The position numbers were made by a program, and so were the translations under genes. From the NCBI GenBank assembly GCA_022846635.1, contig AP025685.1:2294001-2358000 (forward strand): a stretch of 64,000 nucleotides of DNA. Reading direction: 5' to 3'. The notes below the pieces were generated by a model, which did not search any database, had not been told where the DNA came from, and worked only from the letters and a program-made list of their open reading frames with translations. Below are positions 1 to 64,000 of the stretch, in pieces (within the stretch, counting starts at the first letter, position 1; each line of letters starts with the position of its first letter). This DNA is from Salmonella enterica subsp. enterica serovar Choleraesuis (GTDB lineage: Bacteria; Pseudomonadota; Gammaproteobacteria; Enterobacterales; Enterobacteriaceae).

Positions 1-707
1 TCCGGCATACCCAGCGCCAACAGCGCCTGCTTGCTGTCGGTCATCATGGCTTCCGGCCCGCAGATAAACGCCCGGTCGAAAGTGGTGTAATCCACCAGCT
101 GTGCGCTCAGACCGGTCAGGTGCTCACGGTCAAGACGCCCGGAGAATAGCGGGCTGTCCATTGCTTCCTGGCTAAACAGATAAATAAGCTGCAAACGCTG
201 AGGATATTTATCTTTAAGATCCGCCAGTGCCTGGCGAAACATCATGCTCTGGCTGCTGCGGTTGCCGTAAACCAGGGTGAATTCACTATGGGGCTCGGTG
301 GCAAGCGTGGCGCTGATAATCGCCAGCATCGGCGTAATGCCAGAGCCGACCGCCAGCGCCAGATAGCGCCCGGTGGTTTCGGCCTGCGGCTGATAGCCAA
401 ACAACCCCTGCGGCACCATCACCTCAAGCTCCATGCCGGCGCGCAGGTCGCTGACCGCAAAGCGCGAGAAGCGCCCGCCGTCGATAGCTTTAACCGCCAC
501 GCTAAGCTCATCCGGTTTTAACGAGCGGCAAATGGAATAGCAGCGGCGCAGCTCTTCTCCACCGATACTGGCTTTTAACGTCAGGTGTTGACCGGGACGA
601 AACCGGTAGGCTTCCTGGAGCGCGCCTGGGATAGCGAAGGTGATCGCCACCGCATCGGCGGTCTCCGGCTCTATTCTTGCCACTTTCAGGGCGTGAAACG
701 TCGTCAT
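1..707 (-). CDS. paaE: PaaE, phenylacetyl-CoA 1,2-epoxidase reductase subunit (partial)
   Basis: The reading frame runs off the left edge of the window, so only the N-terminal ~235 residues are present. It starts at ATG 707-705 with a GAGG ribosome site just upstream and begins MTTFHALKVARIEPETADAV. The visible part is the FAD- and NAD-binding ferredoxin-reductase module: an RPGQHLTL FAD strand, an RCYSICRS motif, a GSGITPML nucleotide loop and a FICGPEAMM segment. The C-terminal 2Fe-2S ferredoxin domain expected in this family lies outside the window. PaaE passes electrons from NADPH to the PaaABCD oxygenase. It is the last visible gene of a tightly packed minus-strand operon, 7 bp after the paaD stop. 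Confidence 0.93.
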   Translation of the reverse strand, partial: MTTFHALKVARIEPETADAVAITFAIPGALQEAYRFRPGQHLTLKASIGGEELRRCYSICRSLKPDELSVAVKAIDGGRFSRFAVSDLRAGMELEVMVPQGLFGYQPQAETTGRYLALAVGSGITPMLAIISATLATEPHSEFTLVYGNRSSQSMMFRQALADLKDKYPQRLQLIYLFSQEAMDSPLFSGRLDREHLTGLSAQLVDYTTFDRAFICGPEAMMTDSKQALLALGMP

Positions 708-714
708 GGCAACC

Positions 715-1224
715 TCAAATACATTTAAAGTGATCGAATGGCTCGCGGCAGCTGGCGCAGCGATAGAGCGCTTTACAGGCCGTGGAACCAAATTCGCTGA
801 TAAGCACGGTGTCGTGGCTGCCGCAGCGCGGGCAACTTACCTGCTCGGTCAGATGGGCGTGGCAGCTATGGGCCACCGGCGGGCTGATACCGTAAACACG
901 CAGCCTTTCGCGTGCGTCCGGGGTCATCCAGTCGGTGGTCCAGGCCGGATGGAGACAGAGCGTAATATTGACCGGCGCATAGCCATGGCTAGCCATAGTG
1001 TCGCGGATAGCCGCCAGCAAAAATTCGGTAGCCGGGCAGCCGGAATAGGTCGGCGTGAAGCCAATCTGCCAGCCGCTGTCATCGTGAGTGACCGAGCGCA
1101 CCATCCCAAGATCGGTGATGGTAAGTACCGGAATTTCCGGGTCGCTGATGGTCGCCAGCAGCTTCCACACTTCACGTACTGAAGCTGGAGCCAGGCTTAC
1201 GTTTTGACTGAGTACGCTCTGCAT
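715..1224 (-). CDS. paaD: PaaD, phenylacetyl-CoA epoxidase maturation/assembly subunit
   Basis: 169 residues, close to the ~165 of E. coli PaaD. The N-terminal half is a MIP18/SufT-type domain (EVWKLLATISDPEIPVLTI; GCPATEFLL), as found in Fe-S and iron-centre maturation factors. The C-terminus carries a Cys-rich zinc-ribbon-like segment (CPRCG about residue 131, then CASC near the end). It is required for the PaaABCE ring epoxidase in E. coli, though its exact chemistry is not settled. It lies between paaC (10 bp upstream) and paaE (7 bp downstream), in the canonical paaABCDE order. Confidence 0.94.
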   Translation of the reverse strand: MQSVLSQNVSLAPASVREVWKLLATISDPEIPVLTITDLGMVRSVTHDDSGWQIGFTPTYSGCPATEFLLAAIRDTMASHGYAPVNITLCLHPAWTTDWMTPDARERLRVYGISPPVAHSCHAHLTEQVSCPRCGSHDTVLISEFGSTACKALYRCASCREPFDHFKCI

Positions 1225-1234
1225 AGTTAACTCC

Positions 1235-2023
1235 TTACCACTGCACGCCCGGCATGCTGCGCGGCAGATACTGCATTTCAGCCAACAGCGGGCCTAAGTG
1301 TTCGGTATGCAGCCCTTTCTTACCGCCGCTGCGATATGGGGCCTCTGCCGGTTGGGTCAGCCCCGCTTCGCGCAGCCCCGCTTCTACCTCACGCTGCCAG
1401 TCGGCCTTCAGGGTTTGCGGATCGACGCCAATCCCCTGCTCCGCCAGGCTCTGTTCCAGCTCATCGGCTTCAAACAGTTCACGGGTGAAGCGCCACAGTT
1501 CATTTAGCGCCTGCTGCATTTTGGCGTGCGACAGTTCGGTACCCTGGCCCAGGCGCACCAGCCAGCCGCGGCTAAAGCGCAGGTGGTAACGCACTTCTTT
1601 GATAGCCTTGGCTGCAATAGCCGCCAGCTGAGCGTTCTGGCTTTCCACCAGGCGGGTATAGAGCGCCAGGTTCCATGCATCCATCAGATACTGGCGTACC
1701 AGGGTGTCGGCGAAGCTGCCGTTCGGCTGTTCCACTAACAGCAGATTGCTGAACTCACGCTCGCCGCGCTCGAAGGCCAGACGGTCTTCGCTATATTCAG
1801 TGCCCTGCAATTCGGCGCTGTAGGCCAAAAAGTTGCGGGCCTGGCCCAGCAGGTCGAGGCCGATATTCGCCAGCGCCAGGTCAATTTCCAGCTCCGGAGC
1901 GTGGCCGCACCAGGCGCTAAGACGCTGGGCCAGAATCAGGCCGTTATCGCCAAGGCGCTGGCTGTAAAGCGCTACCGGGTCGGTGGTTGGGGTATTGATA
2001 ACCTGTGTCACGGGCGGCCTCAC
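1235..2023 (-). CDS. paaC: PaaC, structural subunit of phenylacetyl-CoA 1,2-epoxidase
   Basis: 262 residues from a GTG at 2023-2021; the GTG overlaps the paaB stop codon as GTGA, suggesting translational coupling. The family is a helical diiron-oxygenase fold that has lost the metal site and scaffolds PaaA. Diagnostic stretches are CGHAPELEIDLALANIGLDL, NLLLVEQPNGSFADT, RYHLRFSRGW and KKGLHTEHLGPLLAEMQYLP at the C-terminus. The N-terminus is about 14 residues longer than E. coli PaaC, so a downstream start is possible. Nothing appears truncated. Confidence 0.94.
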   Translation of the reverse strand: MRPPVTQVINTPTTDPVALYSQRLGDNGLILAQRLSAWCGHAPELEIDLALANIGLDLLGQARNFLAYSAELQGTEYSEDRLAFERGEREFSNLLLVEQPNGSFADTLVRQYLMDAWNLALYTRLVESQNAQLAAIAAKAIKEVRYHLRFSRGWLVRLGQGTELSHAKMQQALNELWRFTRELFEADELEQSLAEQGIGVDPQTLKADWQREVEAGLREAGLTQPAEAPYRSGGKKGLHTEHLGPLLAEMQYLPRSMPGVQW

Positions 2024-2310
2024 ATATGCTCGATGCCATCGGGGATGGTGTAGAAAGTCGGATGGCGGTAAACCTTGCTATCGGCCGGGTCGAAGAACTC
2101 CGGGCGCTCTTCCGGCAGCGAAGCCACGATCTCACTGGCGCGAACTACCCAGATAGAGCAGCCTTCGCTGCGGCGGGTGTAGGCGTCACGGGCATTTTCC
2201 AGCGCCATCTGGTCGTCAGCCGCGTGCAGGCTGCCCACGTGGCGATGGGATAAACCCTGTTTGTTGCGGATAAAGACCTCATACAGCGGCCAGTAAACTT
2301 TATTGCTCAT
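2020..2310 (-). CDS. paaB: PaaB, phenylacetyl-CoA epoxidase bridging subunit
   Basis: 96 residues from ATG 2310, which sits six bases after AGGAG; the frame stays open upstream, but that start matches the 95-residue E. coli protein (MSNKVYWPLYEVFIR...). The protein ends YRHPTFYTIPDGIEHM, the typical PaaB C-terminus. PaaB is a small protein that connects the oxygenase core to the reductase. Its stop overlaps the paaC start by four bases, and it begins 16 bp after paaA. Confidence 0.95.
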   Translation of the reverse strand: MSNKVYWPLYEVFIRNKQGLSHRHVGSLHAADDQMALENARDAYTRRSEGCSIWVVRASEIVASLPEERPEFFDPADSKVYRHPTFYTIPDGIEHM

Positions 2311-2326
2311 CATTTGCTCCTTTGGT

Positions 2327-3259
2327 TCAGGCGACCGCGCGGGCCTGTCGTTGTTTTTCACCGTAAGCGACAGCAGCCTCGCGTACCCATGCCCCCTCTT
2401 CCCACGCCTTGCGTTTGGCCGCCAGACGTTCGTGGTTGCAGATGCCGCGCCCGTGAATCACTTCGTTAAATTCACTCCAGTCGATCTCACCAAAACGGTA
2501 GTGGCCGCTCTCTTCATCCCAGGTGAGATCCGGGTCTGGCACGGTCATGCCCAGCATTTCAACCTGGGGCACCGTGTTATCGACGAAGCGCTGGCGCAGT
2601 TCGTCATTACCAAAGCGTTTGATTTTCCAGGCCAGGCTCTGGGCACTGTTGGGAGAATGGTCGTCATTCGGCCCGAACATCATCAGCGCCGGCCACCAGA
2701 AGCGATTGATAGCGTCCTGCAACATCTGACGCTGCTCTTCGCTACCCTCAGCCAGTGCCATACAGGCTTCATAACCCTGGCGCTGGTGGAAGCTCTCTTC
2801 TTTACAGATTTTCACCATGGCGCGGGCGTATGGGCCGTAGGAAGTACGGCACAGTGCGACCTGGTTTACGATGGCCGCGCCATCCACCAGCCAGCCGATA
2901 ACCGGGATATCCGCCCAGCTCAGGGTCGGATAGTTGAAGATTGAGGAGTACTTCATCTTGCCGTCGAGCATCTTCTGATAGATGTCTTCACGGGCGCAGC
3001 CCAGGGTTTCGGCGGCGCTATAGAGGTAGAGGCCGTGACCGGCTTCATCCTGAACTTTTGCCAGCAAAATTGCCTTACGGCGCAGCGACGGTGCGCGGGT
3101 TATCCAGTTACCTTCCGGCAGCATGCCGACAATTTCTGAATGAGCATGCTGACCAATCTGACGAATCAACGTCTTACGATAATCGTCGGGCATCCAGTCC
3201 TGCGGCTCGATGGCCGTATCGCTATTAATGCGCTGGTCAAAGTGTTGTTGGGAGTTCAT
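2327..3259 (-). CDS. paaA: PaaA, catalytic diiron subunit of phenylacetyl-CoA 1,2-epoxidase
   Basis: 310 residues, full length against ~309 in E. coli. It converts phenylacetyl-CoA to its ring-1,2-epoxide, the committed step of aerobic phenylacetate catabolism. Diiron ligands of the ferritin-like fold are visible: [10 protein letters not shown] (E and H) in the first helix pair and [13 protein letters not shown] in the second. The C-terminus [17 protein letters not shown] is typical. It is the first gene of the minus-strand paa operon and is divergent from paaZ across 289 bp that hold PaaX-like and CRP-like sites. Confidence 0.97.
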
Positions 3260-3270
3260 GACACCACCTT

Positions 3271-3285
3271 TTTATGATTCCTGAT
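3271..3285 (+). promoter_or_regulatory. PaaX-like operator at paaA
   Basis: TTTATGATTCCTGAT matches the published PaaX box WWTRTGATTCGYGWT (as I recall it) at every position except one. It lies 11 bp upstream of the paaA start, where a repressor could block transcription until phenylacetyl-CoA appears. Confidence 0.55.
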
Positions 3286-3373
3286 TTTTCAAAATCACAG
3301 AATTAATGAATCACTTGATAACCTAAAAGTTACAATTAAGTTAAATACAACCACAAAGCCCGCGCGTGTTCTT

Positions 3374-3389
3374 TGTGATGCACGTCTCA
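3374..3389 (+). promoter_or_regulatory. CRP-like site in the paaA-paaZ intergenic region
   Basis: TGTGA-N6-TCTCA differs from the CRP consensus TGTGA-N6-TCACA at one base. It lies in the middle of the divergent paaA/paaZ promoter region, in line with the known cAMP-CRP dependence of paa genes in E. coli. Confidence 0.55.
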
Positions 3390-3487
3390 ATATATTTGGT
3401 TAAATTTGGCTAAATCAATGAGTTATATGGATCGCCATTTACTACCAAGATCGCATTGTTAACAATTTATTAAAATGACGCTTGATT

Positions 3488-3502
3488 TTTGTGATTCGCA
3501 AA
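3488..3502 (+). promoter_or_regulatory. PaaX-like operator at paaZ
   Basis: TTTGTGATTCGCAAA carries the core GTGATTCGC of the PaaX box and lies 46 bp before the paaZ start. With the site at 3271-3285, each divergent promoter has its own candidate PaaX operator. The paaX gene itself is not in the window. Confidence 0.5.
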
Positions 3503-3548
3503 ATAAACATATCAGGTAAATATCGCAGTACTTATCGGAGGCAGTGTT

Positions 3549-5591
3549 ATGCAGCAGTTAGCCAGTTATCTCAACGGCGCCTGGCAGTTGGGGAGCGGTT
3601 CGAAACGCGTCATTCATCACGCCATCAGCGGAGAATCGCTGTATGAAGTATCCAGCGAGGGTCTGGATATGGCCGCCGCACGCCGGTTTGCTATCGAGAA
3701 AGGTGCCCCGGCGCTGCAAAGTATGACGTTCGTACAGCGTGCCGCCATGTTAAAAGCCGTGGCAAAAATGCTGCTGGCCGCCAAAGAAGAGCTTTACCTG
3801 CTCTCGGCCCAGACCGGTGCCACCCGCGCAGACGGCTGGGTAGATATTGAAGGGGGTATTGCCACCCTGTTCGCCTATGCCGGCATGGGCAACCGCGAAC
3901 TGCCGGACGATGTGCTGTGGCCGGAAGACGAGCTTATTCCGCTGTCGAAAAAAGGCGGGTTCGCCGCCCGCCACGTTTTAACCTCAAAATCTGGCGTGGC
4001 GGTTCACATCAACGCGTTCAACTTCCCGTGCTGGGGCATGCTGGAGAAACTGGCCCCAACCTGGCTTGCCGGAATGCCGGCCATAGTGAAACCGGGCAGC
4101 GATAGCGCTCAGCTCACTCAGGCCATGGTAAAGCTGATTGTCGACAGCGGCCTTGTGCCAGACGGCGCACTCAGTGTCATCTGCGGCGGCGCTGGCGACC
4201 TGCTGGCTAACCTCGATGAACAGGACGTAGTGACCTTTACCGGTTCCGCCAGCACCGGTCAAAAGTTACGCTGTCACCCTAATATTGTTGCCCGCTCCAT
4301 TCCATTCACTATGGAAGCAGACTCCCTGAACTGCTGCATTCTGGGGAGCGACGTCACGCCAGAGATGCCGGAATTCAACCTGTTTGTGCGCGAAGTCGTC
4401 AGAGAAATGACCGCCAAAGCCGGGCAGAAATGTACCGCCATTCGCCGCATCATGGTGCCGCAGGCTCAGGCCCAGGCGGTGACCGATGCCCTGCGCACTC
4501 GCCTGTCTGCCGTACGTTACGGCGATCCGGCCGAGGAAGGCGTAAAAATGGGGGCGCTGGTGAGCGTGGCGCAACGTGACGACGTGCAGCATCAGGTTCA
4601 GACTCTGGTGAGCGGCGGTTGTCAGGTGTTACTGGGCGGCGTTGCCGATATCAGCCAGCCGGGTGCGTTTTTCCCGCCAACCCTGCTGTGGTGCCCACAG
4701 CCGGATGAAAGCCCGGCGGTACATGCGGTCGAAGCATTTGGCCCGGTTGCCACATTGATGCCTTATCGCGATGACGATCATGCCATGTCTCTGGCACGTG
4801 CCGGCCAGGGCAGCCTGGCCGGAACGCTGGTCACCGCGGATGGCGAGCTGGCCCGCCGCTTCGTCCTTGGCGCAGCCCGCACGCATGGCCGCCTGCAAAT
4901 TCTTAACCAGACCTCATCGGAAGAGTCCACCGGCCACGGTTCTCCACTACCGATGCTGGTTCACGGCGGCCCTGGCCGCGCCGGTGGCGGCGAAGAGTTG
5001 GGCGGTCTGCGGGCGGTGAAACATTACATGCAGCGCACCGCCATTCAGGGCAGCCCGAGCATGATTGCGGCCATTAGCCAGCAGTGGGTACGCGGTGCCG
5101 ATGTATTTGAAGATGCGGTACATCCGTTCCGCAAATACTTCGAGCAGTTGCGCATCGGCGACAGCCTGCTGACCGCCCGTCGCACCATGACCGAAGCGGA
5201 CATTGTCAATTTTGCCTGCCTGAGCGGCGACCATTTCTACGCCCATATGGATAAGATTGGTGCCGCCGAGTCGCTATTTGGCGAGCGAGTGGTTCACGGT
5301 TACTTTGTGGTCTCTGCCGCCGCCGGGCTGTTTGTCGATGCGGGCGTTGGCCCGGTTATCGCCAACTACGGCATGGAAAACCTGCGCTTTATCGAGCCGG
5401 TGAAAATTGGCGATACTCTTCAGGTTCGCCTGACCTGTAAGCGTAAAACCGCCAAACCGCAGAAGAGTGCGGAAGATAAACCGGTTGGCGTGGTGGAGTG
5501 GTCGGTGGAGGTGTTTAACCAAAATCAGCAGGCGGTAGCGCTCTACTCGATTCTGACGCTGGTAGCGCGTCAGCACGGGGAGTTTGCTTAG
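3549..5591 (+). CDS. paaZ: PaaZ, bifunctional oxepin-CoA hydrolase / 3-oxo-5,6-dehydrosuberyl-CoA semialdehyde dehydrogenase
   Basis: 680 residues, the full PaaZ length. Residues ~1-520 are an NADP-dependent aldehyde dehydrogenase: [23 protein letters not shown] for NAD(P) binding, catalytic glutamate in FTMEADSLN and catalytic cysteine in [11 protein letters not shown]. Residues ~530-680 are a MaoC-like (R)-hydratase domain ([14 protein letters not shown], with active-site D and H, and [17 protein letters not shown]). It opens the oxepin-CoA ring and oxidises the reactive aldehyde. A GGAGGCAGTGTT leader precedes the ATG. In E. coli paaZ is next to tynA; here a 10 kb island separates them. 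Confidence 0.97.
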
Positions 5592-6303
5592 TTGGTAGCT
5601 GGCGCTATAGGCCGCGGGTGTGATTGGAACTTTGAGGGTTCCAGTTAGCGGGTTGATGCCTGTGGTTGGGTCAAACCGTGATTTCTCTTTGCGCCAAAAG
5701 TGAAATGTTCCGTTCGCTTATGTTCGCCAGAATATAATCCGATTATCACCGTGAACGTGTTAAGGGCTGTGCCGACAGCCCTTAACCCCTCCCAGCGGCC
5801 TCCTTTAAGAAACCGGCGCTGCGCAATGCGTGCCTCTCGCTCTCGCGCCTGCGGCACGGCTCGACTCAACATCCCCGTTTCGTTTACTCGTCCCCTCCGT
5901 GGAACTCGCCCTGCGGGCCATATGCTTCCGGCATTTTTGACGCGTCCGGCTCACCGGTTTCCATTGGGGTTAACTTCCTCGCTATAGTTTCCGTGCTTTC
6001 AGCATCATTTCGGTCACTACTCACGGCTAAATCTGAAGAGAGAAGTCCCTCATTCAATCCGCCGGCGCTCGAGGCAAGCATTTGGGTATTGTTGATATAG
6101 CTGGTGCTTTGGCCTACAGCCAGCATTGAGAAGTAGGAAATAACAGATTTGCCGAGGCTGTGATTAGTCTTACTGCTGGTTTTAGGGGCTGTAATTTGAT
6201 TGTCGGCTTTGTGCCAGAAGCGGACGTTGGAATGCCGAAGACTCTCTAATAGTGGATGGGTAGTTTTGCAGCGGGGTTTACATAGTGCTTGGCTTGCTGC
6301 CTT
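5592..6303. other. Intergenic stretch at island left edge, no convincing gene
   Basis: 712 bp between paaZ and the HEPN gene. Its main content is a diverged copy of the repeat family that flanks tynA (5710-6015). An 80-codon minus-strand frame (5884-6126) lies mostly inside that repeat and is probably not a gene. I see no tRNA, integrase or attachment site. Confidence 0.6.
5710..6015 (+). repeat. Diverged copy (H) of the tynA-flanking repeat
   Basis: The order of elements matches the copies at 14035-19620: CCGTTCGC, an AATATAATC segment, ACCGTGAACG, then a hairpin with arms TAAGGGCTGT and ACAGCCCTTA, then a block ending in TTTCCGTGCTTTCAGCA. The hairpin is one G:C pair shorter than in the other copies, and both arms are shortened together, as expected for selection on RNA structure. 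Sequence between the shared elements has diverged strongly, so this is an old member. Confidence 0.6.
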
Positions 6304-7914
6304 TTACTTAGGTTCTGACGAATACTTCTTCATATGCAGTTCATTGGTAATATAAGGAATATTCTCTTTTTTTTGTTTCTCACCTTCATATCTAACCATA
6401 AAGGCAAATGAAAATATTGCTGAACGGGTAATCTGAATCAACTGGCTGAAATGGTGAATAAACTCATCCTCTTTGATAAAAAGAATATCTTTAATCAATT
6501 TATAAGACTGGTAAAGATCTTCTGCTTTATCACTTTTGTGCACCACTAAAAATTTATGTTCTAAATCATTGCGCCACTCTTTATAAAAAGCTAATTCGCC
6601 ACCTTTATTTTTATTTAGGTCAGTAGCAATGCTGTACAATGCTAAAAGTCCAGGTGACTTTATATCTTCAAACCGTTGTCTTCTGTTATCAACGTCTAAC
6701 TGCCAGAAGCTTTGAAAATAGATATTTCTCTGTAACCCACCCTTCTTTGCGGGTGGATAAACTTTGTGAAGTTCACAGATACATACCGCAATTTTATCGA
6801 GAATACCAAAGCAGAGACGAAATGCCGTTCTGACCTTCTCAATATCAATGCCTAAGATCTCGTCATTATGTAACTCTAGAAAATGGCATTCTTCTTTAAT
6901 TTCATCCGTATCCTGAGGATAAAGGTATTCAAAATAGAGATGGCGGGCAAGTGAAAATTCCGATTTAAAGCGGTTTAATGCCATCTCCATTGGAATAATA
7001 AAATCACCGGTTACACCAGAAGAAGAGATGACAAGATTATCGGTGGCACTCCCCACACAGGGGCAATAAAGACCGTGCTCGGACAGCGTCAGATGATTTA
7101 TTAGGCAGAATTGCCTATATGCACTTAATGCGTCAAACTCCTGTTGCGTGAGCATGTCATCATGCTCATCCGTTTCGCCGTCTGCTGATATACATTTTTC
7201 TATTTTATCATTTGTTTGTGCTATGCGTCCAAGATAGAACGATTCCCATTGTGGAGGGATTTTTTTGGAAATAGATGCATTAATATACCCTTTTCGTATC
7301 TCCTTTAATTGCTTAATGGAGTATGAAGATGAAACAAGGTTTAGCTCAATGAGCGCGACAGAACGATTGACCCAAGACTGTGGTATATCTAATCCCTTGC
7401 GATTAGCGAGGTCATAATATCTTAGTGCTTCACTCATCCTAAATTGGCTTCTTAGTGAATTGGCCAGATTAACGGACAGTTCTGTTTGGAATTCTTCGCT
7501 CTCCTGTGAAGAGAGGTTGAAGGCTCGCCAATAGATGTTTTTTAACGAAACGAGTTCTTCTATTGACTGGAATGTGTGGTCGTGAGGATTATCAACACTA
7601 ATCTTATTAGACAAGGCATTACCATAATTATAATAAAAATGGCTCTCTCCTTGTACATGCGCTAATGCTTCCTTGTTATCATCCATCAGCTTAAAACCAA
7701 GCTCTGCTGCATTTTTATGGTTGCTCATTTTCCCAATATCAACAAGACCGCCAGCCACATTCCCCAGCACTATAAAATAATTTTCACCCTTGACCGTTAT
7801 TTTTCCCAGTTTTTCCAGGAATACAATGGATTGCTGGTATGCCAGGTCAAAATCACCACAGTCAACCAGTCGGTGAATATTGAGACTTTCATCTACAAGT
7901 TCTTTTGTAATCAT
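6304..7914 (-). CDS. TPR-like protein with C-terminal HEPN domain (LA2681-like), putative defence RNase
   Basis: 536 residues. The N-terminal ~250 residues are alpha-helical with tetratricopeptide-like pairs (DLAYQQSIVFLEKLG; AALRYYDLA-type helix SEALRYYDLANRKG). The C-terminal region holds R448-N-D-L-E-H453, a fit to the RX4-6H catalytic motif of HEPN ribonucleases, inside a helical bundle that resembles the LA2681-type HEPN family (recognised from memory). HEPN proteins with RX4-6H usually cut RNA in toxin-antitoxin or abortive-infection systems. The ATG overlaps the stop of the upstream NTPase gene as ATGA, so the two are surely one operon. Base composition is visibly more AT-rich than in the neighbouring paa genes, suggesting horizontal transfer. 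The function is inferred. Confidence 0.75.
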   Translation of the reverse strand: MITKELVDESLNIHRLVDCGDFDLAYQQSIVFLEKLGKITVKGENYFIVLGNVAGGLVDIGKMSNHKNAAELGFKLMDDNKEALAHVQGESHFYYNYGNALSNKISVDNPHDHTFQSIEELVSLKNIYWRAFNLSSQESEEFQTELSVNLANSLRSQFRMSEALRYYDLANRKGLDIPQSWVNRSVALIELNLVSSSYSIKQLKEIRKGYINASISKKIPPQWESFYLGRIAQTNDKIEKCISADGETDEHDDMLTQQEFDALSAYRQFCLINHLTLSEHGLYCPCVGSATDNLVISSSGVTGDFIIPMEMALNRFKSEFSLARHLYFEYLYPQDTDEIKEECHFLELHNDEILGIDIEKVRTAFRLCFGILDKIAVCICELHKVYPPAKKGGLQRNIYFQSFWQLDVDNRRQRFEDIKSPGLLALYSIATDLNKNKGGELAFYKEWRNDLEHKFLVVHKSDKAEDLYQSYKLIKDILFIKEDEFIHHFSQLIQITRSAIFSFAFMVRYEGEKQKKENIPYITNELHMKKYSSEPK

Positions 7915-10900
7915 GATTCACTTTCCTTACTTAGATGATTTTTCGTTTCAACAGTCGAATTAGCCTCACCTGATACGTCAATTACTATCGCAGACAGGCG
8001 GTTTCGCTTAACCGTTGGCACAGCTTCATTAAGAATGTCCTCCATTGTCGTGGCATTTACTGGGGGTGGTGTGTCTTTCTCCGGGCGAGGGATAGCGTTT
8101 GGTCGAGAAGCACCAAACCAGAACACAAGATAGATGCCGTAGCCTGCGGCATCGGGATTGGTAGTATAAAGTTGGTCAAGTTGCTCGTTAAGTGCTCTCC
8201 AGACGTCCCGGTGATAATCACGCTTTATCTCAATGGGGATCTTTATTCCTGGAATTGAAATGATGATATCAGCCCTTTTACTCGAAACCATGTGGCCTTC
8301 TGGCTCACAGATTATTTGTAACGGATGGAGTCGTGCTCTAAGCAGCTCCAGAAAAAAATTCCGACAGCTCTCTTCAGGCTTAGGCACTAAAATTTGACCA
8401 TTGCCATTCTCATTCCAGAACTGTTTATAAATATCGGTATTTTCATAAGTAATTCGGTTAGCGATATCCCGCAAATGATCTAACAATAACGCATAGAGAT
8501 CCATTACATTAGCTGGGGTCTGATTTTTAAGCGTATTCAACGCTTGCTTCCAGTTAGTGTGTTGAAACTGTGATTCCCGATACCGCACCTTCTGGGTGCT
8601 TTGAGCGTGCAAGAGATAATCCCGGTAACTTGTACATTCTGGCAGTAATAATAAACGTTCAAATACTTCACCGGCATCGTATGAAGAAAAAGAAGAAACG
8701 TCATCAATCAATCTTTTGATAAAATCAGCATACTCCCAATAGTTTGCTGAGTTAGAGTCGTTTCTTGCCACGCGATCTGCATTAGGAAAATGAGTAGCGG
8801 AGACAGTGATGATCGCTTCCAATTGTGTTAGTGATAAACGCTGCTCACTACTCCCACGGCCTCCTTTCGCCTTACCTGATAGTTGACGAATGAGCGCTAT
8901 CATTTCCGGCGCGGATTTTGATTCAGATAAAAATAGATCCTGACACTGGTTTGGAGCGAGTAAATAAATACATACCAGCCAAATTTGATAACTTGGATTT
9001 TTGAGTTTTGAGGGTTGCGCTACCATCAACTCAGATAACTGCAATAACTCTGCATGACTCTCAGGATGCGCTAACAACCACCCCACCAGGTTTTGTAAGT
9101 GGAGAACATCATCAGGGTGCTCTTTAGCTAGTCTCATAACTAAAGGAACGGTATAGTCGATTGGAATGCAGGTATCATTTAACAGATAGTTTAGTGCACG
9201 GATATGTTGCAACTGATTATTAATGCAGAAATTGATAATGTGGTAATAGGTTTTGATGAAAAATGCCGTTTTGTTAAGTATCACATCTCTTTTCCACGGT
9301 AATGAATAATCACTTACAACATTATTGTCTTTGGTGAAAAGTGCTAATATCACATCCAGAGCCAATAGCGTTGTTAATAAACCTTCGCTCCATTGTGTAA
9401 TATCAGGATGTTTTTTATATAACTCATCGCTTCCTGCCAGCACCGCATACCACCATCCGTAATACTCTCTCTTCAGCAAAGCACAATTCAACTCGTCAAT
9501 TGTGGGCAGATCTGAACGATTTAAAATCGCTAAAAGCCCGGATATCGCATCAGTGACGTTTTCGGCACCTAATATGTCTGCACAGCGCTGCACTGGCGTC
9601 AATTTGTCATCAACATCGCTGTATTTCGAATAGTAAATATAGGAAATATGTTTGAGCCACTCCAAATGTTTGCCCGACACAATTTCCTGACGATATAACT
9701 CGAAACTGTGCCTATCTTCATAACGCGCCGCGTTTCGTTCTTTCTCATACGCTATTTGTCTAAGATTATGTTTTACTCGCCAATCGTCAATCTCACAGAC
9801 GATGGAGGTCTCAAACACAGTAGTCAACTTTACATTTAAATGGCAGTACGCGGAAAGAAATTCAAACGCCTCTTGGGATGGCTTGGCACATCGGTAAAGG
9901 ACCACAAATGTCAGTCGATAAATACATTCAGTTTTATCTGAACCAGCGTCAGCATGGGATAAATAGTGGATAAAACGAGCCAGCAAAAGCTCATCAGGGA
10001 TAAGATGAAAGGTGCTTTCAGTAAATTCATGTAAGAACAAGTATCGAGGATCATGGCGTGTAAATGAGAGAATGGCGGCGTCTATAATATCTTCATACTG
10101 CCAGCTACGATTTTTTATCTCATGAACGATAGATTTCTGCAAATCATCGTAACTGCGATAGTGGTGATAATGGGAGTAGCTATAGAACGTTTTTAGGCAC
10201 AACCATATCTGATCCGCACTATAATTACTATCCTTGCTCAGTATGTGCAATAAGCCAGCTTCGAGAAAATGCACAACTTCATATTGATTCTTAGATGAGG
10301 AATCCCAATCTTTACTGTGATCGTTATGGTATTGTTCAAGATACTCAAAGATAGCGAGAAGACCAGCTGTCGGTACAATATCATTCAGTCGCCATAATGC
10401 GCCTATCGGTAATCGCTCACTGCTTATATTTAATGTATCAACCAGCAATTGTGCTATATCCTGTGGTACAAAGTATTCTTGATAGAGCAACTGAATAATA
10501 TGGTTACGCAACCGGATGCTATCGTGATTTTTGTCTTTTAATCCCGCAAAAAAACGTACTGAAAATTTCTTGCCAGACACTCCAAAATGGATTAATGCTG
10601 TTATTGCTTCTTCTTTTTCCGCATAAGAGGAACCCTCTGATTTGACAATATCGATTAAGTCATCACTCAATGCGACTATCGGTGTTGTTACCGATAAGGA
10701 TTCCAAAACGATCATGCGCAAAGAAAATGACGAATGAGGATCGCGGATTATCTGTCGCAACAGAGTTTCCATTTCTACTGTCGCGAAGCCATTCAGATAT
10801 GAATTGAGACCGTGATTTCTAAACCAGGGATCACGTTCTGAAAGTTTTGACAGCGCCACAATTAGATTTTGTTTTTCCGCTATCGGTAATGAAGCTGCAT

Positions 10901-11996
10901 CACCATAGGTCAGAACGCCATAAGGATCGGCTTCAATGAATACCTGGGCGTATTGCGGTAAAAAGACCGCTAGCCATGCGTGTAAACCTCTCAACTCTGA
11001 AGACGGATATCCATCAAATCCCAGCATACTTCTCAAACGCCCCATGGGTAGCCCTTTGTCAACGATCCCGGCTAACCATTTTGCCGATAAATACTCAGCA
11101 ATTGTCCTGTGGCTGTAATCAACAGTTTCAAGCTCATCTCCGGCAGAAAAAACCCGCCTCGATAACGCCGCTCTAATTATTTCATGCGAGAAGAACGAGA
11201 TGGTTCTGTAACTGGGGTATTCTGGTCGGATATCGTTCGGAAGTAGAGAAATCCCGGAAACATCACTCAATATGCGCAACGCGCAAATTGCTCCAGCAAC
11301 TTGCTCTAATTCGTCGCAGGTATAAATTCCTGAAGTTAGACGCGTATGCTCTTGGCTATGTTCAGTTAAAAGGAACTGTGTCGCAGAGTGGAAAAGTTCA
11401 GACCTTGTTCGGGGCCAGTTTCCTTCTTTAACGGCTTCAGCCAGCATTAGCAGATTTTGTGGGTTGTAAAGAAATTCGCTGGCATCATGTTTTTCTGCTT
11501 CAGCCAGAAACGTTTCGGGGTGTTCTACACCATTAGCTTGTAGAATTGCAATTTGCTCTTCTTTTGAGAGTGACTGCAAATGTAAAACAACATAGCCTCC
11601 CGTCAGCTCAAAATAGGGTAAAAATGCTGACAAGTCTGATTCGCCTAACCAATCCTGAGAGCGACAAGAAATTCTGACATTTTGTGGCGTTTGGGAAAAA
11701 AGCCTACGGACGATGTCATCTACAACGTCACTACTGTTACTGGCACTCCTCTTCTCATCTAATGCATCGATGAACAACGTTTTCTGATTATCAATAGGTA
11801 CGCCACTTAAGAAGTGACGTACTGTCAGATATTTTGCCTCTTGCAATGCCGCAAACTGTTTGAAGAGGTGCGTTTTTCCAGCACCAGGATCACCAAGCAG
11901 AACAATATTCGGAAAGTGAAAATAATCACTAAATACCACAGTTTGGGTATCTTTTTCCTGAAGAGGATAGATTTGCCTGACTTGCCTGTTTAGCAT
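7911..11996 (-). CDS. Large NACHT/STAND-like P-loop NTPase with C-terminal PD-(D/E)xK-type nuclease motif
   Basis: 1361 residues from ATG 11996, preceded by AGGAG. Walker A is GDPGAGKT at residues 35-42 and Walker B is TLFIDALDE around 73-81; the doubled acidic residues and the following VRISCRSQDW sensor strand resemble NACHT/STAND ATPases. Residues ~400-1200 look like long helical repeats (HEAT-like), usual for ligand sensing. Near the C-terminus, D1243 (KRADIIISI) followed by E1256-I-K1258 (PIEIK) and then NEQLDQLY fits a PD-(D/E)xK restriction-endonuclease core. No N-terminal effector precedes the P-loop, which begins about 30 residues in. It is the first gene of an operon with the HEPN gene and is AT-rich. 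This is probably an anti-phage sensor-effector; I do not recognise a named system with this exact pair. Confidence 0.72.
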   Translation of the reverse strand: MLNRQVRQIYPLQEKDTQTVVFSDYFHFPNIVLLGDPGAGKTHLFKQFAALQEAKYLTVRHFLSGVPIDNQKTLFIDALDEKRSASNSSDVVDDIVRRLFSQTPQNVRISCRSQDWLGESDLSAFLPYFELTGGYVVLHLQSLSKEEQIAILQANGVEHPETFLAEAEKHDASEFLYNPQNLLMLAEAVKEGNWPRTRSELFHSATQFLLTEHSQEHTRLTSGIYTCDELEQVAGAICALRILSDVSGISLLPNDIRPEYPSYRTISFFSHEIIRAALSRRVFSAGDELETVDYSHRTIAEYLSAKWLAGIVDKGLPMGRLRSMLGFDGYPSSELRGLHAWLAVFLPQYAQVFIEADPYGVLTYGDAASLPIAEKQNLIVALSKLSERDPWFRNHGLNSYLNGFATVEMETLLRQIIRDPHSSFSLRMIVLESLSVTTPIVALSDDLIDIVKSEGSSYAEKEEAITALIHFGVSGKKFSVRFFAGLKDKNHDSIRLRNHIIQLLYQEYFVPQDIAQLLVDTLNISSERLPIGALWRLNDIVPTAGLLAIFEYLEQYHNDHSKDWDSSSKNQYEVVHFLEAGLLHILSKDSNYSADQIWLCLKTFYSYSHYHHYRSYDDLQKSIVHEIKNRSWQYEDIIDAAILSFTRHDPRYLFLHEFTESTFHLIPDELLLARFIHYLSHADAGSDKTECIYRLTFVVLYRCAKPSQEAFEFLSAYCHLNVKLTTVFETSIVCEIDDWRVKHNLRQIAYEKERNAARYEDRHSFELYRQEIVSGKHLEWLKHISYIYYSKYSDVDDKLTPVQRCADILGAENVTDAISGLLAILNRSDLPTIDELNCALLKREYYGWWYAVLAGSDELYKKHPDITQWSEGLLTTLLALDVILALFTKDNNVVSDYSLPWKRDVILNKTAFFIKTYYHIINFCINNQLQHIRALNYLLNDTCIPIDYTVPLVMRLAKEHPDDVLHLQNLVGWLLAHPESHAELLQLSELMVAQPSKLKNPSYQIWLVCIYLLAPNQCQDLFLSESKSAPEMIALIRQLSGKAKGGRGSSEQRLSLTQLEAIITVSATHFPNADRVARNDSNSANYWEYADFIKRLIDDVSSFSSYDAGEVFERLLLLPECTSYRDYLLHAQSTQKVRYRESQFQHTNWKQALNTLKNQTPANVMDLYALLLDHLRDIANRITYENTDIYKQFWNENGNGQILVPKPEESCRNFFLELLRARLHPLQIICEPEGHMVSSKRADIIISIPGIKIPIEIKRDYHRDVWRALNEQLDQLYTTNPDAAGYGIYLVFWFGASRPNAIPRPEKDTPPPVNATTMEDILNEAVPTVKRNRLSAIVIDVSGEANSTVETKNHLSKESES

Positions 11997-12001
11997 TCTA
12001 T

Positions 12002-12324
12002 AGGCTCCTGAGTATCTATTTTTGTTCTACCAAATCTATATGGCAGGTTTTGCTCCAAATTTACCATAGACTTTCAGCCGATACCGTAAATCATCTAACC
12101 CACCATGGTTGCTATGATGTCACGTTTTAAGTTACATGACAGACTCATAGTGAGCAGAACCGGCTGCTAGGACGCTGTGATCCCATTTAAACATTGATGG
12201 AATCCGGGATGACGCTGGCTCCGTTGCATGGGCTGCATGTCACCCAAAGCAGACACTCACAACCCTTTATCCAAACCCTCCCGGCTTAAAACCGGGAGGT
12301 TTTGCTAATCCACTCCGCTCAATT
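12002..12324. other. Intergenic region upstream of the NTPase operon
   Basis: 323 bp between two minus-strand genes. It should hold the promoter of the NTPase-HEPN operon, but I see no near-consensus one. At its right end is a terminator hairpin for symE. No ORF with a ribosome site is evident. Confidence 0.5.
12277..12303. terminator. Rho-independent terminator hairpin (symE 3' end)
   Basis: Arms CCTCCCGG and CCGGGAGG with loop CTTAAAA. On the plus strand TTTT follows directly; on the minus strand, downstream of symE by 22 bp, GTTTGG follows. It probably ends symE transcription and insulates the NTPase operon. Confidence 0.65.
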
Positions 12325-12801
12325 TCAACCGCGAATTAAGCCATCATCTGGATGACGGCGGATCGTTGGGATATTACCGGTGTCGTTCAGGGCATAGGGG
12401 AAGGTTTTGAGCCAGTTGGTGAGTTTTTGTTTGTTGATATCGACCACGCTCAGGCCTTCCAGGCAACCCCAGAGTTCGCGGGTGTTTTGCGGGGTGATGA
12501 CGATGCAGTCCGGCATGACGCGGATTTTGATCGGCATGCCGTCGAGAAAACCTGCTTTGGTCAGCCATTCACCTTGCAGAGGAATATATTGATGGCGGAT
12601 CCGGGAGTGCAGTTCGCAGCAAGCGGCGCTGGTTTCTGCGGTATTAGCTCTGGGATGGATAGCTGCGTCTTCGGTATTTTTTCCGTGCAGACGACGGGCG
12701 TTCTTTTTGTGAATGACCTCGGGGAAACGATCGTTTATTTCAGATGACGAAAGATCCGTTTGGGCCACGGTGGATTCTGGCATACACTTCTGCTTAGCCA
12801 T
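12325..12801 (-). CDS. symE: SymE family type I toxin
   Basis: 158 residues; E. coli SymE is 113. The SymE core is clear at residues ~72-105: IPLQGEWLTKAGFLDGMPIK then IRVMPDCIVITPQ, the AbrB-like swapped-hairpin fold. The extra ~65 N-terminal residues are low-complexity and the C-terminal tail is unrelated to E. coli SymE. SymE in E. coli is an SOS-induced protein that condenses nucleoids or affects RNA stability, and is held down by the antisense RNA SymR. Here the ATG follows GAGGAG by eight bases. A LexA-like box and a TATAAT lie ~120 bp upstream, which fits SOS control. It sits beside the putative defence operon. Confidence 0.78.
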   Translation of the reverse strand: MAKQKCMPESTVAQTDLSSSEINDRFPEVIHKKNARRLHGKNTEDAAIHPRANTAETSAACCELHSRIRHQYIPLQGEWLTKAGFLDGMPIKIRVMPDCIVITPQNTRELWGCLEGLSVVDINKQKLTNWLKTFPYALNDTGNIPTIRRHPDDGLIRG

Positions 12802-12809
12802 AAATAACT

Positions 12810-12890
12810 CCTCGGTAGTTGTTTGTGGTCAGCGGCGTAAAGGTGTTCGAGCACCTTTGCGCTGCGCCTTCTAAAATCCCTTCTTCTATT
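12810..12890 (+). ncRNA. Possible SymR-like antisense RNA over the symE leader
   Basis: The symE 5' leader holds a stable hairpin: arms AAAGGTG (12839-12845) and CACCTTT (12852-12858) with extra GC pairing outside. In E. coli SymR is a ~77-nt RNA transcribed opposite the symE leader and start. Position and structure agree, but I cannot identify a clear plus-strand promoter, so strand, boundaries and existence are inference. Confidence 0.3.
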
Positions 12891-12926
12891 TCACTGGTTC
12901 GAACCTTAACGATTGCGCGCACGGCT

Positions 12927-12953
12927 ATTATACCCTGCTGGATAAAAATACAG
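12927..12953 (-). promoter_or_regulatory. symE promoter with LexA-like box
   Basis: On the minus strand CTGTATTTTTATCCAG (12953-12938) matches the LexA pattern CTGT-N8-ACAG with one mismatch (CCAG for ACAG). It is followed five bases later by TATAAT (12932-12927). A LexA site overlapping a promoter would give SOS induction, as known for E. coli symE. Confidence 0.55.
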
Positions 12954-13261
12954 GTGAAGTGATAGCGGGCAAAACTAATAAATACCGGGTAGCTTCAGAA
13001 AATAATGCTGAGATATGTAACCTTTGCAGAAGAGGCTTAGGAAACAGGATAACCGTTGCATGGCGCTGTGCTTATATTAAGCCTTCGGCAGGCGGTTTGG
13101 CTTGTATATGCAATAACGAGGGCTTCCGTTCACTCACCTTTTCCATATCCATCATCGCCAGGATGGAATATAAATCGCAACACATTGACTAGCTGCACAC
13201 TCAGAGAAATGCGCCCATTCAAATTTATATTCTCTTGCTACATCATCAGAACCCTTAGTTA
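12954..13261. other. Intergenic stretch, nothing recognised
   Basis: 308 bp between the symE promoter and the end of the reductase gene. Plus-strand frames are present but none has a convincing ribosome site or a recognisable product. Confidence 0.5.
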
Positions 13262-13843
13262 TTAATTTCGTTTCACCTCGTATCGCAGGCACACTACGCC
13301 CGACGGGAAAACTTTACTATCCACCAGCATGAGAGATGTTGTGTCTTTTATATTTTTGAATAAAGGAATGCCCTGCCCCAGCAGAATCGGATTAACGAAT
13401 AGCCAATACTCATCGATAAGGTTTTCCGCCATTAGCGCGTGAGTCGCCGAGGGACTGCCAAACATTAAAATTTCGCTGCCTGCGGTGTGTTTAAGCCTGT
13501 TAATTTCGTCGCTTAAATGGCTACTGATAATTTTCGTGCCAGGGTGATTTTTTTCCAATAGCGTTTTTGATAACACCATTTTGTGAGCCGATTTATACCA
13601 ACGCGAATGCGCAAGGTCATGCGGGCTGGCATCAGGTTTATCGGCAGCCGTTGGCCAGTATGACTCCATCATCTGGTAGGTGATGCGCCCATATAACGCG
13701 GTATCGGTCTGTTGGATCCGCTGCTCCACGTATTCAAACAAGTCGGGGCTTAGGCTAATCCAGTCCAGACCCGCAGGGCCATCAGCGGCAGAAGCGACAA
13801 AACCATCCAGCGACACATGAACAAACGAGACTATTTTTCTCAT
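13262..13843 (-). CDS. Dihydrofolate reductase / RibD C-terminal family protein
   Basis: 193 residues. It begins MRKIVSFVHVSLDGFVAS, the typical first strand and loop of RibD_C/YyaP-type reductases, and contains LYGRITYQMMESYWP and GSEILMFGSPSATHALM, the nucleotide-binding part of the fold. The family is related to DHFR and to the reductase domain of RibD, but its substrates are mostly unknown. It is not a folA orthologue: the usual DHFR Trp-Asp active-site pattern is not evident. It stands alone between symE and the first repeat array and reads as island cargo. Confidence 0.8.
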   Translation of the reverse strand: MRKIVSFVHVSLDGFVASAADGPAGLDWISLSPDLFEYVEQRIQQTDTALYGRITYQMMESYWPTAADKPDASPHDLAHSRWYKSAHKMVLSKTLLEKNHPGTKIISSHLSDEINRLKHTAGSEILMFGSPSATHALMAENLIDEYWLFVNPILLGQGIPLFKNIKDTTSLMLVDSKVFPSGVVCLRYEVKRN

Positions 13844-14034
13844 GATTTTCTCTCTGCGTAGTTTTGATTACCTGGCTTCGAGGCACGCCAGGACTCGTCC
13901 CCTGCCCTTAATCCAGCAACATATGGAATTAAGTATATTTCAGCGACATCATTGCCACTTTAAAAATGAGGAACGGGCAGCGATATCTCCCCTGAATTTG
14001 TTCCATCCGCACCTTTCGGCAGCGGGCTATAGTT

Positions 14035-14580
14035 CCGTTCACGCCACTTTTCTGCCCTATAACCTGTTCGTCACCGGTGAACGGGTTAAGGGGCTGTACC
14101 GACAGCCCCTTAACAATCCCGGCGGCCCGATCGCTTCGCCACTGCGTGGTGCCCTCGTTTTATCCGTCTGCCAGCCCGGAATGCGGGCCGTCAGCCGGAA
14201 CTCCTCGGCTCGCGGACTCGGGGAATGACTTTCTCGCTGTTATTTCCGTTCTTTCAGCAACGCCGTTGCTGCATGGGATAAAAGAATGACAGCAGGAGAT
14301 CTCCGGCTTTAAGCCGCCGAGACACGACGGCTGACTGCCCGCCAGCGTGAGCATCCGCAGCACACTGCTGGCAGGCCAGGCAGGCAGACATGGAGTAAGC
14401 GAGGGAACCGCGCAGCGGCGGCGATCGCCGGCGCCCGGGAGTGCAGAGGGTGGCGGCGCGGCCACCCTTTGCAGGCGCTCTGCGTCAGCGGCAGAAGGAG
14501 AAATACGCAACCTATAGAGCGCAACCTGGCTCCGGGGGTTAATACATATGATTCAGCAACATTGGCAATGAGATCGGGTT
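14035..14580 (+). repeat. Repeat copy A (long form, left array)
   Basis: Defined here from one CCGTTCACGCC to the next; the period to copy B is 546 bp. It contains the complement pair CCGTTCAC/GTGAACGG, a hairpin with arms AAGGGGCTGT and ACAGCCCCTT, the string ATTTCCGTTCTTTCAGCAACGC, then a GC-rich half with a second hairpin (GGGTGGC/GCCACCC). Overlapping frames read through it (for example SVHATFLPYNQPVTGERVKG) and resemble phage Ash/Icd-like annotations. I treat them as by-products of the repeat. Confidence 0.85.
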
Positions 14581-15124
14581 CCGTTCACGCCACTTTTCTG
14601 CCATATAATCAGCCCGTCACCGGTGAACGGGTTAAGGGGCTGTGCCGACAGCCCCTTAACAATCCCGGCGGCCCGATCGCTTCGCCACTGCGTGGTGCCC
14701 TCGTTTTATCCGTCTGCCAGCCCGGAATGCGGGCCGTCAGCCGGAACACATCGGCTCGCGGACTCGGGGAATGACTTTCTCGCTGTTATTTCCGTTCTTT
14801 CAGCAACGCCGTTGCTGCATGGAATAAAAGAATGACAGCAGGAGACCTCCGGCTTTAAGCCGCCGAGACACGACGGCTGACTGCCCGCCAGCGAAAGCAT
14901 CCGCAGCACAGTGCTGGCAGGCCAGGCAGGCAGACATTCGTGCGCGAGGGAACCGCGCAGCGGCGGCGTTCGCCGGCGCCCGGGAGTGCAGAGGGTGGCG
15001 GCGCGGCCACCCTTTGCAGGCGCTCTGCGTCAGCGGCAGAAGGAGAAATACGCGACTCATAGAGCGCAACCCGGCACCGGGATTAATAAATATGAATCAG
15101 CACCATTGGCAGCGGGCTACGGTT
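14581..15124 (+). repeat. Repeat copy B (long form, left array)
   Basis: Direct tandem copy of A with only scattered substitutions, 544 bp to the next copy. The same hairpin and the same GC-rich second half are present. The start of its GC-rich half reads ACCTCCGGCTTTAAGCCGCC, and its end reads GCGCAACCCGGCACCGGG where A has GCGCAACCTGGCTCCGGG. Confidence 0.85.
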
Positions 15125-15215
15125 CCGTTCACGCCATTTCTCTGCCCTGTAATCAGCCCGTCAGCCGGAACACCTCGGCTCACGGAGCCGGGGATAACTT
15201 CCAGAGAAAGAAGCG
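15125..15215 (+). repeat. Repeat copy C (internally deleted, left array)
   Basis: It begins like A and B (CCGTTCACGCCATTTCTCTGCC), but after AATCAGCCCGTCA it jumps straight to GCCGGAACACCTCGGC, skipping the main hairpin. In copy B both junction points carry CCGTCA, so the deletion joins two short direct repeats. The right half of the unit is absent and sequence leading to the tynA terminator follows. Confidence 0.75.
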
Positions 15216-15261
15216 GACAACGATATACCCCACGACTGTACGGCACGACAGCTATGGCAAA

Positions 15262-15293
15262 AGCGTAAAAGAAAGGGGCCATCTGGCCCCTTT
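15262..15293 (-). terminator. tynA terminator
   Basis: Downstream of tynA on the minus strand: arms AAAGGGGCCA and TGGCCCCTTT, then TTTCTTTTACGC. A typical Rho-independent terminator 22 bp after the tynA stop. Confidence 0.8.
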
Positions 15294-15315
15294 ACACTGC
15301 TATCGGATATCGCCG

Positions 15316-17586
15316 CTACTTCTTCTTCGGCCCCAGAGTTGGGGTTTCGTTAAAGAAGTTCCACGGTTTAAGCAGGGTATGCACCCACTCCGTTGGCATA
15401 ATTGGCCACTCTTCGGCACGCGCCACATGGGTAGTACCGGTGGTCATCCACACTACAGTATCCGTATTTACCAGCGACTCGTCGTTTTTAGTGTATTCGC
15501 CAAGCCCGGTGTCATGGGTTGAACGGTTCGGGTATTTGCCTTCCGGATAGCGTTCATCCGGGTTATAGCGAGTCACCCACAGCTGTTTGTCCATAAAGTT
15601 CAGCCGGTGATAAATCCACTCATCTTTGGCAAAGTTGGCTCCAGTCGCTACCGGATGAGTACCGCCCGCGTAAGGAATAATCTGGTAAGAAACCGGGTTA
15701 CCCATCGCGTTTTCTTTATTCGGGTTACTCATCAGGCGAATGGTGCTTGGGCTAAATTTCTGCGCCGCCGCTTTTTCAGAGTCAAAGGTGTACTGATTAA
15801 GCTGCATGGTGCTGGTGCGCGGGCCGCCGCTCTGGTTTGGCTTCACTTCAGGATCCATCGCCACCAGTGAGTTGTTCTCTCCATCCACATCCAGATCCAG
15901 CCGGAAGTTATAGATATGCTGGTGGGTGGTGCCGACGATGTTATGGTCGATAAGGGTACCGTAACGGGTATCATCCTTCGCTGTCGCATCGTGCATGGTT
16001 TTGGCTTTCACGCCTTTTACCGCCTCGATACCCGTTGCACCGGCATCGATACCGATAGTGCCGTTTTCATGGAACACCCAGTCGAAGATGTAATCGTAGT
16101 TGCCGATGGTGCTTATCCAGCGCACCACCAGCTCACGGCGCTCGGCGCTGACGTTTGGTTTACCCATCTCCTGGTGCTTATATTCCGGCCCGGCGTAACG
16201 TTCGAAAATAGCGATAGCGCGCGGAATTGTCGTCGGTTTTCCGAGGTAGTCCGGAATAGTTTCGTCGAGGAACACCGCGTTGCCCGGCGCGTCTTTACCC
16301 GGGTCCTGAGAAGATGTCAGGGTGCCCATTCCGTAATCGCCGGAGTCCAGATAGGCTTTGAAATACCAGCCGATATCCGGGTCGCCGTAAGGCACTATCA
16401 TGCCACCCAGCGAGCCTTCATACATAATTTTGCGTTTCTTGCCGTTGTCGTTCCAGGTGACGGTGGAGAACTGCGGGCCGGTACGGGAATCCATACTGAG
16501 ATGGAACTCCCAGTTCAGCCAGCGCACCGTATCGCCGGTGATGGTGTAGTTTTTACCCTCTGGTTCGCTGATGATAAGCGGCTTCAGCGCCACTTTCTCG
16601 CGATCGCGACCATCGTACGGGCGCGCGGCGGTTGGCACCGGAATGACCGGGCCATCTTCAATTTTAATTATCTCTTTCTTCTCTAAATCGACCACTGCCA
16701 CCAGGTTTTCAATCGGGTGCGCCCAATAGTTGCCGTCGCCCACGTCGAGATAGCTCACTACTTTTAACAGCCGGTCTTCCTGTTTAAGCCCGTCTTTCCC
16801 ATCGAAATAGCCGACGGTCAGCGGCGTGGTCACGACTTTGGAAGGGTCATCGACACCGTGTTTTTTCAGTGCTTCGGCGAATGGCTTGCTGGCGGTAATT
16901 ATCTGCTGAACGCTGTTAAAATCGTCCAGCAGTACCATGCCCTGGGCATTATCCACCGCCTGCCAGTGGGTGATTTTCTTGTCGTTAATATTGACCACTG
17001 CTTCGGTAATCTGCGCGCCGGTAAGCATACTCACCTGTGCCTGGCGCGGGCCTTCCGTTTTGGTGCCATTGAGCGCAAACGCCCAGACTTCAGCCTTCGG
17101 GGGCTCTTTCAGGGCAATCTGGGTAAAACGGGTATTGGGTTTAAAATCCGGGGAGGCCTTAAGAATGGCGACAACGTCGTTAATTTCCTGGGCATTCAGT
17201 GAGTTAAGCGGATGGGCTACTTTTTCCACCTGGAAAGTCTGGTCGATACCTGACTGGAACACTTCGTTAATGAAGCCTTCTTCCACCATCGCCTGCTTAC
17301 CCTTCATCGTCACCGGCACCGTCAGATTCACCGATTTGCCGTTAACTCTGGCGGTCTTTGCTCCGGGCTTTACCTCCACCCACGCGCCGTCTTTAGAAAT
17401 AGTGTACAGGCCGGCGTAATCATCCCACTTTACCTCTGCGCCGAACTGTTTAAGGGTCTGTTCCAGCGGCACCATATGCGCTTCGCCACCGTGGGCAAAG
17501 GCGGCCGGTTGCCAGGAACTGAGTCCCAGGGTCATTGCCAGTGCCAGCGCAATTTTACGCGGGCGGAATGTGAATGAATTTGCCAT
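15316..17586 (-). CDS. tynA: TynA, periplasmic copper amine oxidase (primary-amine / phenylethylamine oxidase)
   Basis: 756 residues from ATG 17586, which has GAGG 6 bases upstream; an in-frame ATG 18 bp earlier lacks a ribosome site. A signal peptide (ALALAMTLGLSSWQPAAFAHG) targets it to the periplasm. The topaquinone tyrosine lies in the conserved NYDY motif (TIGNYDYIFDWVFHENGTIG), and copper ligands are the H-x-H in TTHQHIYNFRLD and the His in TGTTHVARAEEWPIMP. It oxidises phenylethylamine, tyramine and related amines to aldehydes plus hydrogen peroxide and ammonia; FeaB then makes phenylacetate. It is read on the minus strand, opposite to what the surrounding paaZ/feaB order predicts from E. 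coli, and is enclosed by inverted repeat arrays. Confidence 0.96.
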   Translation of the reverse strand: MANSFTFRPRKIALALAMTLGLSSWQPAAFAHGGEAHMVPLEQTLKQFGAEVKWDDYAGLYTISKDGAWVEVKPGAKTARVNGKSVNLTVPVTMKGKQAMVEEGFINEVFQSGIDQTFQVEKVAHPLNSLNAQEINDVVAILKASPDFKPNTRFTQIALKEPPKAEVWAFALNGTKTEGPRQAQVSMLTGAQITEAVVNINDKKITHWQAVDNAQGMVLLDDFNSVQQIITASKPFAEALKKHGVDDPSKVVTTPLTVGYFDGKDGLKQEDRLLKVVSYLDVGDGNYWAHPIENLVAVVDLEKKEIIKIEDGPVIPVPTAARPYDGRDREKVALKPLIISEPEGKNYTITGDTVRWLNWEFHLSMDSRTGPQFSTVTWNDNGKKRKIMYEGSLGGMIVPYGDPDIGWYFKAYLDSGDYGMGTLTSSQDPGKDAPGNAVFLDETIPDYLGKPTTIPRAIAIFERYAGPEYKHQEMGKPNVSAERRELVVRWISTIGNYDYIFDWVFHENGTIGIDAGATGIEAVKGVKAKTMHDATAKDDTRYGTLIDHNIVGTTHQHIYNFRLDLDVDGENNSLVAMDPEVKPNQSGGPRTSTMQLNQYTFDSEKAAAQKFSPSTIRLMSNPNKENAMGNPVSYQIIPYAGGTHPVATGANFAKDEWIYHRLNFMDKQLWVTRYNPDERYPEGKYPNRSTHDTGLGEYTKNDESLVNTDTVVWMTTGTTHVARAEEWPIMPTEWVHTLLKPWNFFNETPTLGPKKK

Positions 17587-17683
17587 GCCTGACCTCTGCA
17601 TCATGTTGTCTTTGTTGGTTGCAGGTAACTGTTTTTAGAACGCGGTATGCATCATTACCCTAACAGCGGCAGGCGCACTACGC

Positions 17684-17720
17684 TTGCCTCGCTCTGCCAG
17701 GCTGTTTGCTGACTCTGCCA
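17684..17720 (-). promoter_or_regulatory. Paired FeaR-binding sites upstream of tynA
   Basis: On the minus strand TGGCA-N8-AAA (17720-17705) is a perfect match to the FeaR half-site TGNCA-N8-AAA, and TGGCA-N8-CAA (17699-17684) is a one-mismatch copy 21 bp downstream. The feaB promoter has the same two sites in the same order and spacing. Confidence 0.7.
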
Positions 17721-17936
17721 GGGGGATGAATGTGTGATCTGATTCCGGCAGACATGTGGGGGCGCCTTATCGATTGTTTGGGTTTGGCACCGTAGGCCGT
17801 CTGTTTTTTTGCTGCGTGCCAGGGTGGGAAATTGATGGCTAATATGCCGGGATTATTTGCGGATTGCGCGGCATGTTTTGCGAATTTGGGTTTGGGCTGC
17901 TGGCATGGGTATTTAGTCCGGTGTGTCGAGACTGCT

Positions 17937-18433
17937 GCCGGGTTGCGCTCTATGGGTTACGTGTTTCTCTTCCTGCCGCTGACGCAGAGCGCTCGCAAAG
18001 GGTGGCCACGCCGCCACCCTCTGCACTCCCAGGCGCCGGCGAACGCCGCCGCTGCGCGGTTCCCTCGCTTACTCCATGTCTGCCTGCCTGGCCTGCCAGC
18101 ACTGTGCTGCGGATGATTTCGCTGGCGGGCAGTCAGCCGTCGTGTCTCGGCGGCTTAAAGCCGGAGGTCACCCTGCTGTCATTTTGCTCTCTGATGCAGC
18201 AATAGTTTTGCTGAAAGCACGAAAATAACAGCGGAGAAGTTAACCCCCGGATCCGCGAGCCGAGGAGTTCCGGCTGACGGCCCGCATTCCGGGCTGGCAG
18301 ACGGATAAAACGAGGGAACCACGCAGTGGCGATGCGATCGGGCCGCCGGGATTGTTAAGGGGCTGTCGGTACAGCCCCTTAACCCATTCACCTGTGACGG
18401 GCAGATTATTGGGCAGAAAAGTGGCGTGAACGG
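17937..18433 (-). repeat. Repeat copy D (long form, right array)
   Basis: Inverted relative to copies A-C. From the CCGTTCACGCC end at 18433 it carries the full unit, including the GC-rich second half with GGGTGGC/GCCACCC, ending near 17937 by tynA. Its first bases (GGCAGCGGGCTATAGTTCCG) are the same as those of copy A, so A and D are closest in their leading part. Confidence 0.8.
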
Positions 18434-18753
18434 AACTATAGCCCGCTGCCAAAAGGTGCCAACGTTGCCTGATGCCTTAAAGCTGAAGATCCCTGCTGTC
18501 ATTCTCATATCCAATGCAGCAATCGCGCTGCTGAAAGCACGAAAATAACAGCGGAGAAGTTAACCCCCGAGTCCGCGAGCCGAGTTGTTCCGGCTGACAG
18601 ACCGCATTCCGGGCTGGCAGACGGATAAAACGAGGGAACCACGCAGTGGCGAAGCGATCGGGCCGCTGGGATCGTTAAGGGGCTGTCGGTACAGCCCCTT
18701 AACCCGTTCACCGGTGACGGACAGATTACAGGGCAGAGAAATGACGTGAACGG
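18434..18753 (-). repeat. Repeat copy E (short form, right array)
   Basis: 320 bp, only the first half of the unit: leading element, hairpin (AAGGGGCTGT/ACAGCCCCTT) and the TTTCGTGCTTTCAGCA end. The GC-rich half is replaced by a short linker containing GCCTGATGCCTTAAAGC. Confidence 0.8.
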
Positions 18754-19300
18754 AACCCGATCTCGCTGCCAATGTTGTTGAATCATATGTATTAACCCCC
18801 GGAGCCAGATTGCGCTCTATAGGTTGCGTATTTCTCCTTCTGCCGCTGACGCAGAGCGCCTGCAAAGGGTGGCCGCGCCGCCACCCTCTGCACTCCCGGG
18901 CGCCGGCGAACGCCGCCGCTGCGCGGTTCCCTCGCTTACTCCATGTCTGCCTGCCTGGCCTGCCAGCAGTGTGCTGCGGATGCTCACGCTGGCGGGCAGT
19001 CAGCCGTCGTGTCTCGGCGGCTTAAAGCCGGGGGGTTCCCTGCTGATATTTTTATATTTAAAGCGGTAATAGAGTTGCTGAAAGCCCGGAAGCAACAGCG
19101 GAGAAGTTAACCCCCGGATCCGCGAGCCGAGGTGTTCCGGCTGCCAGACCGCATTCCGGGCTGGCAGACGGATAAAACGAGGGCACCACGCAGTGGCGAA
19201 GCGATCGGGCCGCTGGGATTGTTAAGGGGCTGTCGGTACAGCCCCTTAACCCGTTCACCGGTAACGGGCTGATTATTAGGCAGAAAAATGGCGTGAACGG
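18754..19300 (-). repeat. Repeat copy F (long form, right array)
   Basis: 547 bp, full unit. Its junction with E (TCTGGCTCCGGGGGTTAATA and following) is nearly the same as the A-B junction in the left array, so the two arrays are homologous inverted repeats across more than one unit. Confidence 0.8.
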
Positions 19301-19620
19301 AACCCGCGCCCGCAGCCAAAAGGAGCCAACGCTGCCTGATGCCTTAAAGCCGAAGATCCCTGCTGTCATTCTCATATCCAATGCAGCAATCGCGCTGCTG
19401 AAAGCACGGAAATAACAGCGGAGAAGTTAACCCCCGGATCCGCGAGCCGACGTGTTCCGGCTGACAGACCGCATTCCGGGCTGGCAGACGGATAAAACGA
19501 GGTAACCACGCAGTGGCGAAGCGATCGGGCCGCTGGGATTGTTAAGGGGCTGTACCGACAGCCCCTTAACCCGTTCACCTGTGACGGGCCGATTATTGGG
19601 CAGAGAAATGACGTGAACGG
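19301..19620 (-). repeat. Repeat copy G (short form, right array)
   Basis: 320 bp short form like E, with the same linker. The E-to-G and D-to-F distances are both 867 bp, which shows a tandem duplication of a short-plus-long pair. The repeat ends about 110 bp from the puuP stop. Confidence 0.8.
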
Positions 19621-19728
19621 AACCCATACCCATACCAGCAGCCGCAGCCAAAAAGATACTCCATTAAACGTGAATAAACGGAGCCACTCACATCAACAAA
19701 GTATAAAACCCCAGCCAACTGGCGCTCG

Positions 19729-21114
19729 TCAGGAGCCCAGCGACTGCTCCGCCTTACGGCCGTCGAACTGCGGCACTGGCCTGCGGAAACGGCGGGTCAG
19801 CCAGGTCAGATACAGCATCCCCAACGCCGCCCACGCCAGCCCCAGAGTCAGCGACGTGGCTTCGAGGTTAATCCACAGCACACCCACCGTCACGGCCCCA
19901 ATCATCGGCAACAGCAAATAGTGGAAACGATCCTTCCAGGTTTTGTTATAGCCCTTGCGACGCCAGAAGTGGTTATAAACCGACAGATTCACGAAGGTGA
20001 AAGCCACCAGCGCCCCAAAGTTAATCAGCGCCGTCGCGGTGACCAGGTCAAAATAGAGCGCTGAAAGTGACACAATTCCGACCATGATGACGTTGAGCGC
20101 TGGAGTGCGCCATTTAGGATGGATATATCCGAAGAACCGCTCCGGAAAGACGTTGTCACGCCCCATCACGTACAGCAGGCGAGAAACGCTGGCGTGAGAG
20201 GCCAGCCCGGAGGCCAGGGTATTGACGAAAGTGGTGCACAAGAAGATCGACTGAAACAGTTTGCCCCCAACATAGAGCGCAATCTCCGGGAGCGCGGCAT
20301 CGGGATCTTTAAAGCGGCTGATATCGGGGAAAAAGAGCTGGATAAAAAACGAGGCCACGATAAAGATAACCCCGCCGTAAAACGCGGTGAGAAAGATAGC
20401 CTTCGGGATAGTGCGTGCGGCGTCTTTAGTCTCTTCCGAAAGCGTGGTCACTGCATCAAAGCCGAGGAACGAGAAGCAGACTATCGTAGCGCCGGTAATG
20501 ATAGGAATCAGATGCGCATTCTCACTGATAAATGGCCGCAGGGACCACACGGTACCGACCCCTTCCCCTTTATGCAGCCCATGAACTACCAGCACAATGA
20601 ACACCACCATAATCGAGACCTGCACTAGCACGAACAGGGTGTTGAAGTTGGCCACCAGATTGACGCTTTTCAGGTTAGCAGCGGTGAGGATCGCGATAAA
20701 TGACACCACCCAGATCCACGGTGGCACGCCGGGAAATAACGCCGTGAGATATATTTTCGCCAGCAAGACGTTAATCATTGGCAAAAACAGATAGTCCAGC
20801 AGCGAAGACCAGCCCACCATAAATCCAACATGCTGGTTAATCGACTTCTGAGCGTAGGTATAGGCCGAACCGGCTTCTGGAAACTGGCGCACCAGCTTGC
20901 CATAGCTAATGGCGGTGAATAGTACCCCGGCCAGCGCCAGCAGATAAGAGGCGGGAACGTGCCCGGCGCTAATCCCGGAGACAATGCCAAAGGTATCAAA
21001 CACCGTCATCGGCGTAAGATAGGCCAGGCCCATCATCACCACCTGCCAGAGCTTGAGCGATTTACGCAGCCCGGGCTTGCCGTCTCCCGATGTCTCAGGT
21101 GGATTAATATTCAT
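19729..21114 (-). CDS. puuP: PuuP, putrescine importer (APC family)
   Basis: 461 residues with about 12 hydrophobic membrane segments. Long stretches match E. coli PuuP as I know it, for example [40 protein letters not shown] and [20 protein letters not shown]. It takes up putrescine by proton symport at the inner membrane. In E. coli puuP belongs to the puu cluster (puuA, D, R, C, B, E); here none of those is nearby, so it is an orphan between the tynA repeat array and dhaR. A link to amine oxidation by TynA is possible but not shown. The ATG at 21114 is kept because the family N-terminus is short and variable. Confidence 0.9.
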
Positions 21115-21828
21115 GCGCCTTCCCCCTTGTCACCGGGTTGGCATGAAAACGCCTGGCACTGATAAAACTGGGGAATAATGACGGGAGTCGCCGACTTGCA
21201 TGGCGCCTGGCGTCGAAAAGCGTCACCGAACTCCGACAGCCATCCTGCGCCAACTGCCCCGCATCTCCATGCGAAAGTACTAATCTCTGCTTCATCTTAT
21301 TTCCTCACCACACAGCGTCATTAATTTTGGTCTGAGATCCAGTCCGGTGGCCTGCTCGGCTGCTGCCCCAAAATCTCGGAGGCCAGCGTCCTATTTCCGC
21401 GCACATGGGCACCCGTCCGCTAGCCGCAATACGCGGATTGGGCGTTACTCAGTACCTGTCTGATTTCTTATTCTGTGATAAACAACTTAAAATGAATGAA
21501 TGCATTTTGTTTCAACGACAGCAGACGGCAAAAGCCCTGCGCACAGCGGCCTAACTTACTGTATTAGAAACTGATTAATGCTCAGCACCTCCACCAACAA
21601 TCAGGCTTTGCCGGGCTACCCGGCCCTCAAATTAACTAACCCGATTCGGTAAAATTTGCCACCACAAATGGCAAATCTTATCGGGAATTGGCGAAATATA
21701 TTACTGGCGTCATATTTCCGGCATCGGATAACGCCACGCGGCTCCAGATGGGCTAAGGCGGCGGTAAGATATCGCTTCTTGCCGCCGCCTTAGTGGTATT
21801 GATTATGCTGCTGCGACGCCCGTAAACA
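21115..21828. other. puuP-dhaR intergenic region
   Basis: 714 bp. Frames exist but none is convincing. It holds a strong hairpin at 21753-21793 (17-bp stem CTAAGGCGGCGG...CCGCCGCCTTAG, one G-T pair) 36 bp after the dhaR stop, without a T-tract. It must also contain the puuP promoter. Confidence 0.5.
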
Positions 21829-23757
21829 CTAGGCCTGTGGCTTATGGCCCCTGAACTGGCTGGCGTCGATGTCATACTGCTTCATCTTGCGCCACAGGGT
21901 AGTCCGGCCAATGTTCAGCAACTGCGCCATTTCCCGCACCCGACCACGCGTCACCCGGGCGGCATGCAGGATAGCCTCCTTCTCCATGGCGGAAAAACTC
22001 AGGCTGGCGGGTATCAGTGCGGATTCACTCTGGCTAGCGGGACGATCGCTGAACAGATAGGCGGGGAGATTGCTCAGCCGGATATGCCCGTGCTCGCTGC
22101 TGATGGCGATATTTTCGATGATGCTGTAAAGCTCAAAGTCATTCCCTGGCCACGAGTAGGCGACCAGCTGGGCCAGCGCATCTTCATCTACTTTCAGGCG
22201 GGTAGAGAAGCGCCGCTCCAGATGGCGCAGCCGGTCGCGCACCAAAGAAGGGATGCTATTGCGCCGATCGCGCAGCGGCGGAATAACGATTTCAAACGAA
22301 TGCAGCGCGTAATAGAGCTGACGACTAAAGCGGTTCTGCTCCACCAGATTGCCAAGATCCACCCCGGTGGTGGCTATCACTTTCACGTCTACCGGCACCA
22401 GGCGGCGGGCGTCCAGCCGGGTCACTACGCCCTGCTTAATCACCTGCAACAGCGTAGATTGGAGCTCGGGCGCCAGATATTCGATTTTCTCCAAAAACAG
22501 GGTGCCGCCGCTGGCCAACTCAAGGCGACCGAGGCGCCCTTTCTCATCTTCAGTGGCGGCGCTGCCGATAAAGTCCAGGCCCAGCGCGCTGTCGGCATAG
22601 AGCTGGCAGTTAACCGCAATAAACGGGCCGGCGGCGCGTTCGCTTTCGTTGTGAATAGCCTGAGAGAGCCGCTCTTTGCCAACACCCTCTTCGCCGCGCA
22701 GCAGTACCGGAAAACTTCCCCTGGCCGCCTGGCGGCCAAAATGGATCAAGCGCCGGGTATCAGGGTCATCAGCCGACATTTGGGCAAACGTATGGTTCAC
22801 TTTCCCCAGCTGGCTGGTCATCAGCTGGCGCATCTGCTCGACCGGATGCAGCAGCAGAATAAAGCTGGTGCCCGGTTCCTCAATAATCGGCTTCAGCGTA
22901 ATCACCGCATCAACGAATTGATGCTGGCTTTCGAAGGTCACTTCGGCATGGCTCAGCGGCCTGGCGTGCTTAATCGCGCGTTTCAGCAGCGGCGGCAATG
23001 TCACCAGCTCGGCAAGATTTTTCCCCTGACAAGACTGGGCATCGAGGTGCAGCAGGCTGGCGGCCTGGAGGTTGAGAAACTGTAGCGCCCCCTGCTCGTT
23101 CCACGCCATCACGCCGTCATCCATGCTCTCCAGTAGCCCGTACATCTGGTTAAGATGGCGATTGGACTCTGCAAGCAGGCTATCGGTCAGCAGCGAATTG
23201 CCAACTTCCCTGGCCATCGCCAGGGTCAGCGATAGATCGGCGGCACTGACATCCTCACACGCACAGCAGAGCGCAATAGAGCCAAACAGCCGTCCATGAT
23301 TATCAAATACGGGAGTTGAGCAAAATGCCCACTCAAACAGCGCCTGTTTAAAGTGCTGTTCACCCAGAGTTTTAACCGGCTGACTGGTCATAGAGGCGAG
23401 AGAGAGCGCGCAGCTGCCGATAATGCTTTCGGCGCAATAGCTGCCGTCTACAAACCCCAGCTCATCGAGCCGTTCGAGGGTCTGCAAGTGGCCGCAGCGG
23501 GACAGGATGCAGGCGGACTCATCGAGGATCAGTAGTGCGCATGGCCGACCATCCATAAACTCCCAGGCGTCCTCCAGCGCAGCCTGGCCGATGGTCAACA
23601 GCGCCGTTTTACGGCGGCTGATAGACTGGAACGTTAGCCCCTGAGCCTGGTGTGGCCGGGTCCAGGTTTCGCGCTGCATCATCTTGCGGCAACGCTGCCA
23701 GGACTGGGCAATCACCGCGGGTAGCGCCTGCTCCGTCGGTGGGTTGTGGATGGTCAT
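21829..23757 (-). CDS. dhaR: DhaR, transcriptional regulator of dihydroxyacetone kinase genes
   Basis: 642 residues from ATG 23757 (GGGAGAG six bases upstream); a 16-codon upstream extension has no support. Domains in order: a GAF-type sensor (about residues 40-190), a PAS-like region (LESMDDGVMAWNEQGALQFL), an AAA+ domain of the enhancer-binding class (GEEGVGKERLSQAIH; GGTLFLEKIEYL) and a C-terminal Fis-type helix-turn-helix (AQLLNIGRTTLWRKMKQYDI). In E. coli DhaR binds DhaL-ADP (activating) and DhaK (repressing), and drives dhaKLM from a sigma-70 promoter despite its AAA+ domain. It sits 143 bp after dhaD on the same strand; palindromes matching a likely operator lie in front of dhaD and dhaK. 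Confidence 0.94.
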   Translation of the reverse strand: MTIHNPPTEQALPAVIAQSWQRCRKMMQRETWTRPHQAQGLTFQSISRRKTALLTIGQAALEDAWEFMDGRPCALLILDESACILSRCGHLQTLERLDELGFVDGSYCAESIIGSCALSLASMTSQPVKTLGEQHFKQALFEWAFCSTPVFDNHGRLFGSIALCCACEDVSAADLSLTLAMAREVGNSLLTDSLLAESNRHLNQMYGLLESMDDGVMAWNEQGALQFLNLQAASLLHLDAQSCQGKNLAELVTLPPLLKRAIKHARPLSHAEVTFESQHQFVDAVITLKPIIEEPGTSFILLLHPVEQMRQLMTSQLGKVNHTFAQMSADDPDTRRLIHFGRQAARGSFPVLLRGEEGVGKERLSQAIHNESERAAGPFIAVNCQLYADSALGLDFIGSAATEDEKGRLGRLELASGGTLFLEKIEYLAPELQSTLLQVIKQGVVTRLDARRLVPVDVKVIATTGVDLGNLVEQNRFSRQLYYALHSFEIVIPPLRDRRNSIPSLVRDRLRHLERRFSTRLKVDEDALAQLVAYSWPGNDFELYSIIENIAISSEHGHIRLSNLPAYLFSDRPASQSESALIPASLSFSAMEKEAILHAARVTRGRVREMAQLLNIGRTTLWRKMKQYDIDASQFRGHKPQA

Positions 23758-23799
23758 AACCGCTCTCCCTTTTATCGCGCAATGGTGTGCCGCTGGCAG

Positions 23800-23834
23800 G
23801 CGCATAAAACAACAACCCCCGGAGCCAGCGGGGG
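23800..23834 (-). terminator. dhaD terminator
   Basis: Minus strand: arms CCCCC and GGGGG around GCTGGCTCC, then TTGTTGTTTTA. It lies between the dhaD stop and the dhaR start, so dhaR is probably transcribed mainly from its own promoter. Confidence 0.65.
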
Positions 23835-23900
23835 CATACCGGGGGAAGCTATATGTTACGGGCTATTCCGCTTGCGGAACAGCCCCGCGGCATGCGCCAA

Positions 23901-25001
23901 TCAGCAACGGGCTAGCCACTGAGCACCGAGCCGGTCTGCCGTTAAGATAGCGCCATACACACTGTCCGCAGTGACGGCAAACGGCATGTTATGGATCGTT
24001 TCGCCTTCTGCACAGGTAGCCTGCGCCACGGCGCGGATCTTCTCTTCAATGCCCTGTTTCACGCCCATCTGTTCCAGAGTCACCGGTAGCCCGACTTTTT
24101 GACAGAAACCGAGCACGGTCTCAATTTCTTTCATCGGGCTGTTCTGCAATACCAGCTGCGCCAGGGTGCCGAAGGCCACTTTTTCCCCGTGATACAGTGA
24201 GTGGCACTCTTCCAGAATGGTAAATCCGTTATGAATAGCGTGGGCGGCTGCCAGACCGCTGCTTTCAAATCCGATGCCGCTAAGATAGGTATTAGCTTCA
24301 ACAATGCGCTCCAGCGCAATGGTGACAACGCCAGCCTCAGCGGCCAGGCGGGCTTTTTCACCTTCCGCCAGCAGCGTGTCGTAGCACAGACGCGCCAGGC
24401 TTAGAGCCGCGGCAGTAGATTGCCCGCCGGCCATGCTTACGGCGCGGGCGTCGTAGCAGGCTTTAGCCTCAAACCAGGTGGATAGCGCATCCCCCATTCC
24501 GGCCACCAGCAGGCGCACCGGCGCTTTGGCGATAATCGCCGTGTCCATCACCACCATATCCGGGTTTTTCGGATACACCAGATACTCTGCGAACTCGCCG
24601 GCCTCGGTATAGATAACCGACAGCGCGCTGGTGGGGGCATCGGTTGAAGCGATGGTCGGAATAATCACCACCGGCAGTTTATGGTAGTAACCGAGTGCCT
24701 TGGCGGTATCGAGCGTCTTCCCGCCGCCGACACCGACCACGCCTTTACAGCCCTGCTGTTTCAGAATGGCGCCCAGGCGATTAATTTCCGCATGGCTGCA
24801 CTCACCGTTAAACCGTTCGGCGTGACAGCTAATGCCGTTTTCATGGAGGCCGCTCAGCACTTTATCGCCAGCCAGTTTCATCACAAAATCGTCAGCAATG
24901 ACAAAGAAGCTGTCGGCCAGATTTTTAGCGTACTGACCAAACAGCGCCGCCGCATCAGGACCCTGAAGATATTTCGCCGGAGACTGAATAACTTGTAGCA
25001 T
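23901..25001 (-). CDS. dhaD: DhaD, NAD-dependent glycerol dehydrogenase
   Basis: 366 residues, the size of Klebsiella DhaD. It is an iron/zinc-type dehydrogenase: GVGGGKTLDTAKA for NAD binding, then metal ligands in GMGDALSTWFEAK (Asp) and the two His in AAAHAIHNGFT and SLYHGEKVAFGT. It oxidises glycerol to dihydroxyacetone, the substrate of the two kinases encoded to its right. It is divergent from dhaK across 589 bp holding four DhaR-like palindromes. Like dhaK, it is expected to be induced by dihydroxyacetone. Confidence 0.95.
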   Translation of the reverse strand: MLQVIQSPAKYLQGPDAAALFGQYAKNLADSFFVIADDFVMKLAGDKVLSGLHENGISCHAERFNGECSHAEINRLGAILKQQGCKGVVGVGGGKTLDTAKALGYYHKLPVVIIPTIASTDAPTSALSVIYTEAGEFAEYLVYPKNPDMVVMDTAIIAKAPVRLLVAGMGDALSTWFEAKACYDARAVSMAGGQSTAAALSLARLCYDTLLAEGEKARLAAEAGVVTIALERIVEANTYLSGIGFESSGLAAAHAIHNGFTILEECHSLYHGEKVAFGTLAQLVLQNSPMKEIETVLGFCQKVGLPVTLEQMGVKQGIEEKIRAVAQATCAEGETIHNMPFAVTADSVYGAILTADRLGAQWLARC

Positions 25002-25144
25002 TCTCTACACCCTCACTTTGAACTCATTTCCATGATGGCGTCGGGCGGCACCGGACTCTGTTTTCTCTGCGAAGACAGAAGCGCCGTCGACGTGGTGACA
25101 TCACTGTAGAGCGAGCGAGAGTCAAAAAAATTCCCCTCTATTTT

Positions 25145-25191
25145 GTTTCATTATGGAACTCTTAATCGGCAACAGAGTTCCATAATGAAAC
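25145..25191. promoter_or_regulatory. DhaR-like operator pair 1 (dhaD side)
   Basis: GTTTCATTATGGAAC (25145-25159) and its exact complement GTTCCATAATGAAAC (25177-25191), 32 bp apart, so the whole forms a perfect inverted repeat of 18-bp arms. It lies about 145-190 bp upstream of the dhaD start. Assignment to DhaR is by context. Confidence 0.6.
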
Positions 25192-25399
25192 ACAAATCAT
25201 CGTCAGACGGCGCATTTGCGATCCATGTCCAGACTGAGTTCACATTCCTGGCTTTTCAACCCGTCGGCCGGAATGCTTTTGCGCAGGATGCTCGGGGAAA
25301 ATATACCCGCCGCCCCGGCAGGACAAGTCGTTCGCGGCGGTTTTATGAAGCTGAAAACCGTGTTCCTGTTCTCATTTTTCGTAAGATGCACGCAAGTTA

Positions 25400-25445
25400 G
25401 TTCCAAAATGAAACATTTTTAATCATTAGAGTTCCACTATGGAAC
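25400..25445. promoter_or_regulatory. DhaR-like operator pair 2 (dhaK side)
   Basis: GTTCCAAAATGAAAC (25400-25414) and GTTCCACTATGGAAC (25431-25445), 31 bp apart, upstream of dhaK by about 145-190 bp. Spacing equals that of pair 1 within one base, three helical turns. Confidence 0.6.
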
Positions 25446-25590
25446 ACTAAACGGCGCTGATTTTATTTTTTTACCCCCAGGAGAGAATGAACTCACCGGC
25501 CAGATTTAACGAGGGGCTTCTCCCGGCCGGAACCCTACATAGGGCGAGCCGATAATGGTCGCCCCGGCAATCTCCTGCGGAGTATACATA

Positions 25591-26661
25591 ATGAAAAAAC
25601 TGATTAACCGTGTGGAAGATGTACTGACCGAACAGCTAACCGGCCTGGCGAAAGCCCACCCGGGGCTGAAGCTGCACCAGAACCCGGTATTTGTCACCCG
25701 GGCCGACGCGCCGGTAACTGGCAAGGTGGCACTGCTTTCCGGTGGCGGCAGCGGCCATGAACCGATGCACTGCGGATTTATCGGCCCCGGTATGCTGACC
25801 GGGGCCTGCCCCGGTGAGATTTTCACCTCGCCGACGCCGGACAAAATGTTTGAATGCGCCATGAATATTGACGCCGGTGCCGGGGTTTTATTGATTATTA
25901 AAAATTACACCGGCGACGTACTGAATTTTGAAACTGCCACCGAGCTTCTTCACGATAGCGGAGTCAGAGTCACTACCGTAGTTATAGATGACGACGTGGC
26001 GGTTAAAGACAGTCTTTACACCGCTGGCCGGCGCGGTGTGGCTAACACCGTATTGATTGAAAAGCTGGTCGGCGCGGCGGCCGAGCGCGGGGATGACCTG
26101 GCGGCCTGCGCCGCACTGGGACGCCGGCTCAATAACCAGGGCCATTCCATCGGTATCGCCCTGAGCGCCTGTACCGTCCCCGCCGCGGGCAGTCCCTCCT
26201 TTGAGCTAAATGACAACGAGATGGAGTTTGGCGTCGGCATCCATGGCGAACCGGGCATCGACCGACGCCCGTTTACCTCACTGGATACCACTGTCGATGA
26301 GATGTTCGCCACTCTGTTAGAAAACGGCCGCTACAGCCGCCCGCTGCGCCACTGGGATCCCGATAAGGGACGCTGGCAGGAAGGTATCGAAAACAAACAG
26401 CCGCTCCAGGCCGGTGACCGGGTGATTGCGATGGTCAATAACCTCGGCGCTACGCCGCTTTCGGAACTGTATGGTGTCTACAATCGGCTGGAAACCCGCT
26501 GCCGCGAATCAGGAATTGAGATCGCCCGAAGCCTGGTCGGTACCTGGTGCACCTCGCTGGATATGGTCGGTTTTTCCATCACCCTGCTCAAGGCGGATGA
26601 CGAAACCCTCGCGCTGTGGGACGCCCCGGTTCATACCCCAGCGCTGACCTGGGGCAAATAA
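25591..26661 (+). CDS. dhaK: DhaK, PTS-dependent dihydroxyacetone kinase substrate-binding subunit
   Basis: 356 residues from ATG 25591, same length and start as E. coli DhaK (MKKLINRVEDVLTEQLTGLA). GGGSGHEPMHCG contacts the substrate, and the His in VGIHGEPGIDRRP (about residue 220) forms a hemiaminal with dihydroxyacetone. DhaK binds dihydroxyacetone covalently, and DhaL transfers phosphate to it. It is first of dhaKLM; dhaL starts 11 bp after it. An upstream in-frame start 36 bp earlier is not supported. Confidence 0.96.
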   Translation: MKKLINRVEDVLTEQLTGLAKAHPGLKLHQNPVFVTRADAPVTGKVALLSGGGSGHEPMHCGFIGPGMLTGACPGEIFTSPTPDKMFECAMNIDAGAGVLLIIKNYTGDVLNFETATELLHDSGVRVTTVVIDDDVAVKDSLYTAGRRGVANTVLIEKLVGAAAERGDDLAACAALGRRLNNQGHSIGIALSACTVPAAGSPSFELNDNEMEFGVGIHGEPGIDRRPFTSLDTTVDEMFATLLENGRYSRPLRHWDPDKGRWQEGIENKQPLQAGDRVIAMVNNLGATPLSELYGVYNRLETRCRESGIEIARSLVGTWCTSLDMVGFSITLLKADDETLALWDAPVHTPALTWGK

Positions 26662-26672
26662 GGAGAATGACA

Positions 26673-27305
26673 ATGTCACTGCAAAGGAAACAAATTGTCG
26701 ATTGGCTCTACCGCTGTGGAGAAATTTTCACCACCCAGTGCGATTTTCTTACCGGACTGGATAAAGAGATAGGCGATGCCGACCACGGCATGAATATGCG
26801 CCGCGGATTTAGCAAAGTGGTAGAGAAACTGCCGTCGATTGCCGACAAAGACATCGGTTTTATCCTCAAGAATACGGGCATGGTGCTGCTGTCTAACGTC
26901 GGCGGTGCGAGCGGCCCGCTGTTCGGCACTTTCTTTATTCGTGCAGCTCAGGTCACTCAGGCGCGCCAGAGTCTGACACTTGAGGAGCTGTACCAGACCA
27001 TACGCGAAGGGGCCGATGGCGTCGTCAGCCGCGGTAAAGCCGAGCCGGGCGATAAAACCATGTGCGATGTCTGGCTGCCAGTGGTGGACGAACTTAAACG
27101 CGCCAGCGAGCAGCACTTATCGATCGTCGCTGCCCTGGAGGCGGCCTGCGAGGTCGCCTCTCAGGCGGCTCAGTCGACGATAACGATGCAGGCGAGAAAA
27201 GGCCGTGCCAGCTATCTCGGCGAACGCAGTATCGGCCATCAGGATCCTGGTGCAACCTCAGTACTGTTTATGATGCAAATGCTCGCTGCGGCGGCTAAAG
27301 CGTAA
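26673..27305 (+). CDS. dhaL: DhaL, ADP-binding subunit of PTS-dependent dihydroxyacetone kinase
   Basis: 210 residues from ATG 26673, seven bases after AGGAG. IGDADHGMN provides the three aspartates that bind Mg and the tightly held ADP; NVGGASGPLFGTFF and ARKGRASYLGERSIGHQDPG are the other nucleotide-pocket motifs. DhaL-ADP is rephosphorylated by DhaM and, in E. coli, also activates DhaR, so it senses flux. It is 11 bp from dhaK and 17 bp from dhaM. Confidence 0.96.
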   Translation: MSLQRKQIVDWLYRCGEIFTTQCDFLTGLDKEIGDADHGMNMRRGFSKVVEKLPSIADKDIGFILKNTGMVLLSNVGGASGPLFGTFFIRAAQVTQARQSLTLEELYQTIREGADGVVSRGKAEPGDKTMCDVWLPVVDELKRASEQHLSIVAALEAACEVASQAAQSTITMQARKGRASYLGERSIGHQDPGATSVLFMMQMLAAAAKA

Positions 27306-27322
27306 TCCAGAGGAATAAGGCG

Positions 27323-28726
27323 ATGGTAAATCTGGTCATTGTTTCGCACAGCGCTCAGCTGGGCCAGGGCGTCGGGGAGCTGGCCCGGCAAATGCTTATC
27401 GGGGATGGCTGCAGACTGGCCGTCGCCGCCGGGATTGACGATCCGGAAAACCCCATTGGCACCGACCCGCTAAAAGTCATGGCGGCGATCCAGTCCGTAG
27501 CCGATGCCGACGCGGTGCTGGTGCTAATGGATATGGGCAGTGCCCTGCTCAGCGCCGAAACCGCCCTCGATCTGCTGGAGCCGGAGATTGCCGGCAAAGT
27601 TCATCTGTGCCCGGCACCGCTGGTCGAAGGGGCATTAGCCGCCGCGGTTAGCGCCGCCACCGGCTCCGGCATTGAGAAGGTCATGCGCGACGCCCAGGAC
27701 GCGCTACAGGCTAAACGCCTACAGCTTGGCTTCCCGGCGCAGGAAACCGCCAACGAGGTGCCCGCAATAAGCGACGACGGCGATGCCCAGTCCGCCACCG
27801 TAACAATCCGCACCCCCAACGGCCTGCATGTCCGTCCGGCTTCGCAGTTGGTGAAGGCGCTGGCCGGATTCAACGCCCAGTTATTACTGGAAAAAGAGGG
27901 TAAATGTGTCGTCCCGGACAGCATTAATCAAATCGCCCTGCTCCAGGTTCGCTGCCGCGATCGGGTGCGGCTGATAGCCAGAGGCACGGACGCCGCTCCG
28001 GCACTGGCCGCCTTTCAGGCTCTGGCGAAGAGCAACTTTGGCGAGACGCTCCCGGCGGCGGGCGATGCCGCACCGCTCTCCACGACGACTGACGAGATTT
28101 GCGGCGAAGTGCTGCGCTACCGACCAGCCGAATACTCCCTGGATACGTCGCCAGCCGAACGACCAGAAGAAGAGTCGCGCCGCCTGAAAGCCGCCATCGC
28201 GCTTACCCTGGAGGATTTAAATCAGCTGACCGCGCTGGCGGCGGAAAAATATTCGGAAGACATCGCCATGATTTTCTCCGGCCATCACATTCTGCTCGAC
28301 GATCCCGAGCTGCTCCGTGAGGCCGATAAAATTCTGTATCAGCAGAACTGCCGCGCCGGGCAGGCCTGGCATCAAGTGATGACCGGACTCAGCCAGCAGT
28401 ATCGCGCTTTGGACGATAGCTACCTCCAGGCCCGGTATATTGATGTAGACGATCTGCTGCACCGAACCCTACGCCACCTGGCCGGGGCCGAAGAAGATAG
28501 GCCGCAACTGCGCCAGCAGCAAAGCATTATCGTGGCCGACGATCTATTCCCCTCAATGATCTTACAGTTGGACGCAGACAGGGTCGCCGCTATCTGCCTC
28601 AGCGGCGGCAGCCCGCTGGCACACGGAGCGATCATTGCCCGGGCGGCAGGCATTCCGTTCCGCTGCCAGCTAGGCGATGCCACCGCTGCATGGCGCACCG
28701 GCGAGAACCTGACGCTGGATAACTAA
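27323..28726 (+). CDS. dhaM: DhaM, PTS phosphotransfer subunit for dihydroxyacetone kinase
   Basis: 467 residues in three parts: an EIIA-mannose-like domain (His9 in IVSHSAQLG), an HPr-like domain (H169 in NGLHVRPAS) and a shortened Enzyme I-like domain with GSPLAHGAIIA near the C-terminus as the third phosphohistidine site. It relays phosphate from PEP via EI and HPr to DhaL. The three-domain form is that of E. coli; other bacteria have only the EIIA domain. It is third in dhaKLM. Confidence 0.95.
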   Translation: MVNLVIVSHSAQLGQGVGELARQMLIGDGCRLAVAAGIDDPENPIGTDPLKVMAAIQSVADADAVLVLMDMGSALLSAETALDLLEPEIAGKVHLCPAPLVEGALAAAVSAATGSGIEKVMRDAQDALQAKRLQLGFPAQETANEVPAISDDGDAQSATVTIRTPNGLHVRPASQLVKALAGFNAQLLLEKEGKCVVPDSINQIALLQVRCRDRVRLIARGTDAAPALAAFQALAKSNFGETLPAAGDAAPLSTTTDEICGEVLRYRPAEYSLDTSPAERPEEESRRLKAAIALTLEDLNQLTALAAEKYSEDIAMIFSGHHILLDDPELLREADKILYQQNCRAGQAWHQVMTGLSQQYRALDDSYLQARYIDVDDLLHRTLRHLAGAEEDRPQLRQQQSIIVADDLFPSMILQLDADRVAAICLSGGSPLAHGAIIARAAGIPFRCQLGDATAAWRTGENLTLDN

Positions 28727-28764
28727 CTTCCGGCACCATCCGTAGTTCCCGATTTTATTTTCCC

Positions 28765-28798
28765 GACGCCCGCTTGCGGATATTACTGGCCGGGCGTC
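28765..28798 (+). terminator. Hairpin between dhaM and the DhaK-DhaL fusion
   Basis: Arms GACGCCCG and CGGGCGTC around an 18-nt loop, 38 bp after the dhaM stop. No T-tract follows, so it may be a weak attenuator or an mRNA 3' stabiliser rather than a full terminator. Confidence 0.4.
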
Positions 28799-28822
28799 AT
28801 CTCTCATGCTCAGGAAACCGTT

Positions 28823-30481
28823 ATGTCACAATTTTTTTATAACCAACGCGAAAATCTTGTTAATGACGCTATTGAAGGGGCCATTATCGCCAGCCCGTGG
28901 GACAACCTGGCCCGGCTGGAGAGCTCCCCCGCTATCCGCATCGTGGTACGCCGCGAGCTGGATAAAGAGAAAGTGGCGGTTATCTCCGGCGGTGGTGCCG
29001 GGCATGAACCGGCCCACGCAGGCTTTGTCGGCAAAGGGATGCTGAGCGCCGCCGTGTGCGGCGATCTGTTTGCCTCTCCCAGCGTGGATGCCGTGCTGAC
29101 GGCAATTCAGGCGGTAACCGGCGACGCGGGCTGTCTGCTGATTGTCAAAAACTACACCGGGGACCGGCTGAACTTCGGCCTGGCGGCGGAAAAAGCCCGC
29201 CGTATGGGATATCGGGTTGAGATGGTCATTGTCGGCGACGATATCTCCCTGCCGGAAAATAAACATCCGCGCGGCATCGCCGGGACGGTGCTCATCCACA
29301 AAGTGGCTGGCTATTTCGCCGAAAGCGGTGCCGACCTCGATACCGTGGTGCGCGAAGCCCATCGGGCGATGGAGCGGGTCTTCAGCATCGGGGTGGCACT
29401 ATCCAGCTGCCACCTGCCGGGCGATCCGCAAGACGAGGCGCGTAGCCATCCGGGCCAGGCAGAACTGGGAATGGGGATCCACGGCGAACCGGGAGCCAGC
29501 GTTATCGACACCCAAAATAGCGCCGAAGTGATCGGCCTGATGGCGAAAAAAATCGCCGCAGCATTACCCACCAGTGGCCGCCTGCTGCTGATGCTCAACA
29601 ACCTGGGCGGTGTCTCGGTGACCGAAATGGCGATCCTGACCCGTGAGCTGGCCCATTGTACGCTGGCCCCACGTATCGACTGGCTGATTGGCCCCGCCCC
29701 GTTGGTTAGCGCGCTCGATATGAAGGGTTTTTCGCTCACCGCCATGGTACTGGATCCGCAACTGGAGAAAGCCCTGCTGGCCGATGCGGAGACCGCGGGC
29801 TGGCTGGCACCGGTGCGCCTGCGCAGCCAGACTATCGCCCCCTGCGCTATCCGCAGTGCCCGGGTCGATTTCACCCCATCAGAAAACCCGCAGCTCAGCC
29901 GCTATGTAGAAATGGTCACTGCAACGCTGTCGAATCTTGAGGCGAAGCTTAACGCCCTGGACGCAAAAGTCGGTGACGGCGATACCGGCACCACCTTCGC
30001 CGCCGGCGCCCGGGAGATTGCCAGTCTGCTGCACCAGCATCAGTTGCCGCTAGACCAGCCAGATATCTTATGCGCCCTGATAGGCGAACGACTGACGGTG
30101 GTGATGGGCGGCTCCAGCGGCGTATTGATGTCGATCTTCTTTACCGCCGCAGGCCAGGCGCTCCACGCCGGCCAGCCGCCAATCGCTGCTTTGCAGGCGG
30201 GGCTGGCTCAGATGAAATTTTACGGCGGTGCCGATCTGGGCGACCGAACGCTAATCGATGCACTGCAACCGGCGCTGGAAGCCCTGGCGCAACATCCAGG
30301 CCAGCTGGAGGCGGCGTACCTGGCGGCGCAGGCCGGTGCCGACGCCACCAGCCGGGCGACCAAAGCCAACGCCGGTCGCTCCTCTTACCTGAACAGCGAT
30401 AGCCTGGCCGGGAATATGGATCCCGGCGCCTATGCGGTGGCAATGGTATTTAAGGCCCTGGCCGCTCAATTCTGGGGCTAA
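28823..30481 (+). CDS. dhaK: ATP-dependent dihydroxyacetone kinase (DhaK-DhaL fusion, Citrobacter/Klebsiella type)
   Basis: 552 residues, the same length as the Citrobacter freundii single-chain kinase. Residues ~1-330 are DhaK-like (SGGGAGHEPAHAGFVGKGM; His in GMGIHGEPGAS). Residues ~355-552 are DhaL-like (KVGDGDTGTTFAAGA for Mg-ATP; MGGSSGVLMSIFFTAAG). It phosphorylates dihydroxyacetone, and in the family also glyceraldehyde, directly from ATP, without PTS. It follows dhaKLM after 96 bp on the same strand and may be part of that transcript. A cell with both PEP- and ATP-driven kinases at one locus resembles Klebsiella more than E. coli. The symbol is shared with the PTS subunit at 25591, but the two are distinct proteins. 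Confidence 0.94.
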   Translation: MSQFFYNQRENLVNDAIEGAIIASPWDNLARLESSPAIRIVVRRELDKEKVAVISGGGAGHEPAHAGFVGKGMLSAAVCGDLFASPSVDAVLTAIQAVTGDAGCLLIVKNYTGDRLNFGLAAEKARRMGYRVEMVIVGDDISLPENKHPRGIAGTVLIHKVAGYFAESGADLDTVVREAHRAMERVFSIGVALSSCHLPGDPQDEARSHPGQAELGMGIHGEPGASVIDTQNSAEVIGLMAKKIAAALPTSGRLLLMLNNLGGVSVTEMAILTRELAHCTLAPRIDWLIGPAPLVSALDMKGFSLTAMVLDPQLEKALLADAETAGWLAPVRLRSQTIAPCAIRSARVDFTPSENPQLSRYVEMVTATLSNLEAKLNALDAKVGDGDTGTTFAAGAREIASLLHQHQLPLDQPDILCALIGERLTVVMGGSSGVLMSIFFTAAGQALHAGQPPIAALQAGLAQMKFYGGADLGDRTLIDALQPALEALAQHPGQLEAAYLAAQAGADATSRATKANAGRSSYLNSDSLAGNMDPGAYAVAMVFKALAAQFWG

Positions 30482-30738
30482 TCCGCGCTTTAATTGAGCA
30501 GTACTAGCGAAACATAAGTAAGTAAAAGCGGGCCTGGCCGGCAGAGCGCTCACATACGGCTAGCCGGGTATGCTCGCTTAACCATAATGACTTCCTGTGG
30601 CTCCATCATCTTAGATATATGTTGGCACTCAGAGCGCATCAAAAGGCTCGCGACTACTCCCGTGGTGGCCGGCGCACCAGCAATTAGGATAGCCATCGTC
30701 GCCCTTTGCCACTCCAGGGTGTATTATGCGGCGCGTTT

Positions 30739-30767
30739 TTGACAACGGTGATTATGCTGAGTAATAC
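30739..30767 (+). promoter_or_regulatory. Near-consensus sigma-70 promoter
   Basis: TTGACA (30739-30744), 17-bp spacer, TAATAC (30762-30767). It reads into the small secreted-protein gene starting at 30804. Confidence 0.7.
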
Positions 30768-30803
30768 AGCGCCGGTTGTTGATGGTTAGATATGGAGTTA
30801 TTA

Positions 30804-31121
30804 GTGAAAAAATTATCGGTTATATTTTCTTCTTTTATTGCTTTAGGCATTTCATTTTCTGCCTGCGCCGCCTGGCCGCCGGAAACAGGTGCAAAAGTGC
30901 CGGGTAACGCACTGGAGTACCCAACCCGGCTTGAGCCGTTAAATACCTCTCTGGAAAAGCTGTTAAATTCCGACGCCTCAGTTATTTCTTCTTATGCCGG
31001 TGAAACCGGCCCGGTAGTCACTCTGCGATTGAATAGCCGCTATATCATTTGCATGGTTAAGGGTGCCGGTATCGGTTCCGACCAGAAAGTGGCCACTTCT
31101 AAGTGCTACGCCATGAACTAA
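30804..31121 (+). CDS. Small exported protein of unknown function
   Basis: 105 residues from a GTG at 30804, which has GGAG six bases upstream; an ATG 12 bp earlier has no ribosome site. It starts (M)KKLSVIFSSFIALGISFSAC, a signal peptide with cleavage probably near SACA-AWP. The mature part (~82 residues) has two cysteines (LNSRYIICMVKG and ATSKCYAMN) that could pair in the periplasm. I do not recognise the family. It has its own strong promoter and is convergent with the ChaN-like lipoprotein gene, 54 bp away. Confidence 0.75.
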   Translation: MKKLSVIFSSFIALGISFSACAAWPPETGAKVPGNALEYPTRLEPLNTSLEKLLNSDASVISSYAGETGPVVTLRLNSRYIICMVKGAGIGSDQKVATSKCYAMN

Positions 31122-31175
31122 GGCCAAAATATCCTGGGGCTGATGCGGGCGTTCATCATCAGCCGCAGGTTGGCT

Positions 31176-32066
31176 TTACTTTCCTGCCTGAATGGCCGCC
31201 TGCGGTGTCACATACCACACATAATCGGCCTGCTCCGCGGTGATTGCGCTGCCATCTTCGGCCAGCATCAGCACCATTAAAGAAGTATCAGGCTGCAAAT
31301 CCTTAATATGTAACGGAACCCCTATTTGTTTTGAGGCGTGATAGCCTCCGGCAATTAACAACGCTGGAGTCGGCGCGGCCAGTAGTTGCTCTGCCATATA
31401 ACGATCGCGTTGCTGCTGAATCGCCAGCATCCCTTGAAGCTGGGCCGACGGAATTTTGCCGCCGTGCATATCGACAATGATTGCGCTGATGGCCTGCTGA
31501 ACTTCAGGTGCCGTGGACAAACGGCCTTTCGGAAAGGTCGGTTTTTTATAGAGCGCCATCACCCGATCACGATTGATATTGGCAGCCAGTAGCGGATACG
31601 GGGCGCTCAGCGCGGGCATCACCACATCACCATACATCGACCACGGCCAGCCTTTTTGCCAGCTCAGCCGCTGCTGAATCTCCGCTTCGCTAAGTTCAGA
31701 GCTGGTTTTAAGAGCAGCCTTCACTCCCTGGACGGCGGGCTGCTGCCCGGCGGTGAGCATCTCCAGTAATACGCTGCCCTGCGGGCGCTGCTGCGCCAGG
31801 CTCACCAGCAACCAACTTTCAATCTCGTGGTGCCGCTTATTGTCGTGTTTTTCACCCACGATAAGGCGCGGTGCCGCCGTCAGCCGGGTTAATAGTTGCT
31901 GACGGGTTAACTTCTGCCCGGAGTGCAGGTCGATAATTATATCGTTAGTCGCATTATCAGAAACTCCAGGAGCACGCGAAGCCATCCTGTGTGAAGTACT
32001 GCTACATGCAGCCAGCGCCAGGCTGGCAACTAAGATTAATAGCTTTGCGTATATACCTTTTTTCAT
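31176..32066 (-). CDS. ChaN-family lipoprotein (heme/iron-associated)
   Basis: 296 residues. An N-terminal lipobox LALAACSS shows a lipoprotein. The body fits the ChaN/Cofac_haem_bdg family: RLIVGEKHDNKRHHEIE near residue 68, WSMYGDVVMPALSAPYPLLAANI and a late LLIAGGYHASKQIGVPLHI. In Campylobacter ChaN two haems bind between monomers and the gene is iron-regulated; here a haem role is inferred from family only. I could not find a convincing Fur box upstream. It is single, facing a small exported-protein gene. Confidence 0.85.
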   Translation of the reverse strand: MKKGIYAKLLILVASLALAACSSTSHRMASRAPGVSDNATNDIIIDLHSGQKLTRQQLLTRLTAAPRLIVGEKHDNKRHHEIESWLLVSLAQQRPQGSVLLEMLTAGQQPAVQGVKAALKTSSELSEAEIQQRLSWQKGWPWSMYGDVVMPALSAPYPLLAANINRDRVMALYKKPTFPKGRLSTAPEVQQAISAIIVDMHGGKIPSAQLQGMLAIQQQRDRYMAEQLLAAPTPALLIAGGYHASKQIGVPLHIKDLQPDTSLMVLMLAEDGSAITAEQADYVWYVTPQAAIQAGK

Positions 32067-32318
32067 GTCCTTTGCCTGTTATTAAGTGAAATATCCATTT
32101 TTGTTAAAAGATAATAAAAGAATTGCAGATTCTAATTTAAGCCGGCCTGTTGGTAACGGAAAATTTACCAAACGGAATAAGCACTGGGCGGGTAATCCAG
32201 AAATGAGAAAACTCAGAATGCGTGAGAAAGGAATCTAAGCAGATAAAGGGCACTGGCGCGAGAATGGCGGGCTTTAGCGCCGGAAAACCAGAGTTCCGGC
32301 GCGGTTTCGCAAGATGTA

Positions 32319-32984
32319 TTAATCCACCAGACGGGTTTCGATACGGTTTACGCCTTTGCCTTTATTTTTGCGCGACAACTGCACCCGGCCAATTTCACTA
32401 ATATTGGCGACATGGGTGCCGCAGCATGGCATCTCAACACCGTGACATTGCCAGGTACGTACACCATTTTCTACGCTGAATGTTACCGGGTGACCGGCAG
32501 CAATATAGTCATTGATCTGGCTTTCCAGGACGGCGAGCCCATCGGCATCAATATTGGCCGACATCCGATAATCGGTGCGATCTTTCTCCTGGTTAACAAA
32601 AGATCCTTCGGTAGACAGATAGCCCGGTAGCGCGGTAATAAACTGCTCGACCAGATGGCTGGCAGTATGCAGCCGCATGGTGCGCAGGCGGCGCTCCCGG
32701 TCAATAATCCCTTCTACCGGCTGGCCGATATTGAATGCACCAGGGTTTTCCACGTAGTGCTTTATTGGCGCATCAAGCGCCAGGCGGCCATCTTCACTTT
32801 CATCTACATAAACCGCCGTCACGGTCTGCCCGTTCAGGGTTCCGGCATCAAATTCCTGATTACCGGACAACGGATAGAACAGCGTGCGGTCAAGGATGAT
32901 GTAATCATCGGCAATTTCCGTCACCACTGCGGTAAATTTATCGTCATACGGGCGTTGGTCGAACAATCTTTGAGTAGCAGCCAT
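32319..32984 (-). CDS. AlaX-type alanyl-tRNA editing protein
   Basis: 221 residues from ATG 32984, with GGAGGGAG upstream; the longer frame has no ribosome site. It is a free-standing copy of the AlaRS editing domain. Zinc ligands are the HxxxH of RLHTASHLVEQF and the Cys/His of MPCCGTHVANISEIG; the glycine-rich stretch YPLSGNQEFDAGTLNG is at the start. It hydrolyses mis-charged Ser-tRNA(Ala) or Gly-tRNA(Ala). It stands alone between the ChaN-like gene and feaB, within the block inserted relative to E. coli. Confidence 0.88.
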   Translation of the reverse strand: MAATQRLFDQRPYDDKFTAVVTEIADDYIILDRTLFYPLSGNQEFDAGTLNGQTVTAVYVDESEDGRLALDAPIKHYVENPGAFNIGQPVEGIIDRERRLRTMRLHTASHLVEQFITALPGYLSTEGSFVNQEKDRTDYRMSANIDADGLAVLESQINDYIAAGHPVTFSVENGVRTWQCHGVEMPCCGTHVANISEIGRVQLSRKNKGKGVNRIETRLVD

Positions 32985-33044
32985 GAGCTCCCTCCGGTTA
33001 TAAAGCGAGGTAGAAATAAGAAAAGATACGCTTAACGTAACCAT

Positions 33045-33369
33045 TCCGCCTAAGGCAGTGTGGCCGGTGCAGAGGCACCGTTGGCAAAGGATGGTGAAGG
33101 AATGACTTTATATATCCCCGGCACCAGACAACGCTGACGGGTTATTTTTGAGCGTGATGACGGACGTTGGCAATCAATAATCACGGCCAGACTAAAATAG
33201 AGCTCGAATAGCGAAGTAACCGTTTCCGGCCGCTATCTCAAGAAAATAAATAGGCGATTTTTATTCATAATTAATCAGTGGCGGTAACATCTAACCCGAT
33301 AGGAAATCACTCCAGGGTTTTGATTACTGAATAGGTAGCGAGCCGGTTTCCCGGCCCGCTACCCGTACG
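33045..33369. other. feaB-alaX intergenic region
   Basis: 325 bp, no gene seen. A hairpin near 33336-33363 (GTAGCG...CGCTAC with GCCGG/CCGGC inside) just downstream of feaB may end its transcript, but no T-tract follows. Confidence 0.5.
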
Positions 33370-34869
33370 TTAATAACGCACGCAGACAGATTTGGTTTCG
33401 CAGAACCCATCCAGCCAGTCGGGGCCAAAGTCGCGGCCAGTACCGGACTGTTTCATGCCGCCAAATGGCAGGTTGGCATCAATTAGCGTATGGCTGTTGA
33501 TCCACACGGTTCCTGCCTGGAGCCGGTTGCTGTAGTCCAGGCCGCGGCCCAGATCGCGCGTCCAGACGCTGGCGGTCAGCCCGTAGTCGGAGTCATTCGC
33601 CAGACGCAGAGCCGTTTCCCCGTCTTCCACCCGAATCAGGTTAACTACCGGGCCGAATACCTCTTCGCGATACAGAGCCAGCGATTCATCGGGATTGATA
33701 ACCAGAGTCGGAGCAATGTAATAGCCGCCATTGCCCGGTCCGGCATCGCCGCCAATCAGCTCTGCCCCGCCGCGCCGCGCATCGTCCAGAAAACCGTTCA
33801 CTTTCTGCTGATGAGCTTTAGAGACCAGCGGGTTTATCTGGAAACTTGGGTCCATACCCGCCCCAACCCGCAGGGATTTTACCGCGCCTTCAAAATCCCC
33901 GGCCAGGCGGTCAAACAGTGGCGCTTCAATATAGATGCGCGAACTGGCCGCGCACACCTGGCCCTGATTGAGGAAGCTGCCCGTCATTAGCCCTTCCACC
34001 ACCTGTGCCGGATCGGCATCTTTCAGCACGATTGCCGGGTTTTTACCACCCAGCTCAAGGGTCACTCGAGTCAGCGTATCCGCCGCGCTGCGAGCAATGG
34101 CTTTACCGGTCTGGGTAGAGCCGGTGAAGCTCACTTTTGCCACTTTAGGATGAGTAGACAGCGCCGCGCCGCTAACCGCGCCGTTGCCAGTCACTACATT
34201 GAGGACACCATCGGGAATGCCCGCTTCGCTTGCCAGCTCGGCAATACGCAGCAGGGTGAGCGGCGTGGTTTCCGAGGGTTTAATCACAATAGTGCAACCC
34301 GCCGCCAGCGCAGGCATGATTTTCCACATACCAATCATTAGCGGGAAGTTCCACGGGACGATACCAGCTACCACCCCTACCGGCTCTTTTCGCGTCCAGG
34401 CCTGGTAGCGCGCCCCTTCCGGCATTGGAATAGAGACATCCAGCGTGCGGCCGCTGATTTTGGTGGTCAGCCCGGCGGTATAGCGCATCCAGTTAAGGGT
34501 ACATCCCAGTTCAAAGGCGCGGGAAATAGCAATGGATTTGCCCTGCTCCAGGGTTTCCAGCTGAGCCAGCTGTTCCTGATTTGCTTCCACCAGGTCGGCA
34601 AAACGCAGCAGGATCCGTTCACGCACGGCGGGAAGCATTTGCGACCAGACGCCTGAGGTAAAAGCGCGCCACGCGGACATAACCGCCCGGTCAACATCGC
34701 TGGCGCTGGCATCGGCAGTGCTGGAGATGGCCTGCCCGTCGGCAGGGTTATAAACGGTCAGCCGCGCGTTCTGGTCGGACTCGCTCCAACGGCCATCAAT
34801 ATATAGTCCGTGCTGGCGGCCCAAAAACTGGCGTACGCTTTCCAGCACATTCACCTGAGTTGCGGACAT
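33370..34869 (-). CDS. feaB: FeaB, phenylacetaldehyde dehydrogenase
   Basis: 499 residues, the same length as E. coli FeaB and with the same C-terminus ([20 protein letters not shown]). It is a class of NAD aldehyde dehydrogenase: [30 protein letters not shown], catalytic Glu in [12 protein letters not shown] and Cys in [13 protein letters not shown]. It oxidises phenylacetaldehyde, made by TynA, to phenylacetate, the entry compound of the paa pathway. It is divergent from feaR. In E. coli it is convergent with tynA; here ~16 kb lies between them. Confidence 0.96.
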
Positions 34870-34932
34870 AGTGTCTCCTTATGGCACAGGGAATTCATCG
34901 CATTGAGTCTAAGACAGGCCGCACAGTCGCGC

Positions 34933-34969
34933 TTGCGTCTGTCTGACAATCAGTTTGTTTCCTGTGACA
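34933..34969 (-). promoter_or_regulatory. Paired FeaR-binding sites upstream of feaB
   Basis: Minus strand: TGTCA-N8-AAA (34969-34954), perfect, and TGTCA-N8-CAA (34948-34933) 21 bp further on. The arrangement, including which of the two has the CAA mismatch, is the same as in front of tynA. Confidence 0.7.
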
Positions 34970-35102
34970 ACCTGCGCAATATCCGCCAATGATTAGCAAT
35001 ATCTCTCGCGTTGCGAGAGCCCTTTCTTATAGTCTGCGCTTACATCTGGAGACCATATAACATTAATGCAACAATACCGGATGTCAGATAACGGAGGCAG
35101 CG

Positions 35103-36002
35103 ATGGCGGGGCAACAAAGTCTTGATAACTGGCTGACACAGGTAAATCGAGTGTGCGGAAAGTTCCGCGCCCGGACGCTCGGCGATTGCTTCCAGGGCGC
35201 TATCGACGAGTTTCACGCCAATGCAATGAAACTCAGTACCGTGACGGTTTCTCAGGCCTGCCTGTATCGCACCAGTAAAGAGATAGCCCAAAGCGACGAT
35301 GCCTGGTTCTATACGGTTTTCCAGCTGGATGGCGAAGCTTTTATGGAGCAGGATGGCCGCCAGGCCAGGCTCCAGGCGGGTGATATCACGCTGATTGACG
35401 CTTCGCGGCCCAGTACCTTCAGCTGGCGTCAGGAGTCGCGTCAAATCTCGCTGTTATTACCGCGCCGCCAGCTAGAACAAAGCATGCAGTTCGCGCCGAT
35501 ACCCTGCGCTACGGCGCTGCCTGCCACGCTGCCTATGGTGAAGTTAAGCCATAATCTGCTGCGGGAAAGTATGGGGGAAGGACCAATGAGCGCTCAGGAG
35601 AGCGAGGCGGCAATGGCAGCAATCGGTGCGCTGCTGCGCCCGTTGCTTCAGGGCGGTGAGCCAGCCGTGAGTAAACGCGATCGCCAGTTTGATGCGGTGC
35701 TGGCCTTTATTGATGAACAGATTCAGTCCAGCGAATTACGCCCTGAGTGGATTGCCGGGCAGAACAACTTATCCGTGCGCAGCCTGTACCGAATGTTCGC
35801 CGCACGTGGCCTGGTGGTGGCTCAGTATATTAAAAACCGCCGCCTCGACCTGTGCGCCGAGGCGTTACGCAGCCCGGCAAATCAGGAGAAGCTGGCAGGT
35901 ATCGGCCTCAACTGGGGCTTTGCCGATCACAGCCACTTCTCCACCGCCTTTAAACAGCGCTTTGGTGTATCACCCAGCGCCTGGCGTAAACGCTATTTAT
36001 AG
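35103..36002 (+). CDS. feaR: FeaR, AraC-family activator of tynA and feaB
   Basis: 299 residues, about E. coli length. The N-terminal ~170 residues are a cupin-like sensor (AWFYTVFQLDGEAFMEQDGR), and the C-terminal ~100 form the AraC double helix-turn-helix (NLSVRSLYRMFAARGLVVAQ; GFADHSHFSTAFKQRFGVSP). It activates the aromatic-amine genes in response to the aldehyde products. It is divergent from feaB; a CTCTCGC/GCGAGAG palindrome lies between them (35003-35019). It is convergent with ydbL with no gap. Confidence 0.95.
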   Translation: MAGQQSLDNWLTQVNRVCGKFRARTLGDCFQGAIDEFHANAMKLSTVTVSQACLYRTSKEIAQSDDAWFYTVFQLDGEAFMEQDGRQARLQAGDITLIDASRPSTFSWRQESRQISLLLPRRQLEQSMQFAPIPCATALPATLPMVKLSHNLLRESMGEGPMSAQESEAAMAAIGALLRPLLQGGEPAVSKRDRQFDAVLAFIDEQIQSSELRPEWIAGQNNLSVRSLYRMFAARGLVVAQYIKNRRLDLCAEALRSPANQEKLAGIGLNWGFADHSHFSTAFKQRFGVSPSAWRKRYL

Positions 36003-36326
36003 CTATTTTTTGAGCCACTGGCCGTTGATACCACGCACATATTCACCTTTGCCTGCGCGTTGCACCAGTTTCTGACCGGCAAGCCGGGCCACATCGTCTG
36101 CCGATACATTATTCCCCTGGGCCAGTTGCTGATAGTTCTGGGCGCGGGCCGCATTGATTTTCTGCACCAGTGCCAGCGTTTCACTATCCTGGGCGCGAGG
36201 GGCCAGATAACCACTTAAGGTTTCTCCCACCCGTCCGGAAGCACGGGCCTCATCCAGCGTTAAGGCCGACGCAGGAAGAGCCAGCAGCATGCCGCTCACC
36301 CCTAAGGCTAATAATAATTTATTCAT
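36003..36326 (-). CDS. ydbL: YdbL, periplasmic partner of YnbE-YdbH
   Basis: 107 residues from ATG 36326, overlapping the end of ynbE by 8 bp. A signal peptide (MNKLLLALGVSGMLLALPASA) is followed by a DUF1318 domain (LTLDEARASGRVGETLSGYL; VRGINGQWLKK). In E. coli YdbL acts as a chaperone that keeps YnbE from over-assembling with YdbH, in the transport of phospholipids between the membranes. It is last of the ydbH-ynbE-ydbL operon. Confidence 0.92.
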   Translation of the reverse strand: MNKLLLALGVSGMLLALPASALTLDEARASGRVGETLSGYLAPRAQDSETLALVQKINAARAQNYQQLAQGNNVSADDVARLAGQKLVQRAGKGEYVRGINGQWLKK

Positions 36327-36534
36327 CGGTGCCCGAATCCTTACCAAACAGATCGCTACGGTTTTTCAGCAGAGACTCAACGTCTTTATCCACTTTGATG
36401 TGGATTTCATGTTCGATTTTGACATTCATATTTATGGTTATCGGTGCCTCAGGCGCCGCCACCTCAATACGCGGCACACAGCCGCTGAGGCTTAAAACAG
36501 TACATGCCATTAACAGACTGACCGGTAGCTTCAT
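36319..36534 (-). CDS. ynbE: YnbE, outer-membrane lipoprotein partner of YdbH
   Basis: 71 residues with lipobox LSLSGC near residue 19, then a short beta-rich region (ITINMNVKIEHEIHIKVDKD). In E. coli YnbE stacks onto the C-terminal end of the YdbH bridge at the outer membrane. Its ATG shares one base with the ydbH stop (TAATG), and its end overlaps ydbL. Confidence 0.92.
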   Translation of the reverse strand: MKLPVSLLMACTVLSLSGCVPRIEVAAPEAPITINMNVKIEHEIHIKVDKDVESLLKNRSDLFGKDSGTDE

Positions 36535-39185
36535 TATTGGTTATTCCCCTTGCAAACGATCGCTCCCGCCGCGCAGTTAGCATCGGGTAACGACATGTGT
36601 TGTTCCAGCCAGGACTGTAAGTTATCGCCGAAACGCAGGCTGCGCCACAGCGTAAACAGGTTCTCCTGGTGCTGATAGTTAAGTTTGACGGTATTACGTT
36701 TGCCGTCGACCTCGCTTATCCCTTCAACCTGCGAGGCCATGCTCAGCACGCCCAGGTTATCCAGACTGATATTCGTCCATGAGTGGGCTATCTCCATATA
36801 GCGTAACCAGTTAATGGCTACGCCTGCGGCGATATTATCTTTTTCAATAGCATCAGCCATGTCTTTATCCAGACGCAGCGTCAGCGGGCCGGGGTTGCTT
36901 AGCCAGCCGTCTTTGACTATCCAGCGCGGATGGTTAAGCCATAGCGGCAGCGCGCCATTTACCCGGCCAGACATAGCAAACTGTTTAACGTTAATTGCGC
37001 TGATAAGCTTGCTGGTAGAGAGATTTTCAAGCCGTAACAACGCCGCATCGTGCTGCGGCATACGCAACTGCTGCATGGAGATTTTACCGTCCAGCACCTC
37101 AACCCCGACATTGCTTAAAAGCAGCGGATGTTCATCGCTCCACGGATACTGGCCCTGCAAATCGGCGCTGAAGTTTTGCGCCGGGAACTGGCTTTTGATT
37201 TCGGCAATCCTCAGGCGTACCGGGCCACGGGTACCGAGCTGCCAGCCTTTGGCATCAAAACGGAACGGCAGCACAAAATCGACGCCATTAATTTGGTTGT
37301 CCGGCAGCCAGGCACTCCCCTGTTTCAGCACCGCGTGGCCGCCCGCCTCAAATCCCTGTCCGGTCGCGGCCGAGAATGAAACCTGAGCATAGAGTGTGCC
37401 GTCTTTCAGAGTAAGTTTGGCATCTGCCGGAATGAGCGGCTGGAAGACCGTAAGCTGTTGGCGCGGCCACCAGGCCTGACCACGCAGGCGTTCGCCGTCC
37501 CATCGACCGTTGACCCGCACCGGGCCAATCGCCTGCGCATTGAGCGCCCCCTGATACAGGAAATGCGTCGGATCGCTGCCGTTAACGCTAAATTTCAGGG
37601 TCGAAGGCGGTAGCGTACTACCGGCGCTGAAAGTCGTTTCACCGGCATCCAGCGAAAGTGCGCCGCTAAAAGATGGCTTATCCTGCGAACGCCGCCATTC
37701 AACCGGTTTTTCCAGCACCAGCCGTGGCTTGTGCATGGTCATTGTTCCGTACTGCAACTGATCAAAACCGGTGGAGAGCTTATTTAGCGTAATGACTTCG
37801 TCATGCCAGTCGCCGGTGCCATCAACGTCCCATTTGGCATGCATTGGATCAAAGCTGCCATTGCCCCAGTACCGCCATTGCCAGCGCCCTTTATCCGGCA
37901 GGAACTGGCTGGCTTTACCGTCAAGATGCAATACAAAATCGCCCATCTGATTCTCATGGGCGCGAAGAATAGCCTGCAACCGGCCATCGACCCCTTCGCG
38001 GGTGACTTTTACCCCCGCCAAAGGTAGCCGCACATCGTCAATATTTAAGGTATCCACCAGCCGCCCCTGTGAACGCAGCAGCGCGCCCGGCTGGAACGCC
38101 ACGACAGGATCGGTCAGCGGGCCGGTTACGTTAACCGGAAGTTTGGCGTACAGGATAAGATCCTGCTGCTTCACCTGTCCTGATGCCTGTAAAGGCATGC
38201 TACTGTTGGTCATGCTTAATTTGCCGGGACCAAAATTGAGCACAATATTGCCTTTACCTGCATCGCCTTCGGTCAACACATTAAGACGACCGGCAATCTC
38301 GGTTTTATCCAACCCTTGCTGCCAGTTCTTAGCATTAATGCCAACCCGGCCGCTTAGCGGGAACCCGCTGTATGGCCAGAACCAACGGCCATCGCTGATG
38401 CTTATTTTGTCGGCAGTTACCGTCCAGGGAAGGTCGAAGAGTGGCTGGTCGGCATTTGCCCCCATAATCAGCAGCTGGCCGCTGTTCTTTTGCCATTCGA
38501 GGCTGGCATCTACCTGCTTCGGATCCTGAGGAAGCTGCAATTTTGCCTGCAAGTGGCCTTCGGTTGGCAAACCGTCCGGCACCAGCGGTAGCTGCAAATC
38601 CCCCACCAACGCCAGAGGCGGCTGACCATCGAGTACATTAACTTCCAGCTGGCTAATCGTCAGGTTGCGGCCTTTAACTTCACCGGCCAAAGTAACCAGA
38701 TCGCCCTGAAATTTTAGCTGTTGATGTTCGGGAGCCAACGCCGCCGTTAACTTACCGCTGTACTGCGGCCACGGCGTTAGAGAAAGTTTATTAATAGTGA
38801 CCCAGCTGCGCGGCAGCATCGCCTGCCACTGGGCAAGAGTGCGCGGCGCTTCCGGGCTGCTGGCTGAGGCTGGAATTTTGGCGATACAGTCTGGATTTAG
38901 GGTTAAAGCACCTATATTAAGATCCCAACGGCTGGGATGACTCAAAGTGGTATCGCTGACCCTGGCCAGTTCGCAATCCCCGGCGATATAGCGAAAATCA
39001 GGCAGCGTAATGTTATGGCGTGAAAAATCTGGTCCACTTTCCATGGAAATGCGTGTGCCCGCCGGCAGCCAGATCCCGGCCAGTGAAGGTAACCAATGCG
39101 CTACCGTTAGCAATAATGTTAACGGTATTAGAATAATAAGTAACAGCAGCGCTAAAATCGCTTTAAGCTTACCCTTCATGGGCAA
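36534..39185 (-). CDS. ydbH: YdbH, AsmA-like intermembrane lipid-transport bridge
   Basis: 883 residues (E. coli ~879). One N-terminal membrane helix (LKAILALLLLIILIPLTLLLTV) is followed by long beta-rich repeats typical of AsmA-like proteins, which form a hydrophobic groove across the periplasm. It is redundant with TamB and YhdP in phospholipid delivery to the outer membrane. The start is uncertain: TTG 39185 sits six bases after AGGA, ATG 39179 two codons later would give MKGKLKAIL. It is first in a three-gene operon with one- and eight-base overlaps. Confidence 0.92.
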   Translation of the reverse strand: MPMKGKLKAILALLLLIILIPLTLLLTVAHWLPSLAGIWLPAGTRISMESGPDFSRHNITLPDFRYIAGDCELARVSDTTLSHPSRWDLNIGALTLNPDCIAKIPASASSPEAPRTLAQWQAMLPRSWVTINKLSLTPWPQYSGKLTAALAPEHQQLKFQGDLVTLAGEVKGRNLTISQLEVNVLDGQPPLALVGDLQLPLVPDGLPTEGHLQAKLQLPQDPKQVDASLEWQKNSGQLLIMGANADQPLFDLPWTVTADKISISDGRWFWPYSGFPLSGRVGINAKNWQQGLDKTEIAGRLNVLTEGDAGKGNIVLNFGPGKLSMTNSSMPLQASGQVKQQDLILYAKLPVNVTGPLTDPVVAFQPGALLRSQGRLVDTLNIDDVRLPLAGVKVTREGVDGRLQAILRAHENQMGDFVLHLDGKASQFLPDKGRWQWRYWGNGSFDPMHAKWDVDGTGDWHDEVITLNKLSTGFDQLQYGTMTMHKPRLVLEKPVEWRRSQDKPSFSGALSLDAGETTFSAGSTLPPSTLKFSVNGSDPTHFLYQGALNAQAIGPVRVNGRWDGERLRGQAWWPRQQLTVFQPLIPADAKLTLKDGTLYAQVSFSAATGQGFEAGGHAVLKQGSAWLPDNQINGVDFVLPFRFDAKGWQLGTRGPVRLRIAEIKSQFPAQNFSADLQGQYPWSDEHPLLLSNVGVEVLDGKISMQQLRMPQHDAALLRLENLSTSKLISAINVKQFAMSGRVNGALPLWLNHPRWIVKDGWLSNPGPLTLRLDKDMADAIEKDNIAAGVAINWLRYMEIAHSWTNISLDNLGVLSMASQVEGISEVDGKRNTVKLNYQHQENLFTLWRSLRFGDNLQSWLEQHMSLPDANCAAGAIVCKGNNQ

Positions 39186-39384
39186 TTAATATCCTGAAAG
39201 AACATAACAATTAGATGCATAGTACATCATTCTACTCCGTAAGATCAGGTTACATAACCTGATTAGTCAAGGTTAGCAAATACCGTCTAAAATTAACTGC
39301 TCCTAATGAATAAATTATATTTCAAGAATTGTAAGATTTTTTTATATATGCTACTTTTTGGGTAATTTTCTTGGAGATAATTTT

Positions 39385-40374
39385 ATGAAACTGGCGGTAT
39401 ACAGCACCAAACAATACGATAAAAAGTATTTGGAGCATGTTAACCAATCTTATGGTTTTACTATTGAATATTACGACTTTTTATTAAATGAAAAGACGGC
39501 AAAGACCGCTGCTGGTTGCGACGGTGTTTGTATTTTCGTTAATGATGATGGCAGCCGCCCGGTACTGACCGAGCTGAAAAAATGCGGAGTTAAATTTATT
39601 GCTCTGCGTTGCGCCGGATTTAATAACGTGGATTTAGATGCTGCCAGGGAGTTGGGGCTTAAAGTTGTTCGCGTACCGGCATACGACCCTGAGGCCGTAG
39701 CCGAGCACGCCGTAGGTCTGATGATGTCGCTTAACCGCCGCATTCATCGCGCTTACCAGCGTACCCGCGATGCAAACTTTTCCCTTGAAGGTCTGACCGG
39801 CTTTACCCTTTATGGTAAAACCGCAGGCGTTATCGGTACCGGTAAAATCGGTATCGCGATGCTGCGTATTCTTAAAGGGTTTGGTATGCGTCTGCTGGCT
39901 TACGATCCGTATCCAAACCAGGCAGCGCTGGATATGGGCGTTGAATATGTTGACCTGCCAACCCTGTATCGTGAATCTCACGTTATTACCCTGCACTGCC
40001 CGCTGACGCCAGAAAACTACCACCTTCTGGATAAGTCCGCGTTCGATCAGATGCGTGATAACGTAATGATCGTTAACACCAGCCGCGGCGCGCTGATTGA
40101 CTCTCAGGCGGCAATCGACGCCCTGAAAGCGCAGAAAATCGGTTCCCTGGGCCTGGATGTTTATGAGAATGAGCGCGAGCTGTTCTTTGAAGATAAATCC
40201 AACGACGTTATCCAGGATGATATCTTCCGCCGTCTGTCTGCCTGCCATAACGTGCTGTTTACCGGCCACCAGGCATTCCTGACCGCAGAAGCATTGACCA
40301 GCATCTCCGAAACCACGCTGCATAATCTCCAGCAGCTGGAGAAAGGTGAAACCACCCCTAACGAGCTGGTGTAA
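39385..40374 (+). CDS. ldhA: LdhA, D-lactate dehydrogenase (NADH)
   Basis: 329 residues from ATG 39385 with GGAG upstream; the nine-codon upstream extension is unsupported. It is a D-2-hydroxyacid dehydrogenase: VIGTGKIGIAMLRIL for NAD, catalytic Arg and Glu in NTSRGALIDS and LGLDVYENE, and His in LFTGHQAFLT. It reduces pyruvate to D-lactate in fermentation. An AT-rich 200-bp upstream region separates it from divergent ydbH. A strong terminator follows. Confidence 0.97.
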   Translation: MKLAVYSTKQYDKKYLEHVNQSYGFTIEYYDFLLNEKTAKTAAGCDGVCIFVNDDGSRPVLTELKKCGVKFIALRCAGFNNVDLDAARELGLKVVRVPAYDPEAVAEHAVGLMMSLNRRIHRAYQRTRDANFSLEGLTGFTLYGKTAGVIGTGKIGIAMLRILKGFGMRLLAYDPYPNQAALDMGVEYVDLPTLYRESHVITLHCPLTPENYHLLDKSAFDQMRDNVMIVNTSRGALIDSQAAIDALKAQKIGSLGLDVYENERELFFEDKSNDVIQDDIFRRLSACHNVLFTGHQAFLTAEALTSISETTLHNLQQLEKGETTPNELV

Positions 40375-40381
40375 TCTCTAT

Positions 40382-40406
40382 AAGGCGCGGTTCGCCGCGC
40401 CTTTTT
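40382..40406 (+). terminator. ldhA terminator
   Basis: AAGGCGCGG-TTCG-CCGCGCC followed by TTTTT; a textbook Rho-independent terminator with a UUCG-type loop, 8 bp after the stop. Confidence 0.9.
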
Positions 40407-40499
40407 CAGAACTATCCTGTCACTGAATCCCCAACCTTCTGCCACACTCGTTTACAGTATATTAACCCCGAGTGATATCAGGCCTTACGGCCATGGAAA

Positions 40500-40931
40500 A
40501 TGATGAAATTCAGAACGATAGCGATGCTTTTTGCGCTGATGGCTGCGGCTACTGGCTGCGCAGCAACGACGGCTGACGTAAGCCCACAGGCGCTATTACA
40601 TCATCGATTTGTGCTGATTAAGGCAGATGACGCAAATGTTGCTCAGAACAAGATGCATCCTAAAGAGCTGAGTTTTGGCGAAGGAATGCATGTTTATGGC
40701 GCAGTTTGCAGCCGTTTCCGCGGGCAAGGTGAGCTTTCAGGAGCAACGCTGAGGGTTCCAGAGCTGATAACGACCGTAGAGGCCTGTCAGACGCCTGAGG
40801 AACAGAAGATTGATGAGCTGACGCGTAAGATGCTTGCCGAGGGTGTAACCCTGCGCATGCGGGGCCAGCAGCTATGGCTGTTAACCCCGCAACATACGCT
40901 GGTCTGGCAACTAGCCGATTTAGTGGGTTAA
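40500..40931 (+). CDS. hslJ: HslJ, heat-inducible lipoprotein (META domain)
   Basis: 143 residues; lipobox near residue 20 (AAATGC). The META/HslJ domain is recognisable (LLHHRFVLIKADD; ELSFGEGMHVYGAVCSRFRG) and the end (HTLVWQLADLVG) matches E. coli, though identity overall is low. HslJ is an outer-membrane lipoprotein linked to heat and novobiocin response; its biochemical role is not known. Its stop is directly adjacent to the ydbJ stop on the other strand. Confidence 0.88.
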   Translation: MMKFRTIAMLFALMAAATGCAATTADVSPQALLHHRFVLIKADDANVAQNKMHPKELSFGEGMHVYGAVCSRFRGQGELSGATLRVPELITTVEACQTPEEQKIDELTRKMLAEGVTLRMRGQQLWLLTPQHTLVWQLADLVG

Positions 40932-41192
40932 TTACCGCCCACAGCTACCGGAAGCCAGTGCGCCCTCGCTGCAACGCTTGCCGTTAGGCAAGGCGCACAT
41001 ACCGATGGCAGAGCCATCAAGCTGACGGGCGACAGAAAGAGAACCACCGACCATGGCGCAGTTAGCCTGCCCCTGACCGGTCATCGCCGCACGCAAGCCG
41101 GGCGCAACGTGCGCGGCGGTTGCCTGCTGGGCGGGTTCACTGCTACATGCTGACAAAAAAATAGCGGCCACCGCTACTAATGCTGCTCGCAT
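40932..41192 (-). CDS. ydbJ: YdbJ, DUF333 lipoprotein
   Basis: 86 residues. Lipobox AIFLSACSS, then the DUF333 motif ANCAMVGGSLSVARQLDGSA with four further cysteines (IGMCALPNGKRCSEGALASGSCG) that can form disulphides. Function unknown; small proteins of this family are often labelled hemolysin-like without good reason. It is convergent with hslJ, as in E. coli. Confidence 0.88.
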   Translation of the reverse strand: MRAALVAVAAIFLSACSSEPAQQATAAHVAPGLRAAMTGQGQANCAMVGGSLSVARQLDGSAIGMCALPNGKRCSEGALASGSCGR

Positions 41193-41776
41193 CGTGATTA
41201 TTCCCCCGAGTGTATATGCAAAGCCTTTGAATAATGGCCTCGATATTCGCCGCTGTCGAGGTACAACCCTGCATAATTCATCATCTGAAACAGTTTTTTG
41301 CTGCTTTTTAAATTTCTATCACTTTTTTAGCCATCTCAGAGGGGGTAAATGAAGGGATTATCGCGTAACGTGACTGTTTTGGGGGTGTTTATCACGGAAA
41401 TGGCGGGGTTATCGATTAAGACAAGTCCCGTTGGATATATGACCATGTGGTCAAAGTATTCCCAAATCCGATAATTTTAGTGGGCTATTGTTATTAAGTG
41501 GATAATAGGAATTATTAGTATAGCCACAAAAAAATAAGGTTATTATTTCGCGACAACAATTAACCTTCCCTTCACCTGTCGCTGCTATCTGGCTAAAAAT
41601 ATTAATACTCGCTCGTTGCTAATCAACATAACGACAAAATTCATTATTAGTTGATGCTCAGATACATCCACTCTCAACAATTAATCGGCATTATCATCGT
41701 CATATCTCAGGGATTTAAAAAAGCTCGGAAAAAGTGCCCTCTTGATATCAGACTTATCATCGATACGCGGAAAATA
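41193..41776. other. AT-rich intergenic stretch, nothing recognised
   Basis: 584 bp between ydbJ and the terminator of the second EF-G gene. It is AT-rich. One 74-codon plus-strand frame (41651-41875) runs through the terminator hairpin and is not credible. Confidence 0.5.
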
Positions 41777-41807
41777 AAAAGAGGAGGTTGCAATAACCTC
41801 CTCTTTT
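41777..41807. terminator. Bidirectional terminator after the EF-G paralogue
   Basis: AAAAGAGGAGGTT-GCAAT-AACCTCCTCTTTT: a 13-bp stem flanked by A and T runs, functional on either strand; the EF-G paralogue ends 106 bp to the right. Confidence 0.75.
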
Positions 41808-41912
41808 ACTTTTTAACCTTTACCGGCCGCGACCACCGATGGCGGTCTAACGCCAGGACAAAAGTCTGGCGTTAACCGCTTCGGCAGATAGCCGATATAA
41901 GCTTCATCCCCA

Positions 41913-44015
41913 TTACGCTTTAACGCGACTGGCAATAATGGCATCCGCCACATTACGCGGGGCTTCGGCATAGTGATGAAACTCCATGCTGTAAGTAGCC
42001 CGTCCCTGCGACATGGATCGCAACGTGGTGGAGTAGCCAAACATTTCGGCCAGCGGTACGTCGGCGCGAATAATCTGGCTGCCAAAACGCTCCTCCATAC
42101 CCTGCACCATGCCCCGGCGTGACGAGAGATCGCCCATAATATTACCGGCGTACTCCTCCGGAGTTTCCACTTCCACGTGCATTACCGGCTCAAGAATAAC
42201 AGGGTCTGCTTTACGCGCGGCCTCTTTAAAACCAAAAATCGCCGCCATGCGGAACGCCATCTCCGAGGAGTCAACGTCGTGGTACGAACCAAAAGTCAGG
42301 GTCGCCTTAACGTCAACCATCGGATAACCGGCCAGCACGCCGCTGCCCATTGCTTCGCGAATCCCTTTCTCTACCGAAGGAATATATTCCCGTGGCACCA
42401 CGCCGCCTTTGGTAGCATCTTCAAACTGGAAGCCACTACCCGGTTCCAGCGGCTCAAGGGTAAGCACAACGTGCCCATACTGCCCTTTACCGCCGGACTG
42501 ACGAACAAATTTACCTTCGACATCTTTGACCGTTTTACGCAGAGTCTCGCGGTACGTTACCTGCGGACGGCCAATATTGGCCTCCACGCCAAACTCGCGC
42601 TTCATGCGGTCTACGATAATCTCCAGATGCAATTCGCCCATGCCAGAGATAATGGTCTGGCCTGACTCTTCATCCGTATGCAGGCGGAACGACGGATCCT
42701 CCGACGCCAGGCGCTGCAACGCGATACCCATTTTCTCCTGGTCCGCTTTGGTCTTCGGTTCAATCGCCAGCGAGATAACAGGCTCTGGAAACTCCATACG
42801 TTCCAGAGTAATTACCGCATCCGGAGCGCTAAGGGTGTCACCTGTGGTCACATCCTTCAGGCCAACGCAGGCGGCGATATCTCCGGCGCGCAGTTCCTCG
42901 ACTTCATGCCGGTCGTTAGCGTGCATCTGAACAATACGGCCAATGCGCTCCTTCTTATCTTTTACCGGGTTGTAAACCACATCGCCTTTTTTCAGCACAC
43001 CAGAGTAAACGCGTATAAAGGTCAGTTGGCCGACGTACGGGTCGGTCATCAGCTTGAACGCCAGCGCCGAAAAAGGTTCATCATCACTGGCATGGCGTTC
43101 AGCCGGCTGGCCCTTTTCATCCACGCCCTGAATGGCTGGAATATCCAGCGGCGATGGCATGAGCTCGACAACCGCATCCAGCATGCGCTGGACACCTTTA
43201 TTTTTGAACGCGCTACCACATAACATCGGCTGGATTTCACCCGCGATTGTCCGCGCCCGCAGCCCGGCAATAATTTCCTCTTCATCGAGGGTTCCGGTCT
43301 CCAGATATTTATCCATCAGCTCGTCGGTCGCTTCCGCCGCCGCAGAGATCATTTTCTCTCGCCACTGTTGTGCCGTATCCAGTAACGACTCAGGCACCGG
43401 ACCATAGGTAAAGGTCATCCCCTGAGTGGCATCATCCCAGATAATCTCGCGCATCTTAATCAGATCTACCACGCCTCTGAAGTGCTCTTCCGCACCCACC
43501 GGAATCACGATCGGCACCGGGTTGGCTTTCAGGCGGTCAATCATCATCTGCACCACGCGGAAGAAGTCGGCTCCCGGTCGGTCCATTTTGTTGACGAATG
43601 CCAGGCGCGGTACGTGGTATTTGTTGGCCTGACGCCAGACGGTTTCCGACTGTGGCTGCACGCCGCCCACCGAGTCATAAACCATAACAGCGCCGTCCAG
43701 CACACGCATGGAGCGTTCAACTTCGATAGTGAAATCCACGTGTCCCGGCGTATCGATAATATTGATGCGGTGTGGTTCAAAACCACCGTCCATACCCGGC
43801 CAGAAGCAGCTTACCGCCGCGGAGGTAATGGTTATTCCGCGTTCCTGCTCCTGCGCCATCCAGTCTGTGGTTGCCGCGCCATCGTGTACTTCACCCAGTT
43901 TGTGGCTCATCCCGGTATAAAACAGGATGCGCTCAGTAGTGGTTGTTTTACCGGCATCGATGTGCGCGGAGATACCGATGTTGCGATAACGTTCAAGGGG
44001 GATGGGTCGGGGCAT
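41913..44015 (-). CDS. Second elongation factor G (EF-G paralogue)
   Basis: 700 residues, full-length EF-G with all five domains. GTPase motifs are intact: AHIDAGKTT (G1), GITITSAA (switch I), DTPGH (G3), NKMD (G4) and GSAFKNKG (G5). Domain IV holds [11 protein letters not shown], with the loop at the decoding site conserved. It differs at many positions from the E. coli FusA sequence I know and lies far from the str operon genes (rpsL, rpsG, tufA), so it is an extra copy. Family paralogues can give fusidic-acid tolerance or replace EF-G under stress; which applies here is unknown. It is divergent from an ArsR-type regulator across palindromic DNA, suggesting conditional expression. Confidence 0.9.
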
Positions 44016-44080
44016 GATGCGTCCTTAGTCTTTAGACTGTGTTACGCGGCCGGAATTAGCCGCCATTCATTTAACGTCGT

Positions 44081-44123
44081 TTAAGATAGTACAATTGTAC
44101 GAGTATATTAGTACTATTTTTAA
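44081..44123. promoter_or_regulatory. Nested palindromes between EF-G paralogue and ArsR-type gene
   Basis: GTACAATTGTAC (44089-44100) is a perfect 12-bp palindrome, nested in a larger inverted repeat ATAGTAC (44086-44092) / GTACTAT (44111-44117) with TTAA at both outer ends. The position, in the only divergent control region, makes it a likely operator for the adjacent ArsR-type protein. Confidence 0.55.
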
Positions 44124-44241
44124 CTATTATAACGATTGATCCCGCCGTGATTTACTTTGCTGCTTCAGAAACGTAGTGTAGGCAAAATTGCGGCCAGCCG
44201 CCGCTGGACTGCTTTGCCGCTACCGTCGATACAGGAATATT

Positions 44242-44550
44242 ATGATTGCAAATCATCCCGAACGAGAACAAATCCGCCTGGAAAATGTTCTTTCCGCGCT
44301 GGGCAACCCGCTGCGCCTGGAGATCATTCGCCAGCTGGCAGACGGTAGTGAGCTGAGTTGTAATGCCCTGCGCCATGAAGAAGTTGCTAAATCAACCATG
44401 ACCCACCACTGGCGGGTTCTGCGGGACAGCGGCATTATCTGGCAACGCCCGCAGGGGCGAGTAAATATGATTTCGCTACGCCGGGAAGATCTGGATGCCT
44501 GTTTCCCCGGCCTGCTGGAGACGTTATTACAAGTCATGCAGAAAGACTAA
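44242..44550 (+). CDS. ArsR-family winged-helix transcriptional regulator
   Basis: 102 residues from ATG 44242 (AGGA upstream). The winged helix-turn-helix is clear: SALGNPLRLEIIRQLADGSE, then recognition-helix region STMTHHWRVLRDSGII and wing WQRPQGRVNMISLR. No cysteine pair of the CxC metal type is present in the DNA-binding helix, so a metal-sensor role is not indicated; such proteins can sense redox or small molecules instead. It probably controls itself and the divergent EF-G paralogue. Confidence 0.82.
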   Translation: MIANHPEREQIRLENVLSALGNPLRLEIIRQLADGSELSCNALRHEEVAKSTMTHHWRVLRDSGIIWQRPQGRVNMISLRREDLDACFPGLLETLLQVMQKD

Positions 44551-44962
44551 GAGCCCTGCGCCGCCGCAAGGCGGGCTTTGAGCGGTAAGCAGACAACCGT
44601 CTCCCAGACTTTTTTGGCGTACTTTTCCTCTACACTTGCCCTTCCTTCTTATACTCCTGACCGGCCTTCTCCCCATCGATTTGGCAATCAGCTGCCCCTA
44701 AAACCATCACGCCACAGCCACACCGGTATGCAAACGCATCAACACCGCTTTTGGTAGTTCAACCGCACCACAACCAAAGTGCAGATGCTTTTGCCAGAGA
44801 CAAACAGGTAAGTTTCGGAGTTATTAAGAAATCGTTTCAAGTCGGCTGAAATTAGAAATCATTCTGAGATCCTGGTCACCGTCGCTCTTTTAGCGATAAA
44901 TATATTCTTGCAAAATTTATATCGAATGGTAAAACCTTTAGAAAACTAATAAGGAAAAAACC
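44551..44962. other. Intergenic stretch, nothing recognised
   Basis: 412 bp. A GC-rich hairpin right after the ArsR-type stop (GCCGCC/GGCGGG) may terminate it. The rest shows no gene. Confidence 0.5.
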
Positions 44963-45133
44963 ATGAGACGTATTGATTGGCTCGTTAACGGGGCTGTAGC
45001 TTTTGCATTCGTAACATTAATGTTTATGTCCGTCGGAATAATAAAAGTTCGACCTACCATTATGGTTCCAGACGCACTGATTATCATAATCTTTGCTTTG
45101 GAACTTATCGTAAAACCATTGAATAACAAGTAG
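44963..45133 (+). CDS. Small membrane protein, unknown
   Basis: 56 codons, with AAGGA eight bases before the ATG. Sequence begins MRRIDWLVNGAVAFAFVTLM and has two hydrophobic stretches (GAVAFAFVTLMFMSVGII and DALIIIIFALELIV) joined by a short basic loop, giving a likely two-span inner-membrane protein with charged ends. I do not recognise a family. A weak hairpin followed by TTTTTT lies about 35 bp after the stop. Confidence 0.55.
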   Translation: MRRIDWLVNGAVAFAFVTLMFMSVGIIKVRPTIMVPDALIIIIFALELIVKPLNNK

Positions 45134-45599
45134 TTAATCACAAAACACCCTTACTGAGTGGCGTTCTGTTTTTTGCTGTTACAGGCAAGATAATATTTTT
45201 CAGCCCGGATTATTAATAAAACTGAATACCTGCCACGCATGTTAAGTGAAATTAATAATCGATAAATTAATAATACTAAACAACGGCGAGCTTTATATTT
45301 TCCATAACAGATATTGGTGGGGAGATTAATAACGCCCGGTGTTAATTATGACGCAATATAATTCATCAAGGCAGAAACATATTGCCTGGACTTTATTGCT
45401 TTTTAGTGACATTTATAGGCTAAAAAATAAACAAAAAGCAGATGACGCATATCCGCACAATGACATGTACGGACAAACCTCATAACACAAAAACGAAAAT
45501 CGCCAGCCAGCCCTTTTGCTAAAATTAACCCTATCTATCTTGGGTTTAAAGCGCCGTCAGTCTCGGGCGGCTGCATGTTTAAGTGTATAAAGGTGTTTT
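45134..45599. other. nifJ upstream region
   Basis: 466 bp, strongly AT-rich, no gene seen. It should hold the nifJ promoter (in E. coli induced by oxidative stress through SoxS); I could not place it with confidence. AAAGG precedes the nifJ ATG. Confidence 0.5.
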
Positions 45600-48500
45600 A
45601 TGATTACCATCGACGGGAACGGAGCGGTCGCGTCTGTCGCATTCCGAACCAATGAAGTCATCGCAATCTACCCCATTACGCCAAGTTCCGCGATGGCGGA
45701 ACAGGCTGACGCCTGGTCGGGCAACGGACTGAAAAACGTCTGGGGCGACGTCCCTCGTGTGGTTGAAATGCAGTCTGAGGCCGGTGCCATTGGCGCCGTA
45801 CACGGTGCGCTCCAGACCGGCTCTCTTTCTACCTCGTTTACATCATCGCAGGGCCTGCTGCTGATGATCCCAACCCTGTATAAGCTGGCCGGGGAACTGA
45901 CCCCTTTCGTGCTGCACGTTGCGGCTCGTACCGTGGCCACTCACGCACTTTCTATCTTTGGCGATCACTCCGATGTGATGGCCGTGCGCCAGACCGGCTG
46001 CGCGATGCTATGCGCCAGCAGCGTGCAGGAAGCGCAGGACTTTGCGTTAATATCGCAGATGGCGACGCTCAACAGCCGGGTACCGTTTATTCACTTCTTT
46101 GATGGTTTCCGCACCTCGCATGAAATCAACAAGATTGTCCCGCTATCGGACGATACTTTGCTAAAATTACTGCCGCAGCAGGGCATTGATGAGCACCGTG
46201 CCCGCGCGCTGAACCCGGAGCATCCGGTCATTCGCGGTACTTCCGCCAACCCGGACACCTATTTCCAGTCCCGCGAAGCAACTAACCCATGGTACAACGC
46301 CGTCTACTCACACGTTGAAAAAGCGATGAGTGACTTCGCCGCTGAAACTGGCCGCGAATACCGCCCATTTGAGTACTATGGCCACCCGGAAGCCGACCGC
46401 GTCATTATTCTGATGGGTTCGGCTATCGGTACTTGTGAAGAAGTCATTGATGAGCTGCTGACCCGTGGCGAAAAAGTCGGCGTGCTGAAAGTGCGTCTGT
46501 TCCGTCCGTTCTCGGCGCATCATTTATTAGAAGTTTTACCGCAGTCTGCTCGTCGTATTGCGGTGCTGGATCGCACTAAAGAGCCGGGCGCACAGGCAGA
46601 ACCGCTGTACCTGGATGTAATGACCGCGCTGGCAGAAGCGTTTAGCAACGGTGAGCGCGACAGCCTGCCAAAAGTTATCGGCGGACGCTATGGCCTCTCC
46701 TCCAAAGAGTTTGGCCCGGAGTGCGTGCTGGCGGTATTTAATGAACTGAGCGTCAGCTCGCCAAAACCACGCTTTACGGTTGGTATTTACGATGATGTTA
46801 CCAATCTCTCGCTACCTCTTGTAGAAAATACCCTGCCGCGCCGCGCGCGTCTCGAAGCATTGTTCTATGGTCTGGGCAGCGATGGCAGCGTCTCCGCCAC
46901 CAAGAACAACATCAAAATTATCGGCAACGCTACTCCGTGGTTCTCGCAGGGCTATTTCGTTTATGACTCCAAAAAGGCCGGTGGCCTGACGGTTTCTCAT
47001 CTGCGCGTTTCCGAGCGACCGGTCAATTCGGCTTATCTAATTAGCCAGGCCGATTTCGTCGGTTGCCACCAGCTTCAGTTTATCGATAAATATCAGATGG
47101 CTGAGCGCCTGCGCCCCGGCGGTATTTTTCTGCTGAACACCCCTTACGCCGCCGACGAGGTGTGGCAGCGTTTGCCGCAGGAAGTACAGGCAGTACTGAA
47201 CCAGAAACAGGCGCGTTTCTACGTGATAAACGCGGCGAAAATCGCCCGCGAATGTCAGCTCGGCGCTCGTATCAACACCGTTATGCAGATGGCGTTTTTC
47301 CACCTGACTAATATTCTGCCGGGCGACAGCGCGCTGGCTGAATTGCAGGGTGCGATCGCTAAAAGCTACAGCAGCAAAGGTCAGGAAATTGTCGATCGTA
47401 ACTGGCAGGCACTGGCGCTGGCCTGTGAATCGGTGTTTGAAGTTCCTCTGCAGCCGGTCGATGAGCAAAGTGCACACCGTCCGCCGATTGTCTCCGACTC
47501 CGCACCAGACTTTGTTAAGACCGTTACCGCTGCAATGCTTGCCGGGCTGGGGGATGCGCTGCCGGTTTCCGCGCTGCCGCCGGATGGCACCTGGCCGGTG
47601 GGCACCACCCGCTGGGAAAAACGCAATATCGCCGAAGAGATCCCAATCTGGCAGCCGGATATCTGTACCCAGTGTAACCACTGCGTCGCGGCCTGCCCGC
47701 ACAGCGCCATTCGCGCCAAAGTGGTTGCGCCTGAGGCGATGGAAAATGCGCCGGCCAGCCTGCAATCGCTGGATGTAAAATCACGCGATATGCGCGGCCA
47801 GAAATATGTATTGCAGGTCGCACCGGAAGATTGCACCGGCTGTAACCTGTGCGTAGAAGTCTGCCCGGCTAAAGACCGCCAGAATCCGGAAATCAAGGCC
47901 ATCAATATGAAGTCGCGCCTTGAACATGTGGAAGAAGAAAAAGTTAATTTCGACTACTTCCTGAACCTGCCGGAAATCGACAAAAGCAAGCTGGAGCGCA
48001 TCGATATTCGTACCTCCCAGCTTATTACACCGCTGTTTGAGTACTCCGGTGCCTGCTCCGGTTGCGGTGAAACGCCTTATATCAAGCTTCTTAGCCAGCT
48101 GTATGGCGATCGGATGCTGATTGCTAACGCTACCGGCTGTTCGTCTATCTACGGCGGGAACCTGCCGTCAACGCCATATACTACCGATGCCAATGGCCGC
48201 GGCCCGGCGTGGGCCAACTCGCTGTTTGAAGACAACGCCGAATTTGGTCTGGGCTTCCGCCTGACCACCGATCAGCGCCGCAGCCGGGTTCAGCGCCTGC
48301 TGAATCAGCTCGCGCCAACCTTGCCAGAAGCGCTGGTTGCCGAGCTCAACGGCGAAGCAACGCCGGATGTGCGCCGCCAGCAGGTTGACGCACTGCGCCA
48401 GGCACTGGCCGGAAACGACAGCAGCGACGCGCGCCAGCTGATGACCGACGCCGACGCATTGATCGATAAATCCGTCTGGATTATCGGCGGTGACGGCTGG

Positions 48501-49127
48501 GCTTATGATATCGGCTTTGGCGGTCTCGACCACGTATTGAGCCTGACTGAGAACGTCAACGTACTGGTGCTCGATACCCAGTGTTACTCCAACACCGGTG
48601 GTCAGGCTTCTAAAGCAACCCCTCTGGGTGCGGTAACTAAATTTGGTGAGCACGGCAAGCGTAAGATGCGTAAAGACCTGGGCGTCAGCATGATGATGTA
48701 CGGCCACGTTTATGTCGCGCAGATTTCATTGGGTGCTCAGCTTAACCAGACCGTAAAAGCTATCCAGGAAGCCGAAGCTTATGACGGCCCGTCGTTAATC
48801 ATCGCCTACAGTCCGTGTGAAGAACATGGTTACGACCTGGCGCTGAGCCATGACCAGATGCGTCAGTTGACCGCAACCGGCTTCTGGCCGCTATTCCGCT
48901 ACGATCCGCGTCGCAGTGAAGAAGGTAAACTGCCGCTGGCTCTGGACTCTCGTCCACCGTCAGACGCGCTGGCCGAAACGTTGCTTAACGAACAACGCTT
49001 CCGCCGCCTGAATTCGCAGCAGCCGGAAGTTGCCGCTCAGCTCTGGAAAGATGCCGCGGCCGACCTGCAAAAACGCTATGATTTCCTGGCGCAAATGGCC
49101 GGTAAAGCAGAAAAAGCGACTGACTAA
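45600..49127 (+). CDS. nifJ: Pyruvate:flavodoxin/ferredoxin oxidoreductase
   Basis: 1175 residues in one chain, the size of E. coli YdbK. Order: pyrimidine-binding domain (IYPITPSSAMAEQAD), gamma and ferredoxin-like parts with two 4Fe-4S motifs (CTQCNHCVAACP about residue 689, CTGCNLCVEVCPAKD about 745), then the TPP domain (CSGCGETPYIKLL; GGDGWAYDIGFGG; NTGGQASKATPLG). It oxidises pyruvate to acetyl-CoA and CO2, reducing flavodoxin or ferredoxin. In E. coli (ydbK) it adjoins ydbJ/hslJ; here the EF-G block lies between. Confidence 0.96.
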   Translation: MITIDGNGAVASVAFRTNEVIAIYPITPSSAMAEQADAWSGNGLKNVWGDVPRVVEMQSEAGAIGAVHGALQTGSLSTSFTSSQGLLLMIPTLYKLAGELTPFVLHVAARTVATHALSIFGDHSDVMAVRQTGCAMLCASSVQEAQDFALISQMATLNSRVPFIHFFDGFRTSHEINKIVPLSDDTLLKLLPQQGIDEHRARALNPEHPVIRGTSANPDTYFQSREATNPWYNAVYSHVEKAMSDFAAETGREYRPFEYYGHPEADRVIILMGSAIGTCEEVIDELLTRGEKVGVLKVRLFRPFSAHHLLEVLPQSARRIAVLDRTKEPGAQAEPLYLDVMTALAEAFSNGERDSLPKVIGGRYGLSSKEFGPECVLAVFNELSVSSPKPRFTVGIYDDVTNLSLPLVENTLPRRARLEALFYGLGSDGSVSATKNNIKIIGNATPWFSQGYFVYDSKKAGGLTVSHLRVSERPVNSAYLISQADFVGCHQLQFIDKYQMAERLRPGGIFLLNTPYAADEVWQRLPQEVQAVLNQKQARFYVINAAKIARECQLGARINTVMQMAFFHLTNILPGDSALAELQGAIAKSYSSKGQEIVDRNWQALALACESVFEVPLQPVDEQSAHRPPIVSDSAPDFVKTVTAAMLAGLGDALPVSALPPDGTWPVGTTRWEKRNIAEEIPIWQPDICTQCNHCVAACPHSAIRAKVVAPEAMENAPASLQSLDVKSRDMRGQKYVLQVAPEDCTGCNLCVEVCPAKDRQNPEIKAINMKSRLEHVEEEKVNFDYFLNLPEIDKSKLERIDIRTSQLITPLFEYSGACSGCGETPYIKLLSQLYGDRMLIANATGCSSIYGGNLPSTPYTTDANGRGPAWANSLFEDNAEFGLGFRLTTDQRRSRVQRLLNQLAPTLPEALVAELNGEATPDVRRQQVDALRQALAGNDSSDARQLMTDADALIDKSVWIIGGDGWAYDIGFGGLDHVLSLTENVNVLVLDTQCYSNTGGQASKATPLGAVTKFGEHGKRKMRKDLGVSMMMYGHVYVAQISLGAQLNQTVKAIQEAEAYDGPSLIIAYSPCEEHGYDLALSHDQMRQLTATGFWPLFRYDPRRSEEGKLPLALDSRPPSDALAETLLNEQRFRRLNSQQPEVAAQLWKDAAADLQKRYDFLAQMAGKAEKATD

Positions 49128-49143
49128 TCACAGACTCGGTCTG

Positions 49144-49167
49144 AAAGCCCGTGAAGAGCGGGCTTTT
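49144..49167 (+). terminator. nifJ terminator
   Basis: AAAGCCCG-N8-CGGGCTTTT, 16 bp after the stop. Confidence 0.8.
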
Positions 49168-49192
49168 AATCAGCAGGTTTAGTCTTTGATAT

Positions 49193-49229
49193 AAAAAAAG
49201 CCCCGCCGGATTTATCTGCGGGGCTTTTT
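49193..49229. terminator. Bidirectional terminator nifJ/pntB
   Basis: Arms AAAAAGCCCCGC and GCGGGGCTTTTT around 11 nt. It serves pntB on the minus strand (18 bp after its stop) and backs up the nifJ terminator. Confidence 0.85.
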
Positions 49230-49247
49230 ATTATCGAGCATCAGGAA

Positions 49248-50636
49248 TTACAGCGCCTTGAGAATGGCCTCTACGCTCTGCTTCGCATCACCAAACAGCA
49301 TCTGGGTATTCTCTTTAAAGAACAGCGGGTTCTGCACACCGGCATAACCGGTATTCATTGAGCGCTTAAACACCACGACATTCTGCGCTTTCCACACTTC
49401 CAGCACCGGCATACCGGCTATTGGGCTGCCGGGATCATCCTGCGCCGCCGGGTTAACGGTATCGTTAGCGCCAATGACCAACACTGTGTCGGTATCGGCA
49501 AAGTCATCGTTGATTTCATCCATTTCCAGCACGATGTCGTATGGCACTTTGGCCTCTGCCAGCAATACGTTCATATGCCCAGGCAAGCGCCCGGCCACCG
49601 GATGAATACCAAAACGCACGTTGACCCCTAAAGCGCGCAGGCGCGAGGTAATTTCCGCCACCGGATACTGAGCCTGAGCGACTGCCATACCGTAGCCTGG
49701 GGTGATAATAACGGAGCGCGACTCTTTCAACAGTTCGGCGGTTTCCTGGGCCGTTATCTCCCGATATTCCCCTACTTCCTCCTCATGCGCCGACGGGCCG
49801 CCATCGCTACCAAAGCCACCGGCAATCACGCTGATAAACGAGCGGTTCATCGCTTTACACATGATGTACGACAGAATGGCACCCGAGGAACCGACCAATG
49901 CACCGGTGACAATCAGCAGGTCGTTACTGAGCATAAAACCTGCCGCTGCCGCTGCCCATCCCGAGTAGGAGTTCAGCATCGAAACCACTACCGGCATATC
50001 GGCACCGCCAATGGATGCCACCAGATGCCAGCCAAATGCGAGGGCGATTAAGGTCATCAACACCAGAGCGAAAGTTTGAGTACCGGTACTTTCACTGCCC
50101 ACAAAGCGGAACAACAAAATCAGGGAAACGACCAGCGCCAGCAGGTTAAGTTTATGACGATGGGGCAGCATCAAAGGCTTTGACGAGAGTTTGCCCTGTA
50201 ACTTGCCAAATGCCACCAGCGATCCGGTAAAGGTCACCGCACCGATAAATACGCCAAGGAACACTTCGGTTAGGTGGATATTCTCCATCACCGCCGACAT
50301 GCCCGGTCCGTGGTCAATGTAGCTGTTATAGCCCACCAGCACCGCAGCGAGACCAACAAAGCTGTGCAGAATAGCGACCAGCTGCGGCATGCCGGTCATT
50401 TCTACCCGACGCGCCAGGCGAATACCGATAGCACCACCAATAATCATCGCCACTAAAAGCCAGCCAATGTTACTGGTATACGGGCCGAGAATCGTCGCTA
50501 TCAACGCAATCGCCATCCCGGTAATGCCGAAAATGTTCCCCTGACGCGAGGTTTCGTGTTTCGATAACCCTGCCAGACTAAAGATAAAAAGAATCGCGGC
50601 AACAATGTATGCTGCTGTTACTAATCCATCAGACAT
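49248..50636 (-). CDS. pntB: PntB, proton-translocating NAD(P) transhydrogenase beta subunit
   Basis: 462 residues, E. coli length. The N-terminal half has about nine membrane segments, including the conserved His/Asn region of the proton path; the C-terminal half is the NADP-binding domain ([55 protein letters not shown]). With PntA it uses the proton gradient to make NADPH from NADH. It starts 10 bp after pntA. Confidence 0.97.
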
Positions 50637-50646
50637 TGCTAACCCC

Positions 50647-52719
<2,073 letters not shown>

Positions 52720-53664
52720 ATGAAATATAAGCACACTCTGTTGGTAACCGCCCTGTTATCGCTGACCTCTTTGTCAGCCCAGGCAGCTACCGAGCTGACA
52801 CCCCAGCAAGCCGCGGCGCTCAAACCTTTCGAACGCATTAACATCACCGGGCGCTTTAACTCCCTGGGTGATGCGGCTAAAACCGTATCCCGTCGCGCCG
52901 ACAATATGGGCGCTGACTCTTACTACATCGTCGACACCAACGATTCTGGCAACAGCGGCAACTGGCGCGTTGTGGCCGATATCTATCATAAAGATGCCCC
53001 GAAGGCCGATAAGCCGTCCAACCGGGTTATTAATGGCGTGATGGAGTTGCCGAAAGAGCAGGCATTCGCGCTGGAGCCTTTTGATACCGTAACCGTATCC
53101 GGCTTCTTCCGCAGCCAGCCAGATGTGAACGACGCCATTACCAAAAAGGCAAAAGAAAAAGGCGCAGCCTCCTTCTTTATCGTGCGCCAGATTGATACTA
53201 ACGGCGGCGGCAACCAGCAAATTACCGCTTATATCTATAAAGCTGACGCTAAAAAACGCGTAGTACAGTCGCCAAACGCCGTACCGCGCAACTCACAGGC
53301 AGGTAAAGCACTGCTGGCCGCTGGCGGTACCGCCGCAGCGACCGTAGAGATCCCAGGCGTGGCCTCTTCAGAGGCACCATCGGCTGAAATTGGTCGTTTC
53401 TGGGAGACTCAATCATCCAAAGGCGGGCGTTACACTGTCACGCTTCCGGATGGCACTAAAGTTGAAGAAGTGAACAAGATAACGGCCGCCCAGATGGTAC
53501 CGTTTGATAACATCAAGTTCACCGGCCACTTCGGTAACATGACGGAGGTTTCTTACCAGGTTGCTAAGCGTGCAGCGAAGAAAGGCGCGAAGTACTACCA
53601 CATTACCCGCCAGTGGCAGGAAAGCGGCGGTAACCTGACGGTCAGCGCCGACCTTTATAAATAA
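52720..53664 (+). CDS. ydgH: YdgH, periplasmic protein with three DUF1471 (YhcN-like) domains
   Basis: 314 residues from ATG 52720 (AGGA upstream; a 43-codon upstream extension is not real). Signal peptide LLVTALLSLTSLSAQA. Three DUF1471 repeats of about 70 residues can be followed by their starts: ALKPFERINITGRF, ALEPFDTVTVSGFF and QMVPFDNIKFTGHF, each followed by an (R)A(D/A)(K/N)xGA motif. Small members of the family (YhcN, BhsA) act in stress and biofilm; YdgH function is unclear. A strong terminator follows. Confidence 0.94.
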   Translation: MKYKHTLLVTALLSLTSLSAQAATELTPQQAAALKPFERINITGRFNSLGDAAKTVSRRADNMGADSYYIVDTNDSGNSGNWRVVADIYHKDAPKADKPSNRVINGVMELPKEQAFALEPFDTVTVSGFFRSQPDVNDAITKKAKEKGAASFFIVRQIDTNGGGNQQITAYIYKADAKKRVVQSPNAVPRNSQAGKALLAAGGTAAATVEIPGVASSEAPSAEIGRFWETQSSKGGRYTVTLPDGTKVEEVNKITAAQMVPFDNIKFTGHFGNMTEVSYQVAKRAAKKGAKYYHITRQWQESGGNLTVSADLYK

Positions 53665-53712
53665 TTCCCCATCGGTTTCGTCCAGCCTATGCAGCGACGA
53701 AACCGGTAGCTC

Positions 53713-53741
53713 AACGGGTGGACCGATGTCCGCCCGTTTTT
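53713..53741 (+). terminator. ydgH terminator
   Basis: AACGGGTGGAC / GTCCGCCCGTT with TTT following; an earlier CGGTTTCGTC/GACGAAACCG hairpin (about 53673-53702) sits just downstream of the ydgH stop. Confidence 0.8.
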
Positions 53742-53882
53742 ACAGCAACCGGCCAATTATCTGGCACCGAACATTGCAAGCCCGCCCCCCGATCCGTACA
53801 ATCTCGCGCCTTAATGCGTTTAGCGTTTTATGCGCTTTAATTCGATATTTATTCCGTTTATTCGCCCATTCGAAGGATGGCT

Positions 53883-55265
53883 ATGGAAAAAAAGCTGGGT
53901 CTGGCCGCACTGACTGCGTTAGTGCTGAGTTCAATGCTGGGCGCGGGGGTCTTCAGCCTGCCGCAGAATATGGCCGAAGTAGCAAGCCCCGCCGCTTTGC
54001 TGATTGGCTGGGCCATTACCGGCGTCGGTATTCTGATGCTGGCGCTGGCCATGCTGCTGCTGACGCGCATCCGTCCCGATCTTGACGGCGGGATCTTTGC
54101 TTATGCCAGCGCAGGTTTTGGTGAGCTGACAGGTTTTCTTTCCGCATGGGGCTATTGGCTGTGCGCGGTTATCGCGAACGTCTCCTATCTGGTTATCGTC
54201 TTCTCAGCACTGAGCTTTTTCACCGATACGCCCGAATTAAAACTGTTCGGCGACGGCAATACCTGGCAATCGATAGTCGGCGCTTCGGTGCTGCTCTGGC
54301 TGGTACACGCGCTGGTTTTACGCGGTGTACAAACTGCGGCCAGTATCAATCTGGCGGCGACCCTGGCTAAGCTGGTTCCACTGGGGCTGTTTGTGGTACT
54401 GGCCGTGATGGCGTTTCAGCTCAATACCTTCCGCCTGGATTTTACCGGACTAGCGCTGGGCGTTCCGGTATGGGAGCAGGTTAAAAACACCATGCTGATT
54501 ACTCTGTGGGTATTTATCGGGGTTGAAGGCGCGGTGGTCGTGTCGGCAAGGGCGCGTAATAAGCGTGATGTGGGCCGGGCGACGCTGCTGGCGGTTATCG
54601 CCGCTCTGGGGGTTTATCTGCTGGTGACGCTGCTGTCCCTGGGCATCATGCCGCGCGATGCGCTGGCTGAAATGCGTAACCCGTCAATGGCCGGATTAAT
54701 GGTGACCATGATTGGTCCCGTGGGTGAAATTATTATTGCCGCCGGTCTTATTGTTTCCGTGTGCGGGGCCTATCTCAGCTGGACGATTATGGCCGCAGAA
54801 GTTCCGTTCCTGGCGGCGACTCACCGGGCTTTTCCGAAATATTTTGCCCGCCAAAACAAGAATAATGCGCCGTCTGCCTCGCTATGGCTGACCAATATCA
54901 GCGTACAGATTTGCCTGGTGGCTATCTGGCTGACCGGAGCAAACTACAACAACCTGCTGACCATCGCCTCAGAGATGATTCTGGTGCCTTATTTGCTGGT
55001 AGGGGCCTATTTACTGAAAATTGCCCGTACCCCGCTGCAATATTTTATTGGCGCAGGGGCTACGGTTTACGGTATCTGGCTGCTCTATGCTTCTGGTTTA
55101 ATGCACCTGCTGCTTTCAGTTGTCCTTTATGCGCCAGGCCTGCTGGTCTATCTTTATGCCCGCCGCAGCCATCAGATGGAACAGCCGCTGACAATGGTTG
55201 AGAAAAGTATCATGGCGCTGATGCTTATAGGCGCGCTGCCAGCGACCTGGATGCTGACGGTATAA
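53883..55265 (+). CDS. ydgI: YdgI, basic amino acid (arginine/ornithine-type) antiporter of APC family
   Basis: 460 residues from ATG 53883; another ATG 6 bp earlier overlaps the AAGGATGG ribosome site. About 12 membrane segments with APC signature at the start (LSSMLGAGVFSLPQNMAEVA) and the conserved middle (GVEGAVVVSARARNKRDVGRA). Close to E. coli YdgI throughout. The family exchanges arginine and ornithine, but the substrate for YdgI is inferred. No arginine deiminase genes are near. Confidence 0.92.
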   Translation: MEKKLGLAALTALVLSSMLGAGVFSLPQNMAEVASPAALLIGWAITGVGILMLALAMLLLTRIRPDLDGGIFAYASAGFGELTGFLSAWGYWLCAVIANVSYLVIVFSALSFFTDTPELKLFGDGNTWQSIVGASVLLWLVHALVLRGVQTAASINLAATLAKLVPLGLFVVLAVMAFQLNTFRLDFTGLALGVPVWEQVKNTMLITLWVFIGVEGAVVVSARARNKRDVGRATLLAVIAALGVYLLVTLLSLGIMPRDALAEMRNPSMAGLMVTMIGPVGEIIIAAGLIVSVCGAYLSWTIMAAEVPFLAATHRAFPKYFARQNKNNAPSASLWLTNISVQICLVAIWLTGANYNNLLTIASEMILVPYLLVGAYLLKIARTPLQYFIGAGATVYGIWLLYASGLMHLLLSVVLYAPGLLVYLYARRSHQMEQPLTMVEKSIMALMLIGALPATWMLTV

Positions 55266-55289
55266 CCCGCTAACCAGACAGGAGTTTTT

Positions 55290-56009
55290 ATGATGCCCGC
55301 CCGACAGACTATCGTTATCACCGGAGCCGGGCGTCGTATCGGCCTGGCGCTGGCCCGCCATTTCCTTGATAGAGAGATGGCGGTAATAATCAGCTACCGT
55401 CAGCGCACCGCTGCCATAGAGCAACTTGAAGCAGCGGGCGTAACGTGCATCTATGCCGATTTTTCCAGCGACTCCGGTATTCTCACCTTTGCCCAGGCCC
55501 TGGAACAACGCGGCCAGAATCTGCGTGCGATTATTCATAATGCCAGCGCCTGGCTACCGGAAAGCCCGGAGACGCCCGCAGCGGAAACCTTACAGGCGAT
55601 GCTGCAGATTCACGTCCACGCCCCTTACCTGCTTAATCTGGCTCTGGAGCCGCTGTTACGTGGCCAGGGTGCGGCAGGTGCCGATATTATTCATATCACC
55701 GATTATGTGGTCGAGCGCGGCAGCAGTAAACATATCGCCTACGCCGCCAGTAAAGCAGCCCTAGATAACCTCACCCGCTCTTTTGCCAGCCGGATGGCCC
55801 CGGAAGTAAAAGTTAACGCTATTGCCCCGTCGCTAATTATGTTTAACGAAGATGACGACGAAGCCTACCGTATTCGCGCCCTAAATAAATCGCTGATGAA
55901 GCTGGTTCCCGGGGAGCAGGAAATCGTGAATGCCGTCGAGTATATTTTGAGCAGCCGCTATATGACAGGCCGAACTCTGGCACTGGATGGCGGTCGCAAC
56001 CTTACCTGA
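55290..56009 (+). CDS. folM: FolM, dihydromonapterin reductase
   Basis: 239 residues, a short-chain dehydrogenase: ITGAGRRIGLALARHFL for NADPH, catalytic YAASKAALDNLTRSFA and the end GRTLALDGGRNL. It reduces dihydromonapterin (and weakly dihydrofolate) to tetrahydro forms. GACAGGAG precedes the start. In E. coli ydgC comes next on the minus strand; it is missing here. Confidence 0.92.
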   Translation: MMPARQTIVITGAGRRIGLALARHFLDREMAVIISYRQRTAAIEQLEAAGVTCIYADFSSDSGILTFAQALEQRGQNLRAIIHNASAWLPESPETPAAETLQAMLQIHVHAPYLLNLALEPLLRGQGAAGADIIHITDYVVERGSSKHIAYAASKAALDNLTRSFASRMAPEVKVNAIAPSLIMFNEDDDEAYRIRALNKSLMKLVPGEQEIVNAVEYILSSRYMTGRTLALDGGRNLT

Positions 56010-56082
56010 AATTAAGCTGCCGTTTATGGCAACCAACGGCGGCTGGGTGTAAGGTGTTTTTTTTCCATCATTAGCGTTGATT

Positions 56083-56805
56083 ATGAATAAAATTGTCTTT
56101 GTTGAAGACGATCCCGAAGTTGGGGCGCTTATCGCCGCCTACCTCGGTAAACATGATATTGATGTCGTCATTGAAACCCGTGGCGATCGCGCTGAACAGG
56201 TTATTGCGGAACAGCAGCCTGACCTGGTGCTGCTCGACATCATGTTACCGGGCAAGGACGGTATGTCTTTATGTCGCGATCTGCGCCCTGGCTGGCAGGG
56301 TCCGATAGTGCTTCTGACTTCGCTCGACAGCGATATGAATCATATTCTGGCGCTGGAGATGGGCGCTAATGATTACATTCTCAAAACCACCCCGCCAGCC
56401 GTATTGCTGGCCCGCCTGCGCCTGCATCTTCGTCAGCATGCCCAGAACCAAACCGGCAGTGAGCCCCGAAGCCTGAAACCGCGTCAAACCCTGAATTTTG
56501 GCACTCTGTGCATTGATGCGCTAAATCGCCAGGTGACGCTTGGAGGCGAGATAGTGCCGCTATCGACATCTGATTTTGACCTGCTGTGGGAACTGGCGAC
56601 CCATGCCGGTCAGATAATGGACCGGGATGCCCTGCTGCTAACGCTACGCGGCGTAAGTTATGACGGCATGGATAGAAGCGTGGACGTCGCAGTGTCGCGA
56701 CTGCGTAAGAAACTGCACGATAGCGCCACAGAGCCTTACCGGATTAAAACCATCCGCAATAAGGGATACCTGTTTGCACCGCACGCCTGGGAAAGCGTGG
56801 AGTAA
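56083..56805 (+). CDS. rstA: RstA, OmpR-type response regulator
   Basis: 240 residues from ATG 56083. The receiver domain has the acidic pair in FVEDDPEVG, phospho-acceptor Asp in VLLDIMLPGKDG and Lys in YILKTTPP; the C-terminal winged helix ends SVDVAVSRLRKKLHD and IKTIRNKGYLFAPHAW. In E. coli RstAB is induced by PhoP and affects acid and anaerobic genes. Here rstB does not follow directly: 1068 bp with two minus-strand genes and a candidate sRNA intervene. Confidence 0.95.
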   Translation: MNKIVFVEDDPEVGALIAAYLGKHDIDVVIETRGDRAEQVIAEQQPDLVLLDIMLPGKDGMSLCRDLRPGWQGPIVLLTSLDSDMNHILALEMGANDYILKTTPPAVLLARLRLHLRQHAQNQTGSEPRSLKPRQTLNFGTLCIDALNRQVTLGGEIVPLSTSDFDLLWELATHAGQIMDRDALLLTLRGVSYDGMDRSVDVAVSRLRKKLHDSATEPYRIKTIRNKGYLFAPHAWESVE

Positions 56806-56926
56806 TAACTCGCTAAGTTCGGCATCAGCGCTATTCCTGCTTTATAACGCCAGTGAATAGCGCACGCCCCATCAGGCCCCTGTTACCAGCCACCTATCAC
56901 TACTACTTGCACACATCCCGGTGTTG

Positions 56927-57100
56927 CTACTGTAGTCTGGCGCGTAAATCATGTTCGCTGGCCGGATGTTTTTCGCCATTTTTTGGATTGCGTAATGTAT
57001 ATGTACGAGTGCCGTTTTCTTCGGAAATAGCGTCAATAATCCAGTGGCTGCCGTCAGTCAGCACCACTTCCTCACCCTGCTGAAATAATGACTTTTCCAT
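56927..57100 (-). CDS. Small protein, possible SH3-like fold, unknown
   Basis: 57 residues with a very strong ribosome site (AGGAGGTGAAT then ATG 57100). Sequence MEKSLFQQGEEVVLTDGSHW, then IIDAISEENGTRTYTLRNP and a charged tail. The alternation of short strands around Gly and Asp suggests a small beta-barrel. I do not recognise the family. A palindrome containing its probable -10 (GTGACTAT-TAATT-ATAGTCAC, 57118-57138) lies just upstream. It sits in the gap between rstA and rstB, on the opposite strand. Confidence 0.6.
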   Translation of the reverse strand: MEKSLFQQGEEVVLTDGSHWIIDAISEENGTRTYTLRNPKNGEKHPASEHDLRARLQ

Positions 57101-57117
57101 ATTCACCTCCTGTAATT

Positions 57118-57138
57118 GTGACTATTAATTATAGTCAC
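57118..57138. promoter_or_regulatory. Palindrome over the promoter of the small minus-strand gene
   Basis: Perfect 8-bp arms GTGACTAT and ATAGTCAC around TAATT. On the minus strand it contains TATAAT, placed as the -10 element for the 57-residue gene, so a bound protein would block it. Confidence 0.5.
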
Positions 57139-57164
57139 CCTCAGAAATATGGCACATATGGTAT

Positions 57165-57193
57165 TTGACATTGAGAGCCGGGCGTTATTTAAT
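57165..57193 (+). promoter_or_regulatory. Sigma-70 promoter for candidate sRNA
   Basis: TTGACA (57165-57170), 17-bp spacer, TTTAAT (57188-57193): perfect -35 and a one-mismatch -10. The only thing downstream before a terminator is a ~65-nt transcript. Confidence 0.55.
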
Positions 57194-57199
57194 TGTCAT

Positions 57200-57265
57200 A
57201 CAAATTAATACAGCATTAGCCTGTTTTCGCTCTGGCCCAACCGATGTAAGCCAGAGCGTTTTTTT
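57200..57265 (+). ncRNA. Candidate small RNA between rstA and rstB
   Basis: Predicted start ~57200 from the promoter above; end at a perfect Rho-independent terminator, arms CGCTCTGGC (57228-57236) and GCCAGAGCG (57250-57258), then seven T. The 5' part is single-stranded and AU-rich, as in Hfq-binding sRNAs. The same hairpin could instead end the rstA mRNA. I recognise no named sRNA. Confidence 0.45.
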
Positions 57266-57386
57266 ATCTATCGTCCACCGGTGTAAGAAATTGAATTTTA
57301 ATTGTTTATCTTCTTTAAGAGGTAAACGTTTGCCCCTATAGTGTCAAATTCAGGCCACTGGCGGCTTTACGCTGGCAAAAAGACCA

Positions 57387-57596
57387 TTAGCTGATGGTTA
57401 ACGCACGAATCACCGCGGCCATCGCCTCGTTGGTCAATGGGCTGCGCTCTATTTTTTTATTCGCCAGCGCGGTACGTACTACGCCAGCAATGACAATATG
57501 TTTGGGTTCCTGCCCCAGGTCGCGCATCTCCAGCACCACTTTCCCGACCACCCGACACATCTCCTGATACAGCACCTCATCATTGCGGGTTTTCAT
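57387..57596 (-). CDS. fumD: FumD, fumarase D
   Basis: 69 residues with AGGAG upstream. EMCRVVGKVVLEMRDLGQEP and KHIVIAGVVRTALANKKIER match E. coli FumD (YdhZ) over nearly the whole length. It is a small protein of the FumE/DUF2767 type with reported fumarase activity in E. coli. In E. coli fumD lies near pykF, far from here; in this genome it is in the rstA-rstB gap, 2.7 kb from fumC and fumA. Confidence 0.9.
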   Translation of the reverse strand: MKTRNDEVLYQEMCRVVGKVVLEMRDLGQEPKHIVIAGVVRTALANKKIERSPLTNEAMAAVIRALTIS

Positions 57597-57873
57597 CTCT
57601 ACTCCTGTGATTATTTGTGGTTAACAGACGAGTATAGCGGCTGTATTGTGGTCTTCGGCTTAAGAACGTGCGACCGGAGGTTTATTAACCAATTGCCGGA
57701 TTTTCAATACCGCATCTGCGCCAACCATTGGCCATAATTTCCCGGCAGGAAATAACGACAAATTGACTTAAGGCGCTGTACACTGAGCCTGCCGCAGCGT
57801 CAGAGAGCCTGCTGACGGCAGTGGACCCGCGGCCTGCATGCGGCGAAATGATGGTTTATGGTGCGTCTATTCT

Positions 57874-59172
57874 ATGAAGAAACTTTTTATCCAGTTCTAC
57901 CTGCTACTGTTTGTCTGTTTTCTGGTAATGACAATGCTGGTTGGCCTGGTCTATAAATTTACCGCCGAGCGGGCTGGTCGCCAGTCATTAGATGATTTGA
58001 TGAAAAGCTCGCTCTATCTGATGCGCAGCGAGCTTCGCGAGATACCACCGCGCGACTGGAACCGTACCATCAACGATCTGGACCTCAATCTTTCCTTCAA
58101 ACTAAATATTGAGCCGCTTAATAAATTCCATCTGGATGCAACCGATAGCCAGCGACTGCGCGAAGGTGAAATCGTTGCGCTCGATGCCGAGTACACTTTT
58201 ATTCAGCGTATTCCACGCAGCCACTACGTACTGGCCGTTGGCCCTATTCCCTATTTATTCTTCCTGCACCAGATGCGGCTGCTGGATGTGGCGCTGATTG
58301 CATTGATTGCCTTTTCGCTGGCTATCCCTGTATTTATCTGGATTCGACCCCACTGGCAGGACATGCTCAAAATCGAAACCTCTGCCCAACGTTTTGGGGC
58401 TGGGCATTTGGACGAACGTATTCACTTTAGCGAAGAGTCGAGCTTTAAGCGGCTGGGCGTCGCCTTTAACCAAATGGCTGACAACATTAATGCGCTGATT
58501 ACCAGCAAAAAGCAGCTGATTGATGGTGTGGCTCATGAATTGCGAACGCCGCTGGTACGCCTGCGCTATCGGCTAGAAATGAGTGAAAACCTGAGTGATG
58601 AAGAGTCGCTGGCGCTCAATCGAGATATCGGCGCGCTGGAGGCGTTGATTGAAGAACTGCTAACTTATGCCCGCCTCGACAGACCTCAAACCGAGCAGCA
58701 GCTTAGCGTGTTTGATATGAGTAGCTGGCTGGATGATTACATCGCTGACTTACAAATTATGCATCCTGACCACCAGCTTTCGCTGGAGCAAAATCGCGGG
58801 GCCGATTATGGATTAGTCGATCCCCGGCTAATGGCCAGGGTACTGGACAATCTGGTCAATAACGCCCTGCGCTATAGCAACAATCAGCTGCGTATTGGGC
58901 TATGGCGCGACGGCAACCAGGCTCTGTTGCAGGTAGAGGATGACGGGCCAGGAATTCCCGAGGAGGAACGTACGCGGGTATTTGAGCCTTTTGTCCGCCT
59001 CGATCCCAGCCGCGATCGGGCTACCGGTGGCTGCGGGCTGGGATTGGCGATTGTTGCCTCCATCGCTCAGGCCTGTGGTGGCGGCATCAGCGTAGACAGC
59101 AGCCCTCTCGGTGGCGCACGCTTTCGCTTCTCCTGGCCGGTGGTTTCCGACCAGGCCACGACCAACGCTTAA
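57874..59172 (+). CDS. rstB: RstB, sensor histidine kinase
   Basis: 432 residues from ATG 57874. Two membrane helices (LFIQFYLLLFVCFLVMTMLV and LLDVALIALIAFSLAIPVFI) bracket a periplasmic sensor; then HAMP, the phospho-His in DGVAHELRTPLVRLRYRLEM, and ATP-binding N, G1 and G2 boxes (DNLVNNALRYSNN, DDGPGIPEEE, GGCGLGLAIV). It phosphorylates RstA. Separation from rstA implies its own promoter in 57597-57873, which I could not place. Confidence 0.95.
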   Translation: MKKLFIQFYLLLFVCFLVMTMLVGLVYKFTAERAGRQSLDDLMKSSLYLMRSELREIPPRDWNRTINDLDLNLSFKLNIEPLNKFHLDATDSQRLREGEIVALDAEYTFIQRIPRSHYVLAVGPIPYLFFLHQMRLLDVALIALIAFSLAIPVFIWIRPHWQDMLKIETSAQRFGAGHLDERIHFSEESSFKRLGVAFNQMADNINALITSKKQLIDGVAHELRTPLVRLRYRLEMSENLSDEESLALNRDIGALEALIEELLTYARLDRPQTEQQLSVFDMSSWLDDYIADLQIMHPDHQLSLEQNRGADYGLVDPRLMARVLDNLVNNALRYSNNQLRIGLWRDGNQALLQVEDDGPGIPEEERTRVFEPFVRLDPSRDRATGGCGLGLAIVASIAQACGGGISVDSSPLGGARFRFSWPVVSDQATTNA

Positions 59173-59240
59173 CCGCCAGCGCTCACATGCCAGACAAGAG
59201 CAGGCACGTGGCTGACCACGGCTCTACCGTTAAAATCTTG

Positions 59241-59257
59241 AAGTATGTTGTAATTAA
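59241..59257 (+). other. Replication terminator site Ter (upstream copy)
   Basis: AAGTATGTTGTAATTAA fits the Ter consensus AGNATGTTGTAAYKAA, including the conserved G near its 5' end. It has the same orientation as the second site, 83 bp further on. From Tus-Ter orientation rules, forks moving left to right here should be stopped. Confidence 0.75.
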
Positions 59258-59323
59258 TTCACTCCTTATTCTCTGCCACTGGCTTGTCTTCGCCTTGCGG
59301 TTTATACTCCATGGCAGACCATA

Positions 59324-59340
59324 AAGTATGTTGTAACTAT
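59324..59340 (+). other. Replication terminator site Ter (tus-proximal, TerB position)
   Basis: AAGTATGTTGTAACTAT matches the Ter core; the end ACTAT is like E. coli TerH. It ends 12 bp before the tus start, where E. coli TerB lies and where bound Tus represses its own gene. A TATACT at 59303-59308 may be the -10 element for tus. Confidence 0.85.
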
Positions 59341-59352
59341 CCGGAGCCGCTT

Positions 59353-60279
59353 ATGGATTACGATTTGCCGCAACGCCTTACCGCGACCTTCCGCGCGATG
59401 GAGCTAAACCTGCTTGAGTTAAAAGAGCAGATGAGCGCCTGCCGGTTATTAGTCGCCCGTACTTTTGAGCTGCCGCCGGTGGTTAAAGGTGAGGAAGAGA
59501 ACCCGCGTGAACAGATTGAAGTCCGCCAGCGGCTGGGCAAAAAGGCCTGGAGCCAGACATTAGACCATTTTAGCCATTTGTTTATTCAGCAGCAGTCGGA
59601 AAATCACAGTACCAAAGCGGCATTGCGCCTGCCGGGAGCCGTTTGTCTCGAGGTATCGCCCGACCAGCGTATGGAAATCCTGCGTCTAACGGAAACGGTT
59701 AATGGTTATAAAGAGCAGCTTGAACATCTGGTGACGGTAGAGACCGGTCTGCCCAGCGCCGCCCGCTTTGAATGGGTGCATCGTTATCTGCCAGGGCTGA
59801 TCACCCTTAACGCCTATCGCCGCCTGACATTGATTGAGCAGCCTTCCACGGTCAGATTTGGCTGGGCCAACAAGCAAATTATCAAAAATCTGCGCCGGAA
59901 TGAGGTTCTGACCATGCTGGAAAAGAGCCTGAAAGCGAACCGGGCCGTTGCGCCATGGACTAAAGAGCAGTGGGCAGAACGAATAACCCAGGAATATAAC
60001 GATATCGCCGCCCTGCCGGAAAATGCACGGCTTAAAATTAAGCGGCCGGTAAAAGTACAGCCGATAGCGCGAGTCTGGTACCCGCGCCACCAGAAGCAAG
60101 TGCAGTATGCCTGCCCATCACCGCTAATTGTGCTGTGCCCCGATGCCAGCCGCAATTCAGTGCCAGAGATAGGCGAGCTGCTTAACTACGATGCGGAAAA
60201 TATTAACCACCGTCACCGGCCATTAGCTGAACCGATGACCTTAATGATCCCGCGTCTGCACCTGTGGCTGGCCCCCTGA
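59353..60279 (+). CDS. tus: Tus, replication terminator protein
   Basis: 308 residues from ATG 59353 (CGGAG upstream), against 309 in E. coli; the frame extends 69 bp upstream through the Ter site, which is not a credible start. Conserved DNA-contact and fold regions include [57 protein letters not shown] and [20 protein letters not shown]. The protein binds Ter as a monomer and blocks DnaB from one side. It is clearly diverged from E. coli Tus. It is convergent with fumC, 4 bp apart. Confidence 0.96.
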
Positions 60280-60283
60280 ACCG

Positions 60284-61678
60284 TCAGGCCCGGCTGCCGA
60301 CCATATTCTCTGGTACCACCCATTCATCAAACTGCGCATCGGTCAGATAGCCTAGCGCCAGCGCCGACTGGCGCAGAGTTAGCCCCTCTTTATGCGCTTT
60401 TTTAGCTATTTCCGCGGCCTTGTCGTAGCCAATATGAGTGTTGAGCGCGGTCACCAGCATCAGCGATTCATTAAGCAGCCGATCGATACGCTCCCGGTTT
60501 GGCTCAATGCCAGAGGCACAATGCTCGTCAAAGCTCACCATCCCATCGGCCAGCAGGCGCACCGATTGCAGGAAGTTATGGATAACCAGAGGACGGAATA
60601 CGTTTAGCTCAAAGTTACCTGAAGCCCCGCCGATATTAATCGCCACGTCATTACCCAGAACCTGGGCGCACAACATGGTCATGGCCTCACACTGAGTTGG
60701 ATTAACTTTGCCAGGCATGATCGAGCTGCCGGGTTCATTTTCCGGAATAGAAAGCTCACCAATGCCGCAGCGCGGGCCGGATGCCAGCCAGCGTACATCA
60801 TTGGCGATTTTCATCAGCGACGCGGCCAGCCCCTTCAGCGCGCCGTGGGCCTGAACCAGTGCATCACAGCTGGCCAGCGCTTCAAACTTATTCGGGGCGG
60901 TGACAAATGGCTGGCCGGTCAGTTCGGCCAGGGCCTGCGCTACCCGCCGGGCATATTCGGGATGGGTATTTAAGCCTGTGCCCACCGCCGTACCGCCCAG
61001 TGCCAGCTCCGCCAGATGAGGAATTGCATCGACAATATGCCGCCGGCTGTGGTTTAGCATCGCCTCCCAGCCAGAAATCTCCTGACCAAGGGTCAACGGC
61101 GTGGCATCCTGTAAATGGGTGCGGCCAATTTTGACGATATCGGCATAAGCCTGCGATTTTTTCTTAAACGTCGCCGCAAGAATATCCAGTGCAGGCAACA
61201 GGTCATGGTTAATCGCCTGCACCGCCGCCACATGCATCGCCGTCGGGAACACATCGTTAGAGCTTTGGCTTTTATTGACGTCATCATTTGGGTGAATTTT
61301 ACGCTCCATCCCGCGTACGCCACCGCATAGCTCACTGGCGCGGTTAGCCAGCACCTCGTTCATATTCATATTGCTCTGGGTGCCGGAGCCGGTCTGCCAT
61401 ATCGCCAGAGGGAACTCATCCGGATGTTTTCCGGCCAGAACTTCATCCGCCGCCGCAATAATCGCCGCACCTTTAGCGGCCTCCAGCAGGCCAAGATCCA
61501 TATTCACCTGAGCCGCCGCCCGCTTGGTCTGTGCCAGTGCGGCAATCAGCGCCACCGGCATCTTCTCGCTAGAGATTTTGAAATGCTCGAGAGAGCGCTG
61601 GGTCTGCGCTCCCCAAAGTTTATCGGCGGGTACGGCGATTTCGCCCATCGAATCTTTTTCGCTGCGCTGCGCGGCCAT
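60284..61678 (-). CDS. fumC: FumC, class II fumarase (iron-independent)
   Basis: 464 residues from ATG 61678, AGGAG upstream; the longer frame is unsupported. Fumarase/aspartase signatures [34 protein letters not shown] and [15 protein letters not shown] (the flexible loop with the catalytic Ser) are intact. It interconverts fumarate and malate without an Fe-S cluster, so it works under oxidative stress and iron shortage. It follows fumA after a terminator-like hairpin. Confidence 0.97.
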
Positions 61679-61784
61679 AGTAGCTCCTGTTATCAATTTT
61701 TCGTCCGGCACCCGCCGAACGTTAGTTAAATGTTAACGAGAATAATTATGAGACAGGATGATGAAAGCGCATGGTGATTCGTGC

Positions 61785-61818
61785 TGTTAAAATATTAAGG
61801 CCGCCCGCAGGCGGCCTT
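61785..61818 (-). terminator. fumA terminator
   Basis: Minus strand: AAGGCCGCC-TGCG-GGCGGCCTT, then AATATTTTAAC. It lies between fumA and fumC, so part of the fumC mRNA must come from readthrough or a separate promoter. Confidence 0.75.
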
Positions 61819-61846
61819 ATCGATAATAACAATGCGAATCAGGTGG

Positions 61847-63502
61847 TTATTTTACGCAGCGGCTGCATTGTCCGGACAGGATCTGCGAGAAGAAGTCGTT
61901 GCCTTTGTCATCCACCAGGATGAACGCCGGGAAGTCTTCCACCTCAATTTTCCAGATAGCTTCCATACCCAGCTCAGGGTATTCCACGCATTCCAGGCTC
62001 TTAATACTCTGCTGCGCCAGCACCGCCGCCGGGCCGCCGATGGAGCCAAGATAGAAACCACCGTGTTTATTACAGGCATCAGTTACTTGCTTACTGCGGT
62101 TGCCTTTTGCCAGCATGACCATACTGCCGCCATGCGACTGCAACAGATCCACGTAAGAGTCCATACGCCCGGCGGTAGTCGGCCCCAGGGAACCTGAGGC
62201 ATAGCCTTCCGGCGTTTTGGCCGGGCCTGCGTAGTAAACCGGGTGGTCCTTGATGTACTGCGGCAAGCCTTCGCCACGATCGATACGTTCTTTCAATTTG
62301 GCGTGGGCAATATCGCGCGCCACGATAATAGTACCGCTGAGCGACAGACGGGTGGAGACTGGATAAGCAGAAAGCTGGGCCAGAATATCGCTCATTGGGC
62401 GATTAAGATCGACGCTGACGACTTCGCCTTCCCCGGCTTTGCGCATGGACTCCGGAATAAAGCGCCCAGGGTTATGCTCGAGCTTCTCGATCCAGATACC
62501 TTCGCGGTTAATTTTGGCTTTGATGTTACGGTCGGCAGAGCAGGAAACGCCCATACCCACCGGGCAGGACGCACCGTGGCGAGGCAGGCGGATAACCCGC
62601 ACATCATGAGCAAAATATTTGCCACCAAACTGCGCCCCCAGCCCCAGGTTCTGAGCCTCCAGCAGCAGTTCTTGTTCCAGCTCAATATCGCGGAACGCCT
62701 GGCCATGCTCGTTACCTTCGGTCGGCAGCTCATCGTAATATTTTGCTGAAGCCAGTTTCACGGTTTTAAGGTTGGTTTCCGCCGAAGTACCGCCAATGAC
62801 AAAGGCGATATGGTATGGCGGACAGGCCGCGGTGCCGAGCGTGCGCATCTTCTCCACCAGGTAGTCTTTCAGCTTCCCGGGGCTTAATAACGCCTTGGTT
62901 TCCTGGAACAAGTAGGTTTTGTTCGCCGAACCGCCGCCCTTGGCAATACAGAGGAATTTATATTCGTCGCCGTCCACGCTGTAGAGATCTATCTGAGCCG
63001 GCAGGTTGGTACCGGTATTGACCTCTTTATACATATCCAGCGCCGCGTTCTGGGAATAACGCAGGTTGTCTTCGATATAAGTGTCGTACACCCCACGGCT
63101 CAGAGCCGCTTCATCGCCACCGCCGGTCCAAACCCGTTGCCCCTTTTTACCGACGATAATAGCGGTGCCGGTATCCTGGCAGGTTGGCAGAATGCCTTTG
63201 GCGGCAATCTCGGAGTTACGCAGAAATTGCAGCGCAACGTAGCGGTCGTTCTCGCTCGCCTCTGGATCGTCAAGAATGGCGGCGACCTGTTGTTGATGGG
63301 CCGGACGCAGCATAAAGCTGGCGTCATGGAAGGCCTGGTGCGCCAGGCGCGTTAAGGCCTCGGGTTCAACTTTTAACACCGGCTGGCCCTCAAATTCAGC
63401 CACCGACACGTGCTCATTGGTCAGCAGATAATACTCGGTGTCATCTTTAGCGAGGGGAAAAGGCTGTTGGTAATGGAATGGCTTATTCGATTTATCAGAC
63501 AT
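61847..63502 (-). CDS. fumA: FumA, class I 4Fe-4S fumarase
   Basis: 551 residues from ATG 63502, matching the E. coli start ([17 protein letters not shown]); eight upstream codons are dropped. Cluster ligands are likely in [20 protein letters not shown] and the GASCPVGM region; PHxI-type motifs and C-terminal QCSRCVK are typical. It hydrates fumarate aerobically in the TCA cycle and is oxygen-sensitive. It is divergent from manA. Confidence 0.96.
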
Positions 63503-63699
63503 GATGCTCTCACTTACTTCAGTCACGTTAAATCCATTTCTGCGGCGATTTTATCTCCATATCACCGCAAACGGGTAACACTATGCTACACAATTTTTTA
63601 ACAAAAACTGAGACTGCGCCGACTTTTTCCCGCCGGGCGTTACTTCCGGGCCAAGAATTGCTTTAATGAGACAAAAGAAAACAACTAAAGGCATTGATA

Positions 63700-64000
63700 A
63701 TGCAAAAATTAATCAACTCTGTACAAAACTACGCCTGGGGCAGCAAACGGGCGCTGACCGACCTTTATGGCATTCCTAACCCAGATAATCAGCCAATGGC
63801 TGAACTGTGGATGGGCGCTCACCCTAAAAGCAGCTCTCAGGTGATAGGGCCAGACGGTAAAACCGTGGCGCTGCGCGAAGAAATTGACGCCGCTCCGGCG
63901 CGTTTGCTTGGTGATAAGGTAGCTCAGCGTTTTGGCGAGCTGCCTTTTTTATTTAAGGTACTGTGCGCCGCCCAGCCGCTATCCATTCAGGTTCATCCGA
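63700..64000 (+). CDS. manA: ManA, mannose-6-phosphate isomerase (partial)
   Basis: The window ends inside this gene after about 100 codons. It starts MQKLINSVQNYAWGSKRALT and contains MAELWMGAHPKSSSQV and LPFLFKVLCAAQPLSIQVHP, which include the first zinc ligands (Q and H of QVH). It interconverts mannose-6-phosphate and fructose-6-phosphate. The fumA-manA neighbour pair is the same as in E. coli. Confidence 0.95.
   Translation, partial: MQKLINSVQNYAWGSKRALTDLYGIPNPDNQPMAELWMGAHPKSSSQVIGPDGKTVALREEIDAAPARLLGDKVAQRFGELPFLFKVLCAAQPLSIQVHP

Follow-up and report, generated by a model that had tools for sequence, protein, structure and literature searches.

Results

Orientation of tynA in the window

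The window, by which we mean the whole 64,000-nucleotide stretch analysed, carries the primary-amine oxidase gene tynA, for which the source genome (G000) gave a single match, together with paaZ, feaB and a feaR-like regulator:

3549–5591, plus strand: paaZ (TIGR02278)
15316–17604, minus strand: tynA, primary-amine oxidase, 762 aa (NF011285, 1432 bits, cut-off 1278)
17657–17707, minus strand: sequence upstream of tynA, similar to upstream sequence in loci L049 and L057 (82.7% over 52 nt, E 5.6e-6)
33370–34869, minus strand: feaB, aldehyde dehydrogenase (Pfam Aldedh; named by match and by its place in relatives)
35103–36002, plus strand: feaR-like AraC regulator (Pfam family and match to relatives' genes)

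The gene models put paaZ on the plus strand and both feaB and tynA on the minus strand, as the original prediction had stated. That prediction had also stated that paaZ and tynA share one strand in E. coli and that tynA is convergent with feaB, which the K-12 order (feaR- feaB+ tynA- paaZ- paaA+) bears out. For a wider comparison we used the best 80 of 149 relatives' loci, fetched with TynA, and accepted paaZ and feaB at a minimum of 60% identity and 40% of length. paaZ and tynA are co-directional in all 49 loci containing both and opposed in none; the remaining 31 have no paaZ match above this bar on the stretch compared. feaB is opposite to tynA in each of the 38 loci where it was found. In the window, paaZ, feaB and feaR follow the common strand pattern and tynA alone is reversed, so the proposal that tynA is flipped relative to its neighbours holds.

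The likeness of positions 17657–17707 to upstream DNA of relatives was seen in two of the 80 loci, and on this evidence part of the tynA 5' flank appears to have turned together with the gene. tynA and feaB are not adjacent in the window, a permease gene, dha-type genes and others lying between them, and the paaZ–tynA interval contains HEPN, EruA, SymE-like and RibD-like genes. As paaZ and feaB are each split from tynA by other genes, more than one rearrangement has occurred at this locus.

Inverted arrays around tynA

tynA is enclosed by two arrays, the right one being the inverted counterpart of the left, and a lone copy of the repeat follows paaZ:

5707–5969, plus strand: lone A-type copy, about 115 bp past paaZ
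14009–15215, plus strand: left array, comprising A1, B1, A2, B2 and a truncated a3
14032–14303, plus strand: module A1, with the end TTCCGTTCAC N34 GTGAACGG, then the TTAAGGGG hairpin
14303–14540, minus strand: module B1, TRIP1-like, in the orientation opposite to A
14578–14850, plus strand: module A2
14843–15086, minus strand: module B2
15095–15215, plus strand: module a3, truncated, with an internal deletion
17937–19639, minus strand: right array, in ascending order B, A, A, B, A, A
17937–18172, plus strand: module B, inner right
18169–18463, minus strand: module A, R4 (inner)
18489–18783, minus strand: module A, R3
18804–19039, plus strand: module B, outer right
19036–19330, minus strand: module A, R2
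19356–19639, minus strand: module A, R1 (outermost)

Each array is a mix of two related modules, A and the more TRIP1-like B, in mutually opposite orientation. The left array has two full and one truncated A module on the plus strand at a spacing of about 544–546, and the right array has four A copies on the minus strand, spaced 320, 547 and 320. The earlier count of three plus-strand copies to the left and four minus-strand copies to the right is thus correct for A modules. The arrays that it placed within 14035–19620 are real, with edges that lie slightly further out, at 14009–15215 and 17937–19639. The G+C content is 61.5% in the left array and 59.5% in the right; the TRIP1 range, for comparison, is 62–65%. 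Short open reading frames overlap the arrays.

The arms pair as long inverted repeats, as predicted. The best pair (14303–14842 with 18492–19031) spans 540 nt at 94% identity and another (14009–14296 with 18172–18459) spans 288 nt at 90%; paired stretches across the arms are 84–98% alike. The near-identical module junctions noted earlier correspond best to 14303–14524 against 18810–19031, in which 221 of 222 positions are identical. The longest exact inverted matches between the arms are 121, 110 and 100 nt; the longest seen among 178 size-matched random pairs from 20–60 kb of the window was 16 nt. Within a single array, exact direct matches run to 103 nt on the left and 70 nt on the right.

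The two module types differ in where their closest relatives lie. B1 is nearest to the outer right B of the opposite array (97.5%), its own-array counterpart B2 being 93.0% identical, whereas, taken over the whole length, the nearest module to A1 is A2 and vice versa (91.2%; best cross-array A pair, 88.1%). This pattern points to exchange or conversion of B modules across the arms and to concerted change of A modules inside each array. In an alignment judged by eye, A1 and A2 are similar in their outer flanks to R4 and R3 of the opposite arm, whereas over roughly the final 90 bases the modules of each array cluster together. Part of the arrays looks to have been exchanged between the arms.

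None of the 80 relatives' loci has arrays in the stretches examined. Single repeat matches comprise one strict core copy (L066) and three partial ones with E up to 1e-5 (L041, L043 and L059). The copy sits between paaZ and tynA in L041, L059 and L066, which are unflipped Enterobacter loci, and after tynA in L043.

The repeat family in this genome and beyond

Besides the tynA pair and the copy after paaZ, the family occurs at 10 further places in the 4.26-Mb genome. Nine of these have internal repeats, often spaced by about 640 bp, the exception being at 230 kb. Matches of at least 90% over 100 nt outside the tynA pair were seen at 3760 kb only. A strict pattern for one A-module end has 35 matches in this genome and one or more in 17 of 198 family genomes, the source genome included; the reversed pattern gave zero matches. 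A tRNA scan of the ten other places returned one odd tRNA-like match, about 3.4 kb from the array, and we rejected an association with tRNA genes on these grounds.

The A-module end can be drawn as two stems. Across ten sequences drawn from several genera, standard pairs fill 97.1% of the pair cells (shuffled mean, 90.1). Double changes occur in nine pair cells, against a shuffled mean of 2.8, and none of 500 shuffles was as high. Counted by pair, double changes affect three, all in the hairpin, which is unremarkable given that 97 of the 500 shuffles reach this number. The outer stem is nearly invariant, and covariation speaks neither for nor against it.

Relationship to TRIP1 and TwoAYGGAY

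As the TRIP1a reference we took the E. coli K-12 stretch beside aqpZ, as located in PMC10888264. In a set of six sequences, TRIP1a matched the left tynA array (77% over 101 nt, E 2e-15) and an element from genus g23 (79% over 139 nt, E 1e-30); matches to two other genera were weak or absent (L032, E 0.002; L136, E 3.3). The shorter TRIP1b matched the tynA array at 74% over 62 nt (E 4e-5). Global alignments to TRIP1a were compared with the maximum of 100 shuffles. The family's own B unit (171/243 identical, score 231, shuffle maximum 117), tynA B1 (153/217, 170 against 122) and the outer right B (150/219, 169 against 120) all exceeded it, as did the own A unit (154/225), at 135 against 113; A1 (139/206), at 126 against 114, is borderline. 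These alignments indicate that the repeat family is homologous to E. coli TRIP1. The modules of the tynA family are 67–71% identical to TRIP1a and do not reach the 84–94% reported among E. coli TRIP1 types (PMC10888264), so the family would be a superfamily relative of TRIP1 and not TRIP1 in the strict sense.

The inner part of the family overlaps the Rfam element TwoAYGGAY (RF01731; gathering score, 43 bits). Under strict filters, matches at E up to 0.001 occur in 21 of 149 family genomes, with 12 genomes scoring above the cut-off; the source genome has zero matches. A looser search of the source genome returned 25 weak matches, none above the cut-off and all 25 in the ten other family places; the best, at another array, scored 35.8 bits. 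The TRIP1a stretch itself scored 30.6 bits (E 0.17), also below the cut-off. An Rfam scan of 13–21 kb of the window at E up to 1 gave zero matches. Given this result and the few close matches elsewhere in the genome, the tynA modules appear to be a diverged subfamily.

Sequence similarity places the repeat in a superfamily of intergenic, GC-rich elements, which would include both E. coli TRIP1 and TwoAYGGAY. A literature search under those terms, mostly outside subscription papers, found no published link between the two, and neither 'TwoAYGGAY' nor 'Rfam' occurs in the available text of PMC10888264. A role as a decoy for CsrA has been proposed for TwoAYGGAY (PMC4333381). By our criterion there is just one GGA-loop hairpin in the tynA arrays, and we rejected a decoy reading for this locus; the array of L012, by contrast, has many such hairpins.

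Mobility and recombinases

In genus g23 (genome G022), a 604-bp unit of the family with ends resembling those of IS4 lies between the two copies of a perfect 9-bp target duplication, and the 9-bp sequence is single at the empty site in the congener G183. This one insertion examined shows mobility of the family in g23, a genus other than that of the tynA arrays. IS4-like terminal inverted repeats are present in the g23 loci and in L123. At the threshold used, no IS4-like ends or terminal inverted repeats were found at the arrays (12.8–20.0 kb of the window), and a search for the IS4 N-terminal domain found none in the source genome (three of nine genomes searched had one). On both counts IS4 was rejected as a driver in the source genome. 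No recombinase gene was found among the 15 neighbouring genes scanned (3.5–36.0 kb), for which reason a site-specific invertible element of the fim or hin type, with its recombinase gene nearby, was also rejected; a recombinase encoded farther away may exist.

A reversed argI–yjgN block in genus g91

Our sample of genus g91 consists of three genomes, G090, G211 and G214. Beside valS they carry a block of argI, rraB, miaE, yjgM and yjgN types, named by Pfam throughout in G211 and for argI and yjgN in G090. K-12 proteins matched in all three genomes (argI, rraB, yjgM and valS at 71–92%, yjgN at 31–32%); K-12 has no miaE in its valS-neighbouring block. The K-12 order is tabA+ argI- rraB+ yjgM- yjgN+ valS-. 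G090 has the same order, and G214 has the K-12 orientation on the other strand (valS+ yjgN- yjgM+ rraB- argI+). In G211 the order is valS+ argI- rraB+ yjgM- yjgN+, that is, the block is reversed in one of the three species, in a draft assembly whose contig ends in the array. In G090 and G211 the block has inverted arrays of the repeat family at each of its edges. G214 has array sequence on both sides, amounting to about 160 nt on the valS side, where a strict core copy was not found. On the far side, in both G211 and G214, tabA is at a contig edge that bears array sequence. Between the g91 arms, exact inverted matches run to 127 nt in L129 and 239 nt in L130.

Discussion

The explanation that we favour, and consider likely, is that tynA was turned in place by homologous recombination between inverted tandem arrays of one repeat family, the original prediction having proposed an inversion between the arrays. 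Its support comes from the strand of tynA, which is reversed with respect to paaZ (49/49) and feaB (38/38) in the loci compared, from the opposed arrays at both edges, and from the apparent exchange between the arms, which share B. It is strengthened by the g91 block, where a flip is bounded by the same family, and by the inversions reported for TRIP1 in PMC10888264.

The repeat family has grown into tandem arrays in the source genome, and a crossover inside the arrays, presumably carried out by the general (RecA) pathway, would have turned the segment between them, tynA with its flanks. General recombination ordinarily acts on inverted repeats as long and as similar as these, which lie 2.8 to 5.1 kb from each other. 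Since positions 17657–17707 stayed with the gene, the flip need not have changed the control of tynA, and we take it to be a past and probably neutral rearrangement rather than a regulated switch.

There are counterpoints. The locus has undergone further rearrangements, which separate paaZ and feaB from tynA; that A1 and A2 are mutually closest over their whole length suggests homogenisation within an array, not exchange between arms; the evidence for the g91 flip is a single draft genome, with a contig that stops in an array; and the arrays could have grown after the flip. An unlikely alternative takes up the last of these points: some other event flipped tynA, and the repeat family colonised and amplified on both sides later. 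This genome does carry the family in amplified form at many intergenic sites, and single copies lie between paaZ and tynA in the unflipped Enterobacter loci, as such a history would have it. It accounts less well for opposed arrays at both edges, for a B module common to both arms and for the array-bounded flip in g91.

Somewhat less probable still is that the arrays form an active, reversible switch, with both orientations present in one culture and flipping altering the expression of tynA or its neighbours. Exact matches of 100 nt or more are long enough for general recombination, and here they occur as inverted matches of at least that length within about 5 kb. Against a switch, some native upstream DNA stays on tynA (matched in two of 80 loci) and a flip would not part the two, and the 15 neighbours scanned include no recombinase. 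We think it very improbable that the orientation of tynA is an assembly error. Inverted repeats are a classic cause of such errors, but with a longest exact inverted match of 121 nt and paired stretches only 84–98% alike, ordinary reads or read pairs should distinguish the arms, and the source genome is a single contig, 100% complete.

Beyond recombination between the tynA arrays, our results invite a broader proposal, to which we give an even chance: TRIP1, TwoAYGGAY and the IS4-ended mobile element may be one enterobacterial superfamily whose tandem arrays serve repeatedly, in several genera, as hot spots of small inversions. On that view TwoAYGGAY, an orphan 'RNA', would for the most part represent the hairpin at the core of a mobile DNA repeat. 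The proposal would join three things described separately (E. coli TRIP1, TwoAYGGAY and the IS4-ended insertion) and two independent gene blocks, tynA and argI–yjgN, with flips bounded by one repeat family. It makes the role of the arrays in gene-order change testable, and cautions that matches to TwoAYGGAY need not be functional RNAs.

Comparison with known systems

The closest known system is TRIP1, likewise a GC-rich intergenic repeat of about 250 bp and homologous in sequence, the tynA B modules being 68–71% identical. TRIP1 is reported to cause rearrangements, inversions included: Li and colleagues (PMC10888264) counted 156 rearrangements between copies in 6725 E. coli genomes, one of which inverted 1.3 Mb. 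According to the same paper, a genome has 0–5 TRIP1 copies and every type has a locus of its own, whereas here two opposed module types form tandem arrays at many sites and bound a small segment. TwoAYGGAY is listed by Rfam as an RNA element and not as part of a repeat (PMC2864571, PMC4333381). RF01731 matches the family's inner hairpins in other genera but, at E up to 1, nothing in the tynA arrays. Like BIMEs, the arrays are intergenic and built of palindromic units in alternating inverted order (PMC2817692), but REP units measure 20–40 bp (PMC3733652) and the units here about 240–300 bp. The g23 unit of 604 bp, with its IS4-like ends, 9-bp duplication and empty site, is akin to IS4-ended miniature inverted-repeat elements, whereas the arrays of the source genome are without such ends. 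The tynA flip is well explained by a known kind of event; what stands out is that TRIP1, TwoAYGGAY and the IS4-ended insertion can be linked, and that another genus has a second flip bounded by arrays.

Three genes lying between paaZ and the left tynA array, within 6304-12801 of the window, are of note:

HEPN (LA2681-like) gene
EruA-type NACHT antiphage gene (profile match to NF058535, 1198 bits)
SymE-like gene

The group is flanked on one side by the lone repeat copy that follows paaZ and on the other by the left tynA array; it is perhaps a defence insert with repeats on both sides.

Elsewhere in the same genome, at locus L014 (5342-9077; contig position 3633-3637 kb), two ORFs, one of them Hcp-like, are enclosed by two repeat-family stretches in identical orientation. 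This pair is a direct-repeat counterpart of the inverted tynA arrays, with deletion instead of inversion as the possible outcome. At another locus, L016 (5020-5870; contig position 3760 kb), tynA-subfamily copies separate an anaerobic ribonucleotide reductase gene from the next gene, which is of the 4Fe-4S type. By type, these genes are nrdD and nrdG, a pair that is usually compact.

Matches to the Rfam antisense RNA Ysr276 sit inside pepA, close to repeat arrays, both in this genome and in another genus, g91:

L015 4438-4632, Ysr276 match in pepA, this genome
L129 2315-2509, Ysr276 match in pepA, g91
L130 18677-18871, Ysr276 match in pepA, g91

In other genera, too, matches to the TwoAYGGAY motif can follow one another in tandem, with a spacing of about 550-650 bp (genomes G101 and G102); in genomes G141, G055 and G161 they form closely spaced inverted pairs. 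The Yersinia repeat YPAL/RU-2, as given in Table 1b of PMC2759123, shows on inspection by eye two GGA-loop hairpins resembling TwoAYGGAY, and may be an additional member of the repeat family.
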